64,000 nucleotides of DNA from NCBI GenBank assembly GCA_945890485.1, contig CAMDCN010000003.1:372001-436000 (forward strand), given 5' to 3'. The stretch comes from Candidatus Sulfopaludibacter sp. SbA3 (GTDB lineage Bacteria > Acidobacteriota > Terriglobia > Bryobacterales > Bryobacteraceae). The translations under genes and the position numbers were made by a program. The number at the start of each line of letters is the position of its first letter. The stretch's first letter is position 1. The notes under the pieces are model-generated. The model saw only the letters and a program-made list of their open reading frames with translations, ran no database searches and was not told the DNA's origin. Shown piece after piece: positions 1-64,000 of the stretch.

Positions 1-74
1 AACCGCGCCGGCTCCTGCGCCAGTATGCCCGCCGCAACCGCAATCAGTGCGAATGTCGTGTGTGAGGTCTTCAT
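1..74 (-). CDS. Partial secreted protein (5' end only)
   Basis: Only the first 24 codons lie in the window. The start is ATG at 74..72 and the gene reads out through position 1. The visible peptide begins MKTSHTTFALIAVAAGILAQ followed by EPAR. That is a short basic N-region, a hydrophobic core and a likely signal-peptidase site after the LAQ, so the product is probably exported. Function cannot be judged. The gene diverges from the MFS gene across a roughly 90 bp interval that holds a 14-bp direct repeat. Confidence 0.6.
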   Translation of the reverse strand, partial: MKTSHTTFALIAVAAGILAQEPAR

Positions 75-114
75 GACTCGATCATGCCCGGCCTCCTCGC
101 AATCCCCACGCCCT

Positions 115-149
115 TTCCGACGAACCGGGCCGTTCTTCCGACGAACCGG
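115..149. repeat. 14-bp direct repeat in divergent intergenic region
   Basis: TTCCGACGAACCGG occurs at 115-128 and again at 136-149. The offset of 21 bp is two helical turns. The second copy runs straight up to the TATCCT element before the MFS gene, which suits an operator (inference). Confidence 0.5.
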
Positions 150-157
150 TTGTTTCG

Positions 158-163
158 TATCCT
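158..163 (+). promoter_or_regulatory. TATCCT -10-like element, leaderless arrangement
   Basis: TATCCT is followed by 6 nt and then TTG 170 of the MFS gene (3 nt if TTG 167 is used). It matches the TANNCT pattern seen at many starts in this window. Confidence 0.45.
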
Positions 164-169
164 AAGTTG

Positions 170-1354
170 TTGCGCCCCCGGAACGATTGGATCCCCACAC
201 TGACGATGACGCTGGTCAGTCTGATCAGCTACATCGATCGGAACACCCTCGCCCTCCTCGCCCCCGTCATGCTCGAAGAGATGCACCTCTCCGGCGAGCA
301 GTACGGCTACGTCGTCAGTGGGTTCAGCCTCGCCTATATGGTGTCGAACCTCGCCTGGGGCCGCTGGATGGACCGCTACGGCCTCAAACTCGCCATGACC
401 GCCGCCGTCGCCTTCTGGACCCTCGCCAGCGTCTCTCATGCGTTCACCGTCGGGTTCGTTTCGTTATTTGCCGCGCGCTTCGCCCTCGGCTTTGGCGAAG
501 GCGCTACTTTCCCTGGCGGCCTCCGCACCGCCGTCCAGACGCTCCCAGTGGAACACCGCGCCAAAGGCACCGCGGTCGCCTACAGCGGCGGCGCGCTCGG
601 CGCTGTCGTTACGCCGCTCATCATCAACCCCGTTTACCAGGCCTACGGCTGGCGCGGCGCTTTCTTTTTCACCGGCCTCGTCGGCCTCGCCTGGCTCCTG
701 CTTTGGCAGGTCATCAGCCGCCGCCCTGCCATCCAAACCCCCGTCGAGATCCCGAAACCCACCGAACACCCGCGCCTCTCCGACCCCCGCCTCTGGAGCT
801 TCGTCCTCATCTACGCCTTCGGCTCCCTCCCGCTTGGGTTCATTCTCTACTACGCCTCCCTCTATCTCCGTTCGCTCGGCCTCACCCAGATCCAGATTGC
901 CCAGCTCCTCTGGATCCCGCCCCTCGGCTGGGAGGTCGGCTACTTCTTCTGGGGCTGGTGGACCGATCGCGCCCGCGGCTCCCTGCGCAATGTCCTCGCC
1001 CTGCTCACGGTCCTCAGCCTTCCGCTAGCCGCCGTCCCCTACCTGCCCGGCATCGCCGCGCCGCTCGCCGCCATGTTCTTCTCCATGTTCGTCACGGCCG
1101 GCTTCATCATCGGCGGCGTCGCCTACGGCACCAGCGTTTTCGGCCCCAAACACGCCGGGTTCATCGCCGGACTCGGCGCCGGCTCCTGGTCCGCCCTGGT
1201 CGCCATCGCGATGCCGCTCTTCGGACGCCTGTTCGACCAAAAGCTCTACGCCGCCTCCTTCCTGCTCGTGGTCTGCTTCCCGCTCGCTGGCATGGCCGCC
1301 TGGCTACTCGTCAACCGCCGTCCCCCTGCTATCCTGGGCGAACAAAATGTTTGA
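170..1354 (+). CDS. MFS transporter, ACS (anion:cation symporter)-like
   Basis: A twelve-helix major facilitator protein of about 394 residues for uptake of an organic anion or sugar acid across the inner membrane. Numbering below is from TTG 167. Family marks visible are YIDRN in TM1 (22-26), motif A GRWMDRYGLK (65-74) between TM2 and TM3, and an R..LGFGEGATFP stretch (104-116) typical of the ACS/hexuronate-phthalate branch. No ATG lies near the natural N-terminus. Tandem TTG codons at 167 and 170 are the options, and the upstream TATCCT spacing favours 170. The stop overlaps the next gene by 8 bp, so it leads the operon up to about 7.1 kb. The substrate cannot be read from sequence. Confidence 0.85.
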   Translation: MRPRNDWIPTLTMTLVSLISYIDRNTLALLAPVMLEEMHLSGEQYGYVVSGFSLAYMVSNLAWGRWMDRYGLKLAMTAAVAFWTLASVSHAFTVGFVSLFAARFALGFGEGATFPGGLRTAVQTLPVEHRAKGTAVAYSGGALGAVVTPLIINPVYQAYGWRGAFFFTGLVGLAWLLLWQVISRRPAIQTPVEIPKPTEHPRLSDPRLWSFVLIYAFGSLPLGFILYYASLYLRSLGLTQIQIAQLLWIPPLGWEVGYFFWGWWTDRARGSLRNVLALLTVLSLPLAAVPYLPGIAAPLAAMFFSMFVTAGFIIGGVAYGTSVFGPKHAGFIAGLGAGSWSALVAIAMPLFGRLFDQKLYAASFLLVVCFPLAGMAAWLLVNRRPPAILGEQNV

Positions 1355-2060
1355 TCCTCAGCAAATCGCCGTCGGCGTCATTTGGTTCGTTGTTTTCCTG
1401 TTTTCCGCCACGGCTCATGAGGCCGCCCACGCCTGGATGGCGCTCCGCGGAGGCGACAAAACCGCCTATCACTTCGGCCAGGTCACCCTCAGCCCCATTC
1501 CGCACATGCAGCGCGAGCCCTTCGGCATGTTGATCTTTCCCTGGATCACCTTCTTCATGAACGGCTGGATGATGGGCTGGGCCAGCGCTCCCTATGATCC
1601 CTATTGGGCCATGCGCTACCCCCGCCGCGCCGCCTGGATGTCGCTCGCCGGCCCCGTCGCCAACTTCATCCTGGCTGCCATAGCCGCCATCCTGATCCGC
1701 ATCGGTCTCGGCGCGGGCCTCTTCCGCCCCGGCATGACCATGCGCTTCACCGACGTCATTCAAGCCGCCGACGGCACCCCCGCCGCCATGGACGCCATCG
1801 CCACCCTGCTCGGCATCATGTTCGCGCTGAACATCCTGCTGGGAGTTTTCAACCTTCTGCCCTTGCCCCCGCTCGATGGCTTCACGGCCATCGGCCTCGT
1901 CCTTCCCGAAGCGATGGCCGCCAAGCTTCGTGAGTGGCAGATGACCATGGGCGCTTATCAGATCTTCGGTATGCTGATCGCCTGGCAGGTCGCCGGCTAC
2001 GTCATTGGCCCGGCCTACTACCTCGGGCTCACCCTCCTCTTCTTCGGCTACCAGCCGTAG
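1347..2060 (+). CDS. Site-2 protease family (M50) membrane metallopeptidase
   Basis: A 237-residue intramembrane zinc protease of the compact site-2 protease type. The zinc motif HEAAH (24-28) sits in the first membrane segment. The third-ligand motif NLLPLPPLDG (169-178) sits in a late segment, with hydrophobic helices between. There is no PDZ or CBS domain, so it resembles the minimal M50B proteins of unknown substrate rather than RseP. The ATG lies inside the end of the MFS gene (8-bp overlap), so the two are probably translationally coupled. The stop TAG forms part of the TAGCCT element before the next gene. Confidence 0.85.
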   Translation: MFDPQQIAVGVIWFVVFLFSATAHEAAHAWMALRGGDKTAYHFGQVTLSPIPHMQREPFGMLIFPWITFFMNGWMMGWASAPYDPYWAMRYPRRAAWMSLAGPVANFILAAIAAILIRIGLGAGLFRPGMTMRFTDVIQAADGTPAAMDAIATLLGIMFALNILLGVFNLLPLPPLDGFTAIGLVLPEAMAAKLREWQMTMGAYQIFGMLIAWQVAGYVIGPAYYLGLTLLFFGYQP

Positions 2061-2063
2061 CCT
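2058..2063 (+). promoter_or_regulatory. TAGCCT element 6 nt before ATG 2070
   Basis: TAGCCT, 6 nt, ATG. The TAG is also the stop codon of the site-2 protease gene, so chance is harder to exclude here. Confidence 0.3.
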
Positions 2064-2069
2064 CCTTCT

Positions 2070-4025
2070 ATGGACAAGCCATCTCGCCTCACCGAACTCC
2101 TCTCCGGCTGGCGATGGCTTGCCCTCCTCGCGCTCCTGACCCTCGTCTTCTTCTGGATCCCGCTTTTCGATCCGGCCACCTCCCCGCAATGGGACGCCAT
2201 CGACGTCCACTACTCGTCTCAGAAATACTTCGCCGCCCAGATCCTCAGCGGTCATCTCCCGTTCTGGACGCCGTACATCTTTAGCGGCTTCCCCTTTCTC
2301 GCGGACCCGCAGGTCGGCGCCTGGTATCCCCTCAACTGGCCGTTCTTTCTCCTCGGCATCACGCCCAAGGTCATCCAGGCCGAGATGGCGCTCCACACGC
2401 TGCTCGCCGCGTCCGGCATGTTTCTCCTGCTTCTGCACTTGGGGAACTCCCGCTGGGCGTCCCTCATCGGCACACTGTTCTTCGCCTTCTCCGGTTACTT
2501 CACCGATCATTCTCAACACGTCGGGCTCTATTGCGCGGCCTCCTGGCTACCCTGGCTCGCTCTCTTTCTGGTCCTGGCCACGGACCGCTCCCCACTTCGT
2601 TGGACCGGTGCAGCCGGCCTCGCCGCCGGGGCCATGGTCCTCGCCGGCGGCTTTCAGGCTGCTCTCTATGGCTACCTCGCCATCGCGCTGTTCTCCTCCG
2701 CCTGGGCCGTCCTCCATCGGACCGCCCTGACCCGCATCCTGCTCTTCCTCGCGGGCATGGTGGTCCTCGGCGTCATGCTCTCGGCCGTCATGTCGCTCCC
2801 CGGCCTCGAACTCACCGCCAATTCGTCCCGCGCCGGCGCCAACTACGCCAACACCGCGGATCGCCTCCTGCATCTCAAAGCGCTGGCCAACCTCTGGTGG
2901 CCGGATTCGACCGGCACCCTCAGCGCGACCTCCGCGCCCGACACCGCCTACTACCTCTATAGCGGAGCCCTGCTGCTCCCGCTTGCGCTGCTCGGCCTCC
3001 AGGATCGACGCTCCCGGGTAATCGGCCTCCTCGTCACTCTTCCGGCCCTCTGGTACATGCTCGGCCCCGCCTTCGGCCTCTACCGCATCGGCGAGGTGAT
3101 CCCCTTCCTGCACCAGGTCCGCGCCCCCATTCACGGCTGGTTTGCCGTTGTCTTCGGGCTCTCCATCCTGGCTGCCGCCGGCGTCGGCCGGCTTTCCAAA
3201 TTGCAGTGGGTCGCGGCGGCCCTCGCCGCCGTGGCCTTTGCCGATCTCTACTATTGGAACTCGCTCGTCCATCCCTCGGCCTACGCCCGAGCCAGTTGGG
3301 ATAGCACCTATGGCGCCCTGACCGAAAACACCCGCCAGAAGATTCAGAGCACCCAGCCGCCCTCCACGCGCCTCGATGCCCCGGACAAAATCGCCGCCCT
3401 CGGCCCCTTGAATCACCCCTTGGATCTCAACCTCGAAGCGACCTACGGATACAACCCGCTCGCGCTGACCCGCTACGAAGGGTTCCGCGCCGCCGCGGCG
3501 CAGAATCCCAAACTACTGCCCGCGATGAACGTCTCCCGCCGCCTCGACCTCCGTTTGGGAGGCATCGTGCCTGTGGAGAAGCCTCTCCCCCGCGCCTACT
3601 TCGCGCGGAGCGTCGAGGCCGTTTCCGGCGACGCCCAGTCGAAACAACGCTTGGCTACCCTCGATCCAGAGCACACGACGCTCCTGAATTCAGCTTCCCC
3701 CGTTTCGGTTGATCCGTCCGCCGTGGTCCTCGCCACTTCGCCCGCCGAGCAACAGATCACCGTCCGCTATCGAGCTGCCGCACCGGCCTTGCTTCGGATT
3801 GCGATCCCGTATTTCCCCGGCTGGACCGCCTCCATCGATGGCGTCAATCAACCGCTCCATCGCGCCGACCACGCCTTCCTCGGGGTCGTCGTCCCGGCTG
3901 GAGAGAAGGAAGTGCTCGTCCAGTATCACTCCACCCACTTCGCCCTCGGCTTAACGCTAAGCGCCGTCGCGCTCGCCGCTTGCCTCCTGCTCCTGTGTTA
4001 CCCGCGCCGCGCTGCAGTAAGCTAG
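2070..4025 (+). CDS. YfhO family multi-spanning membrane protein
   Basis: A 651-residue polytopic membrane protein of the YfhO type, related to GT-C fold glycosyltransferases. TM1 is near residues 15-32. The first periplasmic loop holds an acidic D-x-H pair (DAIDVHYSS), followed by the family-like stretch on the interior of the loop (GHLPFWTPYIFSGFPFLADPQ). Around ten more helices follow to about residue 400. A soluble C-terminal beta domain (about 545-625, IAIPYFPGWTASIDG...) comes next, then a last helix. In Firmicutes YfhO proteins have been linked to lipoteichoic-acid glycosylation; here the acceptor is unknown. It starts 9 bp after the previous stop. Confidence 0.75.
   Translation: MDKPSRLTELLSGWRWLALLALLTLVFFWIPLFDPATSPQWDAIDVHYSSQKYFAAQILSGHLPFWTPYIFSGFPFLADPQVGAWYPLNWPFFLLGITPKVIQAEMALHTLLAASGMFLLLLHLGNSRWASLIGTLFFAFSGYFTDHSQHVGLYCAASWLPWLALFLVLATDRSPLRWTGAAGLAAGAMVLAGGFQAALYGYLAIALFSSAWAVLHRTALTRILLFLAGMVVLGVMLSAVMSLPGLELTANSSRAGANYANTADRLLHLKALANLWWPDSTGTLSATSAPDTAYYLYSGALLLPLALLGLQDRRSRVIGLLVTLPALWYMLGPAFGLYRIGEVIPFLHQVRAPIHGWFAVVFGLSILAAAGVGRLSKLQWVAAALAAVAFADLYYWNSLVHPSAYARASWDSTYGALTENTRQKIQSTQPPSTRLDAPDKIAALGPLNHPLDLNLEATYGYNPLALTRYEGFRAAAAQNPKLLPAMNVSRRLDLRLGGIVPVEKPLPRAYFARSVEAVSGDAQSKQRLATLDPEHTTLLNSASPVSVDPSAVVLATSPAEQQITVRYRAAAPALLRIAIPYFPGWTASIDGVNQPLHRADHAFLGVVVPAGEKEVLVQYHSTHFALGLTLSAVALAACLLLLCYPRRAAVS
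4018..4023 (+). promoter_or_regulatory. TAAGCT element 6 nt before ATG 4030
   Basis: TAAGCT, then AGCGGG, then ATG. It spans the last codons of the YfhO gene. The AGCGGG spacer is also weakly Shine-Dalgarno-like. Confidence 0.35.
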
Positions 4026-4029
4026 CGGG

Positions 4030-5817
4030 ATGTCCGTTCTCCTCTTCGCCTTCCTCCAGACCTTTTTCAGCGTCCCGGGGATCGATGCACCCGAGCTCGC
4101 CGCCTGGGGAAGCCATCAGGTAGGCGTACGTACGATCGATCTCAAGAACCCCGCCCAGCCCGACGTTCTCCGCTTCAACAAGGAAACCAACCAAGCCCCT
4201 CTCCTCGACCGCCCCCTCAAAATCGAGCTCTGGTATCCCGCCGTCATCCCCGCCGGGGTCGAAGCCCGCACGGTCTACGAAGGCGTCCTCCCCGGCCGTA
4301 ATCCCAAACGCTATGCGATCGACGGCAAAGCCCTTCGCAACGCCGCCCCGCTCCCCAATCAGCGCTTCCCCCTCGTCATCGTCTCCCACGGCTACCCCGG
4401 CTCCCGCACCTTCCTCACCTACCTTACGGAGAACCTCGCCTCCAAAGGCTACGTCGTCGCCGCCATCGACCACACCGACTCCGTCTTCGGCGAAGTTCGC
4501 GGCTTCCCCTCTACGCTCGCCAACCGGTCGAACGACCAACACTTCACCATCGAGTCGCTCTCGGCCTCCGAACCCAATATCGACCATACCCGCGTCGCCA
4601 TCATCGGCTACTCCATGGGCGGCTACGGAGCGCTGATCAGCGCCGGGGCCGCTCCCACGCGTACCCCGCCCGGAGCAAAATTACGGAACGAACCCAATCC
4701 CAACGTGAAGGCCATCGTCGCCATCGCCCCATGGGGCGCCCAGCCGCCCGTGAACATGTGGGAGCCCGCCGCCCTCGCCAACATCAAGCTGCCGTCGCTG
4801 TTCGTCGTTGGGGACAACGACGACATCTCCGGCTTCGAGCAAGGAGTCCGCAAAGCCTACCACCAGGCCACAAATTCCAATCGCTGCCTCCTGGTCTACG
4901 AAGGCGCCCGCCACAACGTAGGCGGCAACCCGCCGCCCGCCATCCCTCTCGACTTCTCTACCAAAGAGAGCTTCGATGAACCGGTCTGGCGCAAGGACCG
5001 GCTCAACGCCATCAACCAGCACTTCGTCTCCGCCTTCCTCGATCTCCACCTGAAATCGGACGAGTCCCGCCGCGCCTACTTCGACGGCAAATTCAAAGGC
5101 TTCCAGCGCCGGTGGACGGTCGGCCTGCAGCAAAGCTGCCTCGCCCCGGCCGCCGTTCCCCACGTACCGAAACAGAGCGATCGCCCCGAACCGATCACCT
5201 CCGATGAGAATGGCTTCGTTTCGTTATTTGACGGTAAGACCTTGACCGGTTGGGACGGAGACCCGAAATATTGGCGCGTGGAAGACGGCATCCTCGTCGG
5301 AGAGGTCACCCCCGAAACCATCCTGAAGAACAACACCTTCCTCATTTGGCGCGGAGCCCAGCCCAAGGATTTCGAACTCAAGCTCGACTACCGCATCACC
5401 GAGGGCGGCAATAGCGGCATCAACTATCGCAGCAGCCCGTTGTCCGAACGCCCCTTCGCCCTCCGCGGCTACCAGTGCGACATCGACGGTAAAAATGTCT
5501 ACACCGGCCAGAACTATGAGGAACGGGGCCGTCTGTTCCTCGCACTTCGCGGCCAAACCACCCGCGTCGTCGGCGATCGCAAACCCCAGATTCTGTCGAC
5601 GCATGCCGATCCGAAGGAGCACCTCACCCCCGGTTGGAACAGCGTCCATATCATCGCCCGTGGCAACACCCTGGTGCACATGATCAACGGCCGCCTGATG
5701 AGCACCGTCATCGACGACGATCCCATCGGTCGCGCGACGCAGGGCCTGATCGGCGTCCAGGTCCACGTCGGCCCGCCCATGAAAGTTGAGTATCGAAACC
5801 TCCGCCTGAAACAATAG
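4030..5817 (+). CDS. Alpha/beta hydrolase (PAF-acetylhydrolase/dienelactone-hydrolase-like) fused to DUF1080
   Basis: A two-domain protein of 595 residues. Residues about 60-370 form an alpha/beta hydrolase with oxyanion loop SHGYPGS (119-125), nucleophile elbow GYSMGG (Ser195), an acid candidate in VVGDNDD (about 259-265) and a catalytic His in GARHNVGG (about 297). The overall pattern resembles PAF-acetylhydrolase/chlorophyllase-like enzymes. Residues about 393-595 form a complete DUF1080 (3-keto-disaccharide hydrolase-type jelly roll) with SLFDGKTLTGW and GGNSGINYRS motifs. A hydrophobic N-terminus suggests export. The fusion suggests ester removal and glycan binding or hydrolysis on one secreted polypeptide (inference). 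The gene is flanked with 4-bp spacing by YfhO and PHP genes. Confidence 0.8.
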   Translation: MSVLLFAFLQTFFSVPGIDAPELAAWGSHQVGVRTIDLKNPAQPDVLRFNKETNQAPLLDRPLKIELWYPAVIPAGVEARTVYEGVLPGRNPKRYAIDGKALRNAAPLPNQRFPLVIVSHGYPGSRTFLTYLTENLASKGYVVAAIDHTDSVFGEVRGFPSTLANRSNDQHFTIESLSASEPNIDHTRVAIIGYSMGGYGALISAGAAPTRTPPGAKLRNEPNPNVKAIVAIAPWGAQPPVNMWEPAALANIKLPSLFVVGDNDDISGFEQGVRKAYHQATNSNRCLLVYEGARHNVGGNPPPAIPLDFSTKESFDEPVWRKDRLNAINQHFVSAFLDLHLKSDESRRAYFDGKFKGFQRRWTVGLQQSCLAPAAVPHVPKQSDRPEPITSDENGFVSLFDGKTLTGWDGDPKYWRVEDGILVGEVTPETILKNNTFLIWRGAQPKDFELKLDYRITEGGNSGINYRSSPLSERPFALRGYQCDIDGKNVYTGQNYEERGRLFLALRGQTTRVVGDRKPQILSTHADPKEHLTPGWNSVHIIARGNTLVHMINGRLMSTVIDDDPIGRATQGLIGVQVHVGPPMKVEYRNLRLKQ

Positions 5818-5822
5818 TGGCT

Positions 5823-7058
5823 ATGCCCTCCTCGTTCTTCCTCCGTTCCGGCGCCTGCGCCGCGGCCGTGCTGTTGCTGGGTTTGGCCGCGGCGCAATCG
5901 AACCGCGTGGAACCCGCCCCGGGCCTCCGCTGGTGGAAGGGCAATCTGCATACCCATACCCTTTGGTCCGACGGAGACGGCTTCCCCGACATGGTCGCCA
6001 CTTGGTATCGCGACCATGGCTACCACTTCCTCGCGTTGTCGGAACATAACGTCTTCGCCCAGTCGGAGCGTTGGATGCCCTCGCGCGCCATCAACCGCCG
6101 GGCTGGCGTCGATGCCGTCGCGCGCTACCGGCAGCGCTTCGGCGCGCAATGGGTTCAGTCGCGCGGACAGGCCGGCGATGGCAGCGAAGAGATCCGGCTC
6201 AAGACGCTCGACGAGGTCCGCGCCGTGGTCGATGAGCCGCAACGTTTCCTGATGATCCCTTCGGTCGAACTCAGCGGCAATGCAGGTGATGGCCGGGCGC
6301 TACATATGAATGCGACCAACCTCGCGGAGTCGCTGATGTTCCGCCGTGGCGCGACGGTGGCCGAAAGCATGGTGCGCAACCTCGAACAGGTGGAGGAGGC
6401 GGCGGCCCGATCCGGGCGCGAGATTCTGCTCCACGTGAACCATCCCAACTACAAATGGGGCATCACCGCCGAGGACCTCGCCAGCGTCGTGCAGGAGCGG
6501 TTCTTCGAGGTGTGGAACGGCATCGACAACGACAACGATCCTGGCGACGCCCAGCGTCCCAGCACCGATGCCATGTGGGACATCGCCAACGCGCTCCGCA
6601 TCACGCGCCACCAGGCGCCGCCACTATACGGTCTCGCCACTGACGATACCCACGATCACCACGACAACAAGACGCACGGCATCCCTGGCCGCGCGTGGGT
6701 GATGGTGCGGGCTCACCACCTGAGTGCCGACTCGATTGTCCGCGCCATCCGGTCCGGCGACTTCTACGCGTCGACGGGCGTGACGCTGGCGGATGTGGCG
6801 TATTCGGCCAAGGACCGCAGGCTCAGCCTCCGCATTGAGCCCGTCGCCGGGGAGCAATTCACCACCCGGTTTATGGGAGTCCGTCGCAACGGGACCGCCG
6901 GCGAAGTCCTGGCCGAAGTGAACGGCGTCAACCCGGCCTACACCTTGCGGTCCGGCGAACTCTACGTACGCGCGGTGATCACCTCCACCGGAAAGCCAGA
7001 GGTTCCCAGCGACGAGTTCCCCACCAAGCGCGCCTGGACGCAGCCGGTCGGCTGGTGA
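5823..7058 (+). CDS. Secreted PHP-domain metal-dependent phosphoesterase
   Basis: A 411-residue protein with a signal peptide (about 1-25, cleavage after LAAAQ) followed directly by a PHP domain. The metal motif GNLHTHTLWSDGD carries HxH at 43-45 and Asp50. The second motif ALSEHN (72-77) and a later His/Asp-rich segment TDDTHDHHD supply further metal ligands. PHP domains hydrolyse phosphoesters in two- or three-metal sites. The exported version fused to a C-terminal beta region is common in Acidobacteria and Planctomycetes, with unknown substrate. I chose ATG 5823; a GTG at 5817 overlaps the previous stop (TAGTG). Last gene of the operon. Confidence 0.8.
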   Translation: MPSSFFLRSGACAAAVLLLGLAAAQSNRVEPAPGLRWWKGNLHTHTLWSDGDGFPDMVATWYRDHGYHFLALSEHNVFAQSERWMPSRAINRRAGVDAVARYRQRFGAQWVQSRGQAGDGSEEIRLKTLDEVRAVVDEPQRFLMIPSVELSGNAGDGRALHMNATNLAESLMFRRGATVAESMVRNLEQVEEAAARSGREILLHVNHPNYKWGITAEDLASVVQERFFEVWNGIDNDNDPGDAQRPSTDAMWDIANALRITRHQAPPLYGLATDDTHDHHDNKTHGIPGRAWVMVRAHHLSADSIVRAIRSGDFYASTGVTLADVAYSAKDRRLSLRIEPVAGEQFTTRFMGVRRNGTAGEVLAEVNGVNPAYTLRSGELYVRAVITSTGKPEVPSDEFPTKRAWTQPVGW

Positions 7059-7087
7059 CGAACTCATCGGCCTCTATCCCGTCTCGC

Positions 7088-8221
7088 CTAGTCCAACTTC
7101 AAACGCAATATCTGTCCCCGTAGTTCCAGAATAAAGAGTTCCTGTGTAGCTTCATCGAGCACCATGTTTACCGGCGTGATCAATCCCGCTGCGGCCACCA
7201 CAGGCTCCGGCGAGTCATACCGCAGCAGGCGCCCTGGCGGCGCCGGGGTTGCGCTCTGGTTCGCGCTAAACTCCAACACGAAGAACTGAGGCCGTCCATT
7301 CGGCCGGGTCCACCAAAGTACATCTGTCGCAGAAGTCAATTGGTTAATGAATGGAGTGGTCGTTCCGGTTTTGGGGTTCAGCGCCACTACCCGCGCATTG
7401 CCCGGCGCAAAAGGGAACCCTGTCAGAAAGCTCACCAGCAACTCCTCGCCGTACACTCGAACGCTCGTTGGCACAGCGTCAATCATCGGTGCTCCGACGG
7501 GGGTCGGATTAGCTACCGGTCCGAATCGGACTATACGCTGCCAGCGTCCCGTCGCTGTGTCCACTCGCGCCAGCGAGTTCTGGGAGGCGTCGGTGACATA
7601 CAGCGTCTTTCCGTCTTCCGCGACGACCATTCCCCAAGGGTTCGAAAACCGGTAGATCAAGATTCGGTCCGGTTCGGAAATCGGGAATCGCGCCAGGATC
7701 GACACCTGGGCCTTGGCCCCGCTGCCGTCGTCCAGATCCACGCTCGCTCCGTCGGCCAGCTCCGTTTGTTGCGCGGGCGTCAGTTTGAACGTGCCGGCCA
7801 AGGTGTCGACGTCCCCGCTCAACCGGAATTCCAGTATTGTCGCGAAGATCGCCGAGGACGCTCCCGCGGGGTTGTGCATTGACGTACCCGGTGCGGTCCC
7901 GCGACGTTCCGCGTCCCCGCCTCCCATCGCCACATAGAGAGTCCGGCCGTTCAGCGCCAGCGCCGAGGGGCCGCTTCCGCCCGCCAGCGTCACTTCTACG
8001 CCGGACGGCAGGCCCTCGATCAAACTCCGCCTGCTCCCTCCCCGGCTTACAAACGATACGCGCCCTGCATTCAGCGCCATGCTCGTCTCAGTAACCAGGA
8101 AGTTGCCGCGTGGCGTTAGTACAATTTTGCTTGCTCCCTGCAAGCCGGTGGCCAGAACATCGACTTGAGGCCAGGCGATGGAGACCGCGAAAACCAGGAA
8201 GAATGTTGATTTGAGTAGCAT
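7088..8221 (-). CDS. ScyD/ScyE-like secreted beta-propeller protein
   Basis: Predicted exported propeller of 377 residues. The start at ATG 8221 gives a clean signal peptide (MLLKSTFFLVFAVSIAWPQ) and has TAAGCT 7 nt upstream. Upstream in-frame ATGs at 8242 and 8251 are possible; 8251 has an AGGGA box close by. Strand-repeat phrases recur (GPSALALNGRTLYVAMGG, NPWGMVVAEDGKTLYVTD, ATDVLWW), as in ScyD/ScyE and NHL-type proteins, and are consistent with a six- or seven-bladed propeller. No catalytic residues are recognisable. Convergent with the PHP gene across a 29-bp gap. Confidence 0.7.
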   Translation of the reverse strand: MLLKSTFFLVFAVSIAWPQVDVLATGLQGASKIVLTPRGNFLVTETSMALNAGRVSFVSRGGSRRSLIEGLPSGVEVTLAGGSGPSALALNGRTLYVAMGGGDAERRGTAPGTSMHNPAGASSAIFATILEFRLSGDVDTLAGTFKLTPAQQTELADGASVDLDDGSGAKAQVSILARFPISEPDRILIYRFSNPWGMVVAEDGKTLYVTDASQNSLARVDTATGRWQRIVRFGPVANPTPVGAPMIDAVPTSVRVYGEELLVSFLTGFPFAPGNARVVALNPKTGTTTPFINQLTSATDVLWWTRPNGRPQFFVLEFSANQSATPAPPGRLLRYDSPEPVVAAAGLITPVNMVLDEATQELFILELRGQILRLKLD

Positions 8222-8228
8222 AGCCAGA

Positions 8229-8234
8229 AGCTTA
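8229..8234 (-). promoter_or_regulatory. TAAGCT element 7 nt before ATG 8221
   Basis: On the minus strand TAAGCT, 7 nt, ATG. This supports the start that yields a normal signal peptide. Confidence 0.4.
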
Positions 8235-8302
8235 GGGGACATTTCCGCCATGTTTCCCTACTTTTCGAATTGTCTTGACCTAGCGCCGTAACTCATTCAA
8301 AC

Positions 8303-8308
8303 TAAACT
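8303..8308 (+). promoter_or_regulatory. Possible -10 (TAAACT) for the winged-helix/PD40 gene
   Basis: TAAACT lies 49 nt upstream of ATG 8358. A TTGACC at 8274-8279 is 23 nt away, too far for an ideal -35, so this promoter is only tentative. Confidence 0.3.
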
Positions 8309-8357
8309 TGTTTTTGGAAGACCTTGCTTCCGTTCGTGACGGTGTTTCCGCAGCTTT

Positions 8358-10568
8358 ATGGGATCTCTACCGGCATCCAATCGAAGAATTGCCTTCGGAC
8401 CCTTCGAGTTCGAGGCAGTCTCGGGGGATCTGCGGAAATTTGGGACTCGCATCCGGTTGCAAGGAAAGCCCCTCCAGATCCTAACCTTGCTGGTCGATCG
8501 ACCCGGCGAAGTAGTCAGTCGTGAGGAACTCCAGCACCACCTGTGGCAAGGTACAACGTTCGTCGATTTCGAGCAGGGCCTCAACTCCGCGGTCAATAAA
8601 CTCCGTCAAGCGCTTAGCGACTCGCCAGACCAGCCTCGCTATGTCGAGACTCTTCCCGGCAAGGGCTACCGGTTTATCGCCCCGTTGCAGAATCAGTCCC
8701 ATCGAACGGTCCTCGAGATCTCTCCACCCGCCGCGCCCGCCGCCAAAGCGGCTAAATCCTGGATCTATTGGATAGCTGCCCTGACGCTTACCGCCACCGC
8801 GAGCTTCTGGGCCGGCACACGCCAATACCCCCGAAACCCGCCCGCGCCAGTCTTTCGCTTCGCGGTCAGCCCGCCTGCGGGTTTCGCACTCGAAGGCGCT
8901 GCCAGCCGCCAATCCCTTGCCCTTTCCCCGGACGGAACCCGCCTCGTCTTCTCCGCAATCGACACCAGCGGCGTTTACCAACTTTTCCTTCGGGACTTAC
9001 TGAGCTTGGAAATCCGTCCCATCCCGAACACCCGGGGCGCCCATACCTTCTTCTGGCATCCCAGCAATGATTCGATCTTCGTTTCTATCCTCGGCAAGAT
9101 TCGCCGTGTCCCGTTGAATGGGGAAGGGTTCGTCTCGATCTCCGATGCCCCTGCCTTCACTCTCAACGGACTGCTTGTCAGCCCTGCGAACCTCCTGCTC
9201 GGTACCAACCTCTCAACCTTTTCAGTCGCGTCCAGCGGCGGCACCCCGGAACGTCTTCCCAGCCTCGTCCATTGGCCGCAGGCGCTTCCTGGCACAGATG
9301 AGTTGCTCTACACCGCGTGGGACGCCACCGCAAAACGGTATCGCGCCCTCATCGGCCGTCCCGACAGGACGGAAGCTGTCACAGTGCCCCTTCTGTCCGA
9401 TTCCCGCATCCTGTACGCGCCTTCCACCCTCAAGCCCGGCGGATCGTATCTCCTGTATGTCTCCGGCGGAAATCTGGTCGCCCACCCGTTCAACCTCTCC
9501 AGTCGGCAGCTTTCCGGCGATGCCGTCCCCATCGTAAATCAGGTTTATTCGTTCGTTCCCTTGGCGACAGCCGATTTTTCCGTGTCCGCCAACGGCCTGC
9601 TTGCGTACCAGAAATACGCCGCTCGCTCGCAACTCGCCTGGGTTGACCGAGCGGGCCGCCGCATCTCCAGCATCGGCCCCGCCAACGTCAACCTGAAGTC
9701 TGCCCGGCTCTCACCAGACGGAAAACAACTGGCAACCTCGATCTACGAAATCGAAAGGGGCCTTCAAAGCCTCTGGATCATCGATGTCAGGTCGGGTGCG
9801 GCGAAACTGCTCACCTCTGCCTTCGGCCTCCGCGATTCTCCCGTCTGGGCCCCGCAGGGCGGCAAACTCGCGTATTTGAATGCGACCGGTGGACGTACGC
9901 CCAAAATCGGAATTCGCGGCACTGCCGAAAACGATGTCGAAACCGTCGAAGCGGATGGCGGCTTTCAAGTGCCTACCGATTGGTCGCCCGATGGTCGGTT
10001 CCTTGTATTTTCCAACAATGGATTCGCCCGCCTCGCGAATGAAGTCCAAGGCGATGTCTTCCTGATGGATCTGCACCGCCAACGCAAAACCTTCCCTCTT
10101 CTTCGTTCTTCCTTCCACGAAGGGAACGCGAATTTTTCGCCGGACGGAAAATGGCTCGCCTTCACGTCCAGCGAAAGTGGCAGATCCGAACTGTATCTGC
10201 AGGCATTCACCAGCGGGGACGCCCCCGCCGTCACCGGCGAAAGGTTCCCTGTTTCCGGGGCGGGCGCCCAAGTGGTTCGTTGGCGTCGCGATGGTAAAGA
10301 AATCTATTATTTGGGGTATGACGGCAAAGTTTACGCGGTTCCCGTCAAGCTGGGGACACGGCCAACCTTTGGCCCTGCAACCCCGCTTTTCGAAATCAGC
10401 ACTGAGGCGCGCGCGGCCATCCACGCCCACGTCGGTTTCGACGTCTCACCCGATGGGCAGCGATTCGTCATTCCGACTGTTAGTGATGCCGAACCACCTT
10501 CCATTGCCGTTGTCCAGAACTGGGAGGCTTTGCTGCTCCGCACCGCCCGCGCAACGCCAGGGAGTTAG
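8358..10568 (+). CDS. CadC-type winged-helix regulator with membrane helix and PD40/TolB-like propeller
   Basis: A 736-residue one-component membrane regulator. Residues about 10-105 form an OmpR/CadC winged helix (RLQGKPLQILTLLVDRPGEV..., SREELQHHLW, ending YVETLPGKGYRFIA). A single membrane helix follows at about 134-153 (WIYWIAALTLTATASFWAG). The remainder is an extracytoplasmic propeller with repeated PD40 signatures (ALSPDGTRLVFS, RLSPDGKQLATS, DWSPDGRFLVFS, NFSPDGKWLAFT, DVSPDGQRFVIP). This domain order is abundant in Acidobacteria. It implies sensing outside the membrane coupled to DNA binding inside. Its stop overlaps the convergent serine hydrolase stop by 4 bp. Confidence 0.85.
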   Translation: MGSLPASNRRIAFGPFEFEAVSGDLRKFGTRIRLQGKPLQILTLLVDRPGEVVSREELQHHLWQGTTFVDFEQGLNSAVNKLRQALSDSPDQPRYVETLPGKGYRFIAPLQNQSHRTVLEISPPAAPAAKAAKSWIYWIAALTLTATASFWAGTRQYPRNPPAPVFRFAVSPPAGFALEGAASRQSLALSPDGTRLVFSAIDTSGVYQLFLRDLLSLEIRPIPNTRGAHTFFWHPSNDSIFVSILGKIRRVPLNGEGFVSISDAPAFTLNGLLVSPANLLLGTNLSTFSVASSGGTPERLPSLVHWPQALPGTDELLYTAWDATAKRYRALIGRPDRTEAVTVPLLSDSRILYAPSTLKPGGSYLLYVSGGNLVAHPFNLSSRQLSGDAVPIVNQVYSFVPLATADFSVSANGLLAYQKYAARSQLAWVDRAGRRISSIGPANVNLKSARLSPDGKQLATSIYEIERGLQSLWIIDVRSGAAKLLTSAFGLRDSPVWAPQGGKLAYLNATGGRTPKIGIRGTAENDVETVEADGGFQVPTDWSPDGRFLVFSNNGFARLANEVQGDVFLMDLHRQRKTFPLLRSSFHEGNANFSPDGKWLAFTSSESGRSELYLQAFTSGDAPAVTGERFPVSGAGAQVVRWRRDGKEIYYLGYDGKVYAVPVKLGTRPTFGPATPLFEISTEARAAIHAHVGFDVSPDGQRFVIPTVSDAEPPSIAVVQNWEALLLRTARATPGS

Positions 10569-11560
10569 CCCAGCAGGGCCGCCTGCACGGCCTTCGATAC
10601 CGGATCAAGAATCGTCTTCTGCGACACCCGCGAAGGCAAACTCGTCAGCAGAACAAACGTCACATCCTTCGCTGGATTCGCCCAGCACAACGTCCCCGTC
10701 GATCCGCCGTGCCCAAACTGCCCCGGTGTCAGGCGCCAACCCAACCCGTACTGCGCGTTCTGCGCCGTCACCATCAGCTTCGCCGTCTCCGGCTTCAATG
10801 GCCCCTTGCCCGGCTTCATGAAGTACCGCAGCAGCTTCGTGATGTCCGCCGCCGTCGAATGCGCCCCGCCCCATGGCGCCGCGAGCGTACGCCAATACTG
10901 ACTGTTCCAATCCCAATGCTTCTCGCCCACCGGATCCGCGAACTCCGTCTGGTTCTGCACCGTGTCTTCAATCCGGTACCGGCCCAAACCCAGAAACGTA
11001 TCCTTCATCCCCAGCGGTCCATAGATCCGCTGTTCCAGCAGCTTCGGCATCGACTGGCTCGAAACCAACTCAGCCATCGTTGCCGCCAGCAGGATCCCCA
11101 TGCTCTGGTAGCTCACCTTCGCCCCCGGCGTAAACAAAAGCGGCGTCTTCATCGAAAGATTCGCCCACTCCCGCAGCGGCGCGTTCCGCTTTCGCAGTTC
11201 GATGTTCTCCGGCAACATGTCTGGCAGACCGGACGAATGGGTCAGCATCTGCCGCAGCGTGATCCGTGGGTCCAGTCCCAGTAAGCGGTCCGCCGCTCGG
11301 GCGTCCAACTCCAACTTGCCCGCCTCCACCAGCGTCATCACGGCTGCCGCCGTCATCGGCTTCGTGATCGAGGCGATCAGAAACGGCGACGATGCCGTCG
11401 CCGTTCCAAACGCCTTCTCATACACGCCGTCCCCCTGCGTCACCCGCAGTACGGCCGCCCGCAGCTTTCCCGCCGCCACCGCATCGGCGAGCGGCTTCAC
11501 CGCGTCGTTCAACTTCGCCGGCGGCAGCGCCGCGGCCAATAGGGCCCGTCGTGTAATCAT
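10565..11560 (-). CDS. Serine hydrolase, beta-lactamase class C family
   Basis: A 331-residue penicillin-binding-protein-fold hydrolase. SITK (64-67) supplies the SxxK nucleophile and base. Y151-Q-S153 is the YxN-equivalent with Ser for Asn, as in many esterases of the family. GHGGS near the C-terminus replaces the KTG box. The N-terminus (MITRRALLAAALPP) is short, twin-arginine and Ala/Leu-rich, so it is a possible export signal. Probably an esterase or peptidase rather than a true beta-lactamase. Start ATG 11560 is preferred over 11569 because of a GGAG box and the TAGGAT element. It follows the enolase-family gene by 10 bp. Confidence 0.8.
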   Translation of the reverse strand: MITRRALLAAALPPAKLNDAVKPLADAVAAGKLRAAVLRVTQGDGVYEKAFGTATASSPFLIASITKPMTAAAVMTLVEAGKLELDARAADRLLGLDPRITLRQMLTHSSGLPDMLPENIELRKRNAPLREWANLSMKTPLLFTPGAKVSYQSMGILLAATMAELVSSQSMPKLLEQRIYGPLGMKDTFLGLGRYRIEDTVQNQTEFADPVGEKHWDWNSQYWRTLAAPWGGAHSTAADITKLLRYFMKPGKGPLKPETAKLMVTAQNAQYGLGWRLTPGQFGHGGSTGTLCWANPAKDVTFVLLTSLPSRVSQKTILDPVSKAVQAALLG

Positions 11561-11567
11561 GCGCTCC

Positions 11568-11573
11568 ATCCTA
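11568..11573 (-). promoter_or_regulatory. TAGGAT element 7 nt before ATG 11560
   Basis: TAGGAT, 7 nt, ATG on the minus strand. The TAG is the stop codon of the upstream enolase-family gene, so this is weaker evidence. Confidence 0.25.
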
Positions 11574-12785
11574 CCAGTGCGTCAGCGATCCGTCCGGCCG
11601 GAAGAAGACGTTCTTCCGCCCCGGCTGCGTCACCTCGCCGATCAGCTTACACTTCGACAGGTCGGCCGTAACGCCCAGTCCGGGCCGGTCGTTGCGATAC
11701 GCCTTGCCTTCCTTGAAGTCCAGGCACTCGGGCAGGTGCGGGATTGGCCGGCCGCCGTAGTTGTACTCCATAATCACCGTCCCGGGGAACGTCGACAGGC
11801 AGTTCACCAGCGCCGCCGTCGCTACTGGCCCCGTGAAGTGCGGAATGATACCCACGGCATGCGTCTCGCAGATGGCCGCAATCTTCATCATCTCCGTGAT
11901 GCCGCCGACGTTCGGCAGGGTCGCGCGGATGTAGTCGATGTCGTGGCTTTCGACGAGCTTATTGAAGTCCCATCGTTGGCCCCACTCTTCGCCGTGCGTG
12001 AGCGGCACGGTGGTCATCTGCCGGAGCTTGGGGATGTCCTGGTGGGCGTGCTCATCGCGAACCGGGTCTTCCACGAAGTACGGTTCAAACTCTTCCATCA
12101 GCTTGCAGGCCCGCAGCGCATCGGCGAAATCGAATCGCTGATGCAGGTCGATGCACCAGTCGCCATCTGCTCCCACGCCTTCGCGAACCTCTTTGCAGTC
12201 GCGCGCCACCTTGCGTACCCGTTCATGCGTGTTGAACACGCCGCCACTCTGTGTATCGCCCGCACCCATGCGGAATGCCCGGTAGCCAGCGTCGATCGTG
12301 GCCCGCGCCCGGTCGCGCAACGACAGCGGCGGCGAACCCGCCGGCCGCGGTGCTCCGCCCGTCGCGTAGCATTCGCAGTGGTTCCGCACGGCGCCGCCCA
12401 GAATCTCGTGTACCGGCAAACCCAACGTCTTGCCCTTGATGTCCCACAGCGCCAGGTCCAGCGCACCCTGCGCATGGATCTTTTCGCGGCCTGGCGGATA
12501 GAACCAGGCGATGTACATCTCCTGCCACAGTGCTTCAATGCGGAACGGGTTCTGTCCAATCAGCGTCCCGGCGCACTGCTCAAGCGTATCTTTCGCGCCG
12601 CCCTCGCCGATGCCGACCGTGCCGTTGTCGCACTCCACCGTCACCAGCATGTTGCTCTGGTTGAACAGTTGGTTCAGCCCAGGCGGTTCATAGATCCGCA
12701 CCCGCGTAATTTTGATCTTCGGCAGGGCGGCTTGCGCCACGCCCACTCCGGCTGCCGCCGAGAGAAACGATCGTCTCGATATCAT
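11571..12785 (-). CDS. Tat-exported mandelate racemase/muconate lactonizing (enolase superfamily) enzyme
   Basis: A 404-residue enolase-superfamily protein with an N-terminal capping domain and a TIM barrel. A Tat signal is evident (MISRRSFLSAAAGVGVAQA). Likely Mg ligands are D213 in CIDLHQ, E239 in YFVEDP and E266/E267 in THGEEW. The D-x-H arrangement (DLH 213-215) and IIPHFTGP (about 313-320) resemble the mannonate/galactonate dehydratase branch. The usual KxK base motif is replaced by AFRMG (170-174). It therefore probably dehydrates a sugar acid outside the cytoplasm (inference). It lies 9 bp after the heavy-metal-binding gene and just before the serine hydrolase. Confidence 0.8.
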   Translation of the reverse strand: MISRRSFLSAAAGVGVAQAALPKIKITRVRIYEPPGLNQLFNQSNMLVTVECDNGTVGIGEGGAKDTLEQCAGTLIGQNPFRIEALWQEMYIAWFYPPGREKIHAQGALDLALWDIKGKTLGLPVHEILGGAVRNHCECYATGGAPRPAGSPPLSLRDRARATIDAGYRAFRMGAGDTQSGGVFNTHERVRKVARDCKEVREGVGADGDWCIDLHQRFDFADALRACKLMEEFEPYFVEDPVRDEHAHQDIPKLRQMTTVPLTHGEEWGQRWDFNKLVESHDIDYIRATLPNVGGITEMMKIAAICETHAVGIIPHFTGPVATAALVNCLSTFPGTVIMEYNYGGRPIPHLPECLDFKEGKAYRNDRPGLGVTADLSKCKLIGEVTQPGRKNVFFRPDGSLTHW

Positions 12786-12791
12786 CGCGTC

Positions 12792-12797
12792 AGTCTA
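12792..12797 (-). promoter_or_regulatory. TAGACT element 6 nt before ATG 12785
   Basis: TAGACT, GACGCG, ATG on the minus strand. TAG is also the stop of the upstream gene. The CT at positions 5-6 matches the window-wide consensus. Confidence 0.3.
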
Positions 12798-13616
12798 TAA
12801 AGACCGCGCCGTCACGTCAAACCACTTCGTGTTCACGAGGCCCTTCCGCTGCATCTGCACCCAGAGCCGGTACCTCCCCGGCCGCGGAAAAATCACGTTG
12901 AACTGCACCGTCGGGGCCACCTCCGGCTGGTACTCCCACTTGGGATGGACATGGACCATGTCCAGCAGATCTTCGCTCGCCATCAGCAGATGCCCCCACG
13001 AGCCGAGCCATGGCTGCAGTCCCTCGGCCGGACTCAGATCGAAGAACAGCATCGTCCGCTGCCCCACGATCGGCTGGGCCGGCTCCAGCCGCAGCGTGAT
13101 GCCCATATTCGCCGGCGGGGCTGGCACGCTGACCTTCGGTCCCGCGCCGACCAGCAGTGACTTCGCGATCAATTGTGGCGTCCCGCCCCGCGGATAGAAA
13201 TCCGCCAGCACCCGGTACATCCCTTCCAGCGGAAGAACGATCGGTAACTGAAACGAACCATCCGCCTGCCGTTCCGGATGCTCGTGCGCGAAGAAGGTTA
13301 GGTCTTCACTCACGACAAACAGATGAAACAGCTTCTCGTGGATCTCGTTGAACACCACCACGGGCTTCCCGCTGCGCGGATCGAGCACGCGGAACGACAG
13401 CATCGTCGTCCGCCCCGCCGTGGGCCGGTCCGGCAGCGTTGCTAATTCCACCCGGTATTCGAGCGGATCCGGCAACCCGGCTTCGAGGCGCATTCCGCAG
13501 CGCGGACAGCGCCCGGGACCTTTCGATCGCACCTCCGGATCCATCGGGCACAGGAACTCCACGTCCTGCGCCCATCCGGCCGCCGGTAGTGCGAACAGAA
13601 GGTCCCGCCGCGTCAC
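12795..13616 (-). CDS. Secreted protein with N-terminal heavy-metal-binding domain and two HxHP repeats
   Basis: The open frame extends upstream, but the natural start is GTG 13616, which overlaps the SDR stop as GTGA. That gives 273 residues beginning with a Tat-like signal (VTRRDLLFALPAAGWAQ). A compact heavy-metal-binding domain follows at about 19-46 (FLCPMDPEV...GRCPRCGM, Cys23/Cys37/Cys40). Two related beta domains then each carry SEDL followed by an HxHP motif (AHEHP near 112, VHVHP near 230) and a GxYR strand. The internal duplication with paired His suggests copper or other soft-metal handling (inference). No transporter lies in the immediate operon apart from OPT. Confidence 0.7.
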   Translation of the reverse strand: MTRRDLLFALPAAGWAQDVEFLCPMDPEVRSKGPGRCPRCGMRLEAGLPDPLEYRVELATLPDRPTAGRTTMLSFRVLDPRSGKPVVVFNEIHEKLFHLFVVSEDLTFFAHEHPERQADGSFQLPIVLPLEGMYRVLADFYPRGGTPQLIAKSLLVGAGPKVSVPAPPANMGITLRLEPAQPIVGQRTMLFFDLSPAEGLQPWLGSWGHLLMASEDLLDMVHVHPKWEYQPEVAPTVQFNVIFPRPGRYRLWVQMQRKGLVNTKWFDVTARSL

Positions 13617-14401
13617 GACGCCGGTTCGAACGGCCAACGCGCCGTCGTTGTCCAACCACCATCGGAAGCGATGCACTGCCCCGTCACGTAGTTCGAAGCC
13701 GGCGCCGCCAAAAACACTGCCAACCCAGCGATATCTTCCGGCGTACCCGCCTTCGGAATCGCTTGCGTACCCTGCAGCCAGCCATGCATCACCGGCGCCT
13801 GCCACATGTCGCGGTTGATGTCGGTGATGATGAAGCCCGGCGCGATGCAGTTCACTTGAATATTGTGCGGCCCCCACTCGGCGGCCAGTACGCGGGTCAG
13901 CCCGGCGATGCCGGCTTTCGAGATCGCGTAGACGCTCAGATAGGGAACGCCGTGCGTCGACATCAGGCTGCCGATGTTGATGATCTTGCCGCCCTTGCCG
14001 CGGGCCAGCATGCCCTTGCCCACCAACTGCGTCAGCTCAAAAATGCTGTGCAGATTGGTCTGCAGAATCACGTCGTACTCTTCGCGCGAGTAGTTCTCCA
14101 TGTGCTTGCGTACATTGCGTCCGGCGACATTGATCAGGATGTCGGCTTTGTCCGCCCACGCATTGCCGACGGCCTGAATCGACTCGCGGCTCTCCATGTC
14201 GAGCGCGACGGCTTCGGCCGAGTATCCGGCGGCGTTCAGCGCGTCGGCTTCCGCCTGCAACTTATCCAGCGACCGCGACGCCAGCACGGTATGTGCGCCC
14301 GCGGCCGCGATCTCTTTCGCAATGGCCAGGCCAATTCCGCGGCTCGCGCCGGCTACCAGGGCGGTTTTGCCCTTCAACGAAAACAACGATTCGAGTGACA
14401 T
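13613..14401 (-). CDS. SDR family oxidoreductase (gluconate 5-dehydrogenase-like)
   Basis: A complete classical short-chain dehydrogenase of 262 residues. The NAD(P) motif GASRGIG (18-24), NVAGRN (NNAG equivalent), catalytic Ser in NIGS and the YAISK catalytic pair are all visible. The layout LFSLKGKTALVAGASRGIGLAIA and the IASDGGW C-terminus are typical of gluconate 5-dehydrogenase/3-oxoacyl-reductase-like SDRs. Substrate is uncertain. Its ATG directly abuts the TAA of the membrane spermidine-synthase-like gene, and its TGA overlaps the next GTG. It is therefore a central member of the operon, next to a probable sugar-acid dehydratase. Confidence 0.85.
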   Translation of the reverse strand: MSLESLFSLKGKTALVAGASRGIGLAIAKEIAAAGAHTVLASRSLDKLQAEADALNAAGYSAEAVALDMESRESIQAVGNAWADKADILINVAGRNVRKHMENYSREEYDVILQTNLHSIFELTQLVGKGMLARGKGGKIINIGSLMSTHGVPYLSVYAISKAGIAGLTRVLAAEWGPHNIQVNCIAPGFIITDINRDMWQAPVMHGWLQGTQAIPKAGTPEDIAGLAVFLAAPASNYVTGQCIASDGGWTTTARWPFEPAS

Positions 14402-16765
14402 TTATGTTGAACGAAGATATCGCGAACTACTCCGCACCACAACAACCGCTCCGAGATACAGCAGCCCGCCCACCAGCAGCGTCTCGCGTAATCCCAAGTA
14501 GATCGCCAGGAAGATCGCCCCCGCCGAACCCAGCACGCTCGCCGCTGCGTTTAAGCTCCAAGCCCACCGCACGGATGGCTTGTGGAAGTTCTCGAGGCGT
14601 GCCAACCCCTGCGGGAAGGGCATGCCCATGAAGAACGCTGCCGGGGCGATCATCAACATCGTGATGGCCATCTTCGCCGCGATCGGCCAGCCTACCAACG
14701 CCGAGGTTACGGGCGCCGCACTTAACGCCAGGATCAGCACGAACAAACTGACGAGGCCCAAGGCGCCCACCAGTTTGCCATCGTCCTCGCCCACCATCCG
14801 CCGGCTCATAAAGCTGCCCAGGCCGCTGAAGACGAGCATCGAGAAGATGATCACCGTCAGCGCGTACGTGGGGTGCCCCAGGAACAGAACGAACTTCTGA
14901 ATCAGGGCGACCTGAATCAGAATGTAGCCCACGCCGATGCAGAGGAAGTAGAGGAGGAAGCGCAACACGCCCTTCTCGCGCGGCAACTTCGTGCCGAGAA
15001 GAATTGGCGGCAACGCGAGAATCACGATGGTCGCGATGATGCTGATGCCCACCAGCGAGAAGAGCAGCGGCACGGCTTTGTTGATCTTGTAGTCGGCGCT
15101 CTTGCCTTCCGGGTTCACGAGGAAGCCCCACAGGTCCCGTGGCTGCACCGTGTAGAAGAAGAACGGCCGGTTGTCATCGACCGTTGAAATGTCGAAGGGA
15201 TAGGCCTCGATGTAGGCCTTCAGATCGGGCAGCGTCAGCACTTTCGAAAACGGCGTATCGTTCGTCGTGCCGGGCAGATAAACCACTTGCAGTTTGGCCT
15301 CTTCGGCGATCAGCTTGGCCCGCTCGACATCGAGTTCAGAAAACGGCTTTCGCGAAATCAGCACCGTATCGCGCGCGCCCCAGCCCTGCGTCGATCCTTC
15401 CCGAACTACCATGACGTGCCGGGCATAGTCCTTCTCGCCGAGCTTGGTCAACGCATCGCGGCCCAGCGTCAGCAGGCGGACCGACTCCCGGGGCGGTTCA
15501 AAGCCCCACCGTGTAATCGCCAGCACGCCGTCGTCGGTCAGGTGACTCAGATAGTCATAAAACGCGTCGGTCGTATAGAGGTTGTTCTCGGAAAGGGCGA
15601 ACGCGCCTGCTGCCGTTGAAGCCCACGTATCGACCAGCGTCGCCTGCAGCACCTGATACTTCTCCGGCGACCGCCGGATGAACGCCCGGCCGTCTTCTAC
15701 TTCAATTCGCACTTCCGGCCGCTGATACAGCTTCCGGGAGAAATCGAGAAAGCGCTCCTGCATCACGGTCTTGGCGATGATCGGGTTGATCTCGACCCCG
15801 GTGATATCCTTGCTGCCCAGCGCCAGCGCGCGGGATACGTCCCATCCGCCGCCTGGCCCCACGATCAGCGTCTTGGCGCCCGGCCGCATCTTGTACGGGA
15901 AGGCCGGCCCTTGCAGCGTCAGATCCTTGCGCTGCCCTTCGGTCAGATTTTCTAGATCGAAATTCGCGATGCCCGTCGAGGCGTCCGCGTCGATCACGAC
16001 CTGCATCTGGCCGCTCTCCCGCTCTTTCGCGACCGCGATGCGCGAGAAGCTATTCCACTTCACGAACACTTCGTTGTCGAGCGTCTGGCCCTTGGCGTAC
16101 TTGACGTCGATGATCGGCGACTTCGCGTTGGCCACCACCAGTACGACCAGCGCCAATGCCAGCGCTACGGCGCCGGCCCGCATCTGCCGCTCTCCGGCCA
16201 GGTTGTACCAAACGGCCGAGCCCGTCGCGAAAAGAATGGCTGCCGCGATCACGGTGTTCGGCCCACCGAACGTATTCAACAGCGGGATCAGTAGGAGGCA
16301 GCCGCCGGCCGCGCCGAGCAGGTCAAAGAAGTAAACCTTGTCTACGCGCTCAATCGTCTCCGATATCGCCAGCGACACAATCGCGCCCGCCACGAAAAAT
16401 GGCAAAGCGCTGAGAAAGTAAACCGCCGCCAGCGTCGCATTCGATAGCTCCGTGCCCCGCGTCAAAATGAAGATCAGGCTGACCAGCGGGATCACGGCGT
16501 TCAGCGCCGACAGGAAGCCGAGCTTGGCGAACATGCCCCCGGGGCGCCCCGCGACGATATAAGAGAAGACACCTCCGGCCCCTAACCCGAACAACGCGAT
16601 GGAGATAGCCAGGAACGCGAAGTGGTAATAGAAGACGACGGAGAAGATCCGGGTCATCGATAGTTCGAGCAACAGCGTCGCCATCGTTGTGAAGGCGACG
16701 CCGAGATAGACTTGGGGCCAGCTCGTAGGTATCCCAGAGTTGACGGAGGAGGAGATGCGAGACAA
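14402..16765 (-). CDS. Membrane-embedded spermidine-synthase-like protein
   Basis: A 787-residue three-part protein. N-terminal helices (about 20-215) start with MATLLLELSMTRIFSV, a hallmark of membrane spermidine-synthase-like proteins. A cytoplasmic Rossmann domain of the spermidine synthase/methyltransferase type (about 280-500) has the SAM/dcSAM loop IVGPGGGWDVSRAL and GVEINP. A second helix bundle follows (about 575-785). True polyamine synthesis is unproven for this class. The only start near the N-terminus is TTG 16765, preceded by TACGAT at a 6-nt spacing. It is 25 bp downstream of the OPT gene and abuts the SDR. Confidence 0.75.
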   Translation of the reverse strand: MSRISSSVNSGIPTSWPQVYLGVAFTTMATLLLELSMTRIFSVVFYYHFAFLAISIALFGLGAGGVFSYIVAGRPGGMFAKLGFLSALNAVIPLVSLIFILTRGTELSNATLAAVYFLSALPFFVAGAIVSLAISETIERVDKVYFFDLLGAAGGCLLLIPLLNTFGGPNTVIAAAILFATGSAVWYNLAGERQMRAGAVALALALVVLVVANAKSPIIDVKYAKGQTLDNEVFVKWNSFSRIAVAKERESGQMQVVIDADASTGIANFDLENLTEGQRKDLTLQGPAFPYKMRPGAKTLIVGPGGGWDVSRALALGSKDITGVEINPIIAKTVMQERFLDFSRKLYQRPEVRIEVEDGRAFIRRSPEKYQVLQATLVDTWASTAAGAFALSENNLYTTDAFYDYLSHLTDDGVLAITRWGFEPPRESVRLLTLGRDALTKLGEKDYARHVMVVREGSTQGWGARDTVLISRKPFSELDVERAKLIAEEAKLQVVYLPGTTNDTPFSKVLTLPDLKAYIEAYPFDISTVDDNRPFFFYTVQPRDLWGFLVNPEGKSADYKINKAVPLLFSLVGISIIATIVILALPPILLGTKLPREKGVLRFLLYFLCIGVGYILIQVALIQKFVLFLGHPTYALTVIIFSMLVFSGLGSFMSRRMVGEDDGKLVGALGLVSLFVLILALSAAPVTSALVGWPIAAKMAITMLMIAPAAFFMGMPFPQGLARLENFHKPSVRWAWSLNAAASVLGSAGAIFLAIYLGLRETLLVGGLLYLGAVVVVRSSSRYLRST

Positions 16766-16771
16766 TCTTCT

Positions 16772-16777
16772 ATCGTA
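16772..16777 (-). promoter_or_regulatory. TACGAT element 6 nt before TTG 16765
   Basis: TACGAT, AGAAGA, TTG on the minus strand. The spacer also looks like a weak Shine-Dalgarno, so transcription and translation signals may be combined. Confidence 0.45.
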
Positions 16778-16790
16778 TCAGCCGCGTTCG

Positions 16791-18806
16791 CTACACCATG
16801 GCGCTCGGCGGCGCCGGGTCTTCCGGCCGTCCTGCGTTGCCGAGGGCGGTTCGGATCATTACGACGGCCATCACCGCGAGGATGACGAGCCCAATCCCAT
16901 AGCTCGGCGTTGTGAACACCACTGGCAGCGAGACTTCGAATAGGGCGAAAGCTGCCACCACCAAGCCCATCAGCCCCTCGCCGGCGATCAAACCGGACGA
17001 AACGAGTACGCCTGTGTTCTCAATCCGCGCCTTCTGCGCTTCGTTGTGGCCTGCCCGTGTGCTCAGGTAGTCCGTAATGCTCCGGATGCAACCGCCCACG
17101 AAGATGGCGAACGTGGTCGCCAGCGGCAGGTACATGCCGACGGCGACCAGCATCGGGCTCTTCACCTGCAGCATGATCATGCCGATGCCCATAAAGATGC
17201 CCATCACGACGAGCGGCCAAGCCATCTCGCCGCCCACGATACCCTGTGCGATCAGCGCCATCAAACCCGCCTGCGGCGCGGGCAGCTTCGCATCGCCGAA
17301 ACCGATGCCACCCTGCTTAATGTTCGCCTGATGCAACAACATCACCGGGAAGAACATCACGAGTGCGGAGACGACGACCGAGAGCAGCTCCACCCACTGA
17401 ATCGTCCGCGGCGTGCCGCCCAGAATGTAGCCGGCCTTGAAATCCTGCAGCAGTTCGCCGCCCACCGCCGCCGCCACGCACACCACGGCCGCCACGGCCA
17501 GCACCGTCGCCACGCCCGTCGGCCCGTTCACGCCGAGCGAAACCATCAGCAGGGCCGCGATCAGGAGCGTGGAAAGAGTTAGTCCCGAAATCGGGTTGTT
17601 CGACGATCCGATGAAACCGACGAGCGATCCCGACACTGTGGTGAACAGGAAGCCGGTGATCAGCATCACGACCGCGGCTATCGCCGCAATCCACAGCGCG
17701 CCCGCGAAGTAGGTATACACCCCGACCATCGCCAGGAACGTCACGCCGATCAGGGCGAAAACCACCTTGAAGCTCATGTATTGCTCGGTCCGCGCCAAGG
17801 TCGCCGGGTCCGGTCCGCCGCCGCGCAGTTCGGCGAACGCCCGGCTCAATCCGCCGATCAGGTTTTTCCGCATGCGGAACAACGTATAGCCCGCGCCGAC
17901 CAGCATGCCGCCGACGGCGATCGGCCGCACAATGAAGCGCCAGACGGCGTTGGCTGTGGTCGTCCACCCGCCTTCGAGCTCCGCCGCGGGCACAAATTGC
18001 GCCAGGTTCGGTCCCATGAAGTACATCAGCATCGGAATGAACAGGCCCCAGGCCAGCAAGCCGCCCGCGAAGTTCAGCGCGGCCAGGCGCGGTCCGATAA
18101 TGTAGCCGACGCCGATATACGCCGGGCTGATCGATGGCGCCGCGGCCACCGTGAATCCGCCGGTCGCCACTGCCTGGTCCCCTCCCAATTTCAGCGTGCT
18201 CTTGCCCAACTCGCCAATTGGGAAGAACAGCGTATGGTCTGGCTCAAACAGTTTTAGCACCCCGGCAAAGTAGATCCCCGCACCGGTGGCCATGTTGTAG
18301 AACAGGTACTTCGCCGCGCCGGAGGCCGTCTGCCCGGCCTTGTGGATCTCCGCCGCCGCGACGGACTCGGGGAAGGGAAGTTCGTCGTCTTCGACCAGCG
18401 CTCGCCGCACGAGCGAGACGAAGAGAACTCCAAGCACGCCTCCCACCAGCATCAACGCTGTCGACTTCAGATAGGCATGTTCAAAGTCGAAGGCCGGCCA
18501 ACTCTTTGAAATTACGAAGGCTGGCAGCGTGAAGATCGCACCGGCCGCGATCGATTCGCCGATGGAACCCGCTGTCCGGGCCAGATTTTCTTCCAAAATC
18601 GTCCCGCGTTTTGCACGGAGCAGGGCCATGCCGATCACCGCCGCCGGATAGGTGGCCGCAATCGTGATGCCCGCCTTGAGCCCCAGGTAGGCGTTCGCCG
18701 CCCCCAGGATAATACTCATCACCAGCCCGATGCCCACCGCTGCCACGGTGAATTCGGTCATCTTCATACTCTCGGGAACGTACGGCTGATGCTTTTTCTG
18801 GCTCAT
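16791..18806 (-). CDS. OPT family oligopeptide transporter
   Basis: A roughly 671-residue polytopic membrane protein of the OPT superfamily (bacterial type with about 15-16 helices). It imports small peptides or peptide-like compounds, probably proton-coupled. The family start is visible (TEFTVAAVGIGLVMSIILGAANAYLGLKAGITIAATYPAAVIG), as are EENLARTAGSIGESIAAGAIFTLPA and SSNNPISGLTL. Start ATG 18806 (MSQKKHQPYVPES) is preferred because upstream codons would overlap the divergent SDR gene. Only 35 bp separate the two divergent starts. It may lead the operon running down to 10565. Confidence 0.85.
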   Translation of the reverse strand: MSQKKHQPYVPESMKMTEFTVAAVGIGLVMSIILGAANAYLGLKAGITIAATYPAAVIGMALLRAKRGTILEENLARTAGSIGESIAAGAIFTLPAFVISKSWPAFDFEHAYLKSTALMLVGGVLGVLFVSLVRRALVEDDELPFPESVAAAEIHKAGQTASGAAKYLFYNMATGAGIYFAGVLKLFEPDHTLFFPIGELGKSTLKLGGDQAVATGGFTVAAAPSISPAYIGVGYIIGPRLAALNFAGGLLAWGLFIPMLMYFMGPNLAQFVPAAELEGGWTTTANAVWRFIVRPIAVGGMLVGAGYTLFRMRKNLIGGLSRAFAELRGGGPDPATLARTEQYMSFKVVFALIGVTFLAMVGVYTYFAGALWIAAIAAVVMLITGFLFTTVSGSLVGFIGSSNNPISGLTLSTLLIAALLMVSLGVNGPTGVATVLAVAAVVCVAAAVGGELLQDFKAGYILGGTPRTIQWVELLSVVVSALVMFFPVMLLHQANIKQGGIGFGDAKLPAPQAGLMALIAQGIVGGEMAWPLVVMGIFMGIGMIMLQVKSPMLVAVGMYLPLATTFAIFVGGCIRSITDYLSTRAGHNEAQKARIENTGVLVSSGLIAGEGLMGLVVAAFALFEVSLPVVFTTPSYGIGLVILAVMAVVMIRTALGNAGRPEDPAPPSAMV

Positions 18807-18826
18807 GGATAAGGTCGATGATACAG

Positions 18827-18832
18827 TACAAT
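18827..18832 (+). promoter_or_regulatory. TACAAT -10-like element before SDR 18842
   Basis: TACAAT ends 9 nt before ATG 18842, predicting a leader of only about 2-3 nt. It lies in the 35-bp gap shared with the divergent OPT gene. No good -35 is visible. Confidence 0.35.
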
Positions 18833-18841
18833 CGCGAAAGC

Positions 18842-19588
18842 ATGAGCACACCATTTCGATTAGACGGGCGGGTTGCCCTCGTCACCGGCGGCGCCAGCGG
18901 GATCGGCGAAGCCACCTGCCGCGTCCTGGCCAACGCCGGCGCTAAAGTCGTCGTCGCCGACATTGATCTCGCCAAGGCCGAGGCCCTCGCCGCGGAACTG
19001 TCCGGTCAGGCCGTCCACTGCGACGTCACGGATGAATCCGCTGTCCAGGCGGTATTCGCGGGCCTTCCGCAGTTGGACGTCCTCGTCAACAACGCCGGCA
19101 TCGGCCTCGTTGGCAATGTGGAGGAGACCGGCCTCGCCGATTTCGAACGCCTGATGAAGGTAAATGTCACCGGGCCGTTCCTGATTACCAAGCACGCGAT
19201 GCCCCTGCTGTTGGCTTCGGGCGGCAAGATCGTCAATATTGGCTCCGTTGCGGGCCTGATTGGCGTGAAGCGCCGGTACGCTTACTGCGCCACCAAAGGC
19301 GCCGTCATCGCCATGACCCGGCAACTCGCTGTCGACTACCCCACGCAGATTCGTGTCAACGCCATCTGCCCCGGCACGGTTGATTCTCCCTTTGTGGCAG
19401 CATATTTACAGAAGTACCATTCGCACGAAATCGAAAAGACCCGGGCCGAGTTGAATACCCGCCAGCCCATCGGCAGATTGGGAAAACCCGAGGAAATCGC
19501 CCATTTGGCGCTTTACTTGGCGTCGGATGAAGCGGCCTTCGTCAATGGCAGTGTCATCACTATTGATGGCGGCTGGACGGCCGCTTAA
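18842..19588 (+). CDS. SDR family oxidoreductase
   Basis: A 248-residue classical SDR with all catalytic marks: GGASGIG cofactor loop (16-22), NNAGIG, Ser in NIGSVAG and YCATK (Tyr/Lys). The C-terminal half (NAICPGTVDSPF, RQPIGRLGKPEEIAHLALYL, VNGSVITIDGGW) resembles 2-keto-3-deoxy-L-fuconate or other sugar-acid dehydrogenases, but the substrate is not certain. Start chosen at ATG 18842 (MSTPFRLDGRVALVTGG). An upstream ATG at 18818 would leave almost no room for a promoter against the divergent OPT gene. Confidence 0.8.
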   Translation: MSTPFRLDGRVALVTGGASGIGEATCRVLANAGAKVVVADIDLAKAEALAAELSGQAVHCDVTDESAVQAVFAGLPQLDVLVNNAGIGLVGNVEETGLADFERLMKVNVTGPFLITKHAMPLLLASGGKIVNIGSVAGLIGVKRRYAYCATKGAVIAMTRQLAVDYPTQIRVNAICPGTVDSPFVAAYLQKYHSHEIEKTRAELNTRQPIGRLGKPEEIAHLALYLASDEAAFVNGSVITIDGGWTAA

Positions 19589-19629
19589 CGAAACGAAGCC
19601 ATTTGCCGATAGCGCTATAGAGCACTGGG

Positions 19630-19659
19630 TTGACTTTCCCTCCCGCCGTCCGGGATACT
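19630..19659 (+). promoter_or_regulatory. Sigma-70-like promoter for the PBP gene
   Basis: TTGACT at 19630-19635, an 18-nt spacer, then GATACT at 19654-19659, about 60 nt before ATG 19719. The -10 ends in CT like other promoters in this window. The leader contains a GAGGGG box 9-14 nt before the start. Confidence 0.5.
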
Positions 19660-19718
19660 AGCGGAATCGTTGGCCCAGTACAAAAAGTCTTAATCCACTG
19701 ACGAGGGGCACAGTCAGA

Positions 19719-20864
19719 ATGCGTATCTTCCTGATTTTTCTGATCTTTATACTTCAGACGAATCTAGTAATGGCAGTACCGGCTCCCAAGGCCAAGAAAC
19801 TTTCGCCCGCAAGGACGGCGGCGGCGAAAAACACGAAGAAGAAGGCGACCGCTGCTAAGCGGGCGTCGGCGAGAAACAAAAAAAAACGTCCGGTTGGTTC
19901 CAGTTTTGTAGCGGGCGGCCCGTGGCGTGAGCCCACGTTTGCGGATTCGAGCCTGGGCGATGTGATCGATGGGGAAGACTTGATGGTTCGACGCGCTGCC
20001 GTCGATGCTCTCGGTCCCTACAACGGTAGTGTGGTGGTTGCTGATCCGCAGACCGGCCGCATCCTGACGATCGTCAACCAGAAGTTGGCGCTCGGGAGCG
20101 GCTTCCAGCCCTGTTCGACGGTCAAGATCGTGACGGCGATCGCGGGCCTGAAAGAAGGAGTTATCGAACGGAATACTCCGTTGCGGATTGGCCGCCGCTC
20201 GACGATGACCCTGACCGATGCGTTGGCCCACTCGAATAACCCCTATTTTGCCCGCGTCGGGACTGATCTTGGGTTTGACCGCGTGCACTCCTACGCCAAG
20301 ATGCTTGGCTTAGGCGAGAAGGCTGGGCTCAATATTGACGGCGAATTCCCCGGCGTCCTCACTGCTGAGCCTCCGAAATTCGGTGGCGTCGGCATGATGA
20401 CCAGCTTCGGCGAAGGGATTCAGTTGACCGCGCTGCAGTTGGCTTCGCTTTTGTCGGCCATCGCCAATGGCGGTACCTTGTACCATCTGCAGTATCCCCG
20501 CACGAAGGTAGAGATTTCCAACTTCGCTCCCCGAGTGAAGCGGCATCTCGACATTCAGGATCAGATTCCGGATGTGAAGCCCGGCATGATGGCCGCCGTT
20601 GACCACGGCACCGCGCGCCGTGCGAATTACGACCCGACAGAGCCCATCCTTGGCAAGACCGGAACCTGCACGGACCGAGCCACCCCCACTCACCTGGGCT
20701 GGTTCGGCAGCTTCAACGAAGTGGGCCGGAACAAGTTGGTGGTCGTTGTCCTGCTCACCGGTGGCAAGCCGGTAAATGGTCCCGTCGCGGCCGAAGTTGC
20801 GGGCGGCGTCTACCGCAACCTCTCCAGCCAGCAGTTTTTTGCCGCCACGGCCGCCGCTCAATAA
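19719..20864 (+). CDS. Penicillin-binding protein transpeptidase domain protein with basic N-terminal linker
   Basis: A 381-residue single-domain D,D-transpeptidase or carboxypeptidase-like protein. A signal or anchor is at 1-20. A strongly basic Lys/Ala-rich linker (about 24-58) follows, then a transpeptidase domain with SxxK S133-TV-K136, SxN S172-N-N174 and KTG K313-T-G315. The N-terminal dimerisation/pedestal domain of class B PBPs is absent, so it is shorter than FtsI/PbpA. It may be a specialised peptidoglycan enzyme. The stop TAA is immediately followed by the obgE stop on the other strand with no spacer. Confidence 0.8.
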   Translation: MRIFLIFLIFILQTNLVMAVPAPKAKKLSPARTAAAKNTKKKATAAKRASARNKKKRPVGSSFVAGGPWREPTFADSSLGDVIDGEDLMVRRAAVDALGPYNGSVVVADPQTGRILTIVNQKLALGSGFQPCSTVKIVTAIAGLKEGVIERNTPLRIGRRSTMTLTDALAHSNNPYFARVGTDLGFDRVHSYAKMLGLGEKAGLNIDGEFPGVLTAEPPKFGGVGMMTSFGEGIQLTALQLASLLSAIANGGTLYHLQYPRTKVEISNFAPRVKRHLDIQDQIPDVKPGMMAAVDHGTARRANYDPTEPILGKTGTCTDRATPTHLGWFGSFNEVGRNKLVVVVLLTGGKPVNGPVAAEVAGGVYRNLSSQQFFAATAAAQ

Positions 20865-21911
20865 CTAGAGCCGCTCGAACGGCTTATACTCGGCCTCGTC
20901 CCGCTCTTCCACTTTCGGTGGGTGAACGATCGAGGCCAGCATAAATTTCAACTGCTCCAGCCCTTCGCCCGTGGCGCTCGAAATCTGGAGAAAGGGCATG
21001 TCGTGCTCTTCGGCGATGGCCTTCACCGCGGCGATTCGGTCAGGGTCCTGCGCCGCATCCACTTTGCTGGCCACTACGAGCATTGGCTTCTTCGGCAGCT
21101 CGTCGCTGAAGCTGGCGAGTTCGTTCAGAATGATCTCGAAGTCGCTCCGCGGGTCGCGGCCGGTGACATCGCTAACGTCCACCATATGCACCAGTACTCG
21201 CGTGCGTTCAATGTGCTTCAGGAACTGGATGCCAAGACCGTGGCCTTCGTGGGCGCCCTCGATCAAGCCGGGAATATCCGCGACGACGAAGCTGCGTTCG
21301 TCCGGCATTGGGACGACGCCCAATTGCGGTTCCAGGGTCGTAAACGGATAGTCGGCAATCTTCGGCCGGGCGGCCGAAATGCGCGAGATGAGGGTCGATT
21401 TGCCGGCGTTCGGGAACCCGACGACGCCGACGTCGGCGAGAATCTTCAGTTCCAGCCGGAGCGTCTTGTCTTCGCCAGGCGTGCCCGGCTCATGCTCGGT
21501 CGGTGCTTGGTGGGACGGGGTTGCGAAATGCTGGTTTCCGCGTCCGCCGCGTCCACCCTTGGCGATGACGAACCGTTCTCCCGCTTTGGTGAAGTCGTAA
21601 AGCTGCTCTCCCGTATGCCAATCGTAGACGACGGTGCCCACGGGCACGTCGACCTCGCGGTCGTCTCCATGGCGTCCCGAACAGTTGGAGCCCTCGCCGT
21701 GGCGGCCGCGTTCGGCCTTGTGCTCCGGGTTGAATCGGAGTTCGAGCAGCGTATTCCGGTGCTCGCTGGCGACCAGAATGACGTTGCCGCCCCGGCCGCC
21801 GTCGCCGCCGCTCGGGCCGCCGCGCGGCACGAACTTCTCCCGGCGAAATGCCATACAACCGTTGCCGCCGTCGCCGGCCTTCACATAGATCTTTACTTCA
21901 TCAATAAACAT
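20865..21911 (-). CDS. obgE: Obg family GTPase
   Basis: The conserved ribosome-associated GTPase (348 residues), which acts in 50S maturation and stress control. The Gly-rich Obg domain starts at [16 protein letters not shown], with repeated GGxGG turns. The G domain shows G1 GFPNAGKST, switch [14 protein letters not shown]3 DIPGLIEGA and G4-like ASKVD. No long C-terminal extension is present. The start is ATG 21911; the frame continues upstream but homology starts here. It lies in the usual order after rplU and rpmA, but a strong terminator sits between rpmA and obgE. Confidence 0.95.
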
Positions 21912-21939
21912 AGGGAAAACAACCAACAAAACAGCCAAC

Positions 21940-21976
21940 AAAAAAAGAAGCCGCCCTTGGAGGGCGGCTTCTTTTA
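21940..21976 (-). terminator. Rho-independent terminator after rpmA
   Basis: A perfect 15-bp stem (21943-21957 with 21961-21975) and a 3-nt loop, followed on the minus strand by a run of seven T. It begins 20 bp after the rpmA stop and ends about 29 bp before the obgE start. It should therefore limit read-through from rplU-rpmA into obgE. Confidence 0.85.
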
Positions 21977-21995
21977 CTTCTTTCGGAAAGTAGAA

Positions 21996-22265
21996 CTAGT
22001 TCGCTTCAGCAGGAACCGGCTTGATCGAAATGAACTTGCCCATCCGGCCGCGATCGCGGAACTCGACGACGCCCGTGATGCAAGCGAACAAGGTGTCATC
22101 CTTGCCGCGCCCCACGTTCAAGCCAGCCTTGTAGGGTGTCCCACGCTGCCGGACGAGGATGGAGCCGCCAGGGACCAACTCGCCGCCGAAGCGCTTCACG
22201 CCCAATCGCTGTGCATTTGAATCGCGCCCGTTTTTACTTGAGCCTAGACCTTTTTTTGATGCCAT
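21996..22265 (-). CDS. rpmA: 50S ribosomal protein L27
   Basis: An 89-residue L27 with a typical body ([21 protein letters not shown]). The N-terminus [20 protein letters not shown] begins close to the mature form without the cleaved extension of Firmicutes. L27's N-terminal tail reaches the peptidyl-transferase centre. A clear AAGGAAG Shine-Dalgarno lies upstream. It follows rplU by 17 bp. Confidence 0.95.
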
Positions 22266-22282
22266 GGTTTACTTTGACTTCC

Positions 22283-22594
22283 TTACGCCTGGATGGCGTC
22301 GATCTTCACGGCCGAGTAGTTCTGCCGGTGGCCGATCGTGCGCTTGTACTGCTTTTTGCGCTTAAATTTGAACACAATCACTTTCTGCCCGCGATCCTGC
22401 TCCACGATGGTGCCGGTGACCTTCACGCCAGCGGCGTCGGAACCGATCTTCACCGCGCCGTCGTCACCGACGAACGCGACCACGCGGCCGAGTTCCACCG
22501 AATCGTTCACGTCTCCCGGAAGCGTTTCTACCCTGACGGTCTGGCCGGGAGCGACGCGATACTGCTTGCTGCCGGTCTCAATAACTGCGTACAT
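22283..22594 (-). CDS. rplU: 50S ribosomal protein L21
   Basis: A 103-residue L21 starting [18 protein letters not shown]. It has the conserved GKQYRV-like start, [27 protein letters not shown] and the C-terminal KIDAI. The frame is open further upstream, but the family start is ATG 22594. First gene of rplU-rpmA, with a candidate promoter about 100 nt upstream. Confidence 0.95.
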
Positions 22595-22696
22595 GACTGT
22601 CCTCGTTCTCGTTAAGATTCCATCGGGAGGTTGCGCGGCCGGAAGAACACAAACTGGCGCATCCCGCGCAAGCGCACGAATGCGCTGCAAAATCTA

Positions 22697-22725
22697 AGTC
22701 TACCTTCCTTCCGGCCGGATTGCAA
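22697..22725 (-). promoter_or_regulatory. Candidate sigma-70 promoter for rplU-rpmA
   Basis: On the minus strand TTGCAA (22725-22720), a 17-nt spacer, then TAGACT (22702-22697). The rplU ATG is about 100 nt downstream, leaving a GC-rich leader able to fold. No known ribosomal-protein leader motif was recognised. Confidence 0.45.
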
Positions 22726-22733
22726 CTCGCGAG

Positions 22734-23372
22734 CTACTTCAGGATTTTCACCCGGATGTTTTTGTACATGACGACCGACTTCGGATCGTGTCCCTGCAGG
22801 GCGAAGGTGCCGCTCGAAAGCTTGCGGTCCTTAAACTCCTTGTGCTCCCAACCGGCGGGCTGCGTCCATTCGGAAGCCAGCTTTCCGTCCACGTAGATTT
22901 TGACGGTATCGCCCTTCACAACGATGTGCTCGGTGAACCACTTGCCGTCCTCGGCCAGCTTCTCTTTCTGGTCGGCGACGGCGTACAAGCCACCGGTGCG
23001 GCGCCAGTCTCCGTGCGAGTTGTTTACCTGGACTTCGAAACCCTTCGTCGGCCAGCTCTTTTCCTGATAAGCCGTGTGGAAATAGATGCCGCCGTTTGAA
23101 ACCGGTTGGGTCATACAATCCACTTTTAACTCAAAATCCTTGAAGTCGTGGTTGCCGACTTTGCCGACATAATAAAGGTGCGCCCGCGGCCCCTGGGCCA
23201 CAATCGCGCCGTCCTTAATCGTGAACGTGTCCTCGTTCTCGGCGGCTTTCTTCCAATCCGTGAAGTCTTTCCCGTTCCAGAGGGACTTGAAGCCCTTCTC
23301 CGCCTTGTCTGCGGCGGAGAGGTTCAACGTGGCCGCCAGCATCAGGGAGCATACAAAGAATTTTCTCGTCAT
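22734..23372 (-). CDS. Secreted DUF1080 (3-keto-disaccharide hydrolase-type) protein
   Basis: A 212-residue protein with a signal peptide (MTRKFFVCSLMLAATLNLSA) and one DUF1080 jelly-roll domain. Motifs are SLWNGKDFTDWK (about 29-40), the characteristic SNGGIYFHTAY (GNSGI-equivalent), GFEVQVNN and WNEHIVVKG-like WFTEHIVVKGD. Members act on or bind 3-keto-glycosides, and many are uncharacterised. Its ATG overlaps the zincin stop (ATGA), so it is translationally coupled to the SDR-zincin pair. The second DUF1080 of this window is fused to a hydrolase at 4030-5817. Confidence 0.85.
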   Translation of the reverse strand: MTRKFFVCSLMLAATLNLSAADKAEKGFKSLWNGKDFTDWKKAAENEDTFTIKDGAIVAQGPRAHLYYVGKVGNHDFKDFELKVDCMTQPVSNGGIYFHTAYQEKSWPTKGFEVQVNNSHGDWRRTGGLYAVADQKEKLAEDGKWFTEHIVVKGDTVKIYVDGKLASEWTQPAGWEHKEFKDRKLSSGTFALQGHDPKSVVMYKNIRVKILK

Positions 23373-23770
23373 CGCTTCTGATTATATGCCCGGCCGAGAC
23401 CGCGCAGCGCCCGCAATCGCTGCCTTCGCGCCTCGACGCGGGCGATCTCAAATTCGTTCAACCCGAAGTAGTGCCCCACCTCGTGCCACACCGTGTCGGC
23501 GACGATCTGCTCCAACTCTTCGCGGCTTCGAGCCATCTCCTCGTGCGGTTTCTGGAATACTCGAATCCGGTCCGGTTGTCCAAATGGATCGCTCACACTT
23601 CGCTCGGTCAACGGCCGTCCTTCATACAGTCCCAACAGGTCCCGCTCGGGCCCCCAAGCCTCCACCGCGAAGTACAAATTCTCCATGCGGCTGCGAAACT
23701 TCCCCGGAATGCCAGCGATCGCACGCTCTACGATCTGCTCAAACTCTTCCCGGCTCACCGTCACGCTCAT
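23369..23770 (-). CDS. Small metallopeptidase (zincin) family protein
   Basis: A 133-residue cytoplasmic zincin of the bacterial 'metallopeptidase family protein' type (DUF1025-like). It shows TVWHEVGHYFGLNE with HExxH at 96-100 and a downstream Glu ligand candidate. The N-terminal half (SREEFEQIVERAIAGIPGKFRSRMENL) also matches the family. Substrate unknown. Start ATG 23770 overlaps the SDR stop as ATGA, and its own TGA overlaps the DUF1080 start, making a tightly coupled three-gene unit. Confidence 0.8.
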   Translation of the reverse strand: MSVTVSREEFEQIVERAIAGIPGKFRSRMENLYFAVEAWGPERDLLGLYEGRPLTERSVSDPFGQPDRIRVFQKPHEEMARSREELEQIVADTVWHEVGHYFGLNEFEIARVEARRQRLRALRGLGRAYNQKR

Positions 23771-24531
23771 AGGGACTTGGTGGCCCCGCCGTCCATGTCG
23801 ATCAGTGCGCCGTGCAGAAAACGCCCCTCCGGACCCACGAGAAACGCGACCAGTCCCGCAATGTCTTCCGGCTCTCCCACCCGCGTCACCCGTTGCTGGG
23901 TGACGAACGCCGGTTCGGCCGCCGTTCGCGCCAACCCCTGCGCCGCCGCCAAGGCGTCCATGCGCTTTTCGAACCGGTCTGTCCGAACCGTCCCTGGATT
24001 CACGGCATTCACCTGTACCCCGTCCCGCACCCCCACGTCGGCCAGCGCCTTGGTAAACGACAGCACCGCCGCGTTCACGCTGCCGCCAATCGTGAACTCC
24101 GCTCCAGGAGTCTTGCCGCCGGTTCCGGCGATATTTACGATCGATCCACTGCGCTGGCGCAACTCCGGCCACGCCGCCCGCGCCAGACGCACCGCCCCAT
24201 GCAACTTCAGGGCATAGCCGTCTGCCCAGTCCTCGTCGGTCAACTCGAGGAACTCGCCGCGCTTTGTCGCTCCCGCGTTGTTGACGACGATGTCGACTCC
24301 CCCGAACTCGGCCATGGCCAACGCCATCACCTGGGCTGCCGCGGACGTTTCGCGCAAGTCGATCGAAATCCACGCGGCCCGGTCGCCGATCCCTCGGGCC
24401 ACCTCTGCCAACGCCACCGCGTCCCTCGCTGCGAGGACGATGTTGGCGCCGTCTCTACCCAATCTCTCCGCAATCGCCCGCCCGATTCCCCGGCTCGCCC
24501 CGGTCACAATTGCTGTCTTGCCTTCGAACAT
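23767..24531 (-). CDS. SDR-fold protein lacking the catalytic Tyr/Lys
   Basis: A 254-residue Rossmann SDR with an intact cofactor loop (GASRGIG, 11-17) and NNAG (84-87). At the active site the usual S...YxxxK is replaced. IVNIAGTGG stands where the Ser strand lies. FTIGGSVNAAV (146-156) stands where YSASKAA is expected, so Tyr aligns with Gly149 and Lys with Asn153. Such NAA-type SDRs form a recognisable side branch. Catalysis, if any, must differ, so it could be a binding protein. ATG 24531 is favoured by TACGCT 6 nt upstream; a codon at 24546 also opens the frame. Confidence 0.75.
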   Translation of the reverse strand: MFEGKTAIVTGASRGIGRAIAERLGRDGANIVLAARDAVALAEVARGIGDRAAWISIDLRETSAAAQVMALAMAEFGGVDIVVNNAGATKRGEFLELTDEDWADGYALKLHGAVRLARAAWPELRQRSGSIVNIAGTGGKTPGAEFTIGGSVNAAVLSFTKALADVGVRDGVQVNAVNPGTVRTDRFEKRMDALAAAQGLARTAAEPAFVTQQRVTRVGEPEDIAGLVAFLVGPEGRFLHGALIDMDGGATKSL

Positions 24532-24537
24532 GGACCC

Positions 24538-24543
24538 AGCGTA
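24538..24543 (-). promoter_or_regulatory. TACGCT element 6 nt before ATG 24531
   Basis: TACGCT, GGGTCC, ATG on the minus strand. It is independent of any stop codon and supports the shorter SDR start. Confidence 0.45.
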
Positions 24544-24596
24544 CACCGACTTCCAACGGGTCCGACGAGGCCGCCTTCTGCCGCCGGCAATCCCAG

Positions 24597-24613
24597 CGGC
24601 AGCCTTGCTGCCG
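24597..24613. other. Short hairpin in the 182-bp gap
   Basis: Perfect 7-bp stem CGGCAGC/GCTGCCG with a CTT loop, plus competing CTGCCG/CGGCAG pairings nearby. There is no T-run on either strand, so it is not a standard terminator. It lies between the HGSNAT-like gene and the SDR gene. I see nothing else in 24544-24713. Confidence 0.35.
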
Positions 24614-24713
24614 GCAGATGTCGCCGTGCCACGGACATTGCGGACGGTCGAGACTGGAAATCATTACGCTAAAGCCCTCTGTCCGGAAGGGCGTGGGACG
24701 CGGCGAAATCCGC

Positions 24714-25802
24714 TCACGCTTTCCGGTTGGCGTACCACCGGCAGAGCGGATACATCACGATTACGATGAACGCCCAGATGGCATAGACCACCGGCAGATC
24801 GTAGCCGTAGCCACTGGGGTACGCTGCTGCCTGGCCGCCCATGGAAGGCGCTGGCGCCCAGAGGAAGTCGACTTTGCCGTAGCGGAGCCAACCCAGCGGA
24901 AACGTCAAAAGGTGAAGCAGGAAGAAATGAACGAAGAAGTAGAACAGCGGCGTCCGGCCAAAGATCAGCAACGGGTGGGCCGCCGCCAGGGTGACCCGCT
25001 CCAGCCGGCTCATCACCACCAATGCCGGACCCAACGTCATTAGCAGAAATGCGAGTGATGGCGGATACTTGGTCACCCGGAAGAACGAGAGAAAAGACCC
25101 GTCCCACGGCACGGGATCCCCATAAACGTTCGCAAAGCGCAACAAAACGAACCCAGCCGTCAGCGCCCAGCCCCAGCGCTCCATGCGCTCGCGCTGGTGT
25201 ACTGCCGGCCCACAGCAGTACCCCGCCGCCATTACCGCGAACCAGGGAACGAGTGGGTACACCGAGACAACCGTCAGCCCGGCGACCTGGAAGACGCCGA
25301 GTTGGTGCAGCATCTGCCAGGCGCCGGTCAGCCGAACGCCGTCCGCAAGATTGTGCAGCGCGATTGCGGCGACGCTGATCCCGGCCATAAAACGCAGCGG
25401 CAGATGAATCAGCCCTGCCAGCACCACCATTGAAAGGCCGATGGCCCAAAGCACCGTCAACAACACCGGGCCCGGAGCGGCAAAAAAGGCCACGAACCGG
25501 AAGAGCGTCAACTCCGCTACCATCAGCCAGACGCCGCGCCCAATCAGGTGCCGGGTATGGTCAGCCGTGGTCCGGCCTTCCCGCCTCCAAAACCACGCCC
25601 CCAGCCCGGCGGTGAAAACAAAAACCGGAGCGCAGAAATGGGTAATCCAGCGCGTGAAAAACAACTCCGGGGTGGTTTTGCTCAGGTCCTCCGGTGAAAA
25701 GCTCATCGCCCCGGCGTGAAAGAATTCGCGCGTGTGGTCAAGCGCCATAATCATCATGACCAATCCGCGCAGCGCATCAATCGAAGGAACCCGGTGGTTC
25801 AT
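24714..25802 (-). CDS. HGSNAT-like (DUF1624) heparan-alpha-glucosaminide N-acetyltransferase family membrane protein
   Basis: A 362-residue membrane protein with about ten helices. The family signature lies at the N-terminus: RVPSIDALRGLVMMIMALDHTREFFHAG, with the conserved Arg/Asp and Asp-His. Human HGSNAT acetylates terminal glucosamine across the lysosomal membrane using acetyl-CoA. Bacterial members probably acetylate cell-surface glycans (inference). ATG 25802 is chosen because homology starts there and TAGCCT lies 7 nt upstream. It diverges from the GMC gene over 51 bp. Confidence 0.8.
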   Translation of the reverse strand: MNHRVPSIDALRGLVMMIMALDHTREFFHAGAMSFSPEDLSKTTPELFFTRWITHFCAPVFVFTAGLGAWFWRREGRTTADHTRHLIGRGVWLMVAELTLFRFVAFFAAPGPVLLTVLWAIGLSMVVLAGLIHLPLRFMAGISVAAIALHNLADGVRLTGAWQMLHQLGVFQVAGLTVVSVYPLVPWFAVMAAGYCCGPAVHQRERMERWGWALTAGFVLLRFANVYGDPVPWDGSFLSFFRVTKYPPSLAFLLMTLGPALVVMSRLERVTLAAAHPLLIFGRTPLFYFFVHFFLLHLLTFPLGWLRYGKVDFLWAPAPSMGGQAAAYPSGYGYDLPVVYAIWAFIVIVMYPLCRWYANRKA

Positions 25803-25809
25803 CTTCGAT

Positions 25810-25815
25810 AGGCTA
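25810..25815 (-). promoter_or_regulatory. TAGCCT element 7 nt before ATG 25802
   Basis: TAGCCT, ATCGAAG, ATG on the minus strand, in the short divergent gap. Confidence 0.4.
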
Positions 25816-25841
25816 GCAAAGCTTCCGGGAAGTAATGTTGT

Positions 25842-25847
25842 TAGAGT
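25842..25847 (+). promoter_or_regulatory. TAGAGT element 6 nt before ATG 25854
   Basis: TAGAGT, ATCGGC, ATG. With 25810-25815 it forms a back-to-back pair of leaderless-type promoters in a 51-bp gap. Confidence 0.45.
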
Positions 25848-25853
25848 ATCGGC

Positions 25854-27464
25854 ATGGCCCAAGAAGTCCTGGATGTGCTCGTTGTGGGTAGCGGCCCGGG
25901 AGGCGGCATCGCGGCTTACTCGCTCTGTCAACAAGGGTTAAAGGTCGGGCTCATCGAAGCCGGAAAACGGTTGGTCCCGGGGCGCGATTACAATGGCCAC
26001 GGGTCGCCTCATAAAGACTGGGAGAAGAGGCTAGCCGCCGGATTCAAGACGCCGGTTTCCAAGGTCACTGACTACCAGGAGAAAGACCACTTCACAGGCG
26101 TCGGCGATAACCCCCGGCATGGCATGCTGAAAGCGCTCGGCGGCCGTTCGCTCTGCTGGGCCGGACACACCCTGCGCTTTGGCCCCGGCGATTTCGCGCA
26201 GTGGCCTATCGCGTATGACGAGGTGGCGCCCTACTACGCTCGCGCCGAACGGCTCATGGGCGTATCTGGTTTCCGCGATGGATTGTGGAATCTGCCGGAC
26301 GGCGAATTCCTCCCTGGCGTGCCCCTGCGCTGCAGCGAGAAGATGCTGGGCAAGGGTGCGGCCAAACTGCGCGGCAAGCACCGGGAGGCTGCCTTCGTCT
26401 CCATTCGCAAGGCGATCCCCACCAAGTCCGGTGCGGTCCCGCGCGCCACCTGCCACTTCTGTGGCCACTGCATGGCGGGCTGTGAAGTCGACTCGAAATA
26501 CACCTCCGCCAACACGCCGATCCCGATGGCGCTGCGCACTGGCCGGCTGTCGTTGTTCCTCCAGTCGACAGTTACCCGGATCGTGATGGCCAAGGACGGC
26601 CATCGCGTCCAAGGCGTCGAGATCGTGAAGGCCGACGGCGGCCGCGAGGAACTCCGCTGCCGCGCACTCGTATTGGCGTGCAGCACGGTCGAAACCGCTC
26701 GTCTGCTTCTGACCCAAAATCTCGCCAATTCCAGCGGCCAGATCGGCCGGAATCTCACGTCCCACTTCGGGCTTACTGTCGTTGGCTTGTTCCCGCAAGT
26801 CCGCGGCCGCGATGCTTCGAATGACGACGGCTGGGACTACTACCACAGCCTGCTCACCGGCCTTTATTGGAAGGATAAGTCGAAGAAGTTTGAAGGGACT
26901 TATCAGGTGCAGTGCGGCGCCGGAGTCCATCCAAAGAAGCTCGCCATCAAGTGGGCGCCTGGTTTTGGCGAAAGCCTGAAGGCGCAGCTGAAAGATTGGA
27001 ACGTCACGCACGCCGGCATGAACATGCAGGGGATGCTGCTCATCTCAAAGAACAAGTATGTCGACCTCGATCCGGTGAAGAAGGACGGCCACGGCGTGCC
27101 TTTACCCCGCATCCATCTGCACTATGACGACTCCGATATCGCCATGGCGAATGACGTCATCGAAACCTGCGAAGAGACGATCCGCCTGGGTGGCGGCACC
27201 GTCCACTCTTCGCCCGGCAAAGCCACTCGCGAGAATCTTGTGATCGACTCGAACCATTGGGTCGGCACAGCACGCATGGGAACCGACAAGCGGACGAGTG
27301 TTGTCGATACCGAATGCCGCAGTCACGACATTCCGAATCTGTTTCTCGGCGATGCCAGCGTCTTCCCGGCTTATCCCGAAAAGAATCCGACGCTCACCAA
27401 CATCGCGCTCTCCTGGCGCATGGCGGAGAAACTGGCCGCCCGGGCGCGGCGGGGAGAACTCTAA
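25854..27464 (+). CDS. GMC family oxidoreductase (FAD-dependent)
   Basis: A 536-residue glucose-methanol-choline oxidoreductase. The FAD dinucleotide motif is at the N-terminus (VVGSGPGGGIAAYSL, then IEAG). A Cys-rich insert CHFCGHCMAGCEVDS (about 199-213) resembles the iron-sulfur-like/Cys cluster segment of membrane sugar dehydrogenase subunits. The C-terminal active site has NHWVGTARMG (His) and NPTLTNIALS (Asn). It probably oxidises a sugar or alcohol and passes electrons to a quinone or cytochrome. Its stop overlaps the next start as TAATG, where the small subunit follows. Confidence 0.85.
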   Translation: MAQEVLDVLVVGSGPGGGIAAYSLCQQGLKVGLIEAGKRLVPGRDYNGHGSPHKDWEKRLAAGFKTPVSKVTDYQEKDHFTGVGDNPRHGMLKALGGRSLCWAGHTLRFGPGDFAQWPIAYDEVAPYYARAERLMGVSGFRDGLWNLPDGEFLPGVPLRCSEKMLGKGAAKLRGKHREAAFVSIRKAIPTKSGAVPRATCHFCGHCMAGCEVDSKYTSANTPIPMALRTGRLSLFLQSTVTRIVMAKDGHRVQGVEIVKADGGREELRCRALVLACSTVETARLLLTQNLANSSGQIGRNLTSHFGLTVVGLFPQVRGRDASNDDGWDYYHSLLTGLYWKDKSKKFEGTYQVQCGAGVHPKKLAIKWAPGFGESLKAQLKDWNVTHAGMNMQGMLLISKNKYVDLDPVKKDGHGVPLPRIHLHYDDSDIAMANDVIETCEETIRLGGGTVHSSPGKATRENLVIDSNHWVGTARMGTDKRTSVVDTECRSHDIPNLFLGDASVFPAYPEKNPTLTNIALSWRMAEKLAARARRGEL

Positions 27465-27886
27465 TGCTTGATCGCCGCGACTTCATCGCCCTCAGCGCCC
27501 TTTTTGCCGCCCCTGCTTACGCGGCCCGCGCGTTGACGGAAACGGAGTTCGCCGCTGCCGAAGAGTTCGTCGAGCTGATTTTGCCCGGCTCGAAAGCTGC
27601 CCGCGTGATGCGGTACATCGATCTGGGGCTGGCGTATGGCGTGGGTGGTGACGTCGCATCGTGGCAGCGGGGCCTGGCGGCGTGGTCCAACCAGAAAGTG
27701 CCCATGGAGCAACTCGCGGCCAACGAGTTAAAGCCGTCAACGGAGCTCGAACGCTTCTTTGGCTTAGCCAAACGAGCCGCGATTGAAGCGTACGCCCTCA
27801 GCGAAGAAGGGCAGAAAGAGTGGCTCGGCTACCGGGGCGGAGTCCATCTGGAATCCTTCCCCGGTTGCACGGAAGAGCACGGCTAG
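27464..27886 (+). CDS. Gluconate 2-dehydrogenase subunit 3 family protein
   Basis: A 140-residue small subunit with a Tat-type signal (MLDRRDFIALSALFAAPAYA). A helical domain of the gluconate dehydrogenase gamma type follows (LTETEFAAAEEFVELILPGS...). It is the usual partner that carries the GMC subunit out by the Tat pathway. ATG overlaps the GMC stop by one base. No cytochrome c subunit follows, so the electron acceptor is not encoded here. Its stop shares CTAG with the convergent amidase stop. Confidence 0.8.
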   Translation: MLDRRDFIALSALFAAPAYAARALTETEFAAAEEFVELILPGSKAARVMRYIDLGLAYGVGGDVASWQRGLAAWSNQKVPMEQLAANELKPSTELERFFGLAKRAAIEAYALSEEGQKEWLGYRGGVHLESFPGCTEEHG

Positions 27887-29268
27887 AGCGGCGGCGTCTG
27901 CTTATGGAAGTCCGTCACGTCTTCAAGCGCGGCGGCCACGGCCAGAAGCCTCTTCTCTTCAAACGGACCAGCAATAATCTGCAAACCCAGCGGCATCCGG
28001 CGGGCGTCGAACCCGCACGGCATCGACAGGGCAGGGAAGCCGAGCAGGTTGATTGCCCGGGCGAATCGCGTCGTCGCTAGCCGGAAGTCTTCGTCGACAT
28101 CGCCGATCCGGACCGTCTTCTGCCCGATGGGTTGGGCCGCGGTGGGGCTCATGGGCGTGAACATTACGTCGACGCGGCGGAAAATTTCGAGGAACTGATC
28201 CCGGAACACGCGACGGGCCCGTTGGGCGTTCACGTAGTCGGTCGCCGCGAGGAAGCGGCCTTGATCGAACATGGCCTGCACGTCCTCGCCGATCTCGGCC
28301 CGGCGATGCTGGAATCGCTCCATTGCGGCGGAGGCTTCGCTAAGCAGAATCACGCGGGCCGCAGTGTTTAGCGCCATGATATCCGGCACCCGGATGATCT
28401 CCACCTTAGCGCCAAGGCCAGCAGCCAACTGCACCATCTGCCGCGTCGTCGACTGCGCCGCGGGGTCGATGCCATCGAAGTAGAAGTTCTCCGGCACGCC
28501 GATGCGAACGCCCTCCAGGGAGACCTTCGCGGGCGGTACATAGTCGTCTACCGGTTCGGGGCTGGAGGTATCGTCGAGCGGGTCCACTCCGGCCGTCGCC
28601 TGCAGGCAGATGGCGGCGTCGCGCACGGTCAGCGTGATCGGTCCCATGTGGTCGAGCGAGAAATCGAGCGGCATGATGCCCCGGCGGCTGACCCGGCCGT
28701 AGGTTGGCTTCAGGCCAACCAGGTTGCAGAAGGCGGCAGGGATGCGGATCGACGCGCCGGTGTCGCTGCCCATCGCCATGAAGCACATGCGCGCCGCGAC
28801 GGCGGCGGCCGAACCGCCCGACGAGCCGCCGGGGACGCAGTTCAAGTCCCACGGATTCCGCACCGGCCCGAAGTGCGGGTTCGAGGAAGTGACCCCATAG
28901 GCCAATTCGTGCATGTTCGTTTTGCCGACCATCACGGCGCCAGCGGCCGCTAGTTTTTCGGTGACGGCAGAGTCGGCCTCCGGCACATGATCACGGAAGA
29001 GCAGGGAGCCGACCGTTGTGCGAATGCCCGCCGTGGCGTAGACATCTTTCAGCGCGATGGGGATGCCGTGCAGAGGCCCTCGATCCTGGCCGGCGGCGAG
29101 TTCTTTATCGGCCTGATCGGCCTGGTCGAGCGCATGCTCTCCCGTCACCGTAATGAAGGCATTGACGCGCGGATCGTATTCGGCGATGCGCGCCAGGCAC
29201 TCTTCGGTCAGGCGGCGCGAAGTCGTTTGTTTCGCGCGCAGTTGGGCGGCCGCGTCGAGGATATTCAT
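27883..29268 (-). CDS. Amidase signature family hydrolase
   Basis: A 461-residue amidase-signature enzyme with the Ser-cisSer-Lys triad. Lys74 lies in IALKDV, the cis-Ser in GGSSGGS (147-153), and the nucleophile Ser173 in SDTGASIRIPA. It resembles GatA/AtzE-type amidases. A gatA role is unlikely because gatB is not adjacent and the upstream small gene is AtzG-like. It probably hydrolyses a small amide in the cytoplasm. ATG overlaps the upstream stop (ATGA), suggesting stoichiometric co-translation. Confidence 0.85.
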   Translation of the reverse strand: MNILDAAAQLRAKQTTSRRLTEECLARIAEYDPRVNAFITVTGEHALDQADQADKELAAGQDRGPLHGIPIALKDVYATAGIRTTVGSLLFRDHVPEADSAVTEKLAAAGAVMVGKTNMHELAYGVTSSNPHFGPVRNPWDLNCVPGGSSGGSAAAVAARMCFMAMGSDTGASIRIPAAFCNLVGLKPTYGRVSRRGIMPLDFSLDHMGPITLTVRDAAICLQATAGVDPLDDTSSPEPVDDYVPPAKVSLEGVRIGVPENFYFDGIDPAAQSTTRQMVQLAAGLGAKVEIIRVPDIMALNTAARVILLSEASAAMERFQHRRAEIGEDVQAMFDQGRFLAATDYVNAQRARRVFRDQFLEIFRRVDVMFTPMSPTAAQPIGQKTVRIGDVDEDFRLATTRFARAINLLGFPALSMPCGFDARRMPLGLQIIAGPFEEKRLLAVAAALEDVTDFHKQTPPL

Positions 29269-29447
29269 GCTTGCGGCTCCTGGCGGGAGAGACGGTAGGC
29301 GACGGCAGGTTCGGTCTCATGAGGCGCCAGCTCGCGGAGCGGCGCCCAGGCCGTTTCGAGGGCGTCGAGTACGACGGTCAATCGTTCCATCTCTTCGGCG
29401 GATACTTCGATTCCGCGGGCTTGCGCGATCAGCTTCCAGTTAGGCAT
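29265..29447 (-). CDS. AtzG/GatC-like small amidase subunit
   Basis: A 60-residue protein: MPNWKLIAQARGIEVSAEEM, then a Leu-rich helix (ERLTVVLDALETAWAPLREL) and a TEPAVAYRL tail. The pattern (A-R-x-I-x-V-S-x-E-E then a helix ending L-P-x-x-TEPA) resembles truncated GatC and the AtzG/DUF4089 subunits that stabilise AtzE-type amidases. The 4-bp overlap with the amidase start supports a complex. TAATCT lies 5 nt upstream of the ATG. Confidence 0.65.
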   Translation of the reverse strand: MPNWKLIAQARGIEVSAEEMERLTVVLDALETAWAPLRELAPHETEPAVAYRLSRQEPQA

Positions 29448-29452
29448 CGGTC

Positions 29453-29458
29453 AGATTA
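29453..29458 (-). promoter_or_regulatory. TAATCT element 5 nt before ATG 29447
   Basis: TAATCT, GACCG, ATG on the minus strand, in a 34-bp divergent gap. Confidence 0.4.
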
Positions 29459-29481
29459 GGATATAACGAGGCCTGAAAACT

Positions 29482-30198
29482 ATGTTCTGTCCCAAGTGCG
29501 GTACCCAGGTGGCGGCGGAAGCCCCCTATTGTCCGGTGTGCGGGATGCCGCAAACTCCGGGCGCACCCGAGAATCCCGCCCTCGGCTACGCGCCGATGGT
29601 TGTGCCGATGCCGGCCATCCGCTGCGAGAAGGCGAGTGGCTCAAAGTGGATCGGCCAAGGTTGGGACCTCGTGAAGAGCGACATGCCGACCTTTGCGATC
29701 CACGCCCTGCTGTTCGCCGTCGTCAGCGGCGCCGTGCCGTTCATCCTGCAGGGCCCGATGATTTTGGGAATCCAGTATTCGCTCATGCGCCGCATGTTCG
29801 TTGGAAAGTCGGAAGTGGGCGACGTGTTCAAGGGCTTCAACCTCTTTGTTCCCGCGATGGTCGCCGGAATCCTGGTCTCCATCTTCAGTAGTTTCGGCTT
29901 CATGCTTTGTCTCATTCCCGGGTTTTTTGTCGTGGCCGCGCTGCAGTTCCCCTTCCTGCTGATCCTCGATAAGGGCATGGACTTCTGGCCCGCCATGCAG
30001 ACGAGCATGGAGGCTGCCAAGCGGGACTGGGGTGGCTATCTCGTGTTCGTTCTGCTCCAGATGCTTGTCGTCTTTGGCGGCGTGCTCGCGTGCTTTGTCG
30101 GACTGCTCATCGCTCTGCCCGTGGTTCATGCGGCAACGGTCGCTGCTTACCAGGATGTGTTTGGTTTTGAACAGCGGACGATCGATAACGCTCGATGA
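29482..30198 (+). CDS. Zinc-ribbon multi-spanning membrane protein
   Basis: A 238-residue protein with an N-terminal zinc ribbon (CPKCG at 3-7, CPVCG at 17-21), a Pro-rich linker and about five or six membrane helices. A repeated amphipathic segment DVFKGFNLF resembles membrane proteins of the DUF975/DUF4013 kind. Function unknown. TATAAC lies 14 nt upstream of the ATG. Its stop overlaps the DUF2752 start by 4 bp, suggesting a functional pair. Confidence 0.65.
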   Translation: MFCPKCGTQVAAEAPYCPVCGMPQTPGAPENPALGYAPMVVPMPAIRCEKASGSKWIGQGWDLVKSDMPTFAIHALLFAVVSGAVPFILQGPMILGIQYSLMRRMFVGKSEVGDVFKGFNLFVPAMVAGILVSIFSSFGFMLCLIPGFFVVAALQFPFLLILDKGMDFWPAMQTSMEAAKRDWGGYLVFVLLQMLVVFGGVLACFVGLLIALPVVHAATVAAYQDVFGFEQRTIDNAR

Positions 30199-30578
30199 CC
30201 TGGCGTGACCGCATCACGGTGGCCGCACTGCCGGCGGGGGCGCTCGCTTTTTGCGCCTTCTATCCGCCGGAAGGTGGCCCCCGTCTGATGTTCTGTCCGT
30301 TCCGGGTGCTCACCGGCTTGGTTTGCCCGCTCTGCGGCATGACCCGAGCCATGGCTTCGCTCGGGCACGGCCAGTGGCAAAAGGCGATCGCGTACCATCC
30401 GCTTTCCCCGTTGGTCATGGCTGGTGTGGTGGCTTGGCTGGGGTGGAGCCTGCTACGGCCGGAGCGGCCGCTGGACCCCGCGCGGGTCCCGCGGCGCGCC
30501 TGGATCGGCATCGGCCTCACCCTTTTGGGGTTAAATACCCTGCGATGGTGGGGTACAATTGGAAGTCCTCCGGCCTAG
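30195..30578 (+). CDS. DUF2752 family membrane protein
   Basis: A 127-residue protein with three or four helices. The DUF2752 signature is CPFRVLTGLVCPLCGMTRA, with the conserved Cys-Pro-x-Cys-Gly-x-T-R, followed by H-G-x-W and a YHPLSP motif. The family is uncharacterised but widespread in soil bacteria. It overlaps the preceding zinc-ribbon gene by ATGA. Confidence 0.8.
   Translation: MTWRDRITVAALPAGALAFCAFYPPEGGPRLMFCPFRVLTGLVCPLCGMTRAMASLGHGQWQKAIAYHPLSPLVMAGVVAWLGWSLLRPERPLDPARVPRRAWIGIGLTLLGLNTLRWWGTIGSPPA
30554..30559 (+). promoter_or_regulatory. Candidate -10 (TACAAT) for the ABC exporter genes
   Basis: TACAAT lies within the end of the DUF2752 gene, 43 nt before ATG 30603. The -35 region (TTAAAT at a 17-nt spacing) is poor. 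Confidence 0.3.
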
Positions 30579-30602
30579 TCCGGGAACGCAACATCATCAA
30601 TC

Positions 30603-31367
30603 ATGTGGAAAGGCGACTACCTCTTTTTATTGCAAAATCTGATCGTGAAGGATTTCAAGATCCGGTATCGCAATATGTCGCTGGGCGTCTTTTGGTCTCT
30701 GCTGAATCCGCTGGTTATGATGGCGGCTCTGACCTTCGTCTTCACGGCCGTATTTCCAAATAATCAGATCGAAAATTTTCCAATTTTCGTGCTCTGCGGG
30801 CTCGTTCCGTTCAATTTCTTCACGGTAGCTTGGCAGAATGGCACGATTTCCGTAGCCAACAACGCTGGCCTGATTAAACGGGTTCCCGTACCGCGCGAGA
30901 TTGTGCCCATTGCCACGGTCCTTTCGACTTGTGTCCACTTGGGAATCCAGATCGGCTTGCTGCTCGCCTTGGTCGTCGTTTTTGGCCGTGGCGTCAACTG
31001 GAATTGGCTCTGGCTGCCGGTGGTTTGGGGCCTGGAGATTCTATTCGTTTGTGGCCTTACCCTAATGACTTCGGCTCTCGATGTTTACATACGCGACGTG
31101 CGTTATGTTGTCGAGTCGGCGTGTACGTTGCTCTTTTGGATGGTTCCTGTGTTTTACGCCATTCATTCGGTGCCCCAAGGTTATGCCAACCTGTATCAGT
31201 TCAATCCGCTGGCGGCATTGATTCTTGCGCTGCGGACGATTCTGATCGATGGCGATTCGCCCACACCTACGTTACTCTTAAAGCTAACTTTCAGTTCTAC
31301 TCTGGTCTTCGCACTTGGGCTGTTCGTATTTCACCGCTTGAAGCGTCAGTTCTTCGACTATCTCTAA
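30603..31367 (+). CDS. ABC-2 type permease, polysaccharide/O-antigen exporter (Wzm-like)
   Basis: A 254-residue six-helix permease. Family phrases are IVKDFKIRYRNMSLGVFWSLLNPLVMM at the N-terminus, LIKRVPVPREIVPIATVLS in the first loop and YQFNPLAALILALRTIL near the C-terminus, all typical of Wzm/TagG/KpsM exporters. It pairs with the ATPase that starts on the base after its stop. The exported glycan is unknown, and no glycosyltransferase is adjacent. Confidence 0.85.
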   Translation: MWKGDYLFLLQNLIVKDFKIRYRNMSLGVFWSLLNPLVMMAALTFVFTAVFPNNQIENFPIFVLCGLVPFNFFTVAWQNGTISVANNAGLIKRVPVPREIVPIATVLSTCVHLGIQIGLLLALVVVFGRGVNWNWLWLPVVWGLEILFVCGLTLMTSALDVYIRDVRYVVESACTLLFWMVPVFYAIHSVPQGYANLYQFNPLAALILALRTILIDGDSPTPTLLLKLTFSSTLVFALGLFVFHRLKRQFFDYL

Positions 31368-32102
31368 ATGAAGGTTATTGAGCTCCAGAACGTAAACAAA
31401 ACTTTCCACCGGTCCGGTGGTCAGAAATTATTACGGCACTACCTCGAAGACATTCTGGGTAAGGCGGATCCGGAGCGGTTCTTTGCGCTGAAAGATGTCA
31501 GCTTTTCCGTCCGGGATGGCGAGTCGGTTGCGGTGATTGGCGCCAATGGCGCAGGGAAAAGCACTCTTCTCAGCTTGGTTACGGGCTTGGTGCCGCCCTC
31601 TACGGGCAGTGTGACCGTATCGGGTCGCGCGGCCGCCTTGCTGGATCTCGGCTCCGGTTTCCACCCGGATCTGACTGGCCGGGAAAACATCATTCTGAAC
31701 GCCTCACTTCTGGGCTTTTCCCGGAAACAGGCTCACGATCTCTATGACGCGATCGTCGAGTTTTCCGAACTTGATGACTTCATCAAGGAACCGCTGCGCA
31801 CCTATTCGAACGGCATGATGCTGCGGCTCGCCTTCTCCGTCGCTGTCAACCTAGACCCGGAGATTCTGATTATCGACGAAGTGCTTGCCGTCGGCGATCA
31901 GAAGTTCCAAGCCAAGTGCACCGAGAAAATCTTCGAGATCCGGAATCAGGGCAAAACGATTCTCTGCGTATCCCACGTCTCCCCCACTCTGCGCGAACTG
32001 TGTGATCGAGCCCTATGGTTGGACCATGGCCAACTCGTAATGGACGGCCCCATCCGCGATGTGATTGAGGCCTACGAAGGCCGGTTGACGAGACAAGCGT
32101 AA
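31368..32102 (+). CDS. ABC transporter ATP-binding protein (Wzt-like, short form)
   Basis: A 244-residue ATPase. It has Walker A GANGAGKS, signature YSNGMMLRLAF, Walker B EILIIDEVLAVGD and the GSGFHPDLTGRENI segment typical of polysaccharide exporters. It ends soon after the nucleotide domain (IEAYEGRL), so it lacks the C-terminal carbohydrate-binding domain used by Wzt proteins that recognise a capped O-antigen. The ATG directly follows the permease stop. Confidence 0.9.
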   Translation: MKVIELQNVNKTFHRSGGQKLLRHYLEDILGKADPERFFALKDVSFSVRDGESVAVIGANGAGKSTLLSLVTGLVPPSTGSVTVSGRAAALLDLGSGFHPDLTGRENIILNASLLGFSRKQAHDLYDAIVEFSELDDFIKEPLRTYSNGMMLRLAFSVAVNLDPEILIIDEVLAVGDQKFQAKCTEKIFEIRNQGKTILCVSHVSPTLRELCDRALWLDHGQLVMDGPIRDVIEAYEGRLTRQA

Positions 32103-32105
32103 ACT
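32100..32105 (+). promoter_or_regulatory. TAAACT element 5 nt before ATG 32111
   Basis: TAAACT, GGGGC, ATG. TAA is also the stop codon of the ABC ATPase, so chance is less easily excluded. Confidence 0.25.
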
Positions 32106-32110
32106 GGGGC

Positions 32111-33253
32111 ATGGCCCCTCTCACCGTTCTGAACGAAGAAGAAGCAATGCTCCAGAGTTCAGTGCGCCAGTTCGCACGCGAGCAGATTGCCCCGCGCGTC
32201 CGCGCTATGGACGACAGCGCCACGCTGGACCCCAAAATCCTGAAGGGACTCTTTCAACTGGGCCTGATGGGCGTCGAAGTTCCGGAAGAGTATGGCGGCG
32301 CGGGCGGTACGTTTTTTCATTCGGTGCTGTGCGTTGAAGAGATCGCCGCCGTAGATCCCGCGGTCGCTGTGATCGTTGATGTGCAGAACACGCTAGTGAT
32401 CAATGCGTTGCTCCGCTACGGCACGGACAAGCAGCAGGCGGCATGGCTGCCGAAGCTGAACGAATCGCTCGTCGGGGCCTATGCGCTCTCGGAGGCCGGT
32501 TCCGGCTCCGACGCCTTTGCCTTGGCGACAACGGCCCGGGCGGACGGCAGCAGCTATATTCTTGATGGCCGCAAGCTCTGGATCAGCAGCGCCCACGAGG
32601 CGGGCCTGTTCCTCGTCTTCGCAACGGTGAATGCGGCGGACGGCTACCGTGGCATTACCTGTTTTCTCGTGCCCCGCGAAAGCGACGGCCTCCAAATCGG
32701 CAAGAAAGAGGACAAGCTCGGCATCCGCGCGTCCTCCACTGCGGAGGTCTCATTGAACGGTGTTCGCGTCCATCGGTCCGCTGTGTTGGGCGAGGTCGGC
32801 AAGGGGTACAAAATCGCCATCGAGACGCTGAATGAAGGGCGGATCGCCATCGGCGGCCAACTGATCGGCCTCGCCCGCGGCGCCTACCAGCACGCTCTCA
32901 CCTACGCTAAACAACGCCGGCAGTTCGGCAAGCCCATCGCCGAGTTTCAGGGGGTGCAGTTTCAGCTCGCCGAGATGGCCACCAAGCTGGAAGGGGCCCG
33001 GCTGATGGTTTACAACGCGGCTCGTCTGCGCGAAGCCGGAAAGAGTTTCGTGACAGAGGCCGCCATGGCCAAGCTCTACGCCTCCACCGTCGCCGAGGAC
33101 ATCGCCTCGCAGGCCGTCGAGATTTTCGGTGGGATCGGCTTCACCAAAGACTCGCCGGTCGAAAAGTATTATCGTGATGTAAAGATTGGCCGGATTTACG
33201 AAGGCACGAGCAACATGCAGCGGATCACCATTGCCAAAGGGATTCTGTCGTAA
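32111..33253 (+). CDS. Acyl-CoA dehydrogenase
   Basis: A 380-residue FAD flavoenzyme that introduces a 2,3-double bond in acyl-CoA for beta-oxidation or branched-chain catabolism. Hallmarks are YALSEAGSGSDAF (FAD/substrate loop), WISSAHEAGLFLVFA, KLGIRASSTAEVSLNGVRV, YAKQRRQFGKPIAEFQGVQFQLA and the catalytic-Glu region KIGRIYEGTSNMQRITIAK. It most resembles short/branched-chain enzymes. No ETF or hydratase lies nearby. It lies 8 bp after the ABC ATPase. Confidence 0.92.
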   Translation: MAPLTVLNEEEAMLQSSVRQFAREQIAPRVRAMDDSATLDPKILKGLFQLGLMGVEVPEEYGGAGGTFFHSVLCVEEIAAVDPAVAVIVDVQNTLVINALLRYGTDKQQAAWLPKLNESLVGAYALSEAGSGSDAFALATTARADGSSYILDGRKLWISSAHEAGLFLVFATVNAADGYRGITCFLVPRESDGLQIGKKEDKLGIRASSTAEVSLNGVRVHRSAVLGEVGKGYKIAIETLNEGRIAIGGQLIGLARGAYQHALTYAKQRRQFGKPIAEFQGVQFQLAEMATKLEGARLMVYNAARLREAGKSFVTEAAMAKLYASTVAEDIASQAVEIFGGIGFTKDSPVEKYYRDVKIGRIYEGTSNMQRITIAKGILS

Positions 33254-33293
33254 CGGAGCCGTCGCCCGAAGCGTCCGATGTAACGGAGAGCGT

Positions 33294-34085
33294 ATGCGCA
33301 CGATTGCAGTGATGTTGATGGCCGCCAGCCTGCCCCTGTTGGCGAGCAAGACCGAACCGACCAGGGACGAGATCGCCGAGATCATCACGAAGTTCGCCGC
33401 CAAAGAGGCTGAGTTTGCCAAGGCTCGGGAACTCTATACCTATCGGCAGACCATCCGGATTCAGGAGTTTGAAGCTGGCGGCCAAGCCCGCGGGCGCTTC
33501 GATCTGGTTTCGGACATCATCTTTTCGCCCTCGGGTAAACGCACCGAGCGCATTGTTCGCGCCCCCTCCCCGACGCTCGTCCTCGTCTCCCTGTCACCGG
33601 AAGACGAACAGGACCTGCGGAGCGTTCAGCCGTTCGTTCTCACCACCACAGATTTGCCGAAGTATCAGGTCGACTACATCGGCAAGGAGAAGCTCGACGA
33701 GATTGACTGCTATGTCTTCGCCGTGAAGCCGAGGAAAATGGAATCCGGCCAGCGCTACTTCCAAGGCCAAGTGTGGGTGGATGACCTGGATCTGCAGATC
33801 GTCAAGTCCTACGGCCGCGCCACGGGCATCCTGAAGAAGGGCAACAATCAGCAGTTCCCCAAATTCGAAACCTGGCGTGAGCAGGTGGATGGGAAGTTCT
33901 GGTTCCCTGTCCTGACGAAAGCCGACGACACCCTGATGTTCGATAGCGGCCCGGTCGGCCTGAAAATGCAGGTGAAGTACGAGGACTACAAGCAGTTCCG
34001 GTCCACGACAACCATCACGTTCGGCGACGCGGTGGACACTCCGCCCACCAATACGCCGCCAGCGCCGAAACCGCCCAAGCCCTAA
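33294..34085 (+). CDS. Outer-membrane lipoprotein-sorting (LolA/LolB-like) protein
   Basis: A 263-residue predicted exported protein starting at ATG 33294 with GGAGAG upstream. A signal (MRTIAVMLMAASLPLLA) is followed by a lipoprotein-sorting-like half-barrel (YTYRQTIRIQEFEAGGQARG, RYFQGQVWVDDLDLQIVKSYG, KFETWREQVDGKFWFPV). The last about 20 residues are Pro/Thr-rich. In Acidobacteria such proteins are numerous and not all are Lol carriers; cargo unknown. Confidence 0.7.
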   Translation: MRTIAVMLMAASLPLLASKTEPTRDEIAEIITKFAAKEAEFAKARELYTYRQTIRIQEFEAGGQARGRFDLVSDIIFSPSGKRTERIVRAPSPTLVLVSLSPEDEQDLRSVQPFVLTTTDLPKYQVDYIGKEKLDEIDCYVFAVKPRKMESGQRYFQGQVWVDDLDLQIVKSYGRATGILKKGNNQQFPKFETWREQVDGKFWFPVLTKADDTLMFDSGPVGLKMQVKYEDYKQFRSTTTITFGDAVDTPPTNTPPAPKPPKP

Positions 34086-34175
34086 CTTTCGCAGTTCAAC
34101 TTTGCTTTCGCCGCATTCGGCCCCCGTGCGGTGCGCTGGTGCGATCCCTGTGTTTTAATAAGAGATTACGCCTAT

Positions 34176-35216
34176 ATGTCGAGCACAGGTTTCCGCATCC
34201 GCCGTACGGTAAAGGCCCTCAGCCGCCGCCTGCGAGAGTTGCGGATGATCGGGAAAGGTCTCTGGTCCACGGATCACATCGTGCAGGCGCACATCATTCC
34301 GATGCGCCGTTGCAACCTCTCCTGCACCTATTGCAACGAGTACGACGACATCTCGAAGCCGGTCGATCTCACGATCATGCTCGACCGGATCGACCATCTG
34401 GCGAAGCTCGGCACCACGCTGATTATGATCAGCGGCGGGGAGCCGTTGCTTCATCCGGATCTCGATCTCCTCATTAACCGGATCCATCACCACGGCATCA
34501 TCGCCGGAATGATCACGAACGGCTATAACCTCACGGCGGCCCGCATCGAACGGCTCAACCAAGCCGGACTCGATCACCTGCAGATCAGCATCGACAATGT
34601 GATGCCGGACGAGGTCTCGAAGAAGAGCCTTAAAGTTCTCGATAAGAAGCTGCAGCTCCTGCGTGAGCACGCCCTGTTCCACGTCAACATCAACTCCGTG
34701 TTGGGTGGCGGCGTGAAGTTCCCGACCGACGCCGTGAAGATCGGCAACCGCGCCCTCGAACTCGGGTTCAGCGCCACCGTCGGCATTATTCACGACGGGC
34801 AAGGCCAGTTGAAGCCGCTCGGCGATACCGAAATGTCGGTGTACCGCGAGTTCAAGGTTCTTGCCAAGCGCAGCTTCGCTCGTTTCGCGAAGTTTCAGGA
34901 CCGCATCGCCCTCGGCCAGCCCAGCGAATGGCGTTGCCGTGCCGGCGCCCGCTACATGTACATCTGCGAGGACGGCTTGGTGCATTACTGCTCCCAGCAG
35001 CGCGGCTTCCCGGGTGTGCCGCTGCTTGGCTACTCGAAAGCGGATATGCGCCGCGAGTTCCTCACCGAGAAGGGCTGCGCCCCGTACTGCACTGTCTCCT
35101 GCGTCCACATGACGTCGCTCATCGATTTCTGGCGGGCTCCGCAGACCTTGGCGCAGAAGGCCGTCACGAAGCCCGAAAAGACTGAGCTGGTCAATATCCA
35201 AAGCCACCGGGGCTAG
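34176..35216 (+). CDS. Radical SAM protein with C-terminal Cys-rich (SPASM-like) segment
   Basis: A 346-residue radical SAM enzyme. It has C-x3-C-x2-C in RRCNLSCTYCN (about 44-51), the GGEPLLHPDL cluster-distal motif and LDHLQISIDN. A C-terminal Cys set (WRCRAG, YICEDGLVHYCSQQ, GCAPYCTVSC) is compatible with an auxiliary Fe-S cluster. The N-terminus (MSSTGFRIRRTVKALSRRLREL) is a basic amphipathic helix, perhaps a membrane contact. Substrate unknown; no small precursor-peptide gene is seen next door. Its stop shares CTAG with the lectin gene. Confidence 0.8.
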   Translation: MSSTGFRIRRTVKALSRRLRELRMIGKGLWSTDHIVQAHIIPMRRCNLSCTYCNEYDDISKPVDLTIMLDRIDHLAKLGTTLIMISGGEPLLHPDLDLLINRIHHHGIIAGMITNGYNLTAARIERLNQAGLDHLQISIDNVMPDEVSKKSLKVLDKKLQLLREHALFHVNINSVLGGGVKFPTDAVKIGNRALELGFSATVGIIHDGQGQLKPLGDTEMSVYREFKVLAKRSFARFAKFQDRIALGQPSEWRCRAGARYMYICEDGLVHYCSQQRGFPGVPLLGYSKADMRREFLTEKGCAPYCTVSCVHMTSLIDFWRAPQTLAQKAVTKPEKTELVNIQSHRG

Positions 35217-36067
35217 GCCCGGCGGCGTCTGCGAATCATTCCTCCGGCGATTAACCCGGCGCCGATCAGCACCAGGGTAGACGGTTCCGGCACCTCGGTG
35301 TAGCTCCAACTGATGATGTCGTGGTTTTCCCACGCTCCGCCGGTCGAAGAGGTGAAGCCGATGTAGGCATTCTGCCCATCCTGCAGGTTCAGGAGACTGG
35401 CGAGATCCACGTTCGCAGCGAGAATCGGCGCCGACATATCCGTTAGAAACACCTGCAGCAAGCCCGGCGTATAGACAATCCGTGCGTTATAGGCATCACC
35501 GTTCGAAAGCTCTTGCGGCACTGTCGTAATCGCCAGGTTCGGGTTCGTAAAGGTGCCGTCAAACTCTGTCCCGGCGCAGTGCTCCGGCCGGTTCATCAGC
35601 GTGCCCAGGCTCTGGATCGCCACATGGTTGCCGTTCGGCTCGCAGTAACTCGGTTTGTTCGCCCAGGTATCGAACTCAACCGCCAGGCTATTCAGAATGT
35701 TGTAGTAGCCGATGCCGCTGGCATAGAGCCCCAGTTCATTTACGCCCTGTGCCTGCACGACGAAGGCAAAGCCATCGGCCCCGTCATTTTCCACTCCCTC
35801 TTCCCAGTCGGGCTTATAGCCGCCCCGCTCCGTGATCCGGAACGTGAAATCGCTCGTGAAGCCGTCCTGGACGTTGACCAATGAGTTGTACCAAGCCGCG
35901 CCGTTCTTGTTCTCGAGCGCCGGCGTGAGCCGTAATAAGTTAGACGACAGGCTGGCGTCGCCAATCAGACTAAGATTCGCCGGGGAGCTGAAGTCAGCGA
36001 AAGTAAACGAGTTCGCCAGCAGGCCGGTGCTGGCGGCGGACAAGAGCAGAGTAAGTCGAAGTAACAT
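35213..36067 (-). CDS. PEP-CTERM sorted L-type lectin domain protein
   Basis: A 284-residue secreted protein: a signal peptide (MLLRLTLLLSAASTGLLA), a legume/L-type lectin-like beta sandwich (NGAAWYNSLVNVQDGFTSDFTFRI, ADGFAFVVQ, LAVEFDTW) and a C-terminal sorting tag (VPEPSTLVLIGAGLIAGG, then RRRRR). The tag is processed by an exosortase, which is not in this window. The product probably sits on or is released from the surface and binds glycan. ATG 36067 has a GGGAGAGG Shine-Dalgarno. It precedes the YaiO end of the candidate polysaccharide operon. Confidence 0.85.
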   Translation of the reverse strand: MLLRLTLLLSAASTGLLANSFTFADFSSPANLSLIGDASLSSNLLRLTPALENKNGAAWYNSLVNVQDGFTSDFTFRITERGGYKPDWEEGVENDGADGFAFVVQAQGVNELGLYASGIGYYNILNSLAVEFDTWANKPSYCEPNGNHVAIQSLGTLMNRPEHCAGTEFDGTFTNPNLAITTVPQELSNGDAYNARIVYTPGLLQVFLTDMSAPILAANVDLASLLNLQDGQNAYIGFTSSTGGAWENHDIISWSYTEVPEPSTLVLIGAGLIAGGMIRRRRRA

Positions 36068-36156
36068 GGTGCCTCTCCCTTGATTTGGCCACGCCACTTC
36101 GTTCGCCGAATGAGACAAATCGCACTTTCGTACCCGGACCCCGGGGGAGACTTGTA

Positions 36157-36990
36157 CTAGAACTCGAAGAACACGCGCCCAATCACCCCGGCCCGCGTAA
36201 ACGCCCCGAACTTCGTTTGCTGGTCGAACGCCACATAAACGCCGTAGTGGCGGCTCAGCCACTTCCGCAGGAAAATCTGCGTTGAAACGCTGTTCAAGTT
36301 CACTTCGAGGGGGGTCTGGGCGATGTACGTGTACACCTCTTTGCCTCCGCCCACGACCGTACCCACCCAGTATTTTCCTTCCTGGCCATACTGCACCGCC
36401 ACGCTGGCGGAGCTGCCAATCTTATTCCCGGGTTGATTCCGATTGATGAAGTAGTTGCCTTCAATCATCATGCGCTTGGGGTAGTAGAGGAACCCGGCGC
36501 TGTAGATCTGCCCCTTCACCGGTCCCTGAAAATTGAACTGCGAAACTCCGGCCGTCAGCAACAAGCGCCGTTGCAACACCGGCAGTTTATAGAAGCCCCG
36601 CACGTCGAAACGACGGCTGGCGAATAGGGAAATGCCGCCCCGCTCCGGCGCATAGCTGAACCCTTGCGTCGTGTAGAAATTCTTCGACCAGTTCGCGAAG
36701 CTGAAAAAGCTGAACGCCTGCTGCGTCACGCCCGGCCGCGTCTGCGAGTTGAACTGAAACACCGGGGTGAAGCGTGGAATCTTGCGGACCCACAACGTCG
36801 CGTCCGCCCCGCGCCAATAGCCGTAGCCGTTTGAGACGGCGTTGTGATACGTGCCGACCTCGAGCAGGTACGGCAGCGGGCTCTCGTACCCGGGTCGTTC
36901 GAAGGTCGCGGGAGAACCTGTCGTCTGTTCCGCGAACGCGGCCGGAATCAATCCAAGAAAAATGAGAATGCGAAGGATCATGGAGGTCAC
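36157..36990 (-). CDS. YaiO-type outer-membrane beta-barrel protein
   Basis: About 277 residues with a signal peptide (TSMILRILIFLGLIPAAFA). Alternating-hydrophobicity strands rich in aromatic residues follow and end in a C-terminal Phe (GRVFFEF), as expected for an outer-membrane barrel. The repeated Y/F-G patterns (GYGYWRGADATLWVRK, GYFYLPVL-like YKLPVLQRRL) match YaiO proteins. I place the start at GTG 36990, which overlaps the upstream TGA as GTGA; ATG 36981 is the alternative. Last gene of the GT2 operon and the likely outer-membrane exit for its polymer (inference). Confidence 0.75.
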   Translation of the reverse strand: MTSMILRILIFLGLIPAAFAEQTTGSPATFERPGYESPLPYLLEVGTYHNAVSNGYGYWRGADATLWVRKIPRFTPVFQFNSQTRPGVTQQAFSFFSFANWSKNFYTTQGFSYAPERGGISLFASRRFDVRGFYKLPVLQRRLLLTAGVSQFNFQGPVKGQIYSAGFLYYPKRMMIEGNYFINRNQPGNKIGSSASVAVQYGQEGKYWVGTVVGGGKEVYTYIAQTPLEVNLNSVSTQIFLRKWLSRHYGVYVAFDQQTKFGAFTRAGVIGRVFFEF

Positions 36991-38123
36991 GCTCTTGCCT
37001 TTTTCGATTGCAGCCACGCCATCGGTGTCGAAATGGCGATCACGCGGTGCGCCGACGATACCTTGCCGTTAATTACGATGTTGCTTTCGAGAGTCAGCGC
37101 CCTCGTCGCATGCGCTGCCACGGGCAGCTTCTCCCGCAGTCCCCGCACCCCAAACGAAAGCCGCATCTCCCCGCCCGCTTGCAGCAGCGACTGGAAGTAC
37201 ACATCGGGTTTCAGCACCAGGTTGCCGTCCGCCACCAGATTGCCCTTCACCACCGATGCCGGACCAATCGTGATGTTTCCGTGCGCCTTCACGTCCGACT
37301 CCAGTAAGCTCTCCTTCCCGCACGAGAAGTGGCCCCGGACTACCAAGGGCGCTCGCAAATGCAACGGCGCCGTCACGTCCAGGTTGCCTTCATAGAAGTA
37401 AGTTCCGCCTCCCATCGAAAACAGCTTGGCCGGGTCGAACCCGTTGGCCGCGCGGGCCGTCTCTCCGGCCCGATGCGGGACCTGCACCAGCGCGCCTCGC
37501 CCCGCCGAAAGCTCAATCGAATCGTCGTTTCGGCCCTCGGTCACAATCTCCGGCGCGAACAACGATTGGGCATAGGCGCCTGGCAGGAATTCAATCGCCG
37601 TCCGCGAGGTCGCCCGCGAATGGATTGCCGTGTCGGCGCCAATCGTCAGTTTGCCCGCCGCGTCCACCCATCGCCGCACCGTCACGCCCTCGCCCAACTG
37701 CAGCGCTCCGTCCGCCGCAATCGCCTGCAGCGAAGTGCCCTCGCCAATGTCGCCATCGCCTTTCACCATCAGTTCGTTGCGGAAGTCGCAATTCGGCCCG
37801 CAGGCGAACGCCCCTTCGGTCACCAGGATCTCTTTTTCCACGCGTCCGCCCGGATATTGCACCGTTGGCGCCACGTAGATCCGTTCCTTCCCGTGGTCAT
37901 AAACCCGCAGGCCCGCCGTCGAGTTCGTCGCTGCGGGCAGCGTCGCCAACCAGTGTTTGAGTTTCCGCCGGAACGATTGGCCGAAGTAGTCTTCGAGGCG
38001 CACATAGCCCATGTCTAACTCCGACGACTGCTTGCCCCGGATCGCGAGCCACGCCCGGTGCGCCAGGGAGAAGTGCAGATAGAAGATCGCGAGGAAGATT
38101 GCGGAAAATATCAAAAAGGCCAT
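36987..38123 (-). CDS. Membrane-anchored polymer-forming (bactofilin/beta-helix-like) protein
   Basis: A 378-residue protein with one N-terminal helix (about 1-20). Two blocks of short repeated beta-helix turns follow (about 88-165 and 245-345), such as ELMVKGDGDIGEGT, LQLGEGVTVRRW, KLTIGADTAIHS, PLVVRGHFSCGKESLLES and HGNITIGPASVVKGNLVADGNLVLKP. This is the hydrophobic-every-second-residue pattern of bactofilins and left-handed beta helices. It may scaffold the synthase at a membrane patch (inference). It is 4 bp downstream of the GT2 gene and overlaps the YaiO-like gene. Confidence 0.7.
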   Translation of the reverse strand: MAFLIFSAIFLAIFYLHFSLAHRAWLAIRGKQSSELDMGYVRLEDYFGQSFRRKLKHWLATLPAATNSTAGLRVYDHGKERIYVAPTVQYPGGRVEKEILVTEGAFACGPNCDFRNELMVKGDGDIGEGTSLQAIAADGALQLGEGVTVRRWVDAAGKLTIGADTAIHSRATSRTAIEFLPGAYAQSLFAPEIVTEGRNDDSIELSAGRGALVQVPHRAGETARAANGFDPAKLFSMGGGTYFYEGNLDVTAPLHLRAPLVVRGHFSCGKESLLESDVKAHGNITIGPASVVKGNLVADGNLVLKPDVYFQSLLQAGGEMRLSFGVRGLREKLPVAAHATRALTLESNIVINGKVSSAHRVIAISTPMAWLQSKKARA

Positions 38124-38127
38124 TGGA

Positions 38128-39492
38128 TCAGTCCCCCATTCCTTCGTTGCTGGCGTAGTAAAGACCCTTCACAGACTGCTTTGCCGCTCCGGCCGGCGTC
38201 GCCCCGGCGCCAAAGGACTGCCCTTCGGCGTCCATGCGCGTACGGTGCGTCTTGTACCAGCCATCACCGCCGCTACCCCAGAAACGATTCCAATAGAATT
38301 TCCGCAGCGCATTGCAAATGGCGCCCGTGTTTGCAAAGAAGTTCAACAGGCTCAACGGCATCAGCAGCGCCCGCAGACGGGTGCCGTCCAGCAGTGTCGC
38401 TACCCCGATCTCAAGGAACGTCGCCTGGTTAGAAAACAGCAGGTAGCCGATAATCAGCATCGCCACCGGGAGTACCGGCACCGCGTGGGCCTCGGGAATA
38501 AAGAACAACACCAGCGAAGCGACCCAGCCGATGACGATGATCGGCGCTGTCAAATACATGGCCAGTAGGAAGAGCGCGTCCGTCTTCTCCTTCCGGCTGA
38601 GGAAGCGGGCGCGGAGCAGGTCGGGCCAGTAGTTGTGCAGGCATTCGGTGTGCCCGGTTACCCAACGGCTCAGTTGCCGGCGGCGCACTGCCCAATCCTG
38701 CGGCACCTCTTCGTAGCACTCCGCCCGGTTGACGTACGCCGTCCGCCAGCCGTTCAGCAGTAGGGCGAACGTCAGGTCGGTATCCTCGGTCAAAGACTCC
38801 GGATTCCAACCGCCCACCGCCCGCAGCGCCGCTGCGCGAACGCCGCCCACTGTGCCTCCGAACTGTGCTGTAAACCCGAGATTGAATCGCGCCTGTTGCA
38901 CCGACTGGTAGCCGGCGCAGCGTTCGAGCGAAAGCAATCCCGAAAGCAAGCTGTCGCCGATGTTGTGCGGCACCACCCGTCCCATCACCGCCCCGATCTC
39001 GGGGTCGACGAAGGGCGCCGTCAGCATCTTCAAGACCGCCCGGCCGGGCACGTAGTCGGCGTCGAACATCAGATAGATGTCACCGGTCGCCAGCTCCGTG
39101 GCCTCCACCAGGGCCGCCGGCTTCCCGCCCACACCCTCGGTGCGGTGGTACGGCTTGATGAATGGATACCGCCCCGCGAACTCGTCCACAATCGCGCGGG
39201 TGCCGTCCGTCGAGCGGTCGTTCACCGGAATGACTTCAAGCAGTTCCCAATCGTAGTCGCAGTCGACGAGCGCCTGCAGGACATCCCGGGCGACCTTTTC
39301 TTCGTTGTGCATCGGGATGAACACCGTCACCCGCGGCATCACGAAACCGACGAGCTCATTGGTCTCCCGGGGATGTTCGAGGCGCATCCGGGAATAGCCC
39401 AGATAGTAGTGCCGCACCGCATAGGCGCCCAGCACCAGCATGGACAGCACAATCAGGACCCACGAAACTGCGATTACAGCTGTGACTGCCAT
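38128..39492 (-). CDS. Processive family 2 glycosyltransferase (cellulose/PNAG synthase-like)
   Basis: A 454-residue inner-membrane synthase. One N-terminal helix precedes a GT-A domain with the motifs of processive GT2 enzymes: ND at 91-92, DAD (144-146), TED (235-237) and QLSRW (QxxRW, 273-277). Three or more C-terminal helices (about 310-420) form the translocation pore. There is no PilZ domain, so direct c-di-GMP control as in BcsA is not evident. It should polymerise a beta-linked sugar and thread it out. The start overlaps the preceding membrane gene by 19 bp. Confidence 0.88.
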   Translation of the reverse strand: MAVTAVIAVSWVLIVLSMLVLGAYAVRHYYLGYSRMRLEHPRETNELVGFVMPRVTVFIPMHNEEKVARDVLQALVDCDYDWELLEVIPVNDRSTDGTRAIVDEFAGRYPFIKPYHRTEGVGGKPAALVEATELATGDIYLMFDADYVPGRAVLKMLTAPFVDPEIGAVMGRVVPHNIGDSLLSGLLSLERCAGYQSVQQARFNLGFTAQFGGTVGGVRAAALRAVGGWNPESLTEDTDLTFALLLNGWRTAYVNRAECYEEVPQDWAVRRRQLSRWVTGHTECLHNYWPDLLRARFLSRKEKTDALFLLAMYLTAPIIVIGWVASLVLFFIPEAHAVPVLPVAMLIIGYLLFSNQATFLEIGVATLLDGTRLRALLMPLSLLNFFANTGAICNALRKFYWNRFWGSGGDGWYKTHRTRMDAEGQSFGAGATPAGAAKQSVKGLYYASNEGMGD

Positions 39493-40274
39493 GAACTACG
39501 GACCCCCCAAAGTTGCCCCGAAGTTCGGTAGACCGAAATCGAGTAGAAGAACAACAGGAACAACAGATCACTCAACGTGCCCAGCGCAAACCAAAGCAGC
39601 GGCATGAACAGAAGGCCCGTGTAGTGCAGCATGCCGATGCAAAACACGAAACGCAGCACGGAGAAGAAGAAACCGTACACCTGCACCAGGGCCATCCATC
39701 CCAGCCCCACGCCCAGGTTCGGCTGGGGCAGCAGAAACAGCAGCAGGCTCACGAACGGCATCAGCAACCAGACCAGCAACTCCTGCCGCAGCCAGATCTG
39801 CCCGAAGACTTTGGACTGCAGTTGGAACGTGTCGAAGAAGACATTCACCACCGCAGAGACGAGCAGCAGCACAATCAGGAAGTTCGCGAGGTTGCGAAAA
39901 AGCGAAAAGCGCCGCGCGACAATCAGCAGCGCCACAATGCCCAGAATCAGGGCGAATCGAGCTCCTTCGGAAACTTGCGAAAACGTCGGAACAGGCACCA
40001 GGGGGCCCGAGCCAGGCTCAAGGCCGGGAAAGACGGCGACCGGCTCCCAGCCCGCGTTCGGAATACCCGCCCATCGCAGCAGGGTGTCGGCCACGGAAGA
40101 GTGAAACGCCATGAGGGGAACCGCGAAGTACGCCAGCAAGATAAAGACAATCAGGGCGAATCCCAAGGCGACTCCCACTCGTGCCCGTGTCAGCGGAACG
40201 GACCTTACGCTCCGGTGGAGATAGATGGACGTCCGGCGCGCGGCTCGTCCCCCGGTGCTGATAGCTGGATTCAT
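39474..40274 (-). CDS. Hypothetical six- to seven-helix membrane protein (first gene of GT2 operon)
   Basis: A 266-residue membrane protein with a basic N-terminus. Hydrophobic segments lie near 33-57, 108-125, 128-148, 170-188, 190-212, 215-235 and 237-252, with a periplasmic loop near 60-105. I do not recognise a family. It overlaps the GT2 gene by 19 bp, which argues for co-translation and a role with the synthase. AATAAT ends 5 nt before the ATG, a leaderless-type arrangement. Confidence 0.6.
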   Translation of the reverse strand: MNPAISTGGRAARRTSIYLHRSVRSVPLTRARVGVALGFALIVFILLAYFAVPLMAFHSSVADTLLRWAGIPNAGWEPVAVFPGLEPGSGPLVPVPTFSQVSEGARFALILGIVALLIVARRFSLFRNLANFLIVLLLVSAVVNVFFDTFQLQSKVFGQIWLRQELLVWLLMPFVSLLLFLLPQPNLGVGLGWMALVQVYGFFFSVLRFVFCIGMLHYTGLLFMPLLWFALGTLSDLLFLLFFYSISVYRTSGQLWGVRSSWQSQL

Positions 40275-40279
40275 TCCCC

Positions 40280-40285
40280 ATTATT
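40280..40285 (-). promoter_or_regulatory. AATAAT -10-like element before the GT2 operon
   Basis: AATAAT, GGGGA, ATG 40274 on the minus strand. TTGGAC lies 17 nt further upstream as a weak -35. Confidence 0.35.
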
Positions 40286-40354
40286 CTGGCCACCGCGCCA
40301 GCGTCCAACAATGGACACCCTGTACCAAACGACCATGGTTACCTGGGTCCATCG

Positions 40355-40390
40355 CCTTAGTACTGGGGGACCGGACAAGCCGTACTAAGG
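40355..40390. promoter_or_regulatory. 36-bp dyad between the MoxR and GT2 operons
   Basis: A perfect 9-bp inverted repeat CCTTAGTAC (40355-40363) and GTACTAAGG (40382-40390) around an 18-nt spacer. It begins 5 bp after the RDD stop and lies about 80-115 bp upstream of the GT2 operon start. No T-run follows on either strand, so I prefer an operator or processing stem over an intrinsic terminator. Confidence 0.5.
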
Positions 40391-40395
40391 TGGCC

Positions 40396-41154
40396 CTACC
40401 GGGACGTGCTGTAGAGCACTTCCACCGCCCGCCGCACATACTGCTCATCCGACAACGCCTCCACCGCCTCGGCCGGAAACTCCACCAATCCCCGCAGTTT
40501 CCCCGCCAACAGGCCAAACACCGCCACCCGCGCCTCCGGAGTCAGCTCCTCCCGCCGCAACACCGCATCCAGCGCCAAGCCCGCCAACTCCGGCGCCGTC
40601 CGTTGCCGCAGCCGCGCCGCCAGCGCCGGATGCTCTCGCAACGAATTGTATTTCTCCCGCCCCAACTGGCTCCAATCCCCTCGCACCGAAACACGCGTCC
40701 GCACCACCACCGTCCCCGCCGCTAAATCGCCCAGCCGCTGCCGGTGCTGCGTCAGCCAGCATGATGCCGCCCCCATCAAATACAGAGCCGGCAAGGAATC
40801 CACCGGCCGCAACAGATTCCGGATCACTAGCTGCGCGGGCCGTGCCGGCCGCGCCCCCTGGTCCATCACCCGCAGCCCCAGCAGCCGCTTCCCCAGCGTC
40901 TGCCCGTTCCACAGAATCTCCATCACAATTCCGTATCCCGTCGAAACCGCGAAATACACGAGCGTCACCGCGCCGCCGATCACATCCGGCGCCAACCGCT
41001 CAAACGCCCGGAACACGCTCAACCCGGTCGTGACGATCGCCATGATCGCCAGCAGGTCGATGATCAGCGCCATCATTCGCGCCGCCGCCCCCGCCAGCGG
41101 AATCGTGAACGGTACGCCCTCGGGCGTCCGGATCTCTAGCCCGTCACTCGCCAT
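40396..41154 (-). CDS. RDD family membrane protein
   Basis: A 252-residue protein with an RDD domain (AAARMMALIIDLLAIMAIV; later GQTLGKRLLGLRVMDQ and HRQRLGDLAAGTVVVRTR), i.e. two or three helices with conserved Arg/Asp. A soluble C-terminal half of about 100 residues follows. RDD proteins often end MoxR-DUF58-SpoIIM clusters. It overlaps the SpoIIM gene by 11 bp. Last gene of the operon starting at 49261. Confidence 0.85.
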   Translation of the reverse strand: MASDGLEIRTPEGVPFTIPLAGAAARMMALIIDLLAIMAIVTTGLSVFRAFERLAPDVIGGAVTLVYFAVSTGYGIVMEILWNGQTLGKRLLGLRVMDQGARPARPAQLVIRNLLRPVDSLPALYLMGAASCWLTQHRQRLGDLAAGTVVVRTRVSVRGDWSQLGREKYNSLREHPALAARLRQRTAPELAGLALDAVLRREELTPEARVAVFGLLAGKLRGLVEFPAEAVEALSDEQYVRRAVEVLYSTSR

Positions 41155-42133
41155 CGCGCCCCGCCAACTGCAAGAATGCCAGCAACCCGCCCAGCTCCAC
41201 TACCCCGAACGCGATCTTCACCGTATACGGAACCACCGGTTCGTGATACTGCGAGAAGAACGCTTCCACAATACCGGCCCACACCAGCATCACCGCCACC
41301 CCGCCCATAATTGCCAACGCATCGGGAAACACCGCGCGCAGCCGCTCGCCCACCGGCGCCCGGCGCCCCCGGGGCAGCAGCGCCCCAGTCAACAGGAACG
41401 CCGCCTGCCCGGCCAGAATAATCGCCGGCAGCTCAATCACCCCGTGTGGCAGTAGCCAGCCCAGCAGAAACATCGTCTGCCCGTCTTTCACGTAGTCCAT
41501 CGCCACCGCGCCGAGATAGACTCCATTCGAAAACAACAACACGGTTGGCCCGACGCCGTACGTCATCCCCAGCGCGAATGTGAAGATGGCCACCCGCGTA
41601 TTGTTCTGAATCAAGTGCGCCGAAAAGCGGCCGGTTCGCTCCGCCACCATCTTGCTGCGCTCCACCGTCTCCTGCTTCACCCGCTCGCTCGGCTTCGTCG
41701 CCAAGCCGGCAAACGGGAACAGCGTCTCCCGCTCTTCGTACATCACCACCAGCAGTCCCGCGCCCACCGCCGACCCGCCCCAGAAGAGCGCCATCGCCAG
41801 CGCCAGCGCCCCCGCCTGCCGCCGCACCGCCCGCGGAAAATCTTTGAGAAACCAGCCGAACCACGACGCTTTCTTTCGGTCTGTCACCCCGTGAATCGCC
41901 GTGTACCCGCGGCTCACCAGGCTTTCGAGATACTGCCGCAGCCGGGCTTCCGAGTGCAGCCCGCGCACTCGCAGCAGGTCCGCCGAAGTCCGTTGATAGA
42001 GCGCGTGCAGCCGTTCGAGATCCGTCACCCCCACGGTCGCGTAGGGATGCTTTTCCATCCGTGTCAACACAGCGTCCAGCTCCTGCCAACGGGGCTCTCC
42101 CTCCCGCACGAACCGGTCCAGATCGAGAATCAT
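41144..42133 (-). CDS. Stage II sporulation protein M (SpoIIM) family membrane protein
   Basis: A 329-residue protein. An N-terminal helical domain (about 1-100, LDRFVREGEPRWQELDAVL... RLRQYLESLVSRGY) precedes five or six helices with the SpoIIM-typical NNTRVAIFTFALGMTYGVGPTVLLFSNG segment. In Bacillus SpoIIM works in engulfment. In non-sporulating bacteria the family is fixed within MoxR/DUF58/RDD clusters, with an unproven envelope role. Overlaps the DUF58 gene by 4 bp. Confidence 0.85.
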   Translation of the reverse strand: MILDLDRFVREGEPRWQELDAVLTRMEKHPYATVGVTDLERLHALYQRTSADLLRVRGLHSEARLRQYLESLVSRGYTAIHGVTDRKKASWFGWFLKDFPRAVRRQAGALALAMALFWGGSAVGAGLLVVMYEERETLFPFAGLATKPSERVKQETVERSKMVAERTGRFSAHLIQNNTRVAIFTFALGMTYGVGPTVLLFSNGVYLGAVAMDYVKDGQTMFLLGWLLPHGVIELPAIILAGQAAFLLTGALLPRGRRAPVGERLRAVFPDALAIMGGVAVMLVWAGIVEAFFSQYHEPVVPYTVKIAFGVVELGGLLAFLQLAGRDGE

Positions 42134-43374
42134 ACAAGCTGCCTCTGCCGGATCTCTTCGTACATCGTCAAAGCCCGCAGCCCCATCTCCCGGGGATCTT
42201 CAAACGCCAGCCGGATGCCTTGATGGCCAAGGTCCAACTGCAACTCGCGTAGCCCTCGCCAAACCAGATGTCCCCCGAGCGCCCGATAGATTTCAGTAGT
42301 TTCCTCCGGCGGCGGACCGCTGAACAATGGTTCGGCTCCCGGCGCGCGCGCCGCCACTACGGCAACCAGATGCCGCTCGCCTAACAGTTTCATCGCCCGC
42401 ACAAATGGTCCCGCTGAAGCCTGGTCGTCGAGTGAAGTGAACACCAGTAGCAGCGCCCGCCTTGGCAGCCGCGCCCGCAAATAGGTCGCCGCCTCCGTAT
42501 AGTCTGTCACCGCCTCGGATGGTCGCAGCGGATACAGCATCTCCTGGCACGCCGAGAAATGCGCCGCCCCGCTGCCTGCCCGTACGAACCCATTGATCCG
42601 GTCACTGAACGCCAACAGGCCCAGCCGGTCCCCCTGCCGCTCGGCGGCCAGCGCCAAATGTAGCGCCGCCGTCAGGCTCCAGTCCAACACCGTCTGCGTC
42701 TCCTGCCGCCGCGCCTGCAGTCGTCCGCAGTCGAGCAGGCAGTAGATCTCCTGCGTCCGTTCAATCTGATAGGTCCGCGTAATCGGTGCGCCCCGCCGCG
42801 CCGTCGCCTTCCAATGCACGTCTTGAAAGCTATCCCCGGGCGTGTATTCCCGCAGCTTTTCGAACTCCCGCCCCCGTCCTACCTGCCGCACGTGGCGCGA
42901 ACCGGTCAGTGCCCGCTGCAGCGCCTTCATCTCCTGCGCCCCGCGTACTCGCGGATACACGCGAATCTCCACGGCCGGCGTAAATCGCTCTCGCAACTCA
43001 AAGAGCCCGAGCAGCGAAGGCGCCTGCACCGCCAAGGCCAACACGGGATACCGCCCTCGCTCGCGCGGCGTGAATACCCACGGATTTCCGGTCTCGGCCT
43101 CGATCTCCAATTCCGGAGGCAAGGCCAAGGAAAGCAACGCGCCCGCCGGGGCCGATACCGGTATGGCCAAGGTGGCCGGCACGCCGAGATAGCAACGCAA
43201 CGGCTCCACGGCTCCGATCGCAACCCCCGCCATCCGCCTCCGGCTGAGTCCGTAATCGGCGGCCGCCGCCAATGTCACCAGCCCCACGCTCACCGCCCCC
43301 GCCAACGGCGACACCGCCGCTGCGACGGCCGTCAAGGCCACCAGCGTAATCAGGCGGGGCGTGGGAGCGATCAT
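42130..43374 (-). CDS. DUF58 domain (vWA-like) membrane protein
   Basis: A 414-residue protein. Two N-terminal helices (about 8-45) and a beta domain lead to the DUF58 core (about 195-320: REYTPGDSFQDVHWKATAR, then QEIYCLLDCG as the vWA first strand). DUF58 proteins pair with MoxR AAA+ ATPases, which are thought to remodel metal-bound vWA clients. The DxSxS metal site is degenerate (LDCGR), as often in DUF58. Overlaps MoxR by ATGA. Confidence 0.88.
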   Translation of the reverse strand: MIAPTPRLITLVALTAVAAAVSPLAGAVSVGLVTLAAAADYGLSRRRMAGVAIGAVEPLRCYLGVPATLAIPVSAPAGALLSLALPPELEIEAETGNPWVFTPRERGRYPVLALAVQAPSLLGLFELRERFTPAVEIRVYPRVRGAQEMKALQRALTGSRHVRQVGRGREFEKLREYTPGDSFQDVHWKATARRGAPITRTYQIERTQEIYCLLDCGRLQARRQETQTVLDWSLTAALHLALAAERQGDRLGLLAFSDRINGFVRAGSGAAHFSACQEMLYPLRPSEAVTDYTEAATYLRARLPRRALLLVFTSLDDQASAGPFVRAMKLLGERHLVAVVAARAPGAEPLFSGPPPEETTEIYRALGGHLVWRGLRELQLDLGHQGIRLAFEDPREMGLRALTMYEEIRQRQLV

Positions 43375-44330
43375 ACCGGGACGGCCACCTCCGTCAGAAT
43401 CTTCGTCACCACTTCGCTCGCCGTCAGTCCTTCAATCTCGAACTCCGGCCGCAGCACCAACCGGTGCGCCAGCGCCGCCACGGCCATCCGCTTCACGTCG
43501 TCCGGCGTTACGAAATCCCGCTGCTCCAGCGCCGCCTGCGCCCGCGCCGCGCCCAGCAACGCCTGGGTTCCGCGCGGCCCCGCGCCAGTCAACAGCGTCT
43601 CCGCCGTCCGGGTTCGCCGCACGATCTCGACGACGTATCCCACCAACTCATCGCGCATGCGCACCTGCCGCAGCGCCGCTTGCAACTCCGCCAACTGTCC
43701 GCCCGCCAGCACCGGCCGCACCGCGCCCAGCGCCAGGCGCGCTTCTGGCGAATCGCCGCTTAACTGCCGCTGGGCCAGCTCCACCTCTTCGGCCCGGTCC
43801 AGGTAGCCTATGTCGATCTTCAGTTGAAAGCGGTCTTTCTGCGCCTCCGCCAACGGATAGGTCCCCTCATGCTCAATCGGGTTCTGCGTGGCGAACACCG
43901 TGAATTCCGGCGGCAGTTGGTACGTCGCCCGGTCGATCGTTACCTGCCGTTCCTGCATCGCCTGCAGCAGTGCCGACTGCGTCTTCGCCGGCGCCCGGTT
44001 AATCTCGTCCGCCACGAGAAACGATGTGAACACCGGCCCCGGCGCCAGCGTAAACTCGTTTTTCTGCAGGTTGAAGACGTTGGTTCCTGTGATGTCGGCC
44101 GGCATCAGGTCTGGCGTGAACTGCACCCGCTGAAAACTCCCGCCCATCACGGCGGCCATCGTCTTCGCGAGCAGCGTCTTCGCCACGCCCGGCACGCCTT
44201 CGAGCAAGCCGTGCTGTCCGCACAGCGTCACCACCAGCGCGCGGTCGATCGCCTCACGCTGCCCAATCATCACCTGGCCAATCTCGGCGCGCACCGCCGC
44301 CAACCGTTCGTGCATCGCTTCCAACGTCAT
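43371..44330 (-). CDS. MoxR family AAA+ ATPase
   Basis: A 319-residue MoxR ATPase: Walker A GVPGVAKT, Walker B LVADEIN followed by RAPAKTQSALLQAMQERQVTID, sensor 1 FATQNPIEHEGTYPL and a C-terminal lid. The open frame extends upstream, but ATG 44330 gives the family start (MTLEAMHERLAAVRAEIGQVMIGQ) and overlaps the DUF4350 stop by ATGA. It probably remodels the DUF58 partner. Confidence 0.93.
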   Translation of the reverse strand: MTLEAMHERLAAVRAEIGQVMIGQREAIDRALVVTLCGQHGLLEGVPGVAKTLLAKTMAAVMGGSFQRVQFTPDLMPADITGTNVFNLQKNEFTLAPGPVFTSFLVADEINRAPAKTQSALLQAMQERQVTIDRATYQLPPEFTVFATQNPIEHEGTYPLAEAQKDRFQLKIDIGYLDRAEEVELAQRQLSGDSPEARLALGAVRPVLAGGQLAELQAALRQVRMRDELVGYVVEIVRRTRTAETLLTGAGPRGTQALLGAARAQAALEQRDFVTPDDVKRMAVAALAHRLVLRPEFEIEGLTASEVVTKILTEVAVPV

Positions 44331-45337
44331 AAGCTCGGCTTCTCCCTCACGGACTCTTGCATTCTTCGGTACGCCTCCACCGGGTCGCCCGGCGCCATGG
44401 GCAGCTCCCGTTGCCGCTGCCATCGCGGCAGCAAACCCGCCGCCCTTTTCCATTCCGCCTGGCAGGTCGCCAGCAACTCCCCCGGCGCCACGTGCTTCCG
44501 CAGCAACTGCGCCATCGCCGCCGCGCCGCCTCCGGGTTCTGTACGCGTCACGGCGTCCGCCCGCTCCGGCAACACCGGCACGAGACTCCGCCATAGATAC
44601 AGTGCTGTCGCCACCAGCAGCAGCAACACCGCTGGCCCCCAACCCGCTCGCCGCATCAAGCTCACAATCCCGCCCTGTTCGGAGACTCCCAGCGCACTCT
44701 CGACGAACGTGACCCGCCGCGCCGGTCCGAAGAGCCGCAGCAACCGCTCCCCGTTTGGCCTCTCCCGCAGTGTGGCGCTCTGCAGCTCTTCCCCTCCGAA
44801 CACGACCACGGATCCTTTGCCCAGCGCCCGCTCCGCGTACCGGTCACCCAGCTTCCATGCTGTATCTTTCACGACGTACTGCCAGTTCGTCGTCTCCAGA
44901 TACCGCTGCCCCACGTACTCCCCCGCGCTCTGCGGCTCAAACCGGAGTCCCAGCCACTCTAGCGTATCGGTCTCCACTTTTTGCCCTTTCCGCAGAGAGA
45001 TCCGCCGGCTCGGGATCCCTACTACCACCCGCGCGCCGCCTCCCGCCAACCGCTCAACCGTCTTCGTCAAATTCTTGAGCGCGCCTGGAGCCTGATTCAA
45101 AAACAGCACCGCCCCTGCCTCGGCCGGAATCTTCGACTCCACGCCGAAGTGCCGGTCGACGCGCCATGATGGCAGCTTCCGCAGGCTGTCGTGCAACAGT
45201 TTCGTCCCGCTGCCGTCGGCCCGTAAGCTCGACCACGCCGGGTACACATCGCCCCGCTCATACGCCGCCCCCGCCAGGTCGAGCAGCGCCCAGCCGAACC
45301 CCACCACCAATAGGCCCAGCGCGACTCTAGCCCACAT
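44327..45337 (-). CDS. DUF4350 domain membrane protein
   Basis: A 336-residue protein. One N-terminal helix (3-25) precedes a periplasmic DUF4350 domain (about 30-235, GTKLLHDSLRKLPSW, AGAVLFLNQAPGAL, GGARVVVGIPSR). A second helix (about 238-258) and a cytoplasmic tail follow. DUF4350 proteins occur beside MoxR and DUF58. The DUF4350 fold resembles the GATase-like domains of gliding-motility and ABC-associated proteins (inference). Overlaps the DUF4129 gene by 11 bp. Confidence 0.8.
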   Translation of the reverse strand: MWARVALGLLVVGFGWALLDLAGAAYERGDVYPAWSSLRADGSGTKLLHDSLRKLPSWRVDRHFGVESKIPAEAGAVLFLNQAPGALKNLTKTVERLAGGGARVVVGIPSRRISLRKGQKVETDTLEWLGLRFEPQSAGEYVGQRYLETTNWQYVVKDTAWKLGDRYAERALGKGSVVVFGGEELQSATLRERPNGERLLRLFGPARRVTFVESALGVSEQGGIVSLMRRAGWGPAVLLLLVATALYLWRSLVPVLPERADAVTRTEPGGGAAAMAQLLRKHVAPGELLATCQAEWKRAAGLLPRWQRQRELPMAPGDPVEAYRRMQESVREKPSL

Positions 45338-46775
45338 ACTGGCGGATCTCCTCCCACCGCGTCCGCACTTCGCTCACGCCCGCCGTGCCCAGCTCATGAA
45401 ACCCGTACCAGGCCTCTTCAAATCGCCGCCGGTTGGTTTCAAACAGCGGATGCACCTGCGGCGTCGGCCTGCCTCGGCGCTCCAGTTCGCGCCCGTACTC
45501 GCCCCCGCTCTTGGCCGGTCCAATCGTCACCAGCCCGCGTTCGCTGAGGCGCCGAAGTCCCGCCAAATGCAGTGCGCGCAGGGCCAATCTGTATTCTCCC
45601 CGCGCCGCGTACTCATCGGCCAGCGCCAGCCACGACTCCTCCGGCAAAGCGTCTGGCCGCAGATCCTCGCGATTCAAGTCCGGGGCCGCCGCGGGTGCTG
45701 CCACCACCAGGGCCTTGTGCGGTCGACGCTGTTTCAGTAAGTAAATCACCAGACCGGCCACTAGGAGCACCGCAAATCCAATCAGCAGATTCTGCGACAT
45801 TTGGGGGCTCAGTCCGAAGTTCCCCAATTCTGGAGGCGTCTGCTTTTCCGGCCGCAGCCAAGCAAAGAAATCTTCAATCCATTGCGCCAACGTTCGCAGC
45901 GCCTGTAAGAACCATCCGTCGCCGGCGCCCTGCTCCACCACCTTCGGTTGCCGGAAGGCAAACCCCGGCTCCCGCATCGTCTGGGCAATGCTTCGCTCCA
46001 CCTCCTGCGCCTCGTGCGCCGCCAGGGGCGCCACCAGCACCAGTGCGGTAGTTACCACCCGCAACGCGGCCAAAAGGTCGATCCCGGTCTTCCGTGACTC
46101 CTGCAGGAACACCCGCCGCGCCGCCATTGCGTTCAGCAGGGGATCCACGCAGAGATAGGTCGTCAGCGTCACCACCCAGAAGCTCGGCAGGTTGAACAGC
46201 CGGTCCTCAATGCGGCCGAATGAGGTCTCCCAGCCAAAGAACGCGCGCAGCAGCATTGGCGCAGTCAGCCAGAGCACGAACAGGTTCACCCACAAAAGGA
46301 ACCCGCCGACCATCGCCAAGGAGAGCTCCCAGCTCTGCAACAGAACGTCTTGGGTTGCGTACCGCATCGCCTCCCGGGGGGAACTCACCGATAGCGTCCG
46401 GTAAAAGGTTACGGCCGGAGCTAGCGGGAAAAACAGTAGAGCCGCCAGCGGCAGCACGAGGAGCGCGGTGGGCTGCAGCGTCAATTGCGGACCCAGCCGC
46501 AACGGCGGAGGCGTCCCGCCCAGCACCCGCAGTAACTCCCCTTGAAAGTACGATTCGCCCACTTGCTTGAACAAGTAGGCGGCCGCGACCAACAGCGTCA
46601 ACCCTCCAGCCTGCTCTGCGTAGTAGGCATCGAACGTGGCCGTAAGCAGCAGCCGTCCCAGGAGGTAGACGAAGGGCAGCGTACACACCGCCCACACGAC
46701 CCAGGCCGGACCCGGCGTTCGCCGCAGCAGCGCCGCGGCCGCATCGGCCGACTCAGTCCACGACGGCCGCTTCAC
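45327..46775 (-). CDS. Multi-spanning membrane protein with C-terminal DUF4129-like domain
   Basis: Start assigned to GTG 46775, which overlaps the upstream TGA as GTGA and has GGAGAG upstream; product about 482 residues. Residues about 25-250 hold six helices. A further helix lies at about 325-345. The C-terminal about 110 residues (LPEESWLALADEYAARGEYRLALRALHLAGLRRLSERGLV... FEEAWYGFHELG) match the DUF4129 pattern. DUF4129 commonly accompanies MoxR/DUF58/DUF4350. Confidence 0.75.
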   Translation of the reverse strand: MKRPSWTESADAAAALLRRTPGPAWVVWAVCTLPFVYLLGRLLLTATFDAYYAEQAGGLTLLVAAAYLFKQVGESYFQGELLRVLGGTPPPLRLGPQLTLQPTALLVLPLAALLFFPLAPAVTFYRTLSVSSPREAMRYATQDVLLQSWELSLAMVGGFLLWVNLFVLWLTAPMLLRAFFGWETSFGRIEDRLFNLPSFWVVTLTTYLCVDPLLNAMAARRVFLQESRKTGIDLLAALRVVTTALVLVAPLAAHEAQEVERSIAQTMREPGFAFRQPKVVEQGAGDGWFLQALRTLAQWIEDFFAWLRPEKQTPPELGNFGLSPQMSQNLLIGFAVLLVAGLVIYLLKQRRPHKALVVAAPAAAPDLNREDLRPDALPEESWLALADEYAARGEYRLALRALHLAGLRRLSERGLVTIGPAKSGGEYGRELERRGRPTPQVHPLFETNRRRFEEAWYGFHELGTAGVSEVRTRWEEIRQYVG

Positions 46776-47044
46776 GCCGATGCTCTCCAAATCAGTTCCC
46801 CGACCCCGAGAAAGAATAGCCACGTCAGCAGCAGCCCGGCCACTGCCCCGAATCCCCAGCCTACGCTTCCCCACGCCCGGCCCGGCGCCTTCGCCAATTG
46901 GGTTCGTTTCGTCAAACAGGGGACACACAGCATCCGCCCGTCGTGCTCCGTGATGCATTCGCGGCAGAATGGCTGCTTACAACTCGGGCACCGCGCCACC
47001 GCTTCCCGCCCCGCGTGTTGTTGGCAACGCGCGTGGGCGATCAT
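46772..47044 (-). CDS. Small B-box-type zinc-finger membrane protein
   Basis: A 90-residue protein starting at ATG 47044 (ATGA overlap with the upstream stop). It has a B-box-like Cys/His cluster (CQQHAG, CPSCKQPFCREC, CVPC, about residues 7-48) and one C-terminal helix (about 66-82). Similar cluster-plus-helix proteins accompany rhomboids and RDD proteins. Here it is one of two zinc-finger proteins in the operon (see 47946-48515). Too short to assign function. Confidence 0.65.
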   Translation of the reverse strand: MIAHARCQQHAGREAVARCPSCKQPFCRECITEHDGRMLCVPCLTKRTQLAKAPGRAWGSVGWGFGAVAGLLLTWLFFLGVGELIWRASA

Positions 47045-47949
47045 GCCTTCTCCTCGCCGCCCTGTTGCGCTACCCATCCTGCCGCCGTGGCGCCCACCAC
47101 CCGCCAGCCGATCGCCGCCGCCAGCGCGACCTTTTGCCATTGCTGAGCGGCCAACGTTAACTCGGCCAACGTAAGCGAGAATGTCGGCCTCCGCCACTCC
47201 AGCAACAGGAAGAATCCGAAGAGCAGCACGTCCAGCACCATCGCAGCGACTAATGCCGCCGCCACCATCTGATGCCGCCGCAACATTCGCCACCACGCGA
47301 TCGTCGCCGTCAACGCTCCCGGCACAACGAAGATCGCGACGTTCCAGATCTCCGTACGCGTGTCCTGCCAAGCCGAATAAGCCACAATCAATAGCGCGCT
47401 CAGGATGAGCGTACCCGCCACGGCCCAGCCGAGCTCTCGCGGATGCCGGTAGGCCTTCTCCACTTTGCCGGGCACGAGCACCGGCATCACGGCGGGCCTT
47501 GTTAGCCCAGCCTGCGCTATCTGCACTTTATTGAGGATCTGCGGCACCGCCTCCGCCGCCGCTCGCATCGTGCCCAATCCCCGCAATGGCCACTCTCCCG
47601 AGAGACTGATCACCCGCGCCACGCAGCGCCGCCCCTGCGCCAGTGACCAGACCTGCAACATCAATAACGTGCCCGGGACAATCGCCAGCCCCACCCGCAG
47701 CCCCACCTGCGCCGGCAGCATCGCCAGCACCAGCATCAGCGTGAATACCAGCAGGCGGACAATCCTCGCTGTCGTCCACAGCGGCGCTTCCGTCACCGTA
47801 ATCGCCCGCATCTCGGAGTAAGGAAACCGCTGATACTCGTGCTGCACCCGCAGCGAAGTCACCTGCAGCAGATGGTCACCGCCATCATAGAGCGCCGCTG
47901 AACGCAGCCAGCCCGGCGACCAACCCGTCAACATCCGGTACTCGCTCAC
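47041..47949 (-). CDS. Hypothetical polytopic membrane protein
   Basis: A 302-residue protein. A soluble N-terminus (about 1-60, with beta pattern GGDHLLQVTSLRVQHEYQRFPYSEM) precedes helices near 65-100, 175-195, 203-220, 228-250 and 280-300. No recognisable family or catalytic motif. It overlaps both neighbours by 4 bp, so it is a fixed part of the MoxR operon here. Confidence 0.6.
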   Translation of the reverse strand: MSEYRMLTGWSPGWLRSAALYDGGDHLLQVTSLRVQHEYQRFPYSEMRAITVTEAPLWTTARIVRLLVFTLMLVLAMLPAQVGLRVGLAIVPGTLLMLQVWSLAQGRRCVARVISLSGEWPLRGLGTMRAAAEAVPQILNKVQIAQAGLTRPAVMPVLVPGKVEKAYRHPRELGWAVAGTLILSALLIVAYSAWQDTRTEIWNVAIFVVPGALTATIAWWRMLRRHQMVAAALVAAMVLDVLLFGFFLLLEWRRPTFSLTLAELTLAAQQWQKVALAAAIGWRVVGATAAGWVAQQGGEEKA

Positions 47950-48515
47950 CGGCTACCCCCGCCCACACGGATCACTAGCACGATAAACCCTACCAGCGCC
48001 GCCAGCCAGAATATGGAAATCGCCAGCGCTGCCCACCGCACCGCGCCCGGCCGCGGCACCGCTGCATGCGTTTTCTTCCAGGTCGCCAGAGTATACGTAC
48101 CCGCGATCGGCCCCGTCAGCAGCGTCATCACGGGCACTGCCGCCATCAAAAGTCCAATCGAATCGTGCATGGTGGCCCGCCGCCGGAACCGCGACTCCCC
48201 CGTCGCCGTGCCCCGGCCGAAGCAGGTGCTGCAAACCGCCTGCTCGCCGGCGCCGTCCACACATACCGAACAGACAAACCGTCCGCACAACCCGCACGCC
48301 GCCTCCGCCTGGTTCGTCGGATGGTGGAAGCAGGTCGCCATTCCCTCGCTCGCGAGCGCCAACGGCGGCCTCCCCTGAGCCTCCGTCCACCCAGCCGCGA
48401 ACACCCACGCCTGCACCTTCGCCTCGCATCCCCGGCACGGCAAGGGTTCCGTCCGGTTCCAGTCCTCCAGCGGAATCTCCACTCCGCATAAATTGCAGCG
48501 CGGCATCGCCGTCAT
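47946..48515 (-). CDS. B-box-type zinc-finger membrane protein
   Basis: A 189-residue protein with two Cys clusters: CNLCG...CRGC (about 7-30) and a B-box-like CFHHPTNQAEAACGLCGRFVC followed by CSTC (about 62-98). Two helices follow (about 118-145, 160-183). The second cluster resembles the N-terminal finger of membrane rhomboid and RDD proteins. ATG 48515 overlaps the GYF/RDD stop by ATGA; ATG 48506 is a fallback. Confidence 0.65.
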   Translation of the reverse strand: MTAMPRCNLCGVEIPLEDWNRTEPLPCRGCEAKVQAWVFAAGWTEAQGRPPLALASEGMATCFHHPTNQAEAACGLCGRFVCSVCVDGAGEQAVCSTCFGRGTATGESRFRRRATMHDSIGLLMAAVPVMTLLTGPIAGTYTLATWKKTHAAVPRPGAVRWAALAISIFWLAALVGFIVLVIRVGGGSR

Positions 48516-49261
48516 TTCTTTAACACCCGTGTATCCGCCACCATGTCGTGCAGCGCCCGCTTCTCGCTATCCCAGAACGGCAGCAGATACCCCAGTCCCA
48601 GCGTGAATCCCGTAATGAACTGCGCAAAGTAACGCCCAAAGGATTGGCCCCTGCGCAGCCGGTTGCCCTCCCCATCGAGAATCTGCAACTGCAACATCAG
48701 TTTCCCGGGAGTCCCGCCTTTCTTCGTTACGAACCAGACTTCATACCCGCACTGCACCGCCAACTGCGCCAGCACCGTCAGCCCGTAGATCCAGAGGAAC
48801 GTTGCTCCTATCTGATCCGCTTTTCCGCTTTGACCAACTCCGGCCGCCAGGACGAACATCGGAATTTGCAGAAACATGTTCACGACCGACAGAATCACCC
48901 CGTCAATCATGCGCGCCACAAACCGGACGCCAAACCCGGCGAACTCTCCCTTCCCCGGTATCACCGCTGAGCCCTCGCGCAGCTCCGCCACGTGCCGCGG
49001 CTTGCAATAGGCGCAAACCTCCGCTCCGCCCCAACGCGCTATCCAACTCTCCGGATACATCGTCCCGCACCGTTCGCAGGGCCTCCGTGGCCCCTCGGGT
49101 TCCCCGGACGTAAACACATTGGCCACTGGCTGCCAGCCTGCCGCACCTTCGCGCCATACCAGCGTGCCCGCCCCCAGCGCGCCAGCCGTGGCCCACTCCT
49201 TCACCTGCTGCTCTTCAAACGGACCCTGCTGGACCCCGTTCTGCCACGTGTACCAGGTCAA
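48512..49261 (-). CDS. GYF_2-RDD domain membrane protein (first gene of MoxR operon)
   Basis: About 249 residues from TTG 49261. A GYF_2 domain begins at once (LTWYTWQNGVQQGPF... LVWREGAAGWQPV, 1-50). A four-Cys knuckle (CERCG...CAYC, about 62-88) and an RDD domain (GFGVRFVARMIDGVILSV... GGTPGKLMLQLQIL... HDMVADTRVL) follow. GYF_2-RDD proteins are common bacterial membrane proteins of unknown role. TTG is the only start that keeps the GYF fold whole without entering the sigma gene. TATACT ends 6 nt before it. Confidence 0.75.
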   Translation of the reverse strand: MTWYTWQNGVQQGPFEEQQVKEWATAGALGAGTLVWREGAAGWQPVANVFTSGEPEGPRRPCERCGTMYPESWIARWGGAEVCAYCKPRHVAELREGSAVIPGKGEFAGFGVRFVARMIDGVILSVVNMFLQIPMFVLAAGVGQSGKADQIGATFLWIYGLTVLAQLAVQCGYEVWFVTKKGGTPGKLMLQLQILDGEGNRLRRGQSFGRYFAQFITGFTLGLGYLLPFWDSEKRALHDMVADTRVLKK

Positions 49262-49265
49262 GTCC

Positions 49266-49289
49266 TCAGTATAGCCAGAGTTATACTGA
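49266..49289. promoter_or_regulatory. 24-bp palindrome holding both divergent -10 elements
   Basis: TCAGTATA (49266-49273), an 8-nt spacer, then TATACTGA (49282-49289), a perfect 8-bp inverted repeat. The left arm read on the minus strand is TATACT, 6 nt before TTG 49261. The right arm on the plus strand is TATACT, 39 nt before the sigma factor ATG. A dimer bound here would cover both -10 boxes (inference). Confidence 0.55.
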
Positions 49290-49326
49290 ATCCAGTCGCT
49301 CCCAGAAACCGTAACGCTCTTAGAGA

Positions 49327-49917
49327 ATGTTTTTCTTCCCCATCTTATTCGCGGCCCTGGACTCGGAATCGGACCGCGCACTTGCGGCGCGCCTGAAAGC
49401 CCGTGAGCCGGAAGCCCTGCGGGAACTCTATGACAAGTATGGACGATTGGCCTATTCCGTCATCTTCCGCGTAGTCCGTAACGCCGCCGCCGCGGAAGAC
49501 CTTACCCAGGAAACATTCCTCCGCGTGTGGAATCGTATGGCCGGCTTCGACGCCGAACGTGGCTCCATCGGTCCTTGGGTACTCACCGTTGCCCGCAACC
49601 GCGCGATAGACTACCTCCGTTCGGTCGATGGTCGAATGTCGCAGAACGCTATCGAACTCACCGGCGCTGAGTCCCCCGCTCTTTTTGTTGATATGGAGTC
49701 CGTCATCCTCAACTCCCAACGTGCCAAGTTACTGAAAGCGGCTTTCCACAAACTCTCTGAGCAACAGCGCACCGTCATTGAACTGGCCTATTTCGAAGGC
49801 CTATCCCAGACCGAAATGGCGGACCGCCTCAGCCAGCCGCTTGGCACGGTCAAGACCTGGGTCCGCACCGCCCTCCGCCTCCTGCGCGAAGAACTGGAGG
49901 AGCCTGTCACCGTATGA
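49327..49917 (+). CDS. ECF RNA polymerase sigma factor (SigK/RskA-type)
   Basis: A 196-residue sigma-70 family ECF factor. Region 2 is at about 38-75 (LYDKYGRLAYSVIFRVV, DLTQETFLRVW) and region 4 at about 142-188 (LSEQQRTVIELAYFEGLSQTEMA, GTVKTWVRTALRLLRE). It is co-translated with an RskA-like anti-sigma factor (4-bp overlap), the standard pair for envelope stress or redox control. It probably regulates its own palindromic promoter and the genes behind it (inference). Confidence 0.93.
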   Translation: MFFFPILFAALDSESDRALAARLKAREPEALRELYDKYGRLAYSVIFRVVRNAAAAEDLTQETFLRVWNRMAGFDAERGSIGPWVLTVARNRAIDYLRSVDGRMSQNAIELTGAESPALFVDMESVILNSQRAKLLKAAFHKLSEQQRTVIELAYFEGLSQTEMADRLSQPLGTVKTWVRTALRLLREELEEPVTV

Positions 49918-50651
49918 GCGATACCAACCGGGACGCCCTTTACGAACTCTACGCGCTTGGCCTGCTGGAAGAGCCCGAACTCTCCGAGATTGAAACCGAA
50001 ATTCGCTCCGGCTCTCCGGAATCGCAGCGCTTGCTGCGCCAGGCCATGGCGAACAATGCGCTGCTGTCGACTCTCGCCCCCGTCGCCGAACCTCCCCCGC
50101 GCCTCCGACGCCGGATTCTCGCGGCCGCGGGCGTAGAAGAAAAAACCGGCTGGACCTGGCTTGGCGCTTGGGGCCTGGCTACCGCCGCACTTCTCGCCGG
50201 TTTCGTCTACTTCGGCACCGAAACTACCCGCCTGCGCAAAGATACCGTTGGCGTCCGCGAAGAGCTTGCGGTCACCCAAACGGAACTCCGCCGGTCCCAG
50301 GACACGCTGGCCTTCCTGCGCGATCCCGGCACGACGATTTTGAAATCGGGCACCGCCGAAGAGCGCCAACCCATCGCCCGTGTCTTCGTTAACCCCGGCC
50401 AAGGGGTCCTGCTCATGGCGAACAACCTGCCGCGCTTGGAGCCTGGCAAAGTTTTCGAAATGTGGCTGGTGCCGAAAACTGGCGGACCCATTCCGGCCGG
50501 CACGTTCGCCGCCGATGGCTCCGGCTCCGCGCTCCATCGCAGCACGGCGGGCTTCGACCCTGCCGCCACTGCCGCTGTCGCTCTTTCAGTCGAGCCCGAA
50601 GGCGGCTCTCCGGCCCCTACGACCACTCCATTCCTCATCACCGGAATCTAG
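49914..50651 (+). CDS. Anti-sigma factor, RskA-like
   Basis: A 245-residue membrane anti-sigma factor. The N-terminal cytoplasmic helical domain (about 1-75, DALYELYALGLLEEPELSEIE) binds sigma and lacks the HxxxCxxC zinc motif. One helix lies at about 80-101. The periplasmic RskA domain (about 135-245) shows VLLMANNLPRLEPGKVFEMWLVPKTGGPIPAGTF, typical of the C-terminal domain that receives the signal. It is released by regulated proteolysis in relatives. Overlaps sigma by ATGA. Confidence 0.9.
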   Translation: MSDTNRDALYELYALGLLEEPELSEIETEIRSGSPESQRLLRQAMANNALLSTLAPVAEPPPRLRRRILAAAGVEEKTGWTWLGAWGLATAALLAGFVYFGTETTRLRKDTVGVREELAVTQTELRRSQDTLAFLRDPGTTILKSGTAEERQPIARVFVNPGQGVLLMANNLPRLEPGKVFEMWLVPKTGGPIPAGTFAADGSGSALHRSTAGFDPAATAAVALSVEPEGGSPAPTTTPFLITGI

Positions 50652-50654
50652 CCG

Positions 50655-51338
50655 ATGTCCCATCTTCGCCCGATCGAGCACGCGCTTTGGCTGGAGTCAA
50701 TCGAAGTGTTTCACGGCCGGGCTAAACCCTTCCCCTGCATTGCCGAGTTTCTTGCTTGGCTCAAAGCGGAGTATGGCATCCACGCCATTCACGGCATCCT
50801 CGACGCCGCCCCTGTTCGGGATTTCACCGATCAGTACATGATCGTCATGCTTCGTTCGGTGGAAGACGAAGAGCGTTGGCGCGGACTCGAAACCCGCCGG
50901 CCGATCAATCGGAAATTCCTCGAGATTTATGCGCGGCACTATCCAGACGGCTGCCCCCCGTTTCCCCCGGAAACCCTCACCGCACTGTACACGCGGCAAC
51001 TGACCTTCCCCACGGTCGTGCTCGAAGCCACGCTCGAAGCGCTGAGAACCGAGACGCCCCCCTATCGCGATCTCATGAAGAAAAAGTTCGCGCCGAACCT
51101 TGAGGGCATTCTCGACGTCGCCGATACCAGCTACACCATTTTCTATCCCACCAAGGCCATCGCCGCCGCCTGCTGCGCCGACGGTACTGCGGACGCGATT
51201 AAAGCCGAGTTCCTGGCCCACTGGCAGCGCGCAGACCGCTCCGGCACCATCACCGCCGACGCCTACTTCATCACCTCGTATACCACTGAGGAGTTGAACG
51301 AGAACTACGACGGGAACATCGCCTACTACTGCCGCTAG
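50655..51338 (+). CDS. Orphan protein of unknown function in the sigma operon
   Basis: A 227-residue soluble protein that I do not recognise. It is mixed alpha/beta with Trp/Tyr-rich stretches (IEHALWLESIEVFHGRAKPF, HAIHGILD, YARHYPDGCPPFPPE) and ends YCR. No signal peptide or membrane helix. It follows the anti-sigma gene by 3 bp and precedes the PglD-like gene by 15 bp, so it is probably in the ECF regulon. Codon use looks like its neighbours. Confidence 0.6.
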   Translation: MSHLRPIEHALWLESIEVFHGRAKPFPCIAEFLAWLKAEYGIHAIHGILDAAPVRDFTDQYMIVMLRSVEDEERWRGLETRRPINRKFLEIYARHYPDGCPPFPPETLTALYTRQLTFPTVVLEATLEALRTETPPYRDLMKKKFAPNLEGILDVADTSYTIFYPTKAIAAACCADGTADAIKAEFLAHWQRADRSGTITADAYFITSYTTEELNENYDGNIAYYCR

Positions 51339-51340
51339 CC

Positions 51341-51346
51341 TAAACT
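51341..51346 (+). promoter_or_regulatory. TAAACT element 7 nt before ATG 51354
   Basis: TAAACT, AAGTCCG, ATG. Just upstream is a second overlapping candidate TAGCCT at 51336-51341. An internal promoter for the acyltransferase-BKACE-GT4 part is possible. Confidence 0.35.
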
Positions 51347-51353
51347 AAGTCCG

Positions 51354-51977
51354 ATGACCCCACTCCTCATCCTCGGCGCCGGCTCCATGGCCGTCGAGGT
51401 CCTTGATATTGCCGAGACCACCGGCGCGTTCGACATCGTCGGTTTCGTCGTCAACCGCCCGGACGCCCCCGCCGAACTCGAAGGCCGCCCTGTCTTCACG
51501 CTCTCCAATCTTCCTCCCGGTATCGCCTGTGTCGCCGGCATTGTCAGCAACCAGCGCCGCGCCTTCATTGAGGAGGTCGCCGCTCTCGGTCACCCCTTCG
51601 TCTCGGTCATCCATCCCTCGGCTCAAATCTCTCGCCGTGCCACCGTCCACTCCGGCTGTGTCGTCCATCCGGGCGTCATCGTCGCTTCGAATACCGTGAT
51701 CGGCCATCATTGCCTCCTCAATCGAGGCGCCCTCATCGGCCACGATAATCGCCTGGAGCCCTTCACCACGGTTGGCCCGGGAGCCAACCTCGCCGGTGCG
51801 CTCACCGTCGGCCCCGGCGCTTACCTCGGGGTCGGCTGCGTGATTCGCGACCATCTCACCATCGGGCCAGGTGCAGTCGTCGCCGCCGGCGCAGTCGTCG
51901 TAAAATCGGTGGAGCCCAACTCCCTCGTCGGCGGCGTTCCGGCCCAGGTTCTCAAAACCGGCGTCGACGGGCTCTAG
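51354..51977 (+). CDS. PglD/NeuD-like sugar O/N-acyltransferase
   Basis: A 207-residue left-handed beta-helix acyltransferase. An N-terminal Rossmann-like nucleotide-sugar-binding domain (PLLILGAGSMAVEVLDIAE) precedes hexapeptide repeats (about 90-190) with the likely catalytic His in IGHHCLLNRGALIGHDN. A conserved end VGGVPAQVLK follows. PglD/NeuD enzymes acylate UDP-amino sugars or sialic acids with acetyl-CoA. Here it sits with a BKACE-like protein and a GT4, hinting at modified-sugar assembly (inference). Confidence 0.85.
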   Translation: MTPLLILGAGSMAVEVLDIAETTGAFDIVGFVVNRPDAPAELEGRPVFTLSNLPPGIACVAGIVSNQRRAFIEEVAALGHPFVSVIHPSAQISRRATVHSGCVVHPGVIVASNTVIGHHCLLNRGALIGHDNRLEPFTTVGPGANLAGALTVGPGAYLGVGCVIRDHLTIGPGAVVAAGAVVVKSVEPNSLVGGVPAQVLKTGVDGL

Positions 51978-51983
51978 CCCAAC

Positions 51984-52826
51984 ATGATCGATCTTTCTCA
52001 GCCTGTCGTTATCAATCTCGCACTCACCGGCATGGTTCCTCGCCGCGCCGACAATCCAGCGGTACCTATCACCCCCGCCGAGATCGCGGCCGACGCCCTC
52101 CGCTGCTTCCACGCCGGCGCCCGCATCTTCCACATCCACGCCCGCCGCCCCGACGAAGAGCCCACCTACGAGCGCGAACTCTTCGCCGAAATTACCCGCG
52201 GCATCCGCGCGGCCATCCCCGGCGCCGTCATCTGCTCCACCACCAGCGGCCGCCTCTACCGCACCTTCGAGCAGCGGAGCGACTCCCTCAATGTCGACGG
52301 CGACTGCAAGCCCGATCTCGCCTCCCTCACCCTCGGCTCGCTCAACTTCCCCACCCAAGCCTCCGTCAACGAGCCCGCGATGATCCAGCGCCTGGCCCTC
52401 GCGATGAAAGAACGTGGCATCGTCCCCGAACTCGAAATCTTCGATTTCGGCATGATCGACTACGCCCACTACCTCATCGGCCGCAAGATCCTGCAGCCGC
52501 CGTTCGTCTTCAATCTCCTCTTGGGCTCGCTCGGAACAGCCGCCGCCACCGGGCTCAATCTGGCCATGATGATCGAGCGTCTGCCCTCCGGTTCCTTCTG
52601 GTCCGCCGCCGGTATCGGCCGCTTCCAGTTCTCGATGAACGCCCTCGGCCTCACCCTCGGCGGCCACGCCCGGACCGGCCTGGAAGATAATCTGTTCCTC
52701 GACGCCGCTAAGCAGCACCCGGCCTCGAACGAACTTCTGGTCGCCCGCGCTGCCCGCGTCGCCGAGTCCCTGGGGCGGCCCATCGCGACCACCGCGGAAA
52801 CCCGCCTCCTCCTCGGCCTCGCGTGA
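51984..52826 (+). CDS. BKACE family (DUF849; beta-keto acid cleavage enzyme)-like protein
   Basis: A 280-residue zinc TIM-barrel enzyme. The metal HxH is in IFHIHARRPDEEPTYE (His50, His52), with the CSTTSGR substrate loop and the family pattern ELEIFDFGMIDYA. Known members cleave beta-keto acids with acetyl-CoA (for example 3-keto-5-aminohexanoate). Here a nucleotide-sugar context is unusual. The stop overlaps the GT4 GTG start (GTGA). Confidence 0.8.
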   Translation: MIDLSQPVVINLALTGMVPRRADNPAVPITPAEIAADALRCFHAGARIFHIHARRPDEEPTYERELFAEITRGIRAAIPGAVICSTTSGRLYRTFEQRSDSLNVDGDCKPDLASLTLGSLNFPTQASVNEPAMIQRLALAMKERGIVPELEIFDFGMIDYAHYLIGRKILQPPFVFNLLLGSLGTAAATGLNLAMMIERLPSGSFWSAAGIGRFQFSMNALGLTLGGHARTGLEDNLFLDAAKQHPASNELLVARAARVAESLGRPIATTAETRLLLGLA

Positions 52827-54031
52827 AGCGCCTGCTTCTCCTCGGGCCGGTCCCCGATCGCTCCGCGGTCGGCGGTCTCCCCCTCGCCTTGGCTAACCTT
52901 GCTACGGAACTCCGCCGTCTCGGCTGGCAAGTGGACGCCCCCGTCTTCACTGCCCCTGCCCCTACCATCGTCGCCGCGCCCGGCCCCATCGCGGCCCTGC
53001 AGCGCTCGCCTTGGTTTCTTCGCGCCCGCCACGCCATCCCCGCCGGACTTCGCCGCACTCTCTCCGCCTTGCTCTGGTCCTCCGAAGTCCGCGAGGGCAT
53101 GGCTCGAAACCTGCGCTGGGCCGAAGAGCAACTCGCTCAGCCAGACCGCTACGACGTTGTCCTGGTCTGTCCCGATGTGAATGTCCCCGGCATTCTGGCC
53201 CTCGCTCTCCATCGCCATCCCAACGTGGCCGTACTTTCCCTCTTTGCCCTGGCTGAAGAGCTCCGCCCACAGTTGTGGACTCTTCTTCGCCGCCCCACCC
53301 TGCATCCGTTCTATTTCCGTCCCGCCCGCGCGGAGCAGATCCGGTGCGCCATTTTTGCGAGTGAACGCTGGCGTCGGCAAGCCCTCGCCGCCGGCCTCGC
53401 GCCCGCCGTCGCCCACACTATCTACTTCGGTATCCCGGTCGGACCTCAGTCGTCCCGGCCTTCGCCCCCCGGTCAGCGCTTGCTTTGGGTCGGTCGCTTG
53501 ACTCCGGAGAAAGGCCTCCATCATCTCCTCCTCGCTCTGCCGGCGCTCCGCCTCGACTTCCCCAGCCTCACGCTCACCGCCGTCGCCGGCGAGGGTGAGC
53601 CGGCCTACCGCCGCCACATCGAAACGATCATCGAGAACCAGGGGCTCTCCGGCTTCGTCCAACTCCATCCTCCTGTTCCCCGGGATGCGCTCCCCGCCCT
53701 CTACGCGAGCCACGACGCCCTCTTCTTCTACTCGGTGTTTGAAGAGCCAGTGGCCCTCGTTCTGATGGAAGCGTACGCCAGCGGCATCCCCGTAGTGGCA
53801 AACCACGTTGAAGGTTCTGAGCTCGTCCAGGATGGCCAAACCTGCCGCACCTGCCAGCCAGCGGACCCGCGATCCGTCGCCGCCGCTTTTCAGCAAGTCC
53901 TGCAAGAGACTGTCGCCACCGCCGAACTCAGTTCCCGCGCCAGAGCTCTGGTCGAATCGAAATACTCGCTCTCGGCCATGGGCGAAGCCTACGACCGCCT
54001 GCTCACGATCGAATACCCTAGGAACTCATGA
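52823..54031 (+). CDS. Family 4 glycosyltransferase
   Basis: A 402-residue GT-B fold transferase. The N-terminal domain starts RLLLLGPVPDRSAVGGLPLALANLATEL. The C-terminal domain has LLWVGRLTPEKGLHHLL and the EEPVALVLMEAYASGIPVVA E-x7-E nucleotide-sugar site. Start GTG 52823 overlaps the BKACE stop, and its own end overlaps the L,D-transpeptidase start by ATGA. Donor and acceptor unknown; a surface glycan is likely given its operon. Confidence 0.85.
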   Translation: MKRLLLLGPVPDRSAVGGLPLALANLATELRRLGWQVDAPVFTAPAPTIVAAPGPIAALQRSPWFLRARHAIPAGLRRTLSALLWSSEVREGMARNLRWAEEQLAQPDRYDVVLVCPDVNVPGILALALHRHPNVAVLSLFALAEELRPQLWTLLRRPTLHPFYFRPARAEQIRCAIFASERWRRQALAAGLAPAVAHTIYFGIPVGPQSSRPSPPGQRLLWVGRLTPEKGLHHLLLALPALRLDFPSLTLTAVAGEGEPAYRRHIETIIENQGLSGFVQLHPPVPRDALPALYASHDALFFYSVFEEPVALVLMEAYASGIPVVANHVEGSELVQDGQTCRTCQPADPRSVAAAFQQVLQETVATAELSSRARALVESKYSLSAMGEAYDRLLTIEYPRNS

Positions 54032-54771
54032 CTCCGCTTGCGCGACTCGCCCTCCTCGCCGCCCTTCCTCACCTTGCGGCGGCGGAAGACGGCCGCGACT
54101 TTGCCGCCCGGTTCACCGCCGAAGTCGATCGCCGCGTCGAAGTCTCCCCCGCCGTCCGGGAGTTCTACGCCACCTCCTACCTTGAGCCCCTTCCCGAACT
54201 ATCCCCCGGCCAGTTCGTTGTGCTCGTCGACCGCAACCGCAAAGCGCAACTTCTGCTTCTGTATTGGCGCGCCCCCGATCGGCAGTTCCACTTCATCGGC
54301 GCTTCCCCTGTATCCACCGGGCTCCCCGGCCGCTTCGAATACTTTCTCTCCCCCCTCGGCGTTTTCGAACACACCCTGGCTAACCCGGACTACCGCGCCG
54401 AAGGCACCAAGAACGAATACGGCATCCGCGGCTATGGCGTGAAAGGAATGCGCGTCTACGATTTCGGTTGGATCCGCGCCAACAAAGGCTGGGGCGACCG
54501 GAAGGAAAGCGTCCTCCGCCTCCAGATGCACGCCACCGATCCTGACATCCTCGAGCGCCGCCTCGGCACCCCGCAGTCCAAGGGTTGTATCCGCATCCCG
54601 GGGAAATTGAACCTCTTCCTCGACCGCAACGGCATCTTGGACGCTGACTACCAACGCGCCGTCAACGAAGGCAATCGTCCGTGGGTCCTTCGCCCGGATT
54701 GGAGCCCCACCCCGTGGGCCGGCCGCTATCTGGTTATCATTGACAGCTCCGGAGTCTGGCTCGGTCCCTAA
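54028..54771 (+). CDS. L,D-transpeptidase (YkuD-type) secreted protein
   Basis: A 247-residue exported protein with a signal (MTPLARLALLAALPHLAAA). A YkuD-like catalytic domain follows (about 60-245). The motif runs MHATDPDILERRLG (His168) then SKGCIRI (184-190) with nucleophile Cys187. It cross-links or trims peptidoglycan, or attaches other polymers to it. It overlaps the GT4 gene by 4 bp, suggesting a link between glycan building and the wall. Last gene of the sigma-led operon. Confidence 0.8.
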   Translation: MTPLARLALLAALPHLAAAEDGRDFAARFTAEVDRRVEVSPAVREFYATSYLEPLPELSPGQFVVLVDRNRKAQLLLLYWRAPDRQFHFIGASPVSTGLPGRFEYFLSPLGVFEHTLANPDYRAEGTKNEYGIRGYGVKGMRVYDFGWIRANKGWGDRKESVLRLQMHATDPDILERRLGTPQSKGCIRIPGKLNLFLDRNGILDADYQRAVNEGNRPWVLRPDWSPTPWAGRYLVIIDSSGVWLGP

Positions 54772-54777
54772 GGGCGT

Positions 54778-54786
54778 TGCTATACT
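54778..54786 (+). promoter_or_regulatory. Extended -10 (TGCTATACT) for the dipeptidase gene
   Basis: TGc-TATACT lies about 90 nt before ATG 54877. No -35 at correct spacing. A perfect TTGACA at 54740-54745 is too far away (35 nt). A leader with an AGGAA box follows. Confidence 0.4.
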
Positions 54787-54876
54787 TTGGATGGCTCGTC
54801 CCCGCCGCGGCGCCCGTTTCCGCGACCCTCGTAGGTCTCTAGTTCGAACGTCTACTCCGAGAGTCAGGAAATTGCC

Positions 54877-56235
54877 ATGAATACCCTCCAGCGAAAGCTG
54901 CTCCTTGCCGGCCTGCTGATTCAATCCGCGGCCATCCCCGCATTCGCGCAGGCCACCGACGCCGCGCTTCTTGCCAAGGCCAAGGCGCTCCACGATCGCG
55001 TCCTGAAGCTGGATACGCACAACGACATCGACCCCTCCACCTTCACCGCCGAATGCAACTATCTGAAACGGCTGACCACCCAGGTCAACCTGCCGAAGAT
55101 GGTAGACGGCGATATGGACGTGGCCTTTTTCATCGTGTACGTCGGCCAGGGCCTGCCCACGCCGGAGGCCTACGACATCGCCTATAAGCAGGCCATCGAA
55201 AAGTTCGAAGCCGTGCATCGGTTCACGAAGACCATCGCCTCCGATGTCATGGGCCTGGCCCTCACCCCGGCTGACGTGCGCCGCCTTCACCGGCAAGGCA
55301 AACGCATTGCCGTCATCGGCGTCGAGAACGGTTATCCCATTGGGCACGACGTAAAGCGCGTCAAAGAGTTCTACGACCGCGGCGGCCGCTACATGTCGCT
55401 CGCCCACAACGGCAACAGCCAACTGGCCGATTCGAACACGGGCGAAGCTTCCGGCTATCTGCACAACAACGGCCTCTCGCCCATCGGTCGCGAGGTCATC
55501 GCAGAGATGAACCGCTTGGGCATGATGGTCGATCTTTCGCACCCCTCGAAGGGCGCGAATCTTGAAGCCATCCGCCTTTCGCAGGCCCCGGTGATCGCGT
55601 CCCATTCGAGTGTCCGCGCCCTCGCCGACCACAGCCGCAACATGGACGACGAACAGCTTCTGGCGCTCAAGAAGAACGGCGGCGTCATCCAGATTGTTGG
55701 CTTCGCTTCTTATCTCAAAGTGGATAGCAAGGAACGCACAGCGGCGCTTGCCAGCCTTCGTAGCGATTTCGGTTTTGGTGGCGGCGCCCGCGCTGGCGGC
55801 CCCACCTTCCGCCGGCCCGCCACCCGCGCCTGCCCGTTCGAAGAACCGAAGCCAGCCAATGCGGGCCCCGCTCCCCGCCGTACGTCCGGTTTCCTCAGCC
55901 TGCTTCCGCCGGCCCGCCGCGCTGAGTATGAAAAGCGCATGGCGGAGATTGACGCCAAGTACCCGCCCGGCGCCCGCGCCAACGTGCAGGACATGGTGAA
56001 TCACATCGACTACGCCGTGAAGCTCATCGGCATCGACCACGTCGGCATCTCCTCGGACTTCGACGGTGGCGGCGGCATCGACGGTTGGGACAGCGCCGCT
56101 GAGGCCTTCAACGTGACGCTGGAACTGGTCCGCCGGGGCTACACCGAAGAGCAGGTTGGCAAGCTGTGGAGCGGCAATCTGCTGCGGGTGTGGGCCGATG
56201 TGGAGAAGGTCGCGCAGAAGCTACATAAGCGGTAG
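54877..56235 (+). CDS. Membrane dipeptidase (M19, renal-dipeptidase-like)
   Basis: A 452-residue exported zinc dipeptidase. A signal peptide (MNTLQRKLLLAGLLIQSAAIPAFAQ) is followed by DTHNDID (HxD metal motif). Later motifs are NGYPIGHDVKRVKEFYDRGGRYMSL, GMMVDLSHPSKG, HSSVRALADHSRN and HVGISSDFDGGGGI. A Pro/Ala/Arg-rich insert of about 60 residues (about 290-350) interrupts the barrel, as in some Acidobacterial homologues. It hydrolyses dipeptides, perhaps from peptidoglycan turnover. Its end overlaps the convergent HEAT-like gene by 15 bp. Confidence 0.9.
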   Translation: MNTLQRKLLLAGLLIQSAAIPAFAQATDAALLAKAKALHDRVLKLDTHNDIDPSTFTAECNYLKRLTTQVNLPKMVDGDMDVAFFIVYVGQGLPTPEAYDIAYKQAIEKFEAVHRFTKTIASDVMGLALTPADVRRLHRQGKRIAVIGVENGYPIGHDVKRVKEFYDRGGRYMSLAHNGNSQLADSNTGEASGYLHNNGLSPIGREVIAEMNRLGMMVDLSHPSKGANLEAIRLSQAPVIASHSSVRALADHSRNMDDEQLLALKKNGGVIQIVGFASYLKVDSKERTAALASLRSDFGFGGGARAGGPTFRRPATRACPFEEPKPANAGPAPRRTSGFLSLLPPARRAEYEKRMAEIDAKYPPGARANVQDMVNHIDYAVKLIGIDHVGISSDFDGGGGIDGWDSAAEAFNVTLELVRRGYTEEQVGKLWSGNLLRVWADVEKVAQKLHKR

Positions 56236-57477
56236 CACCAACTCGCGAACCTCATCTTCCGCGTCGTGGGCGCACTCCCTTCGCATCTCCGGAGAGAGTT
56301 CGCCCAACTCCATCAACCGTTCGACGGTGTCGGTTCTGCAGAAGCAGCATGGCCCGCGGCGATAGACCGTCTCAAGCATCTCCACCTCTAACTCTGGCTT
56401 GGGGTACCGCTCCCAGAACGATTCGAGGTGGATGCCCAACCGGTGCCGCGCCTGCCGATCGGGCTCGCTGGCGAACCAGTGTAAAGCGAGCTCGTGGTCG
56501 CCCGGCTCGACATTTTCGCTCAGCATGTCGATGGCCCACTCCCGGCCCAGCCGGTGGTCCGCCATCAGGGCGAGGGCCAACTCTCGGACGGCCGGATGGC
56601 AGATCTGGGAGGCCGCGAGGCAGGCCGCTTCGGCCAACTCAGTCTCGCTGGATCGCGCCAGTCGGAGCAGCAAGCCGGGCTCAAACGGAAACGGCCGACG
56701 GGCGAAGATCCGTAGGTGGCGGAGTTGGTCTTCGGGGTCGTCAGTAGCCACCAGAGCGCGGGCGGCGGCTTCGAGTTCGTTCGGAGTGGCCTTCGCTCCC
56801 CAAGCGCGCAGCCGCTGCGCACTGAGGCCGCCGAGCAGCGGGCACAGTTCCGCATAGGTCAGCCCCGTCGTTGTGTCTCGATAATCCCGCGCGGACTCCG
56901 CTTCCACCGCCGCCAGGAACGCCGCGATGCGGGCGTCTGTCGTGGCGGCTTCGGTCAAAGCCTCGCGCGCCACCGCTTCGCCAAAGCGCTCAGTCGCATC
57001 GAACCACAGCATCCCGTGTTTGACTTCGCCGGCATAGTGCAACAGCAACTCGCCAATCTTGGCCGCCGCTAGCAGCAGTCCCGGCAGACCATCGAGCAGA
57101 AGCAACTCTCGAGCGATCTGGTCGCCATGCTGCGGGCCGGGCTTGAAGTTGTCATAGACTGCCCGGCGCGCCCGGTCGTTTCCTGCCAGCGCCATCAGTG
57201 CCGCCAAGTGAAAGCGCTGTGCCGCGCTCCAATCGTCGCCGCCCTTGCGCAGGGACTCGATCACTTGTTCCTCGTAGAACTCCCGGTCTGGCGTCCGCTG
57301 CACCAACTCCCACATGTAGTCGGCGCGGGTTCCTTCAAACGACGGCTCCAAGGCATAGCAGTGCAAACAAGCGTCGAGAATCACCTCTCGAAACTCGCTG
57401 ACGTCATGCTCCTGCGCGTAGACGATCGCCCGCCCGTGCCCGGCTTGGATCAACTCTTGAAACTCGAGTTCGCTCAA
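56221..57477 (-). CDS. HEAT-like helical repeat protein A with C-terminal CxxC (tandem paralogue)
   Basis: A 418-residue, mostly helical soluble protein starting at TTG 57477. The N-terminus (FQELIQAGHGRAIVYAQE) and C-terminus (GPCCFCRTDTVERL, MRRECAHDAEDEV) are nearly shared with the upstream paralogue at 57482-58765. Repeated Ala/Leu-rich helix pairs in the middle (about 230-340, ELAEAACLAASQICHPAVRELALALM) are HEAT-like. No catalytic motif. Conserved Cys near 376-379 could bind zinc. TTG is preceded by TAGCCT at 6 nt. Function unknown. Confidence 0.7.
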   Translation of the reverse strand: MSELEFQELIQAGHGRAIVYAQEHDVSEFREVILDACLHCYALEPSFEGTRADYMWELVQRTPDREFYEEQVIESLRKGGDDWSAAQRFHLAALMALAGNDRARRAVYDNFKPGPQHGDQIARELLLLDGLPGLLLAAAKIGELLLHYAGEVKHGMLWFDATERFGEAVAREALTEAATTDARIAAFLAAVEAESARDYRDTTTGLTYAELCPLLGGLSAQRLRAWGAKATPNELEAAARALVATDDPEDQLRHLRIFARRPFPFEPGLLLRLARSSETELAEAACLAASQICHPAVRELALALMADHRLGREWAIDMLSENVEPGDHELALHWFASEPDRQARHRLGIHLESFWERYPKPELEVEMLETVYRRGPCCFCRTDTVERLMELGELSPEMRRECAHDAEDEVRELVLPLM

Positions 57478-57495
57478 GAGCTCAGGCTAACAAAC
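57472..57495. repeat. Duplication boundary, copy 1
   Basis: 24 bp matching 58760-58783 at 20 of 24 positions (ctcaa...ctcag.ctaacaaac). It carries the start and promoter region of protein A. With copy 2 it marks a tandem duplication unit of 1288 bp. Confidence 0.6.
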
Positions 57496-58765
57496 CGTCC
57501 GCTGTCGAAGGCGGTCGCACTAGATTTTGAATGTCGTCGTCGGCATCGAAAGCGCACTCTCTCCGCATCGCCGGCGACAACGCGTCCAGTTCGTTCAGCC
57601 GGCGGACTGCCGTCTCGCGGCAGTGCGAGCAGGTCCCTCGGTCATATAGCGCCTGCAACATCCGCATCTCAGACGACGGTTCCGGGTGCTCCTTCCAGAA
57701 CGTTTTGAGTCTCCACCCCATGCCGTGTCGAATCTCTCGATCGACCTCGTCCGCGAACCACAGCAGTACCAACTCGTGGTCGCCGGGTTCAAAATTGCGG
57801 CACAGCATGCCGATCGCCTCGCTGCGGTGCTCCGATTTCTCGGCGATGAGGGCCATCGCGAACACCCGCACCGCGGGATGCCGAACCTCCGAAATGGCGA
57901 CGTGAGCAGCGTGGGCCAACCTGTCGTCGCTCGAACGGGCCAAAGCCAGCAAGGGGCCGGGTTCCCGCGGATAAGCCCGCCGCGCGAAGAGACGCAGGTG
58001 ACGAATCTGATCATCCTGCACCGTCGCTTGCCTGAGCCCGTTGGCCGCGCTCGCCAACTCTTCCGGACTGGCTTCCCGCCCCCAAGCGATCAACTGCGAA
58101 AAGCTCACCTTGGTCAGCAACGGCTGCAGTTCGGCGTATCCCAATCCCTTGATGCTGAGGCGGTCGCTCGGCTCCGGTTCCGGCTCCGGCTCCACCTTCG
58201 CCAAATACACCGCAAGATGTGGGTCTTGGGCCGCAGCCTCGCGCAACGCGGCCAGTGCCTCCTCCTCGCCGAATTCGCTCACCGCTGCCGACCAGAGCCA
58301 GCCGCTATCCACCCCAACCGGCTGCCGCTCGAGCAGAGCCCCAATCTTGGCGGCTGCGGCCAGGAATCCTGCTCGACCGTCGAGATCAAGAAAGGCGGTG
58401 GCAATCATTTCGCCTTGTTTAGGGCCCGGGTCGAAGTGATCGTAGACCGCCCGGCGCGCCCGCTCATCTCCCTCCGTCGCTAGATACGTCGCGAAGCGAA
58501 ACCGCTGCGTGGTCCTCCAATCGTCCCCACCCTCGCGCAGCGCCTCCAGTACACGGTCGCAGTAGAATCCCGGGTCCGGCGTCAACTTCACCAACTCCAT
58601 CATGTAGCCAGCGCGAGTCCCTTCTATCTGCGGGTCTATCGAATAGCACTGCAAACACGCGTCCAGGATCACATCCCGAAACTCGCTGACATCCTGCTCC
58701 TGCGCATAGACCATCGCCCGCCCGTGCCCAGCCTGAATCAACTCCTGGAACTCTTTCTTGCTCAA
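57482..58765 (-). CDS. HEAT-like helical repeat protein B with C-terminal CxxC (tandem paralogue)
   Basis: A 427-residue paralogue of the preceding entry, also starting with TTG (58765). The first 25 residues (KEFQELIQAGHGRAMVYAQE, then DVSEFR) and the C-terminal GTCSHCRETAVRRL / MRRECAFDADDD block are closely conserved, whereas the middle has diverged. The extra tail (PPSTADGLLA) is unique. It stops 4 bp before the TTG of protein A, so the two are co-transcribed, though A also has its own TAGCCT element. Divergent from the FG-GAP gene across only 18 bp. Confidence 0.7.
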   Translation of the reverse strand: MSKKEFQELIQAGHGRAMVYAQEQDVSEFRDVILDACLQCYSIDPQIEGTRAGYMMELVKLTPDPGFYCDRVLEALREGGDDWRTTQRFRFATYLATEGDERARRAVYDHFDPGPKQGEMIATAFLDLDGRAGFLAAAAKIGALLERQPVGVDSGWLWSAAVSEFGEEEALAALREAAAQDPHLAVYLAKVEPEPEPEPSDRLSIKGLGYAELQPLLTKVSFSQLIAWGREASPEELASAANGLRQATVQDDQIRHLRLFARRAYPREPGPLLALARSSDDRLAHAAHVAISEVRHPAVRVFAMALIAEKSEHRSEAIGMLCRNFEPGDHELVLLWFADEVDREIRHGMGWRLKTFWKEHPEPSSEMRMLQALYDRGTCSHCRETAVRRLNELDALSPAMRRECAFDADDDIQNLVRPPSTADGLLA

Positions 58766-58783
58766 TGCCTCAGACTAACAAAC
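58760..58783. repeat. Duplication boundary, copy 2
   Basis: Second copy of the 24-bp segment, ending exactly before ATG 58784 of the FG-GAP gene. It holds TAGTCT (58777-58772), 6 nt upstream of TTG 58765. Confidence 0.6.
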
Positions 58784-60547
58784 ATGCGCCTTCACAGCGG
58801 CATCCTCCTGCTCGCCCTCCCCCTCGCCGCCCAGCAACCCTTCTTCTACAACCGCCCCGGCGGACTCGACCCCCTCACCGTCGGCATGAAGAACGATCAG
58901 CCCATCGCCATCGACTGGGACGAAGACGGCCGCACCGACATCCTCCAACGCAACATCTACTCCACCACCTTCCAGCAACCCTGGTGGGGCATCTTCTTCT
59001 TTAAAAACATCGGCACCAACCAGAAACCCCGTTACGCCGCCTCCCAGCGCCTCACCCTCAACGGCGAACCCATCGCCGACCACTACGCCAGCTACCAGAC
59101 CCTCGATTGGAATCGTGACGGCCATCCCGATCTCTTCAGTGGCATCGGCGCTGGCCCCCGCAAAGGCACGCTCCAGCTCTATCTCAATCAAGGCCGCCGC
59201 GACCCCCAAGGCCTCCCCCTCCTCAGCACCGGCCCCACGCTCTCCTGGCCCAAAGACGGCGGCGACCTCGCCTACGGCATGCGCCTCCTCGACGGCGATC
59301 TCTACACTCTGAACATGCGCGTGCAGTACTTCCCCACACAGATCCTCGAACACACCCTCTACCGCCACCGCGCCACCCGCGATGGCTTCGGTCCCGCCGA
59401 ACCGCTCACCTTCAACGGCAAAACGAAGTACGACGAATGGCCCTCCACCCAACGCAACGGCAAATGGCTCGGCGCCACCCGCACCCGCCGAGGCCCCCTC
59501 ACCACCTGCATCGTCGAATGGGCCGATCCCGCCAAGCCGCCCCGCTGCATCGCCGATACCACCCCCGACGGCTTCGCCATCCCCAGCGCCACCAAAGACG
59601 GCATCTTCGCCGCCACTATGGGTGGCTGGCTCCGCTTCCTCCCCAACCGCGGCAAGCCCCACATCGTCCTGGCCGAAGGCATGCCCTGCTCCTTCGGAGG
59701 CTATAGCAGCGTCGAAGTCGCCGACTGGGAAGGCGACGGCGACCTCGATTTCATCGGCGGCAACGAAACCGGATTCGTCCAACTCATCGAGAACATCAGC
59801 ACCCCTACTCGAACGCAATTCAAAACCGCCCGGCCCATCCCCAACGTCTACGCCGCCCGCTGGATGTTCATCGACGACGAGGATCCCGAACGCCCCTACG
59901 GCCAGTCCAAGCCTGCCTACGCCGATTGGGACAACGACGGCGACCTCGACCTCCTCGTCGGCAACAACTCCAACCGCATCGCTTACTTTGAAAACATCGG
60001 CTCCCGCCAAAAGCCGCGCTTCGCGAAAGCCGTCAAACTCCTCCACGAGCACGGCGAACACTTCTCCTTCCGCTCCCGCCCCGCCCCCGTCGACTACAAC
60101 AGAGACGGCCTCCTCGACCTCATCGCCGGTTCCGCCGGACCCCGCGATCGCAACGACTCTAAGGACATCGCGATCGCCCTCTACCTGCGCTACAAGGACG
60201 AGAAAGGCCAACTCCGTCTCCGCGCCCCCGTCCCACTAAAGGACCAGCAGGGCAGGGAACTCCGCACCCCCATCCCCTACCACCATGGCTTCGAAGCCGC
60301 CGACTGGGACAACGACGGCGATCTCGATCTCTTCACGAACGAAAAGACGCAGTTGGTCCTCTACCGCAACACCGGACACGGCTTCGAGCGCGAGCCCATC
60401 CTCTACCAGGGCAAGCCTCTCAGCGTGAGCCACCACGAGACCAGCATCAAGCCGATCGACTGGGACAAGGATGGCCGGCTCGACCTCATCACGGGAGGCG
60501 AGTCCGGCTGGATCTACTATTTTCGCCGCGCCGTTCTAACTCGTTAG
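58784..60547 (+). CDS. Secreted FG-GAP/VCBS repeat beta-propeller protein
   Basis: A 587-residue exported protein (signal MRLHSGILLLALPLAAQ). It has seven Ca-binding DxDxDG loops: IDWDEDGRTD, LDWNRDGHPD, ADWEGDGDLD, ADWDNDGDLD, VDYNRDGLLD, ADWDNDGDLD and IDWDKDGRLD. Seven fits a single seven-bladed integrin-like propeller. The gene is notably C-rich on its coding strand. No enzyme domain. Its TAG overlaps the alkaline phosphatase stop as TTAG. Probably a surface or secreted binding protein. Confidence 0.85.
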   Translation: MRLHSGILLLALPLAAQQPFFYNRPGGLDPLTVGMKNDQPIAIDWDEDGRTDILQRNIYSTTFQQPWWGIFFFKNIGTNQKPRYAASQRLTLNGEPIADHYASYQTLDWNRDGHPDLFSGIGAGPRKGTLQLYLNQGRRDPQGLPLLSTGPTLSWPKDGGDLAYGMRLLDGDLYTLNMRVQYFPTQILEHTLYRHRATRDGFGPAEPLTFNGKTKYDEWPSTQRNGKWLGATRTRRGPLTTCIVEWADPAKPPRCIADTTPDGFAIPSATKDGIFAATMGGWLRFLPNRGKPHIVLAEGMPCSFGGYSSVEVADWEGDGDLDFIGGNETGFVQLIENISTPTRTQFKTARPIPNVYAARWMFIDDEDPERPYGQSKPAYADWDNDGDLDLLVGNNSNRIAYFENIGSRQKPRFAKAVKLLHEHGEHFSFRSRPAPVDYNRDGLLDLIAGSAGPRDRNDSKDIAIALYLRYKDEKGQLRLRAPVPLKDQQGRELRTPIPYHHGFEAADWDNDGDLDLFTNEKTQLVLYRNTGHGFEREPILYQGKPLSVSHHETSIKPIDWDKDGRLDLITGGESGWIYYFRRAVLTR

Positions 60548-61635
60548 CGGGCTCCGCCGGTTTCTTTCCAACCATACGCCGCCATCAGAATATGGAAGAT
60601 CTGCGTGTTCGGCATGTATCCCTTCACTCGGCTAGCGCCCGGCCCCATCGCCGCCACCAGCACCTCTTCCGCTGTATGCGTGTTGTTCATCGTCACGGCA
60701 CTGCGGCCCTCGTCTTCGGCTGGCGTCTCTGGCAACAGTTGCTGGCCCGGCTTCCCGCCCCGCACCCGCAAATCGAAGGAGTGGTCCGCCGTGAACAGGA
60801 TCAAAGTATCCCTCTTGTTCACCTGTCCCGCCGTCTGTTGCACCAGCTTGTCCATGGTCACCGCCCGGTCCAGGCCACCCCGCAACTTGTCGGTGTGCAT
60901 GTCCCACTCCACCATCAAAAAGTATCCCTTCGGGTTCCGCGACAGAATCTCAATCGCCCGTTTCACCACCGGCGCCGGATCGAACCGTTCATCAAACAGC
61001 GCCACCACGCGCTTCGCCGTCGCCGGGATGTCCTCCGGCCGGTCGTACAGCGCGTAGCCTTTCTCTCCGAGCGCCTTGCGGAAGTCGTACTTCGCCTCGT
61101 CGGTCGCCGCGAAAATCCCTTTCCGTCCGCCGCCAATCACCAGATCCACGCCGTCGCCGAACCGCGGCTTCGCGATCTGCGCGACAATCTCGGCATACTT
61201 CCGCCGGTGGTTGCAGTGCGCATAGCAGGCCGCCGGCGTTGCATCCGCCATCGATTGGCTGGAGATCACCCCCGTCGACAAACCATGCTCCTCGGCGTAT
61301 TCCAGAATGGTCTTCAATGGCGCGCCGTCCACTTTGCCCGGCACCGCCTCTCCCGACTGCGAAATCACCCCGTTCTTCGTCTTGTGCCCGGTCACAATCG
61401 CCGTCATCCCGGCCGCTGAGTCGGACACCCAAGCGCCCACTGGCGACGTCTCCGACAGGGCCATGTGCGGCATCGTCTGGATGAACATCTTCCCCGGTGC
61501 GCCATACCCGTGGATGCTCGCCGCATGAAGCGTGGGAATGCCCCCGGCATCGCCCAGAAAAACTACAATATTCTTGGCGCGCGGTTCCGCCGCCGCCACC
61601 AAAACACTGGTCAGGAATAAGAAAAGTTTCTTCAC
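60544..61635 (-). CDS. Divergent secreted alkaline phosphatase
   Basis: A 363-residue alkaline phosphatase superfamily enzyme with a signal (MKKLFLFLTSVLVAAA). Present are the first metal Asp in FLGDAGG, nucleophile S73 in VSDSAAGMTA, DATPAA, phosphate Arg region CNHRRKYAEI, TADHSF and NNTHTAEEVLVAAMGPGA. The canonical E-x4-D-x3-H zinc segment is replaced by VEWDMHTDKLRGG, so the ligands equivalent to E. coli D327/H331 are shifted or lost. It may be a phosphodiesterase-like variant. ATG overlaps the ankyrin gene stop by 4 bp. Confidence 0.8.
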   Translation of the reverse strand: MKKLFLFLTSVLVAAAEPRAKNIVVFLGDAGGIPTLHAASIHGYGAPGKMFIQTMPHMALSETSPVGAWVSDSAAGMTAIVTGHKTKNGVISQSGEAVPGKVDGAPLKTILEYAEEHGLSTGVISSQSMADATPAACYAHCNHRRKYAEIVAQIAKPRFGDGVDLVIGGGRKGIFAATDEAKYDFRKALGEKGYALYDRPEDIPATAKRVVALFDERFDPAPVVKRAIEILSRNPKGYFLMVEWDMHTDKLRGGLDRAVTMDKLVQQTAGQVNKRDTLILFTADHSFDLRVRGGKPGQQLLPETPAEDEGRSAVTMNNTHTAEEVLVAAMGPGASRVKGYMPNTQIFHILMAAYGWKETGGAR

Positions 61636-62396
61636 GTTTTAGTACCCAGAGTACCAGTCAGCTCTCGGGCGTGCCGCGCCCCATGTTGCAGTAGCCAGGA
61701 AACCAGTTCCATATTGCGGCTCTGCACCGCACCATCCAGCGGCGCAATCTTATCCCAGCCCACCCAATTGATGTTCGCGCCCTTTCCCACCAGAAACTGC
61801 ACCGTCTCCAACTGACCCCCGCGGCACGCGTGCCACAGCGCCGCCGTAACCAGTTCGCCTCCCGGCTCCGGTCCTTCCGCGTAGAAGGCCGCCAGCCGAT
61901 CCATCAGTCCCAGCCCGGCCGACTCCGTAAACGTAGTCTTCGCTCCCCGCTCGAACAAGCGGCGCGCGGCGTTCCACTGCGCGAAAATCACTGCGTCGGA
62001 CATCGCCGTGCCGTTCGTGAAAATGGCCCCCGGGCTTTCGATATTCGCGCCGCCATCGAGCAACGCATCGATCGCCGCTACGTCGTTGCTGCTTGCCGCC
62101 CAATGCAGCGGTCGCTCCGGCGCGTTCCCACCGGTCATCGGCGCATCGGCGTCCGCGCCGCGCTCCATCAGCAGCCTGATCGTCTCGGCTACGTTGGGGA
62201 AGTGGCCGGGCCAGTCCGTCGCGCAGTGGAGCAACGTGCGGCCCTCCAGCTTGGGGCCGACAATCCGCGCCTGGGCGAGGAGAGGCTCGCCATCCAACAA
62301 CCCTCTTAGCGTCATCAGCTCACCAGTCTTGATCGCACCGATCAGCGCTTGCGCCACGGACTCGTTCTTTGGAATCTCCATAGTGCCATTCGCCAT
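61632..62396 (-). CDS. Ankyrin-repeat protein
   Basis: A 254-residue soluble protein with four or five ankyrin repeats. Examples are GRTLLHCATDWPGHFPNVAETIRLLMERGADADAP, ERPLHWAASSNDVAAIDALLDGGANIE, and the final WHACRGGQLETVQFLVGKGANINWV with IAPLDGAVQSRNMELVSWLLQHGA. A protein-protein binding role is implied. It precedes the phosphatase with ATGA overlap, so the two may work together. ATG 62381 is an alternative start. Confidence 0.82.
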   Translation of the reverse strand: MANGTMEIPKNESVAQALIGAIKTGELMTLRGLLDGEPLLAQARIVGPKLEGRTLLHCATDWPGHFPNVAETIRLLMERGADADAPMTGGNAPERPLHWAASSNDVAAIDALLDGGANIESPGAIFTNGTAMSDAVIFAQWNAARRLFERGAKTTFTESAGLGLMDRLAAFYAEGPEPGGELVTAALWHACRGGQLETVQFLVGKGANINWVGWDKIAPLDGAVQSRNMELVSWLLQHGARHARELTGTLGTKT

Positions 62397-62410
62397 TGTC
62401 CAACAGGAAT

Positions 62411-62416
62411 TATTCT
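62411..62416 (+). promoter_or_regulatory. TATTCT element 6 nt before ATG 62423
   Basis: TATTCT, GGAGTG, ATG. The spacer doubles as a Shine-Dalgarno-like GGAG. It lies in a 26-bp divergent gap. Confidence 0.45.
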
Positions 62417-62422
62417 GGAGTG

Positions 62423-62797
62423 ATGACGATCAGCCGCAGCCGCCGTGCCCGGGCTGCCCGCCGGCGGAAGCGCCGCATGGACAGCGTCGAGCACGACCTC
62501 AGCGACGAGCAATGGTCCGCCCTCCGGCAGGCGTGGGGCGGCTGCGCCTACTGCGGCGTCGAGGATCAACCGCTACAGCGGGACTGCGTCCTGGCCATCT
62601 CCCGGGGCGGCCGCTATACTCTCGAAAACATTGTGCCCGCCTGCGGCTCCTGCAACACCAGCAAGTGCAACGAAGAGGTCACCGCCTGGATGCGTCGCAA
62701 ACGCCTCCGCGAGGCCGACTTCCTGCTCCGCTACTCCCAGATCAGCGCGGCCCTCTCTGCCCGCTTCTCGGCCCAGCCCGCCCGCGCTTCTTGCTAG
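62423..62797 (+). CDS. HNH-fold nuclease-like protein with Cys in place of the first His
   Basis: A 124-residue protein. An Arg-rich N-terminus (TISRSRRARAARRRKRR) could bind DNA or RNA. The HNH domain has CAYCG (41-45), then RDCVLAISRGGRYTLENIVPACGSCNTSK. The treble-clef Cys pairs are intact. In HNH nucleases the segment usually reads D-H-V, but here it is D-C-V (Cys55), so the general-base His is absent. It may be inactive or use another residue. Its 3' end overlaps the convergent DUF3592-like gene by 56 bp. Confidence 0.75.
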   Translation: MTISRSRRARAARRRKRRMDSVEHDLSDEQWSALRQAWGGCAYCGVEDQPLQRDCVLAISRGGRYTLENIVPACGSCNTSKCNEEVTAWMRRKRLREADFLLRYSQISAALSARFSAQPARASC

Positions 62798-63284
62798 CTG
62801 GCGCCGCAGACGGCTCGAGCGCATTGCGCTGAGTCCCCATCGCCGCCCAGCCAAGTCCAAGTAGGAAGATCCCCGGCGCCAGCCACATCCAACTGCCGGC
62901 CCAGTGCGCTTGCACGGAATACAACTCCACCCGCTGCGGATCTCCGACTGCATAGAACAACTCCACCCGCTCCCCCGGCTCGAGGCGGCGAACTTTGGTC
63001 TGATCTTTCAATCCGTACGAAGCGCGGATCTTCTGGCCTGCCCCGGTTTCAAACTCCACCCAAACCCGGTACTCCTTCGGATCCGCCAGTTGCTCCACCG
63101 TCTCGACCCTTGCCCACGCCCGCTCCGACTGCAACAGCACAGGCAACGCCGCGACCACCGGGACAATACCCAGCATCGAGAACAATAGACCCAGCAGGAA
63201 CAACGCGGCCACGCCGCATCCATTCATCCGGCCGCCGGGGGCCCATTTGCCCCGGAAGCCTGACCGCTCCGTTTCGTCGCCCAC
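62742..63284 (-). CDS. DUF3592-like membrane protein
   Basis: About 180 residues from GTG 63284 (TATACT at 63296-63291, 6 nt upstream). ATG 63227 would give 161. Two helices (about 23-48 and 132-152) flank a periplasmic beta domain (ARVETVEQLADPKEYRVWVEFETGAGQKIRASYGLKDQ... LEPGERVELFYAVGDPQRVEL), typical of DUF3592. A basic Ala/Arg tail follows. Function unknown. Confidence 0.65.
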   Translation of the reverse strand: MGDETERSGFRGKWAPGGRMNGCGVAALFLLGLLFSMLGIVPVVAALPVLLQSERAWARVETVEQLADPKEYRVWVEFETGAGQKIRASYGLKDQTKVRRLEPGERVELFYAVGDPQRVELYSVQAHWAGSWMWLAPGIFLLGLGWAAMGTQRNALEPSAAPASKKRGRAGPRSGQRGPR

Positions 63285-63290
63285 TTCTGG

Positions 63291-63296
63291 AGTATA
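63291..63296 (-). promoter_or_regulatory. TATACT element 6 nt before GTG 63284
   Basis: TATACT, CCAGAA, GTG on the minus strand, in frame with the DUF3592-like gene. Confidence 0.45.
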
Positions 63297-63304
63297 CGCA
63301 GAAT

Positions 63305-63343
63305 GGCGCAACGCCCTCACCAATACGGTAGGGGCGTTGCGCC
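63305..63343. terminator. 12-bp perfect stem-loop between two minus-strand genes
   Basis: GGCGCAACGCCC (63305-63316) pairs with GGGCGTTGCGCC (63332-63343) around a 15-nt loop, 25 bp after the stop of the coiled-coil gene. There is no T-run, so any termination would be factor-dependent. It could instead be a processing or protein site. Confidence 0.45.
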
Positions 63344-63368
63344 TCGAAAGTGATCAGCCGCCTGCCAA

Positions 63369-64000
63369 CTACTTACGGGCGATCTGCACTTTGGGTACCG
63401 CCAGGTAACCCTTCACCGAGTTCTTCGTCACTTCGTTCACCACGAGTTCATACGGCTGCCGTGCCTTCGATAGGACATAGAACTGTACCGGTTCGTTCGC
63501 CGTCTTGTCCTTTTTTTCGATCTTGCGGTCGTCGGCAATTACGTCCACCGTGAACTTGCTGCGCTTCACGTCAGTCTTCTTCACGGCGAGCTGAATGTCG
63601 CCCACGCGCTGCGCCTTGCCATTGCGCGGCAGTTCGAACTCAACATAGTTCCGATCGCCCAGTTCCCGGAGCGCCCCCAGTTCCTTAGCGTTCGTGGCAA
63701 TCAGCCCGCTCATCACGCCCATGTCGCCCGTCGCCCGGTGCAGGTCCGCGATCGTTGCCTGCAGCTCGCTCTGCGTTTTGACGACATCCTGCTTCACAGC
63801 GCCAACGTCCGTCGTCACGTCAGCAATCTTGGAATTGGCCTGCAGCGTCGTCTCTTTCACCTGCGTCAGCTCTTCCGTCAACTGCTTCGCCTTCTCCGCC
63901 TCGCTCTTGGCAAGATTGGAGACGATCTTGTCCGCATGGCGCCGAGCGGCGATCTGGGCGGCCATCGCTGCCTTGTTCACGCTCTCTTGCGTCTCTTTCC
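63369..64000 (-). CDS. Partial coiled-coil protein with C-terminal beta domain
   Basis: The frame is still open at the window edge (codons ...KETQES precede VNKAAMAAQ), so the 5' end is missing. A GTG at 63980 is probably internal. At least 210 residues are visible. A long coiled coil runs from the window edge through about residue 90 (SEAEKAKQLTEELTQVKETTLQANSKIADVTTDVGAVKQDVVKTQSELQATIADL). A beta domain follows (FELPRNGKAQRVGDIQLAVKKTD, FYVLSKARQPYELVVNEVTKNSVKGYLAVPK). It may be an envelope-spanning or sensor-associated protein; family not recognised. Confidence 0.65.
   Translation of the reverse strand, partial: KETQESVNKAAMAAQIAARRHADKIVSNLAKSEAEKAKQLTEELTQVKETTLQANSKIADVTTDVGAVKQDVVKTQSELQATIADLHRATGDMGVMSGLIATNAKELGALRELGDRNYVEFELPRNGKAQRVGDIQLAVKKTDVKRSKFTVDVIADDRKIEKKDKTANEPVQFYVLSKARQPYELVVNEVTKNSVKGYLAVPKVQIARK

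Follow-up and report, generated by a model that had tools for sequence, protein, structure and literature searches.

The window analysed here, a 64,000-nucleotide stretch (C3:372001-436000) of a 7.1-Mb acidobacterial genome (G000), contains a compact operon of four genes, designated A to D (Table 1). Named relatives of this genome are mostly Bryobacterales or unclassified Acidobacteria MAGs. We re-read the ORFs and coordinates, and the gene order on the minus strand and the three junctions given in the initial annotation were reproduced exactly: there is a 19-bp overlap between A and B, a 4-bp gap between B and C, and a 4-bp overlap (GTGA) between C and D. The start of D was placed at the GTG codon at position 36990, whereas the mechanical ORF list runs this gene out to 37017. 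A further co-directional gene (E), absent from the initial annotation, lies 89 bp downstream of D and is probably the fifth gene of the cluster. Upstream of A, 121 bp away and in the same direction, we found an RDD-SpoIIM-DUF58 cluster. In several relatives, this cluster is located several kb from A or was not found near it, which indicates that the unit starts at A.

Table 1. Genes and sequence elements of the operon and its immediate surroundings (window coordinates).
Feature	Position	Strand	Description
Gene A	39474..40274	-	266-aa membrane protein, undescribed family
Gene B	38128..39492	-	GT2 polysaccharide synthase
Gene C	36987..38123	-	N-terminal TM anchor and beta-solenoid, bactofilin-like
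Gene D	36157..36990	-	YaiO-family outer-membrane beta-barrel
Gene E	35213..36067	-	L-type lectin with PEP-CTERM signal
Conserved motif GGTACNGNNNGNCCATTGT	40308..40326	-	~35-50 bp upstream of A; possible promoter/operator
Inverted repeat TAGTAC-N18-GTACTA	40358..40387	.	upstream of A; possible regulator site
Radical-SAM gene	34131..35216	+	convergent to the operon
LolA-like gene	33186..34085	+	convergent to the operon

The inverted repeat upstream of A occurs at two sites in the genome, the other being C30:6587, beside transposase-like and chemoreceptor-like ORFs. It was rejected as a genome-wide regulon marker because there are only these two sites and a reversed-pattern control matched too. 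No Rfam element or riboswitch was found around the operon at gathering score.

The protein encoded by B is composed of an N-terminal TM segment, a catalytic domain and C-terminal TM segments, with no PilZ domain, and its Pfam GT2 domains match well over cut-off. The ND, DAD, TED and QLSRW (QxxRW) motifs reported in the initial annotation are all present and vary little or not at all within the family; those for nucleotide-sugar binding and catalysis, together with QxxRW, are retained in relatives at 43–44% identity. The top NCBIfam match was PgaC/IcaA (TIGR03937), with 103.7 bits against a cut-off of 422.3. The cellulose synthase catalytic subunit model (TIGR03030) gave 54.5 bits against a cut-off of 699.1, and NodC and CelA scored below PgaC/IcaA and far under cut-off. 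A profile of the B family matched the family-2 glycosyltransferase 6yv7 first in the PDB, followed by cellulose synthases; 6yv7 is a GT2 and not a cellulose synthase, and the match spans the catalytic domain of B only. Judged by its motifs and profile scores, B is a GT2 of the processive type that belongs to none of the named equivalogs. A related GT2 at locus L126 (8278-10314) carries a long N-terminal extension, which may be an extracytoplasmic domain. The source genome also encodes a second, cellulose-synthase-like GT2 (G000:C6:171830-172759, L070) with a PEP-CTERM gene nearby. This gene was rejected as a copy of the operon, being a lone CESA-like gene without the operon genes.

Gene A had been described as an unrecognised multi-helix membrane protein, and this description holds, with no meaningful match in Pfam or NCBIfam. 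The protein has six predicted TM helices, an N-terminal IY.HRSVR motif, and an extracytoplasmic helix and hairpin at residues ~51–91. Its AF2 model (pLDDT 79, pTM 0.72) consists of a TM helix, the extracytoplasmic helix and hairpin, and five more long helices. Based on the strongly basic N-terminal tail with its conserved I..HR..R motif, the N-terminus of A is probably cytoplasmic. In fold searches with this model, Foldseek returned nothing at E ≤ 0.001 and VIA-align gave only Z scores below 8, so that a new and a known fold are both possible. The spacing of Arg and His residues was suggestive of a divergent exosortase. We rejected this assignment on the basis of an hhalign probability of 0.1 against exosortases from related genomes, the lack of a Cys conserved across the A family and the lack of a Pfam or NCBIfam match.

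The AF2 model of C (pLDDT 86) features an N-terminal helix followed by a two-block beta-solenoid formed by residues 73–195 and 234–363. The earlier designation of C as bactofilin-like finds support in the family and is weak for the window protein alone, which scored 14.9 bits (E 0.03) against Pfam Bactofilin (PF04519; gathering score 27.9). Scores of its relatives range from 11.9 to 34.4 bits, with most of the distant members at 25–34. The relative at L064 passes the cut-off (34.4 bits), those at L127 (27.2), L126 (26.2), and L065 and L106 (both 25.3) fall just under it, and the one at L062 gave no PF04519 match. The C family also scores better against Bactofilin than against Hexapep. When the family profile was compared with the PDB, the best match was bactofilin 6ria (E 4e-4), with LpxD and ice-binding proteins next at E ~0.01. 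A search with the fold of C returned generic solenoids only, with no fold match to the right-handed beta-helix core of bactofilins, so the link to bactofilins comes from profiles. Within these, the bactofilin core is matched by the C-terminal half of the C family, whereas the TM anchor and the second, N-terminal solenoid are different from bactofilins.

Bactofilins act in the cytoplasm. In nearly all of the 14 C homologues, the region before the TM segment is uncharged and positive charges follow it; according to the positive-inside rule, the solenoid of C is therefore probably cytoplasmic. On this profile evidence, C is a membrane-anchored bactofilin-like beta-solenoid, the match being a modest one. 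An alternative places the beta-solenoid of C in the periplasm, where it would bind or modify the polymer, like the beta-helix epimerase AlgG for alginate, and gives C no cytoskeletal role; this appears unlikely to us. It would account for the two-part solenoid, which is unlike the short bactofilin core, and for other beta-helix families scoring almost as high as bactofilins, but the charge pattern favours a cytoplasmic C-terminus, no catalytic motif was recognised in C, and bactofilin is the top profile match.

The barrel encoded by D was confirmed as YaiO rather than a porin by two curated models, Pfam YaiO (PF19413; 51.3 bits, cut-off 23.9) and NCBIfam YaiO (TIGR04390; 97.6 bits, cut-off 32). 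From its GTG start, D encodes a signal peptide, and it has no TPR region, the barrel model spanning residues 43–277. An alignment profile of the window D, which is of very low diversity, gave no match to E. coli YaiO; both proteins are over the Pfam YaiO cut-off. Among the related loci, A-B-C are intact in L031, L032 and L025 but D is not: it contains two in-frame stops in the first, is reduced to a remnant in the second and has a broken frame in the third. A-B-C are likewise present at L040, L127 and L128, where no D was found. Part of this damage is possibly MAG assembly error. From this pattern, D looks more dispensable than A-B-C, and it may be an accessory component, or the exit may lie elsewhere. 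The operon had been read as combining synthesis, scaffold and exit functions. The families of B, C and D are as named in that reading, whereas the role of D as the exit is less secure, with D broken or missing beside intact A-B-C.

Gene E encodes a legume-type (L-type) lectin with a PEP-CTERM sorting signal at its C-terminus; both the Lectin_legB (97.3 bits) and PEP-CTERM (28.0 bits) matches are above the Pfam cut-offs. Most members of the genus carry this gene downstream of D, and we found no other lectin of its type in the source genome. The sorting signal is likely in use, given that the genome encodes an EpsH exosortase with an EpsI-like neighbour and contains 24 PEP-CTERM matches. Copies of E are also present in the clusters at L064 (~35% identical) and L106 (similar), from two genomes of one distant genus. 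That two separate lineages share a lectin gene at this position suggests that the lectin binds the product of the operon. At the loci with damaged D, we found a divergent piece of the lectin gene in L031 and detected none in L032.

Relatives of gene A were identified in 17 of the 41 near genomes. Their neighbourhoods contain A-B-C, usually with D and E and with the order kept, followed by the convergent radical-SAM gene; A-B-C-D-E is the genus-wide arrangement, and most close relatives show all five genes. In L040, from another genus of the same family, A-B-C are present, and D and E are absent from the stretch examined. The wider survey was confined to Acidobacteriota, for which 396 genomes provided an even but partial sample of the phylum. 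Profile searches found gene A in eight of these and the B family, at a membership cut-off of E ≤ 1e-60, in nine genomes from six families. All eight genomes with A are among the nine with B; in the remaining one (G303), the cluster contains a divergent A. A and C adjoin B in 9/9 genomes at identities down to ~20%, which is also the identity of A between the family extremes. D adjoins B in seven of the nine (G000, G251, G228, G153, G290, G380 and G303); it was not found in the cluster stretches of G320, where the contig ends early, and G091. A separate search identified G463, with A-B-C and the beginning of a D-like barrel. The order at L126 is B-C-A-D, and it is thus the gene set and not the order that is conserved. 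A scan of genome contigs with the gene A profile gave matching records that were all acidobacterial, and no relative of A was found on plasmids.

The conserved neighbourhood thus extends far beyond the source genome. As read from these gene neighbourhoods, the A-B-C linkage far exceeds chance and is kept across the genus and distant acidobacterial families. Because D is damaged or absent in some genomes where A-B-C are intact, we rank A-B-C as the constant core and D as a frequent component, with E and modification-type genes as variable ones. The concept of a minimal four-gene machine oversimplifies the unit, since D is a frequent companion of the A-B-C core and the complement of additional genes (lectin, deacetylase-like, MBOAT, sulfatase-family, epimerase) differs by lineage. 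Based on its constant presence with B, the simplest reading of A is that it is likely a subunit of the synthase.

Whereas no periplasmic modification enzymes are encoded in the window operon, modification-type genes neighbour the cluster at L065, L127 and L126. At L065 (3322-5184), a GH42M-like, lipoprotein-like protein adjoining the core gave a weak polysaccharide-deacetylase match below cut-off and no meaningful relative in the PDB. A lipoprotein-like protein beside the core at L127 (529-2376), with the GH42M-like domain and the weak deacetylase match as well, is 45% identical to it; the two loci come from different bacterial families. A second, shorter GH42M-like protein (2446-3315) also adjoins the core at L127. 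Flanking the cluster at L126 are genes for an MBOAT protein, a sulfatase-family protein and, directly upstream, a UDP-GlcNAc 2-epimerase, and an ORF near the L106 cluster reads as a putative UDP-GlcNAc 2-epimerase. Based on the epimerase genes at L126 and L106 and the deacetylase-like proteins at L065 and L127, we infer that the substrate of B is probably a UDP-N-acetylhexosamine. In addition, a PgfS/ArnC-like polyprenyl-phosphate GT2 is found near the clusters at L064 and L106.

This last gene bears on the nature of the product. B might instead make a membrane-retained glycolipid or envelope-bound glycan that A flips or modifies, with C positioning envelope growth, and YaiO and the lectin being incidental or downstream users. 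Such a product would fit the polyprenyl-phosphate GT2 near L064 and L106, the loss of D and E in lineages retaining A-B-C and the roles in cell shape for which bactofilins are best known (PMC10259793). We nevertheless consider it improbable, since B combines C-terminal TM segments with all the motifs of processive synthases, YaiO occurs with the core in 7/9 phylum-sample genomes, and lectin and polymer-modification-type genes are recurrent.

Synthase-dependent exopolysaccharide systems are defined by a synthase, a c-di-GMP-binding part, periplasmic modifiers, and a TPR and outer-membrane pore, and a systematic survey counted five polymers made in this way (PMC7112194). Like the operon described here, the five systems (cellulose bcs, acetylated cellulose, PNAG pga, alginate and Pel) encode in one operon a processive-type GT of the inner membrane together with a membrane partner that is always present and a barrel for the outer membrane. 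Modification-type genes lie near the operon described here in some lineages. This operon differs from the five in that its barrel is a YaiO without TPR and that the unnamed membrane protein A and the bactofilin-like C belong to its core. The initial annotation had noted the lack of BcsB, BcsC, PgaA/B and PilZ, in agreement with our Pfam and NCBIfam searches, which found no match to any of these in A-B-C-D and placed the PgaC and CelA scores of B far under cut-off. Nor did these searches identify PilZ or another recognised c-di-GMP receptor in A to E, where one of an unrecognised type is possible. By its motifs and Pfam GT2 match, B represents the synthase of the definition; no counterpart of the c-di-GMP part was found, and of the TPR and pore only a barrel was. 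With a synthase, a barrel without TPR and no c-di-GMP part, the operon would be a variant of the synthase-dependent kind and a member of none of the five types.

The presence of yaiO near a GT2 gene in E. coli, pointed out in the initial annotation, was verified and the similarity goes further. The K-12 locus (NC_000913 380069-384616) has the order yaiS-yaiP-yaiX-yaiO, encoding a PIG-L-type deacetylase, a GT2, a hexapeptide beta-helix protein and the barrel. It is still less likely than the alternatives above that the operon is a divergent relative of this locus, with C as a degenerate hexapeptide acyltransferase and not a scaffold. The order GT2, beta-helix protein, YaiO is common to both, YaiP aligns with B at 28% identity over 249 residues (catalytic domain only), and the deacetylase adjoining the E. 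coli genes has a deacetylase-like counterpart in L065. However, the E. coli annotation shows no A-like gene at this locus. YaiX is a putative acyltransferase, IS2-interrupted in K-12, with pieces that look like hexapeptide repeats and have no TM, whereas the C family scores higher against Bactofilin than Hexapep and has a TM anchor.

Two other systems offer partial parallels. In Gluconacetobacter, a cytoplasmic cytoskeletal structure, the cortical belt, has been proposed to line up cellulose synthases for the formation of ribbons; which proteins make up the belt was not established in that work (PMC7811197). The proposed principle is the same as that suggested for C, whereas here a bactofilin-like gene is located inside the synthase operon. 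XrtG/XrtP-associated GT systems (TIGR03111, NF053846) likewise feature a GT2 beside a multi-TM protein in an exosortase context, but B reached only 48.8 and 46.1 bits against the respective cut-offs of 364 and 520, and A has no exosortase match. In the open-access literature, we found no description of a bactofilin in a synthase operon, and for YaiO, glycosyltransferase and exopolysaccharide jointly, only a review on barrel folding.

The best explanation for these observations is, in our judgement, that the operon probably encodes a synthase-dependent exopolysaccharide system, most likely one that falls under none of the five surveyed types and has a bactofilin-type scaffold of its own. In this system, B would polymerise an activated sugar and push the chain across the inner membrane. 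By analogy, A would serve as an obligate membrane subunit (a channel, co-polymerase or gate) in the place taken by PgaD, Alg44 or BcsB elsewhere. Filaments or patches of C beneath the membrane would cluster the synthases, in the manner proposed for the cortical belt. Where D is present, the polymer would leave through it, and E, released by the exosortase pathway, would tether the polymer at the cell surface. More tentatively, the operon may represent a further class of polysaccharide secretion, so far seen in Acidobacteriota, that combines a GT2 with an obligate A, clustering of synthases by C filaments, export by YaiO and tethering by a lectin. If true, this would add another type to the five recognised synthase-dependent polysaccharide systems (PMC7112194) and tie a bactofilin-like scaffold genetically to a polysaccharide synthase. 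One small operon thereby makes the cytoskeletal line-up of polysaccharide synthases testable; it also places YaiO in a genomic context and brings in a new protein family, A, whose likely role is that of a synthase subunit.

The radical-SAM and LolA-like genes convergent to the operon (Table 1) adjoin it genus-wide, and also in L040, where the cluster is without D and E. A functional link between these two genes and the operon is possible.
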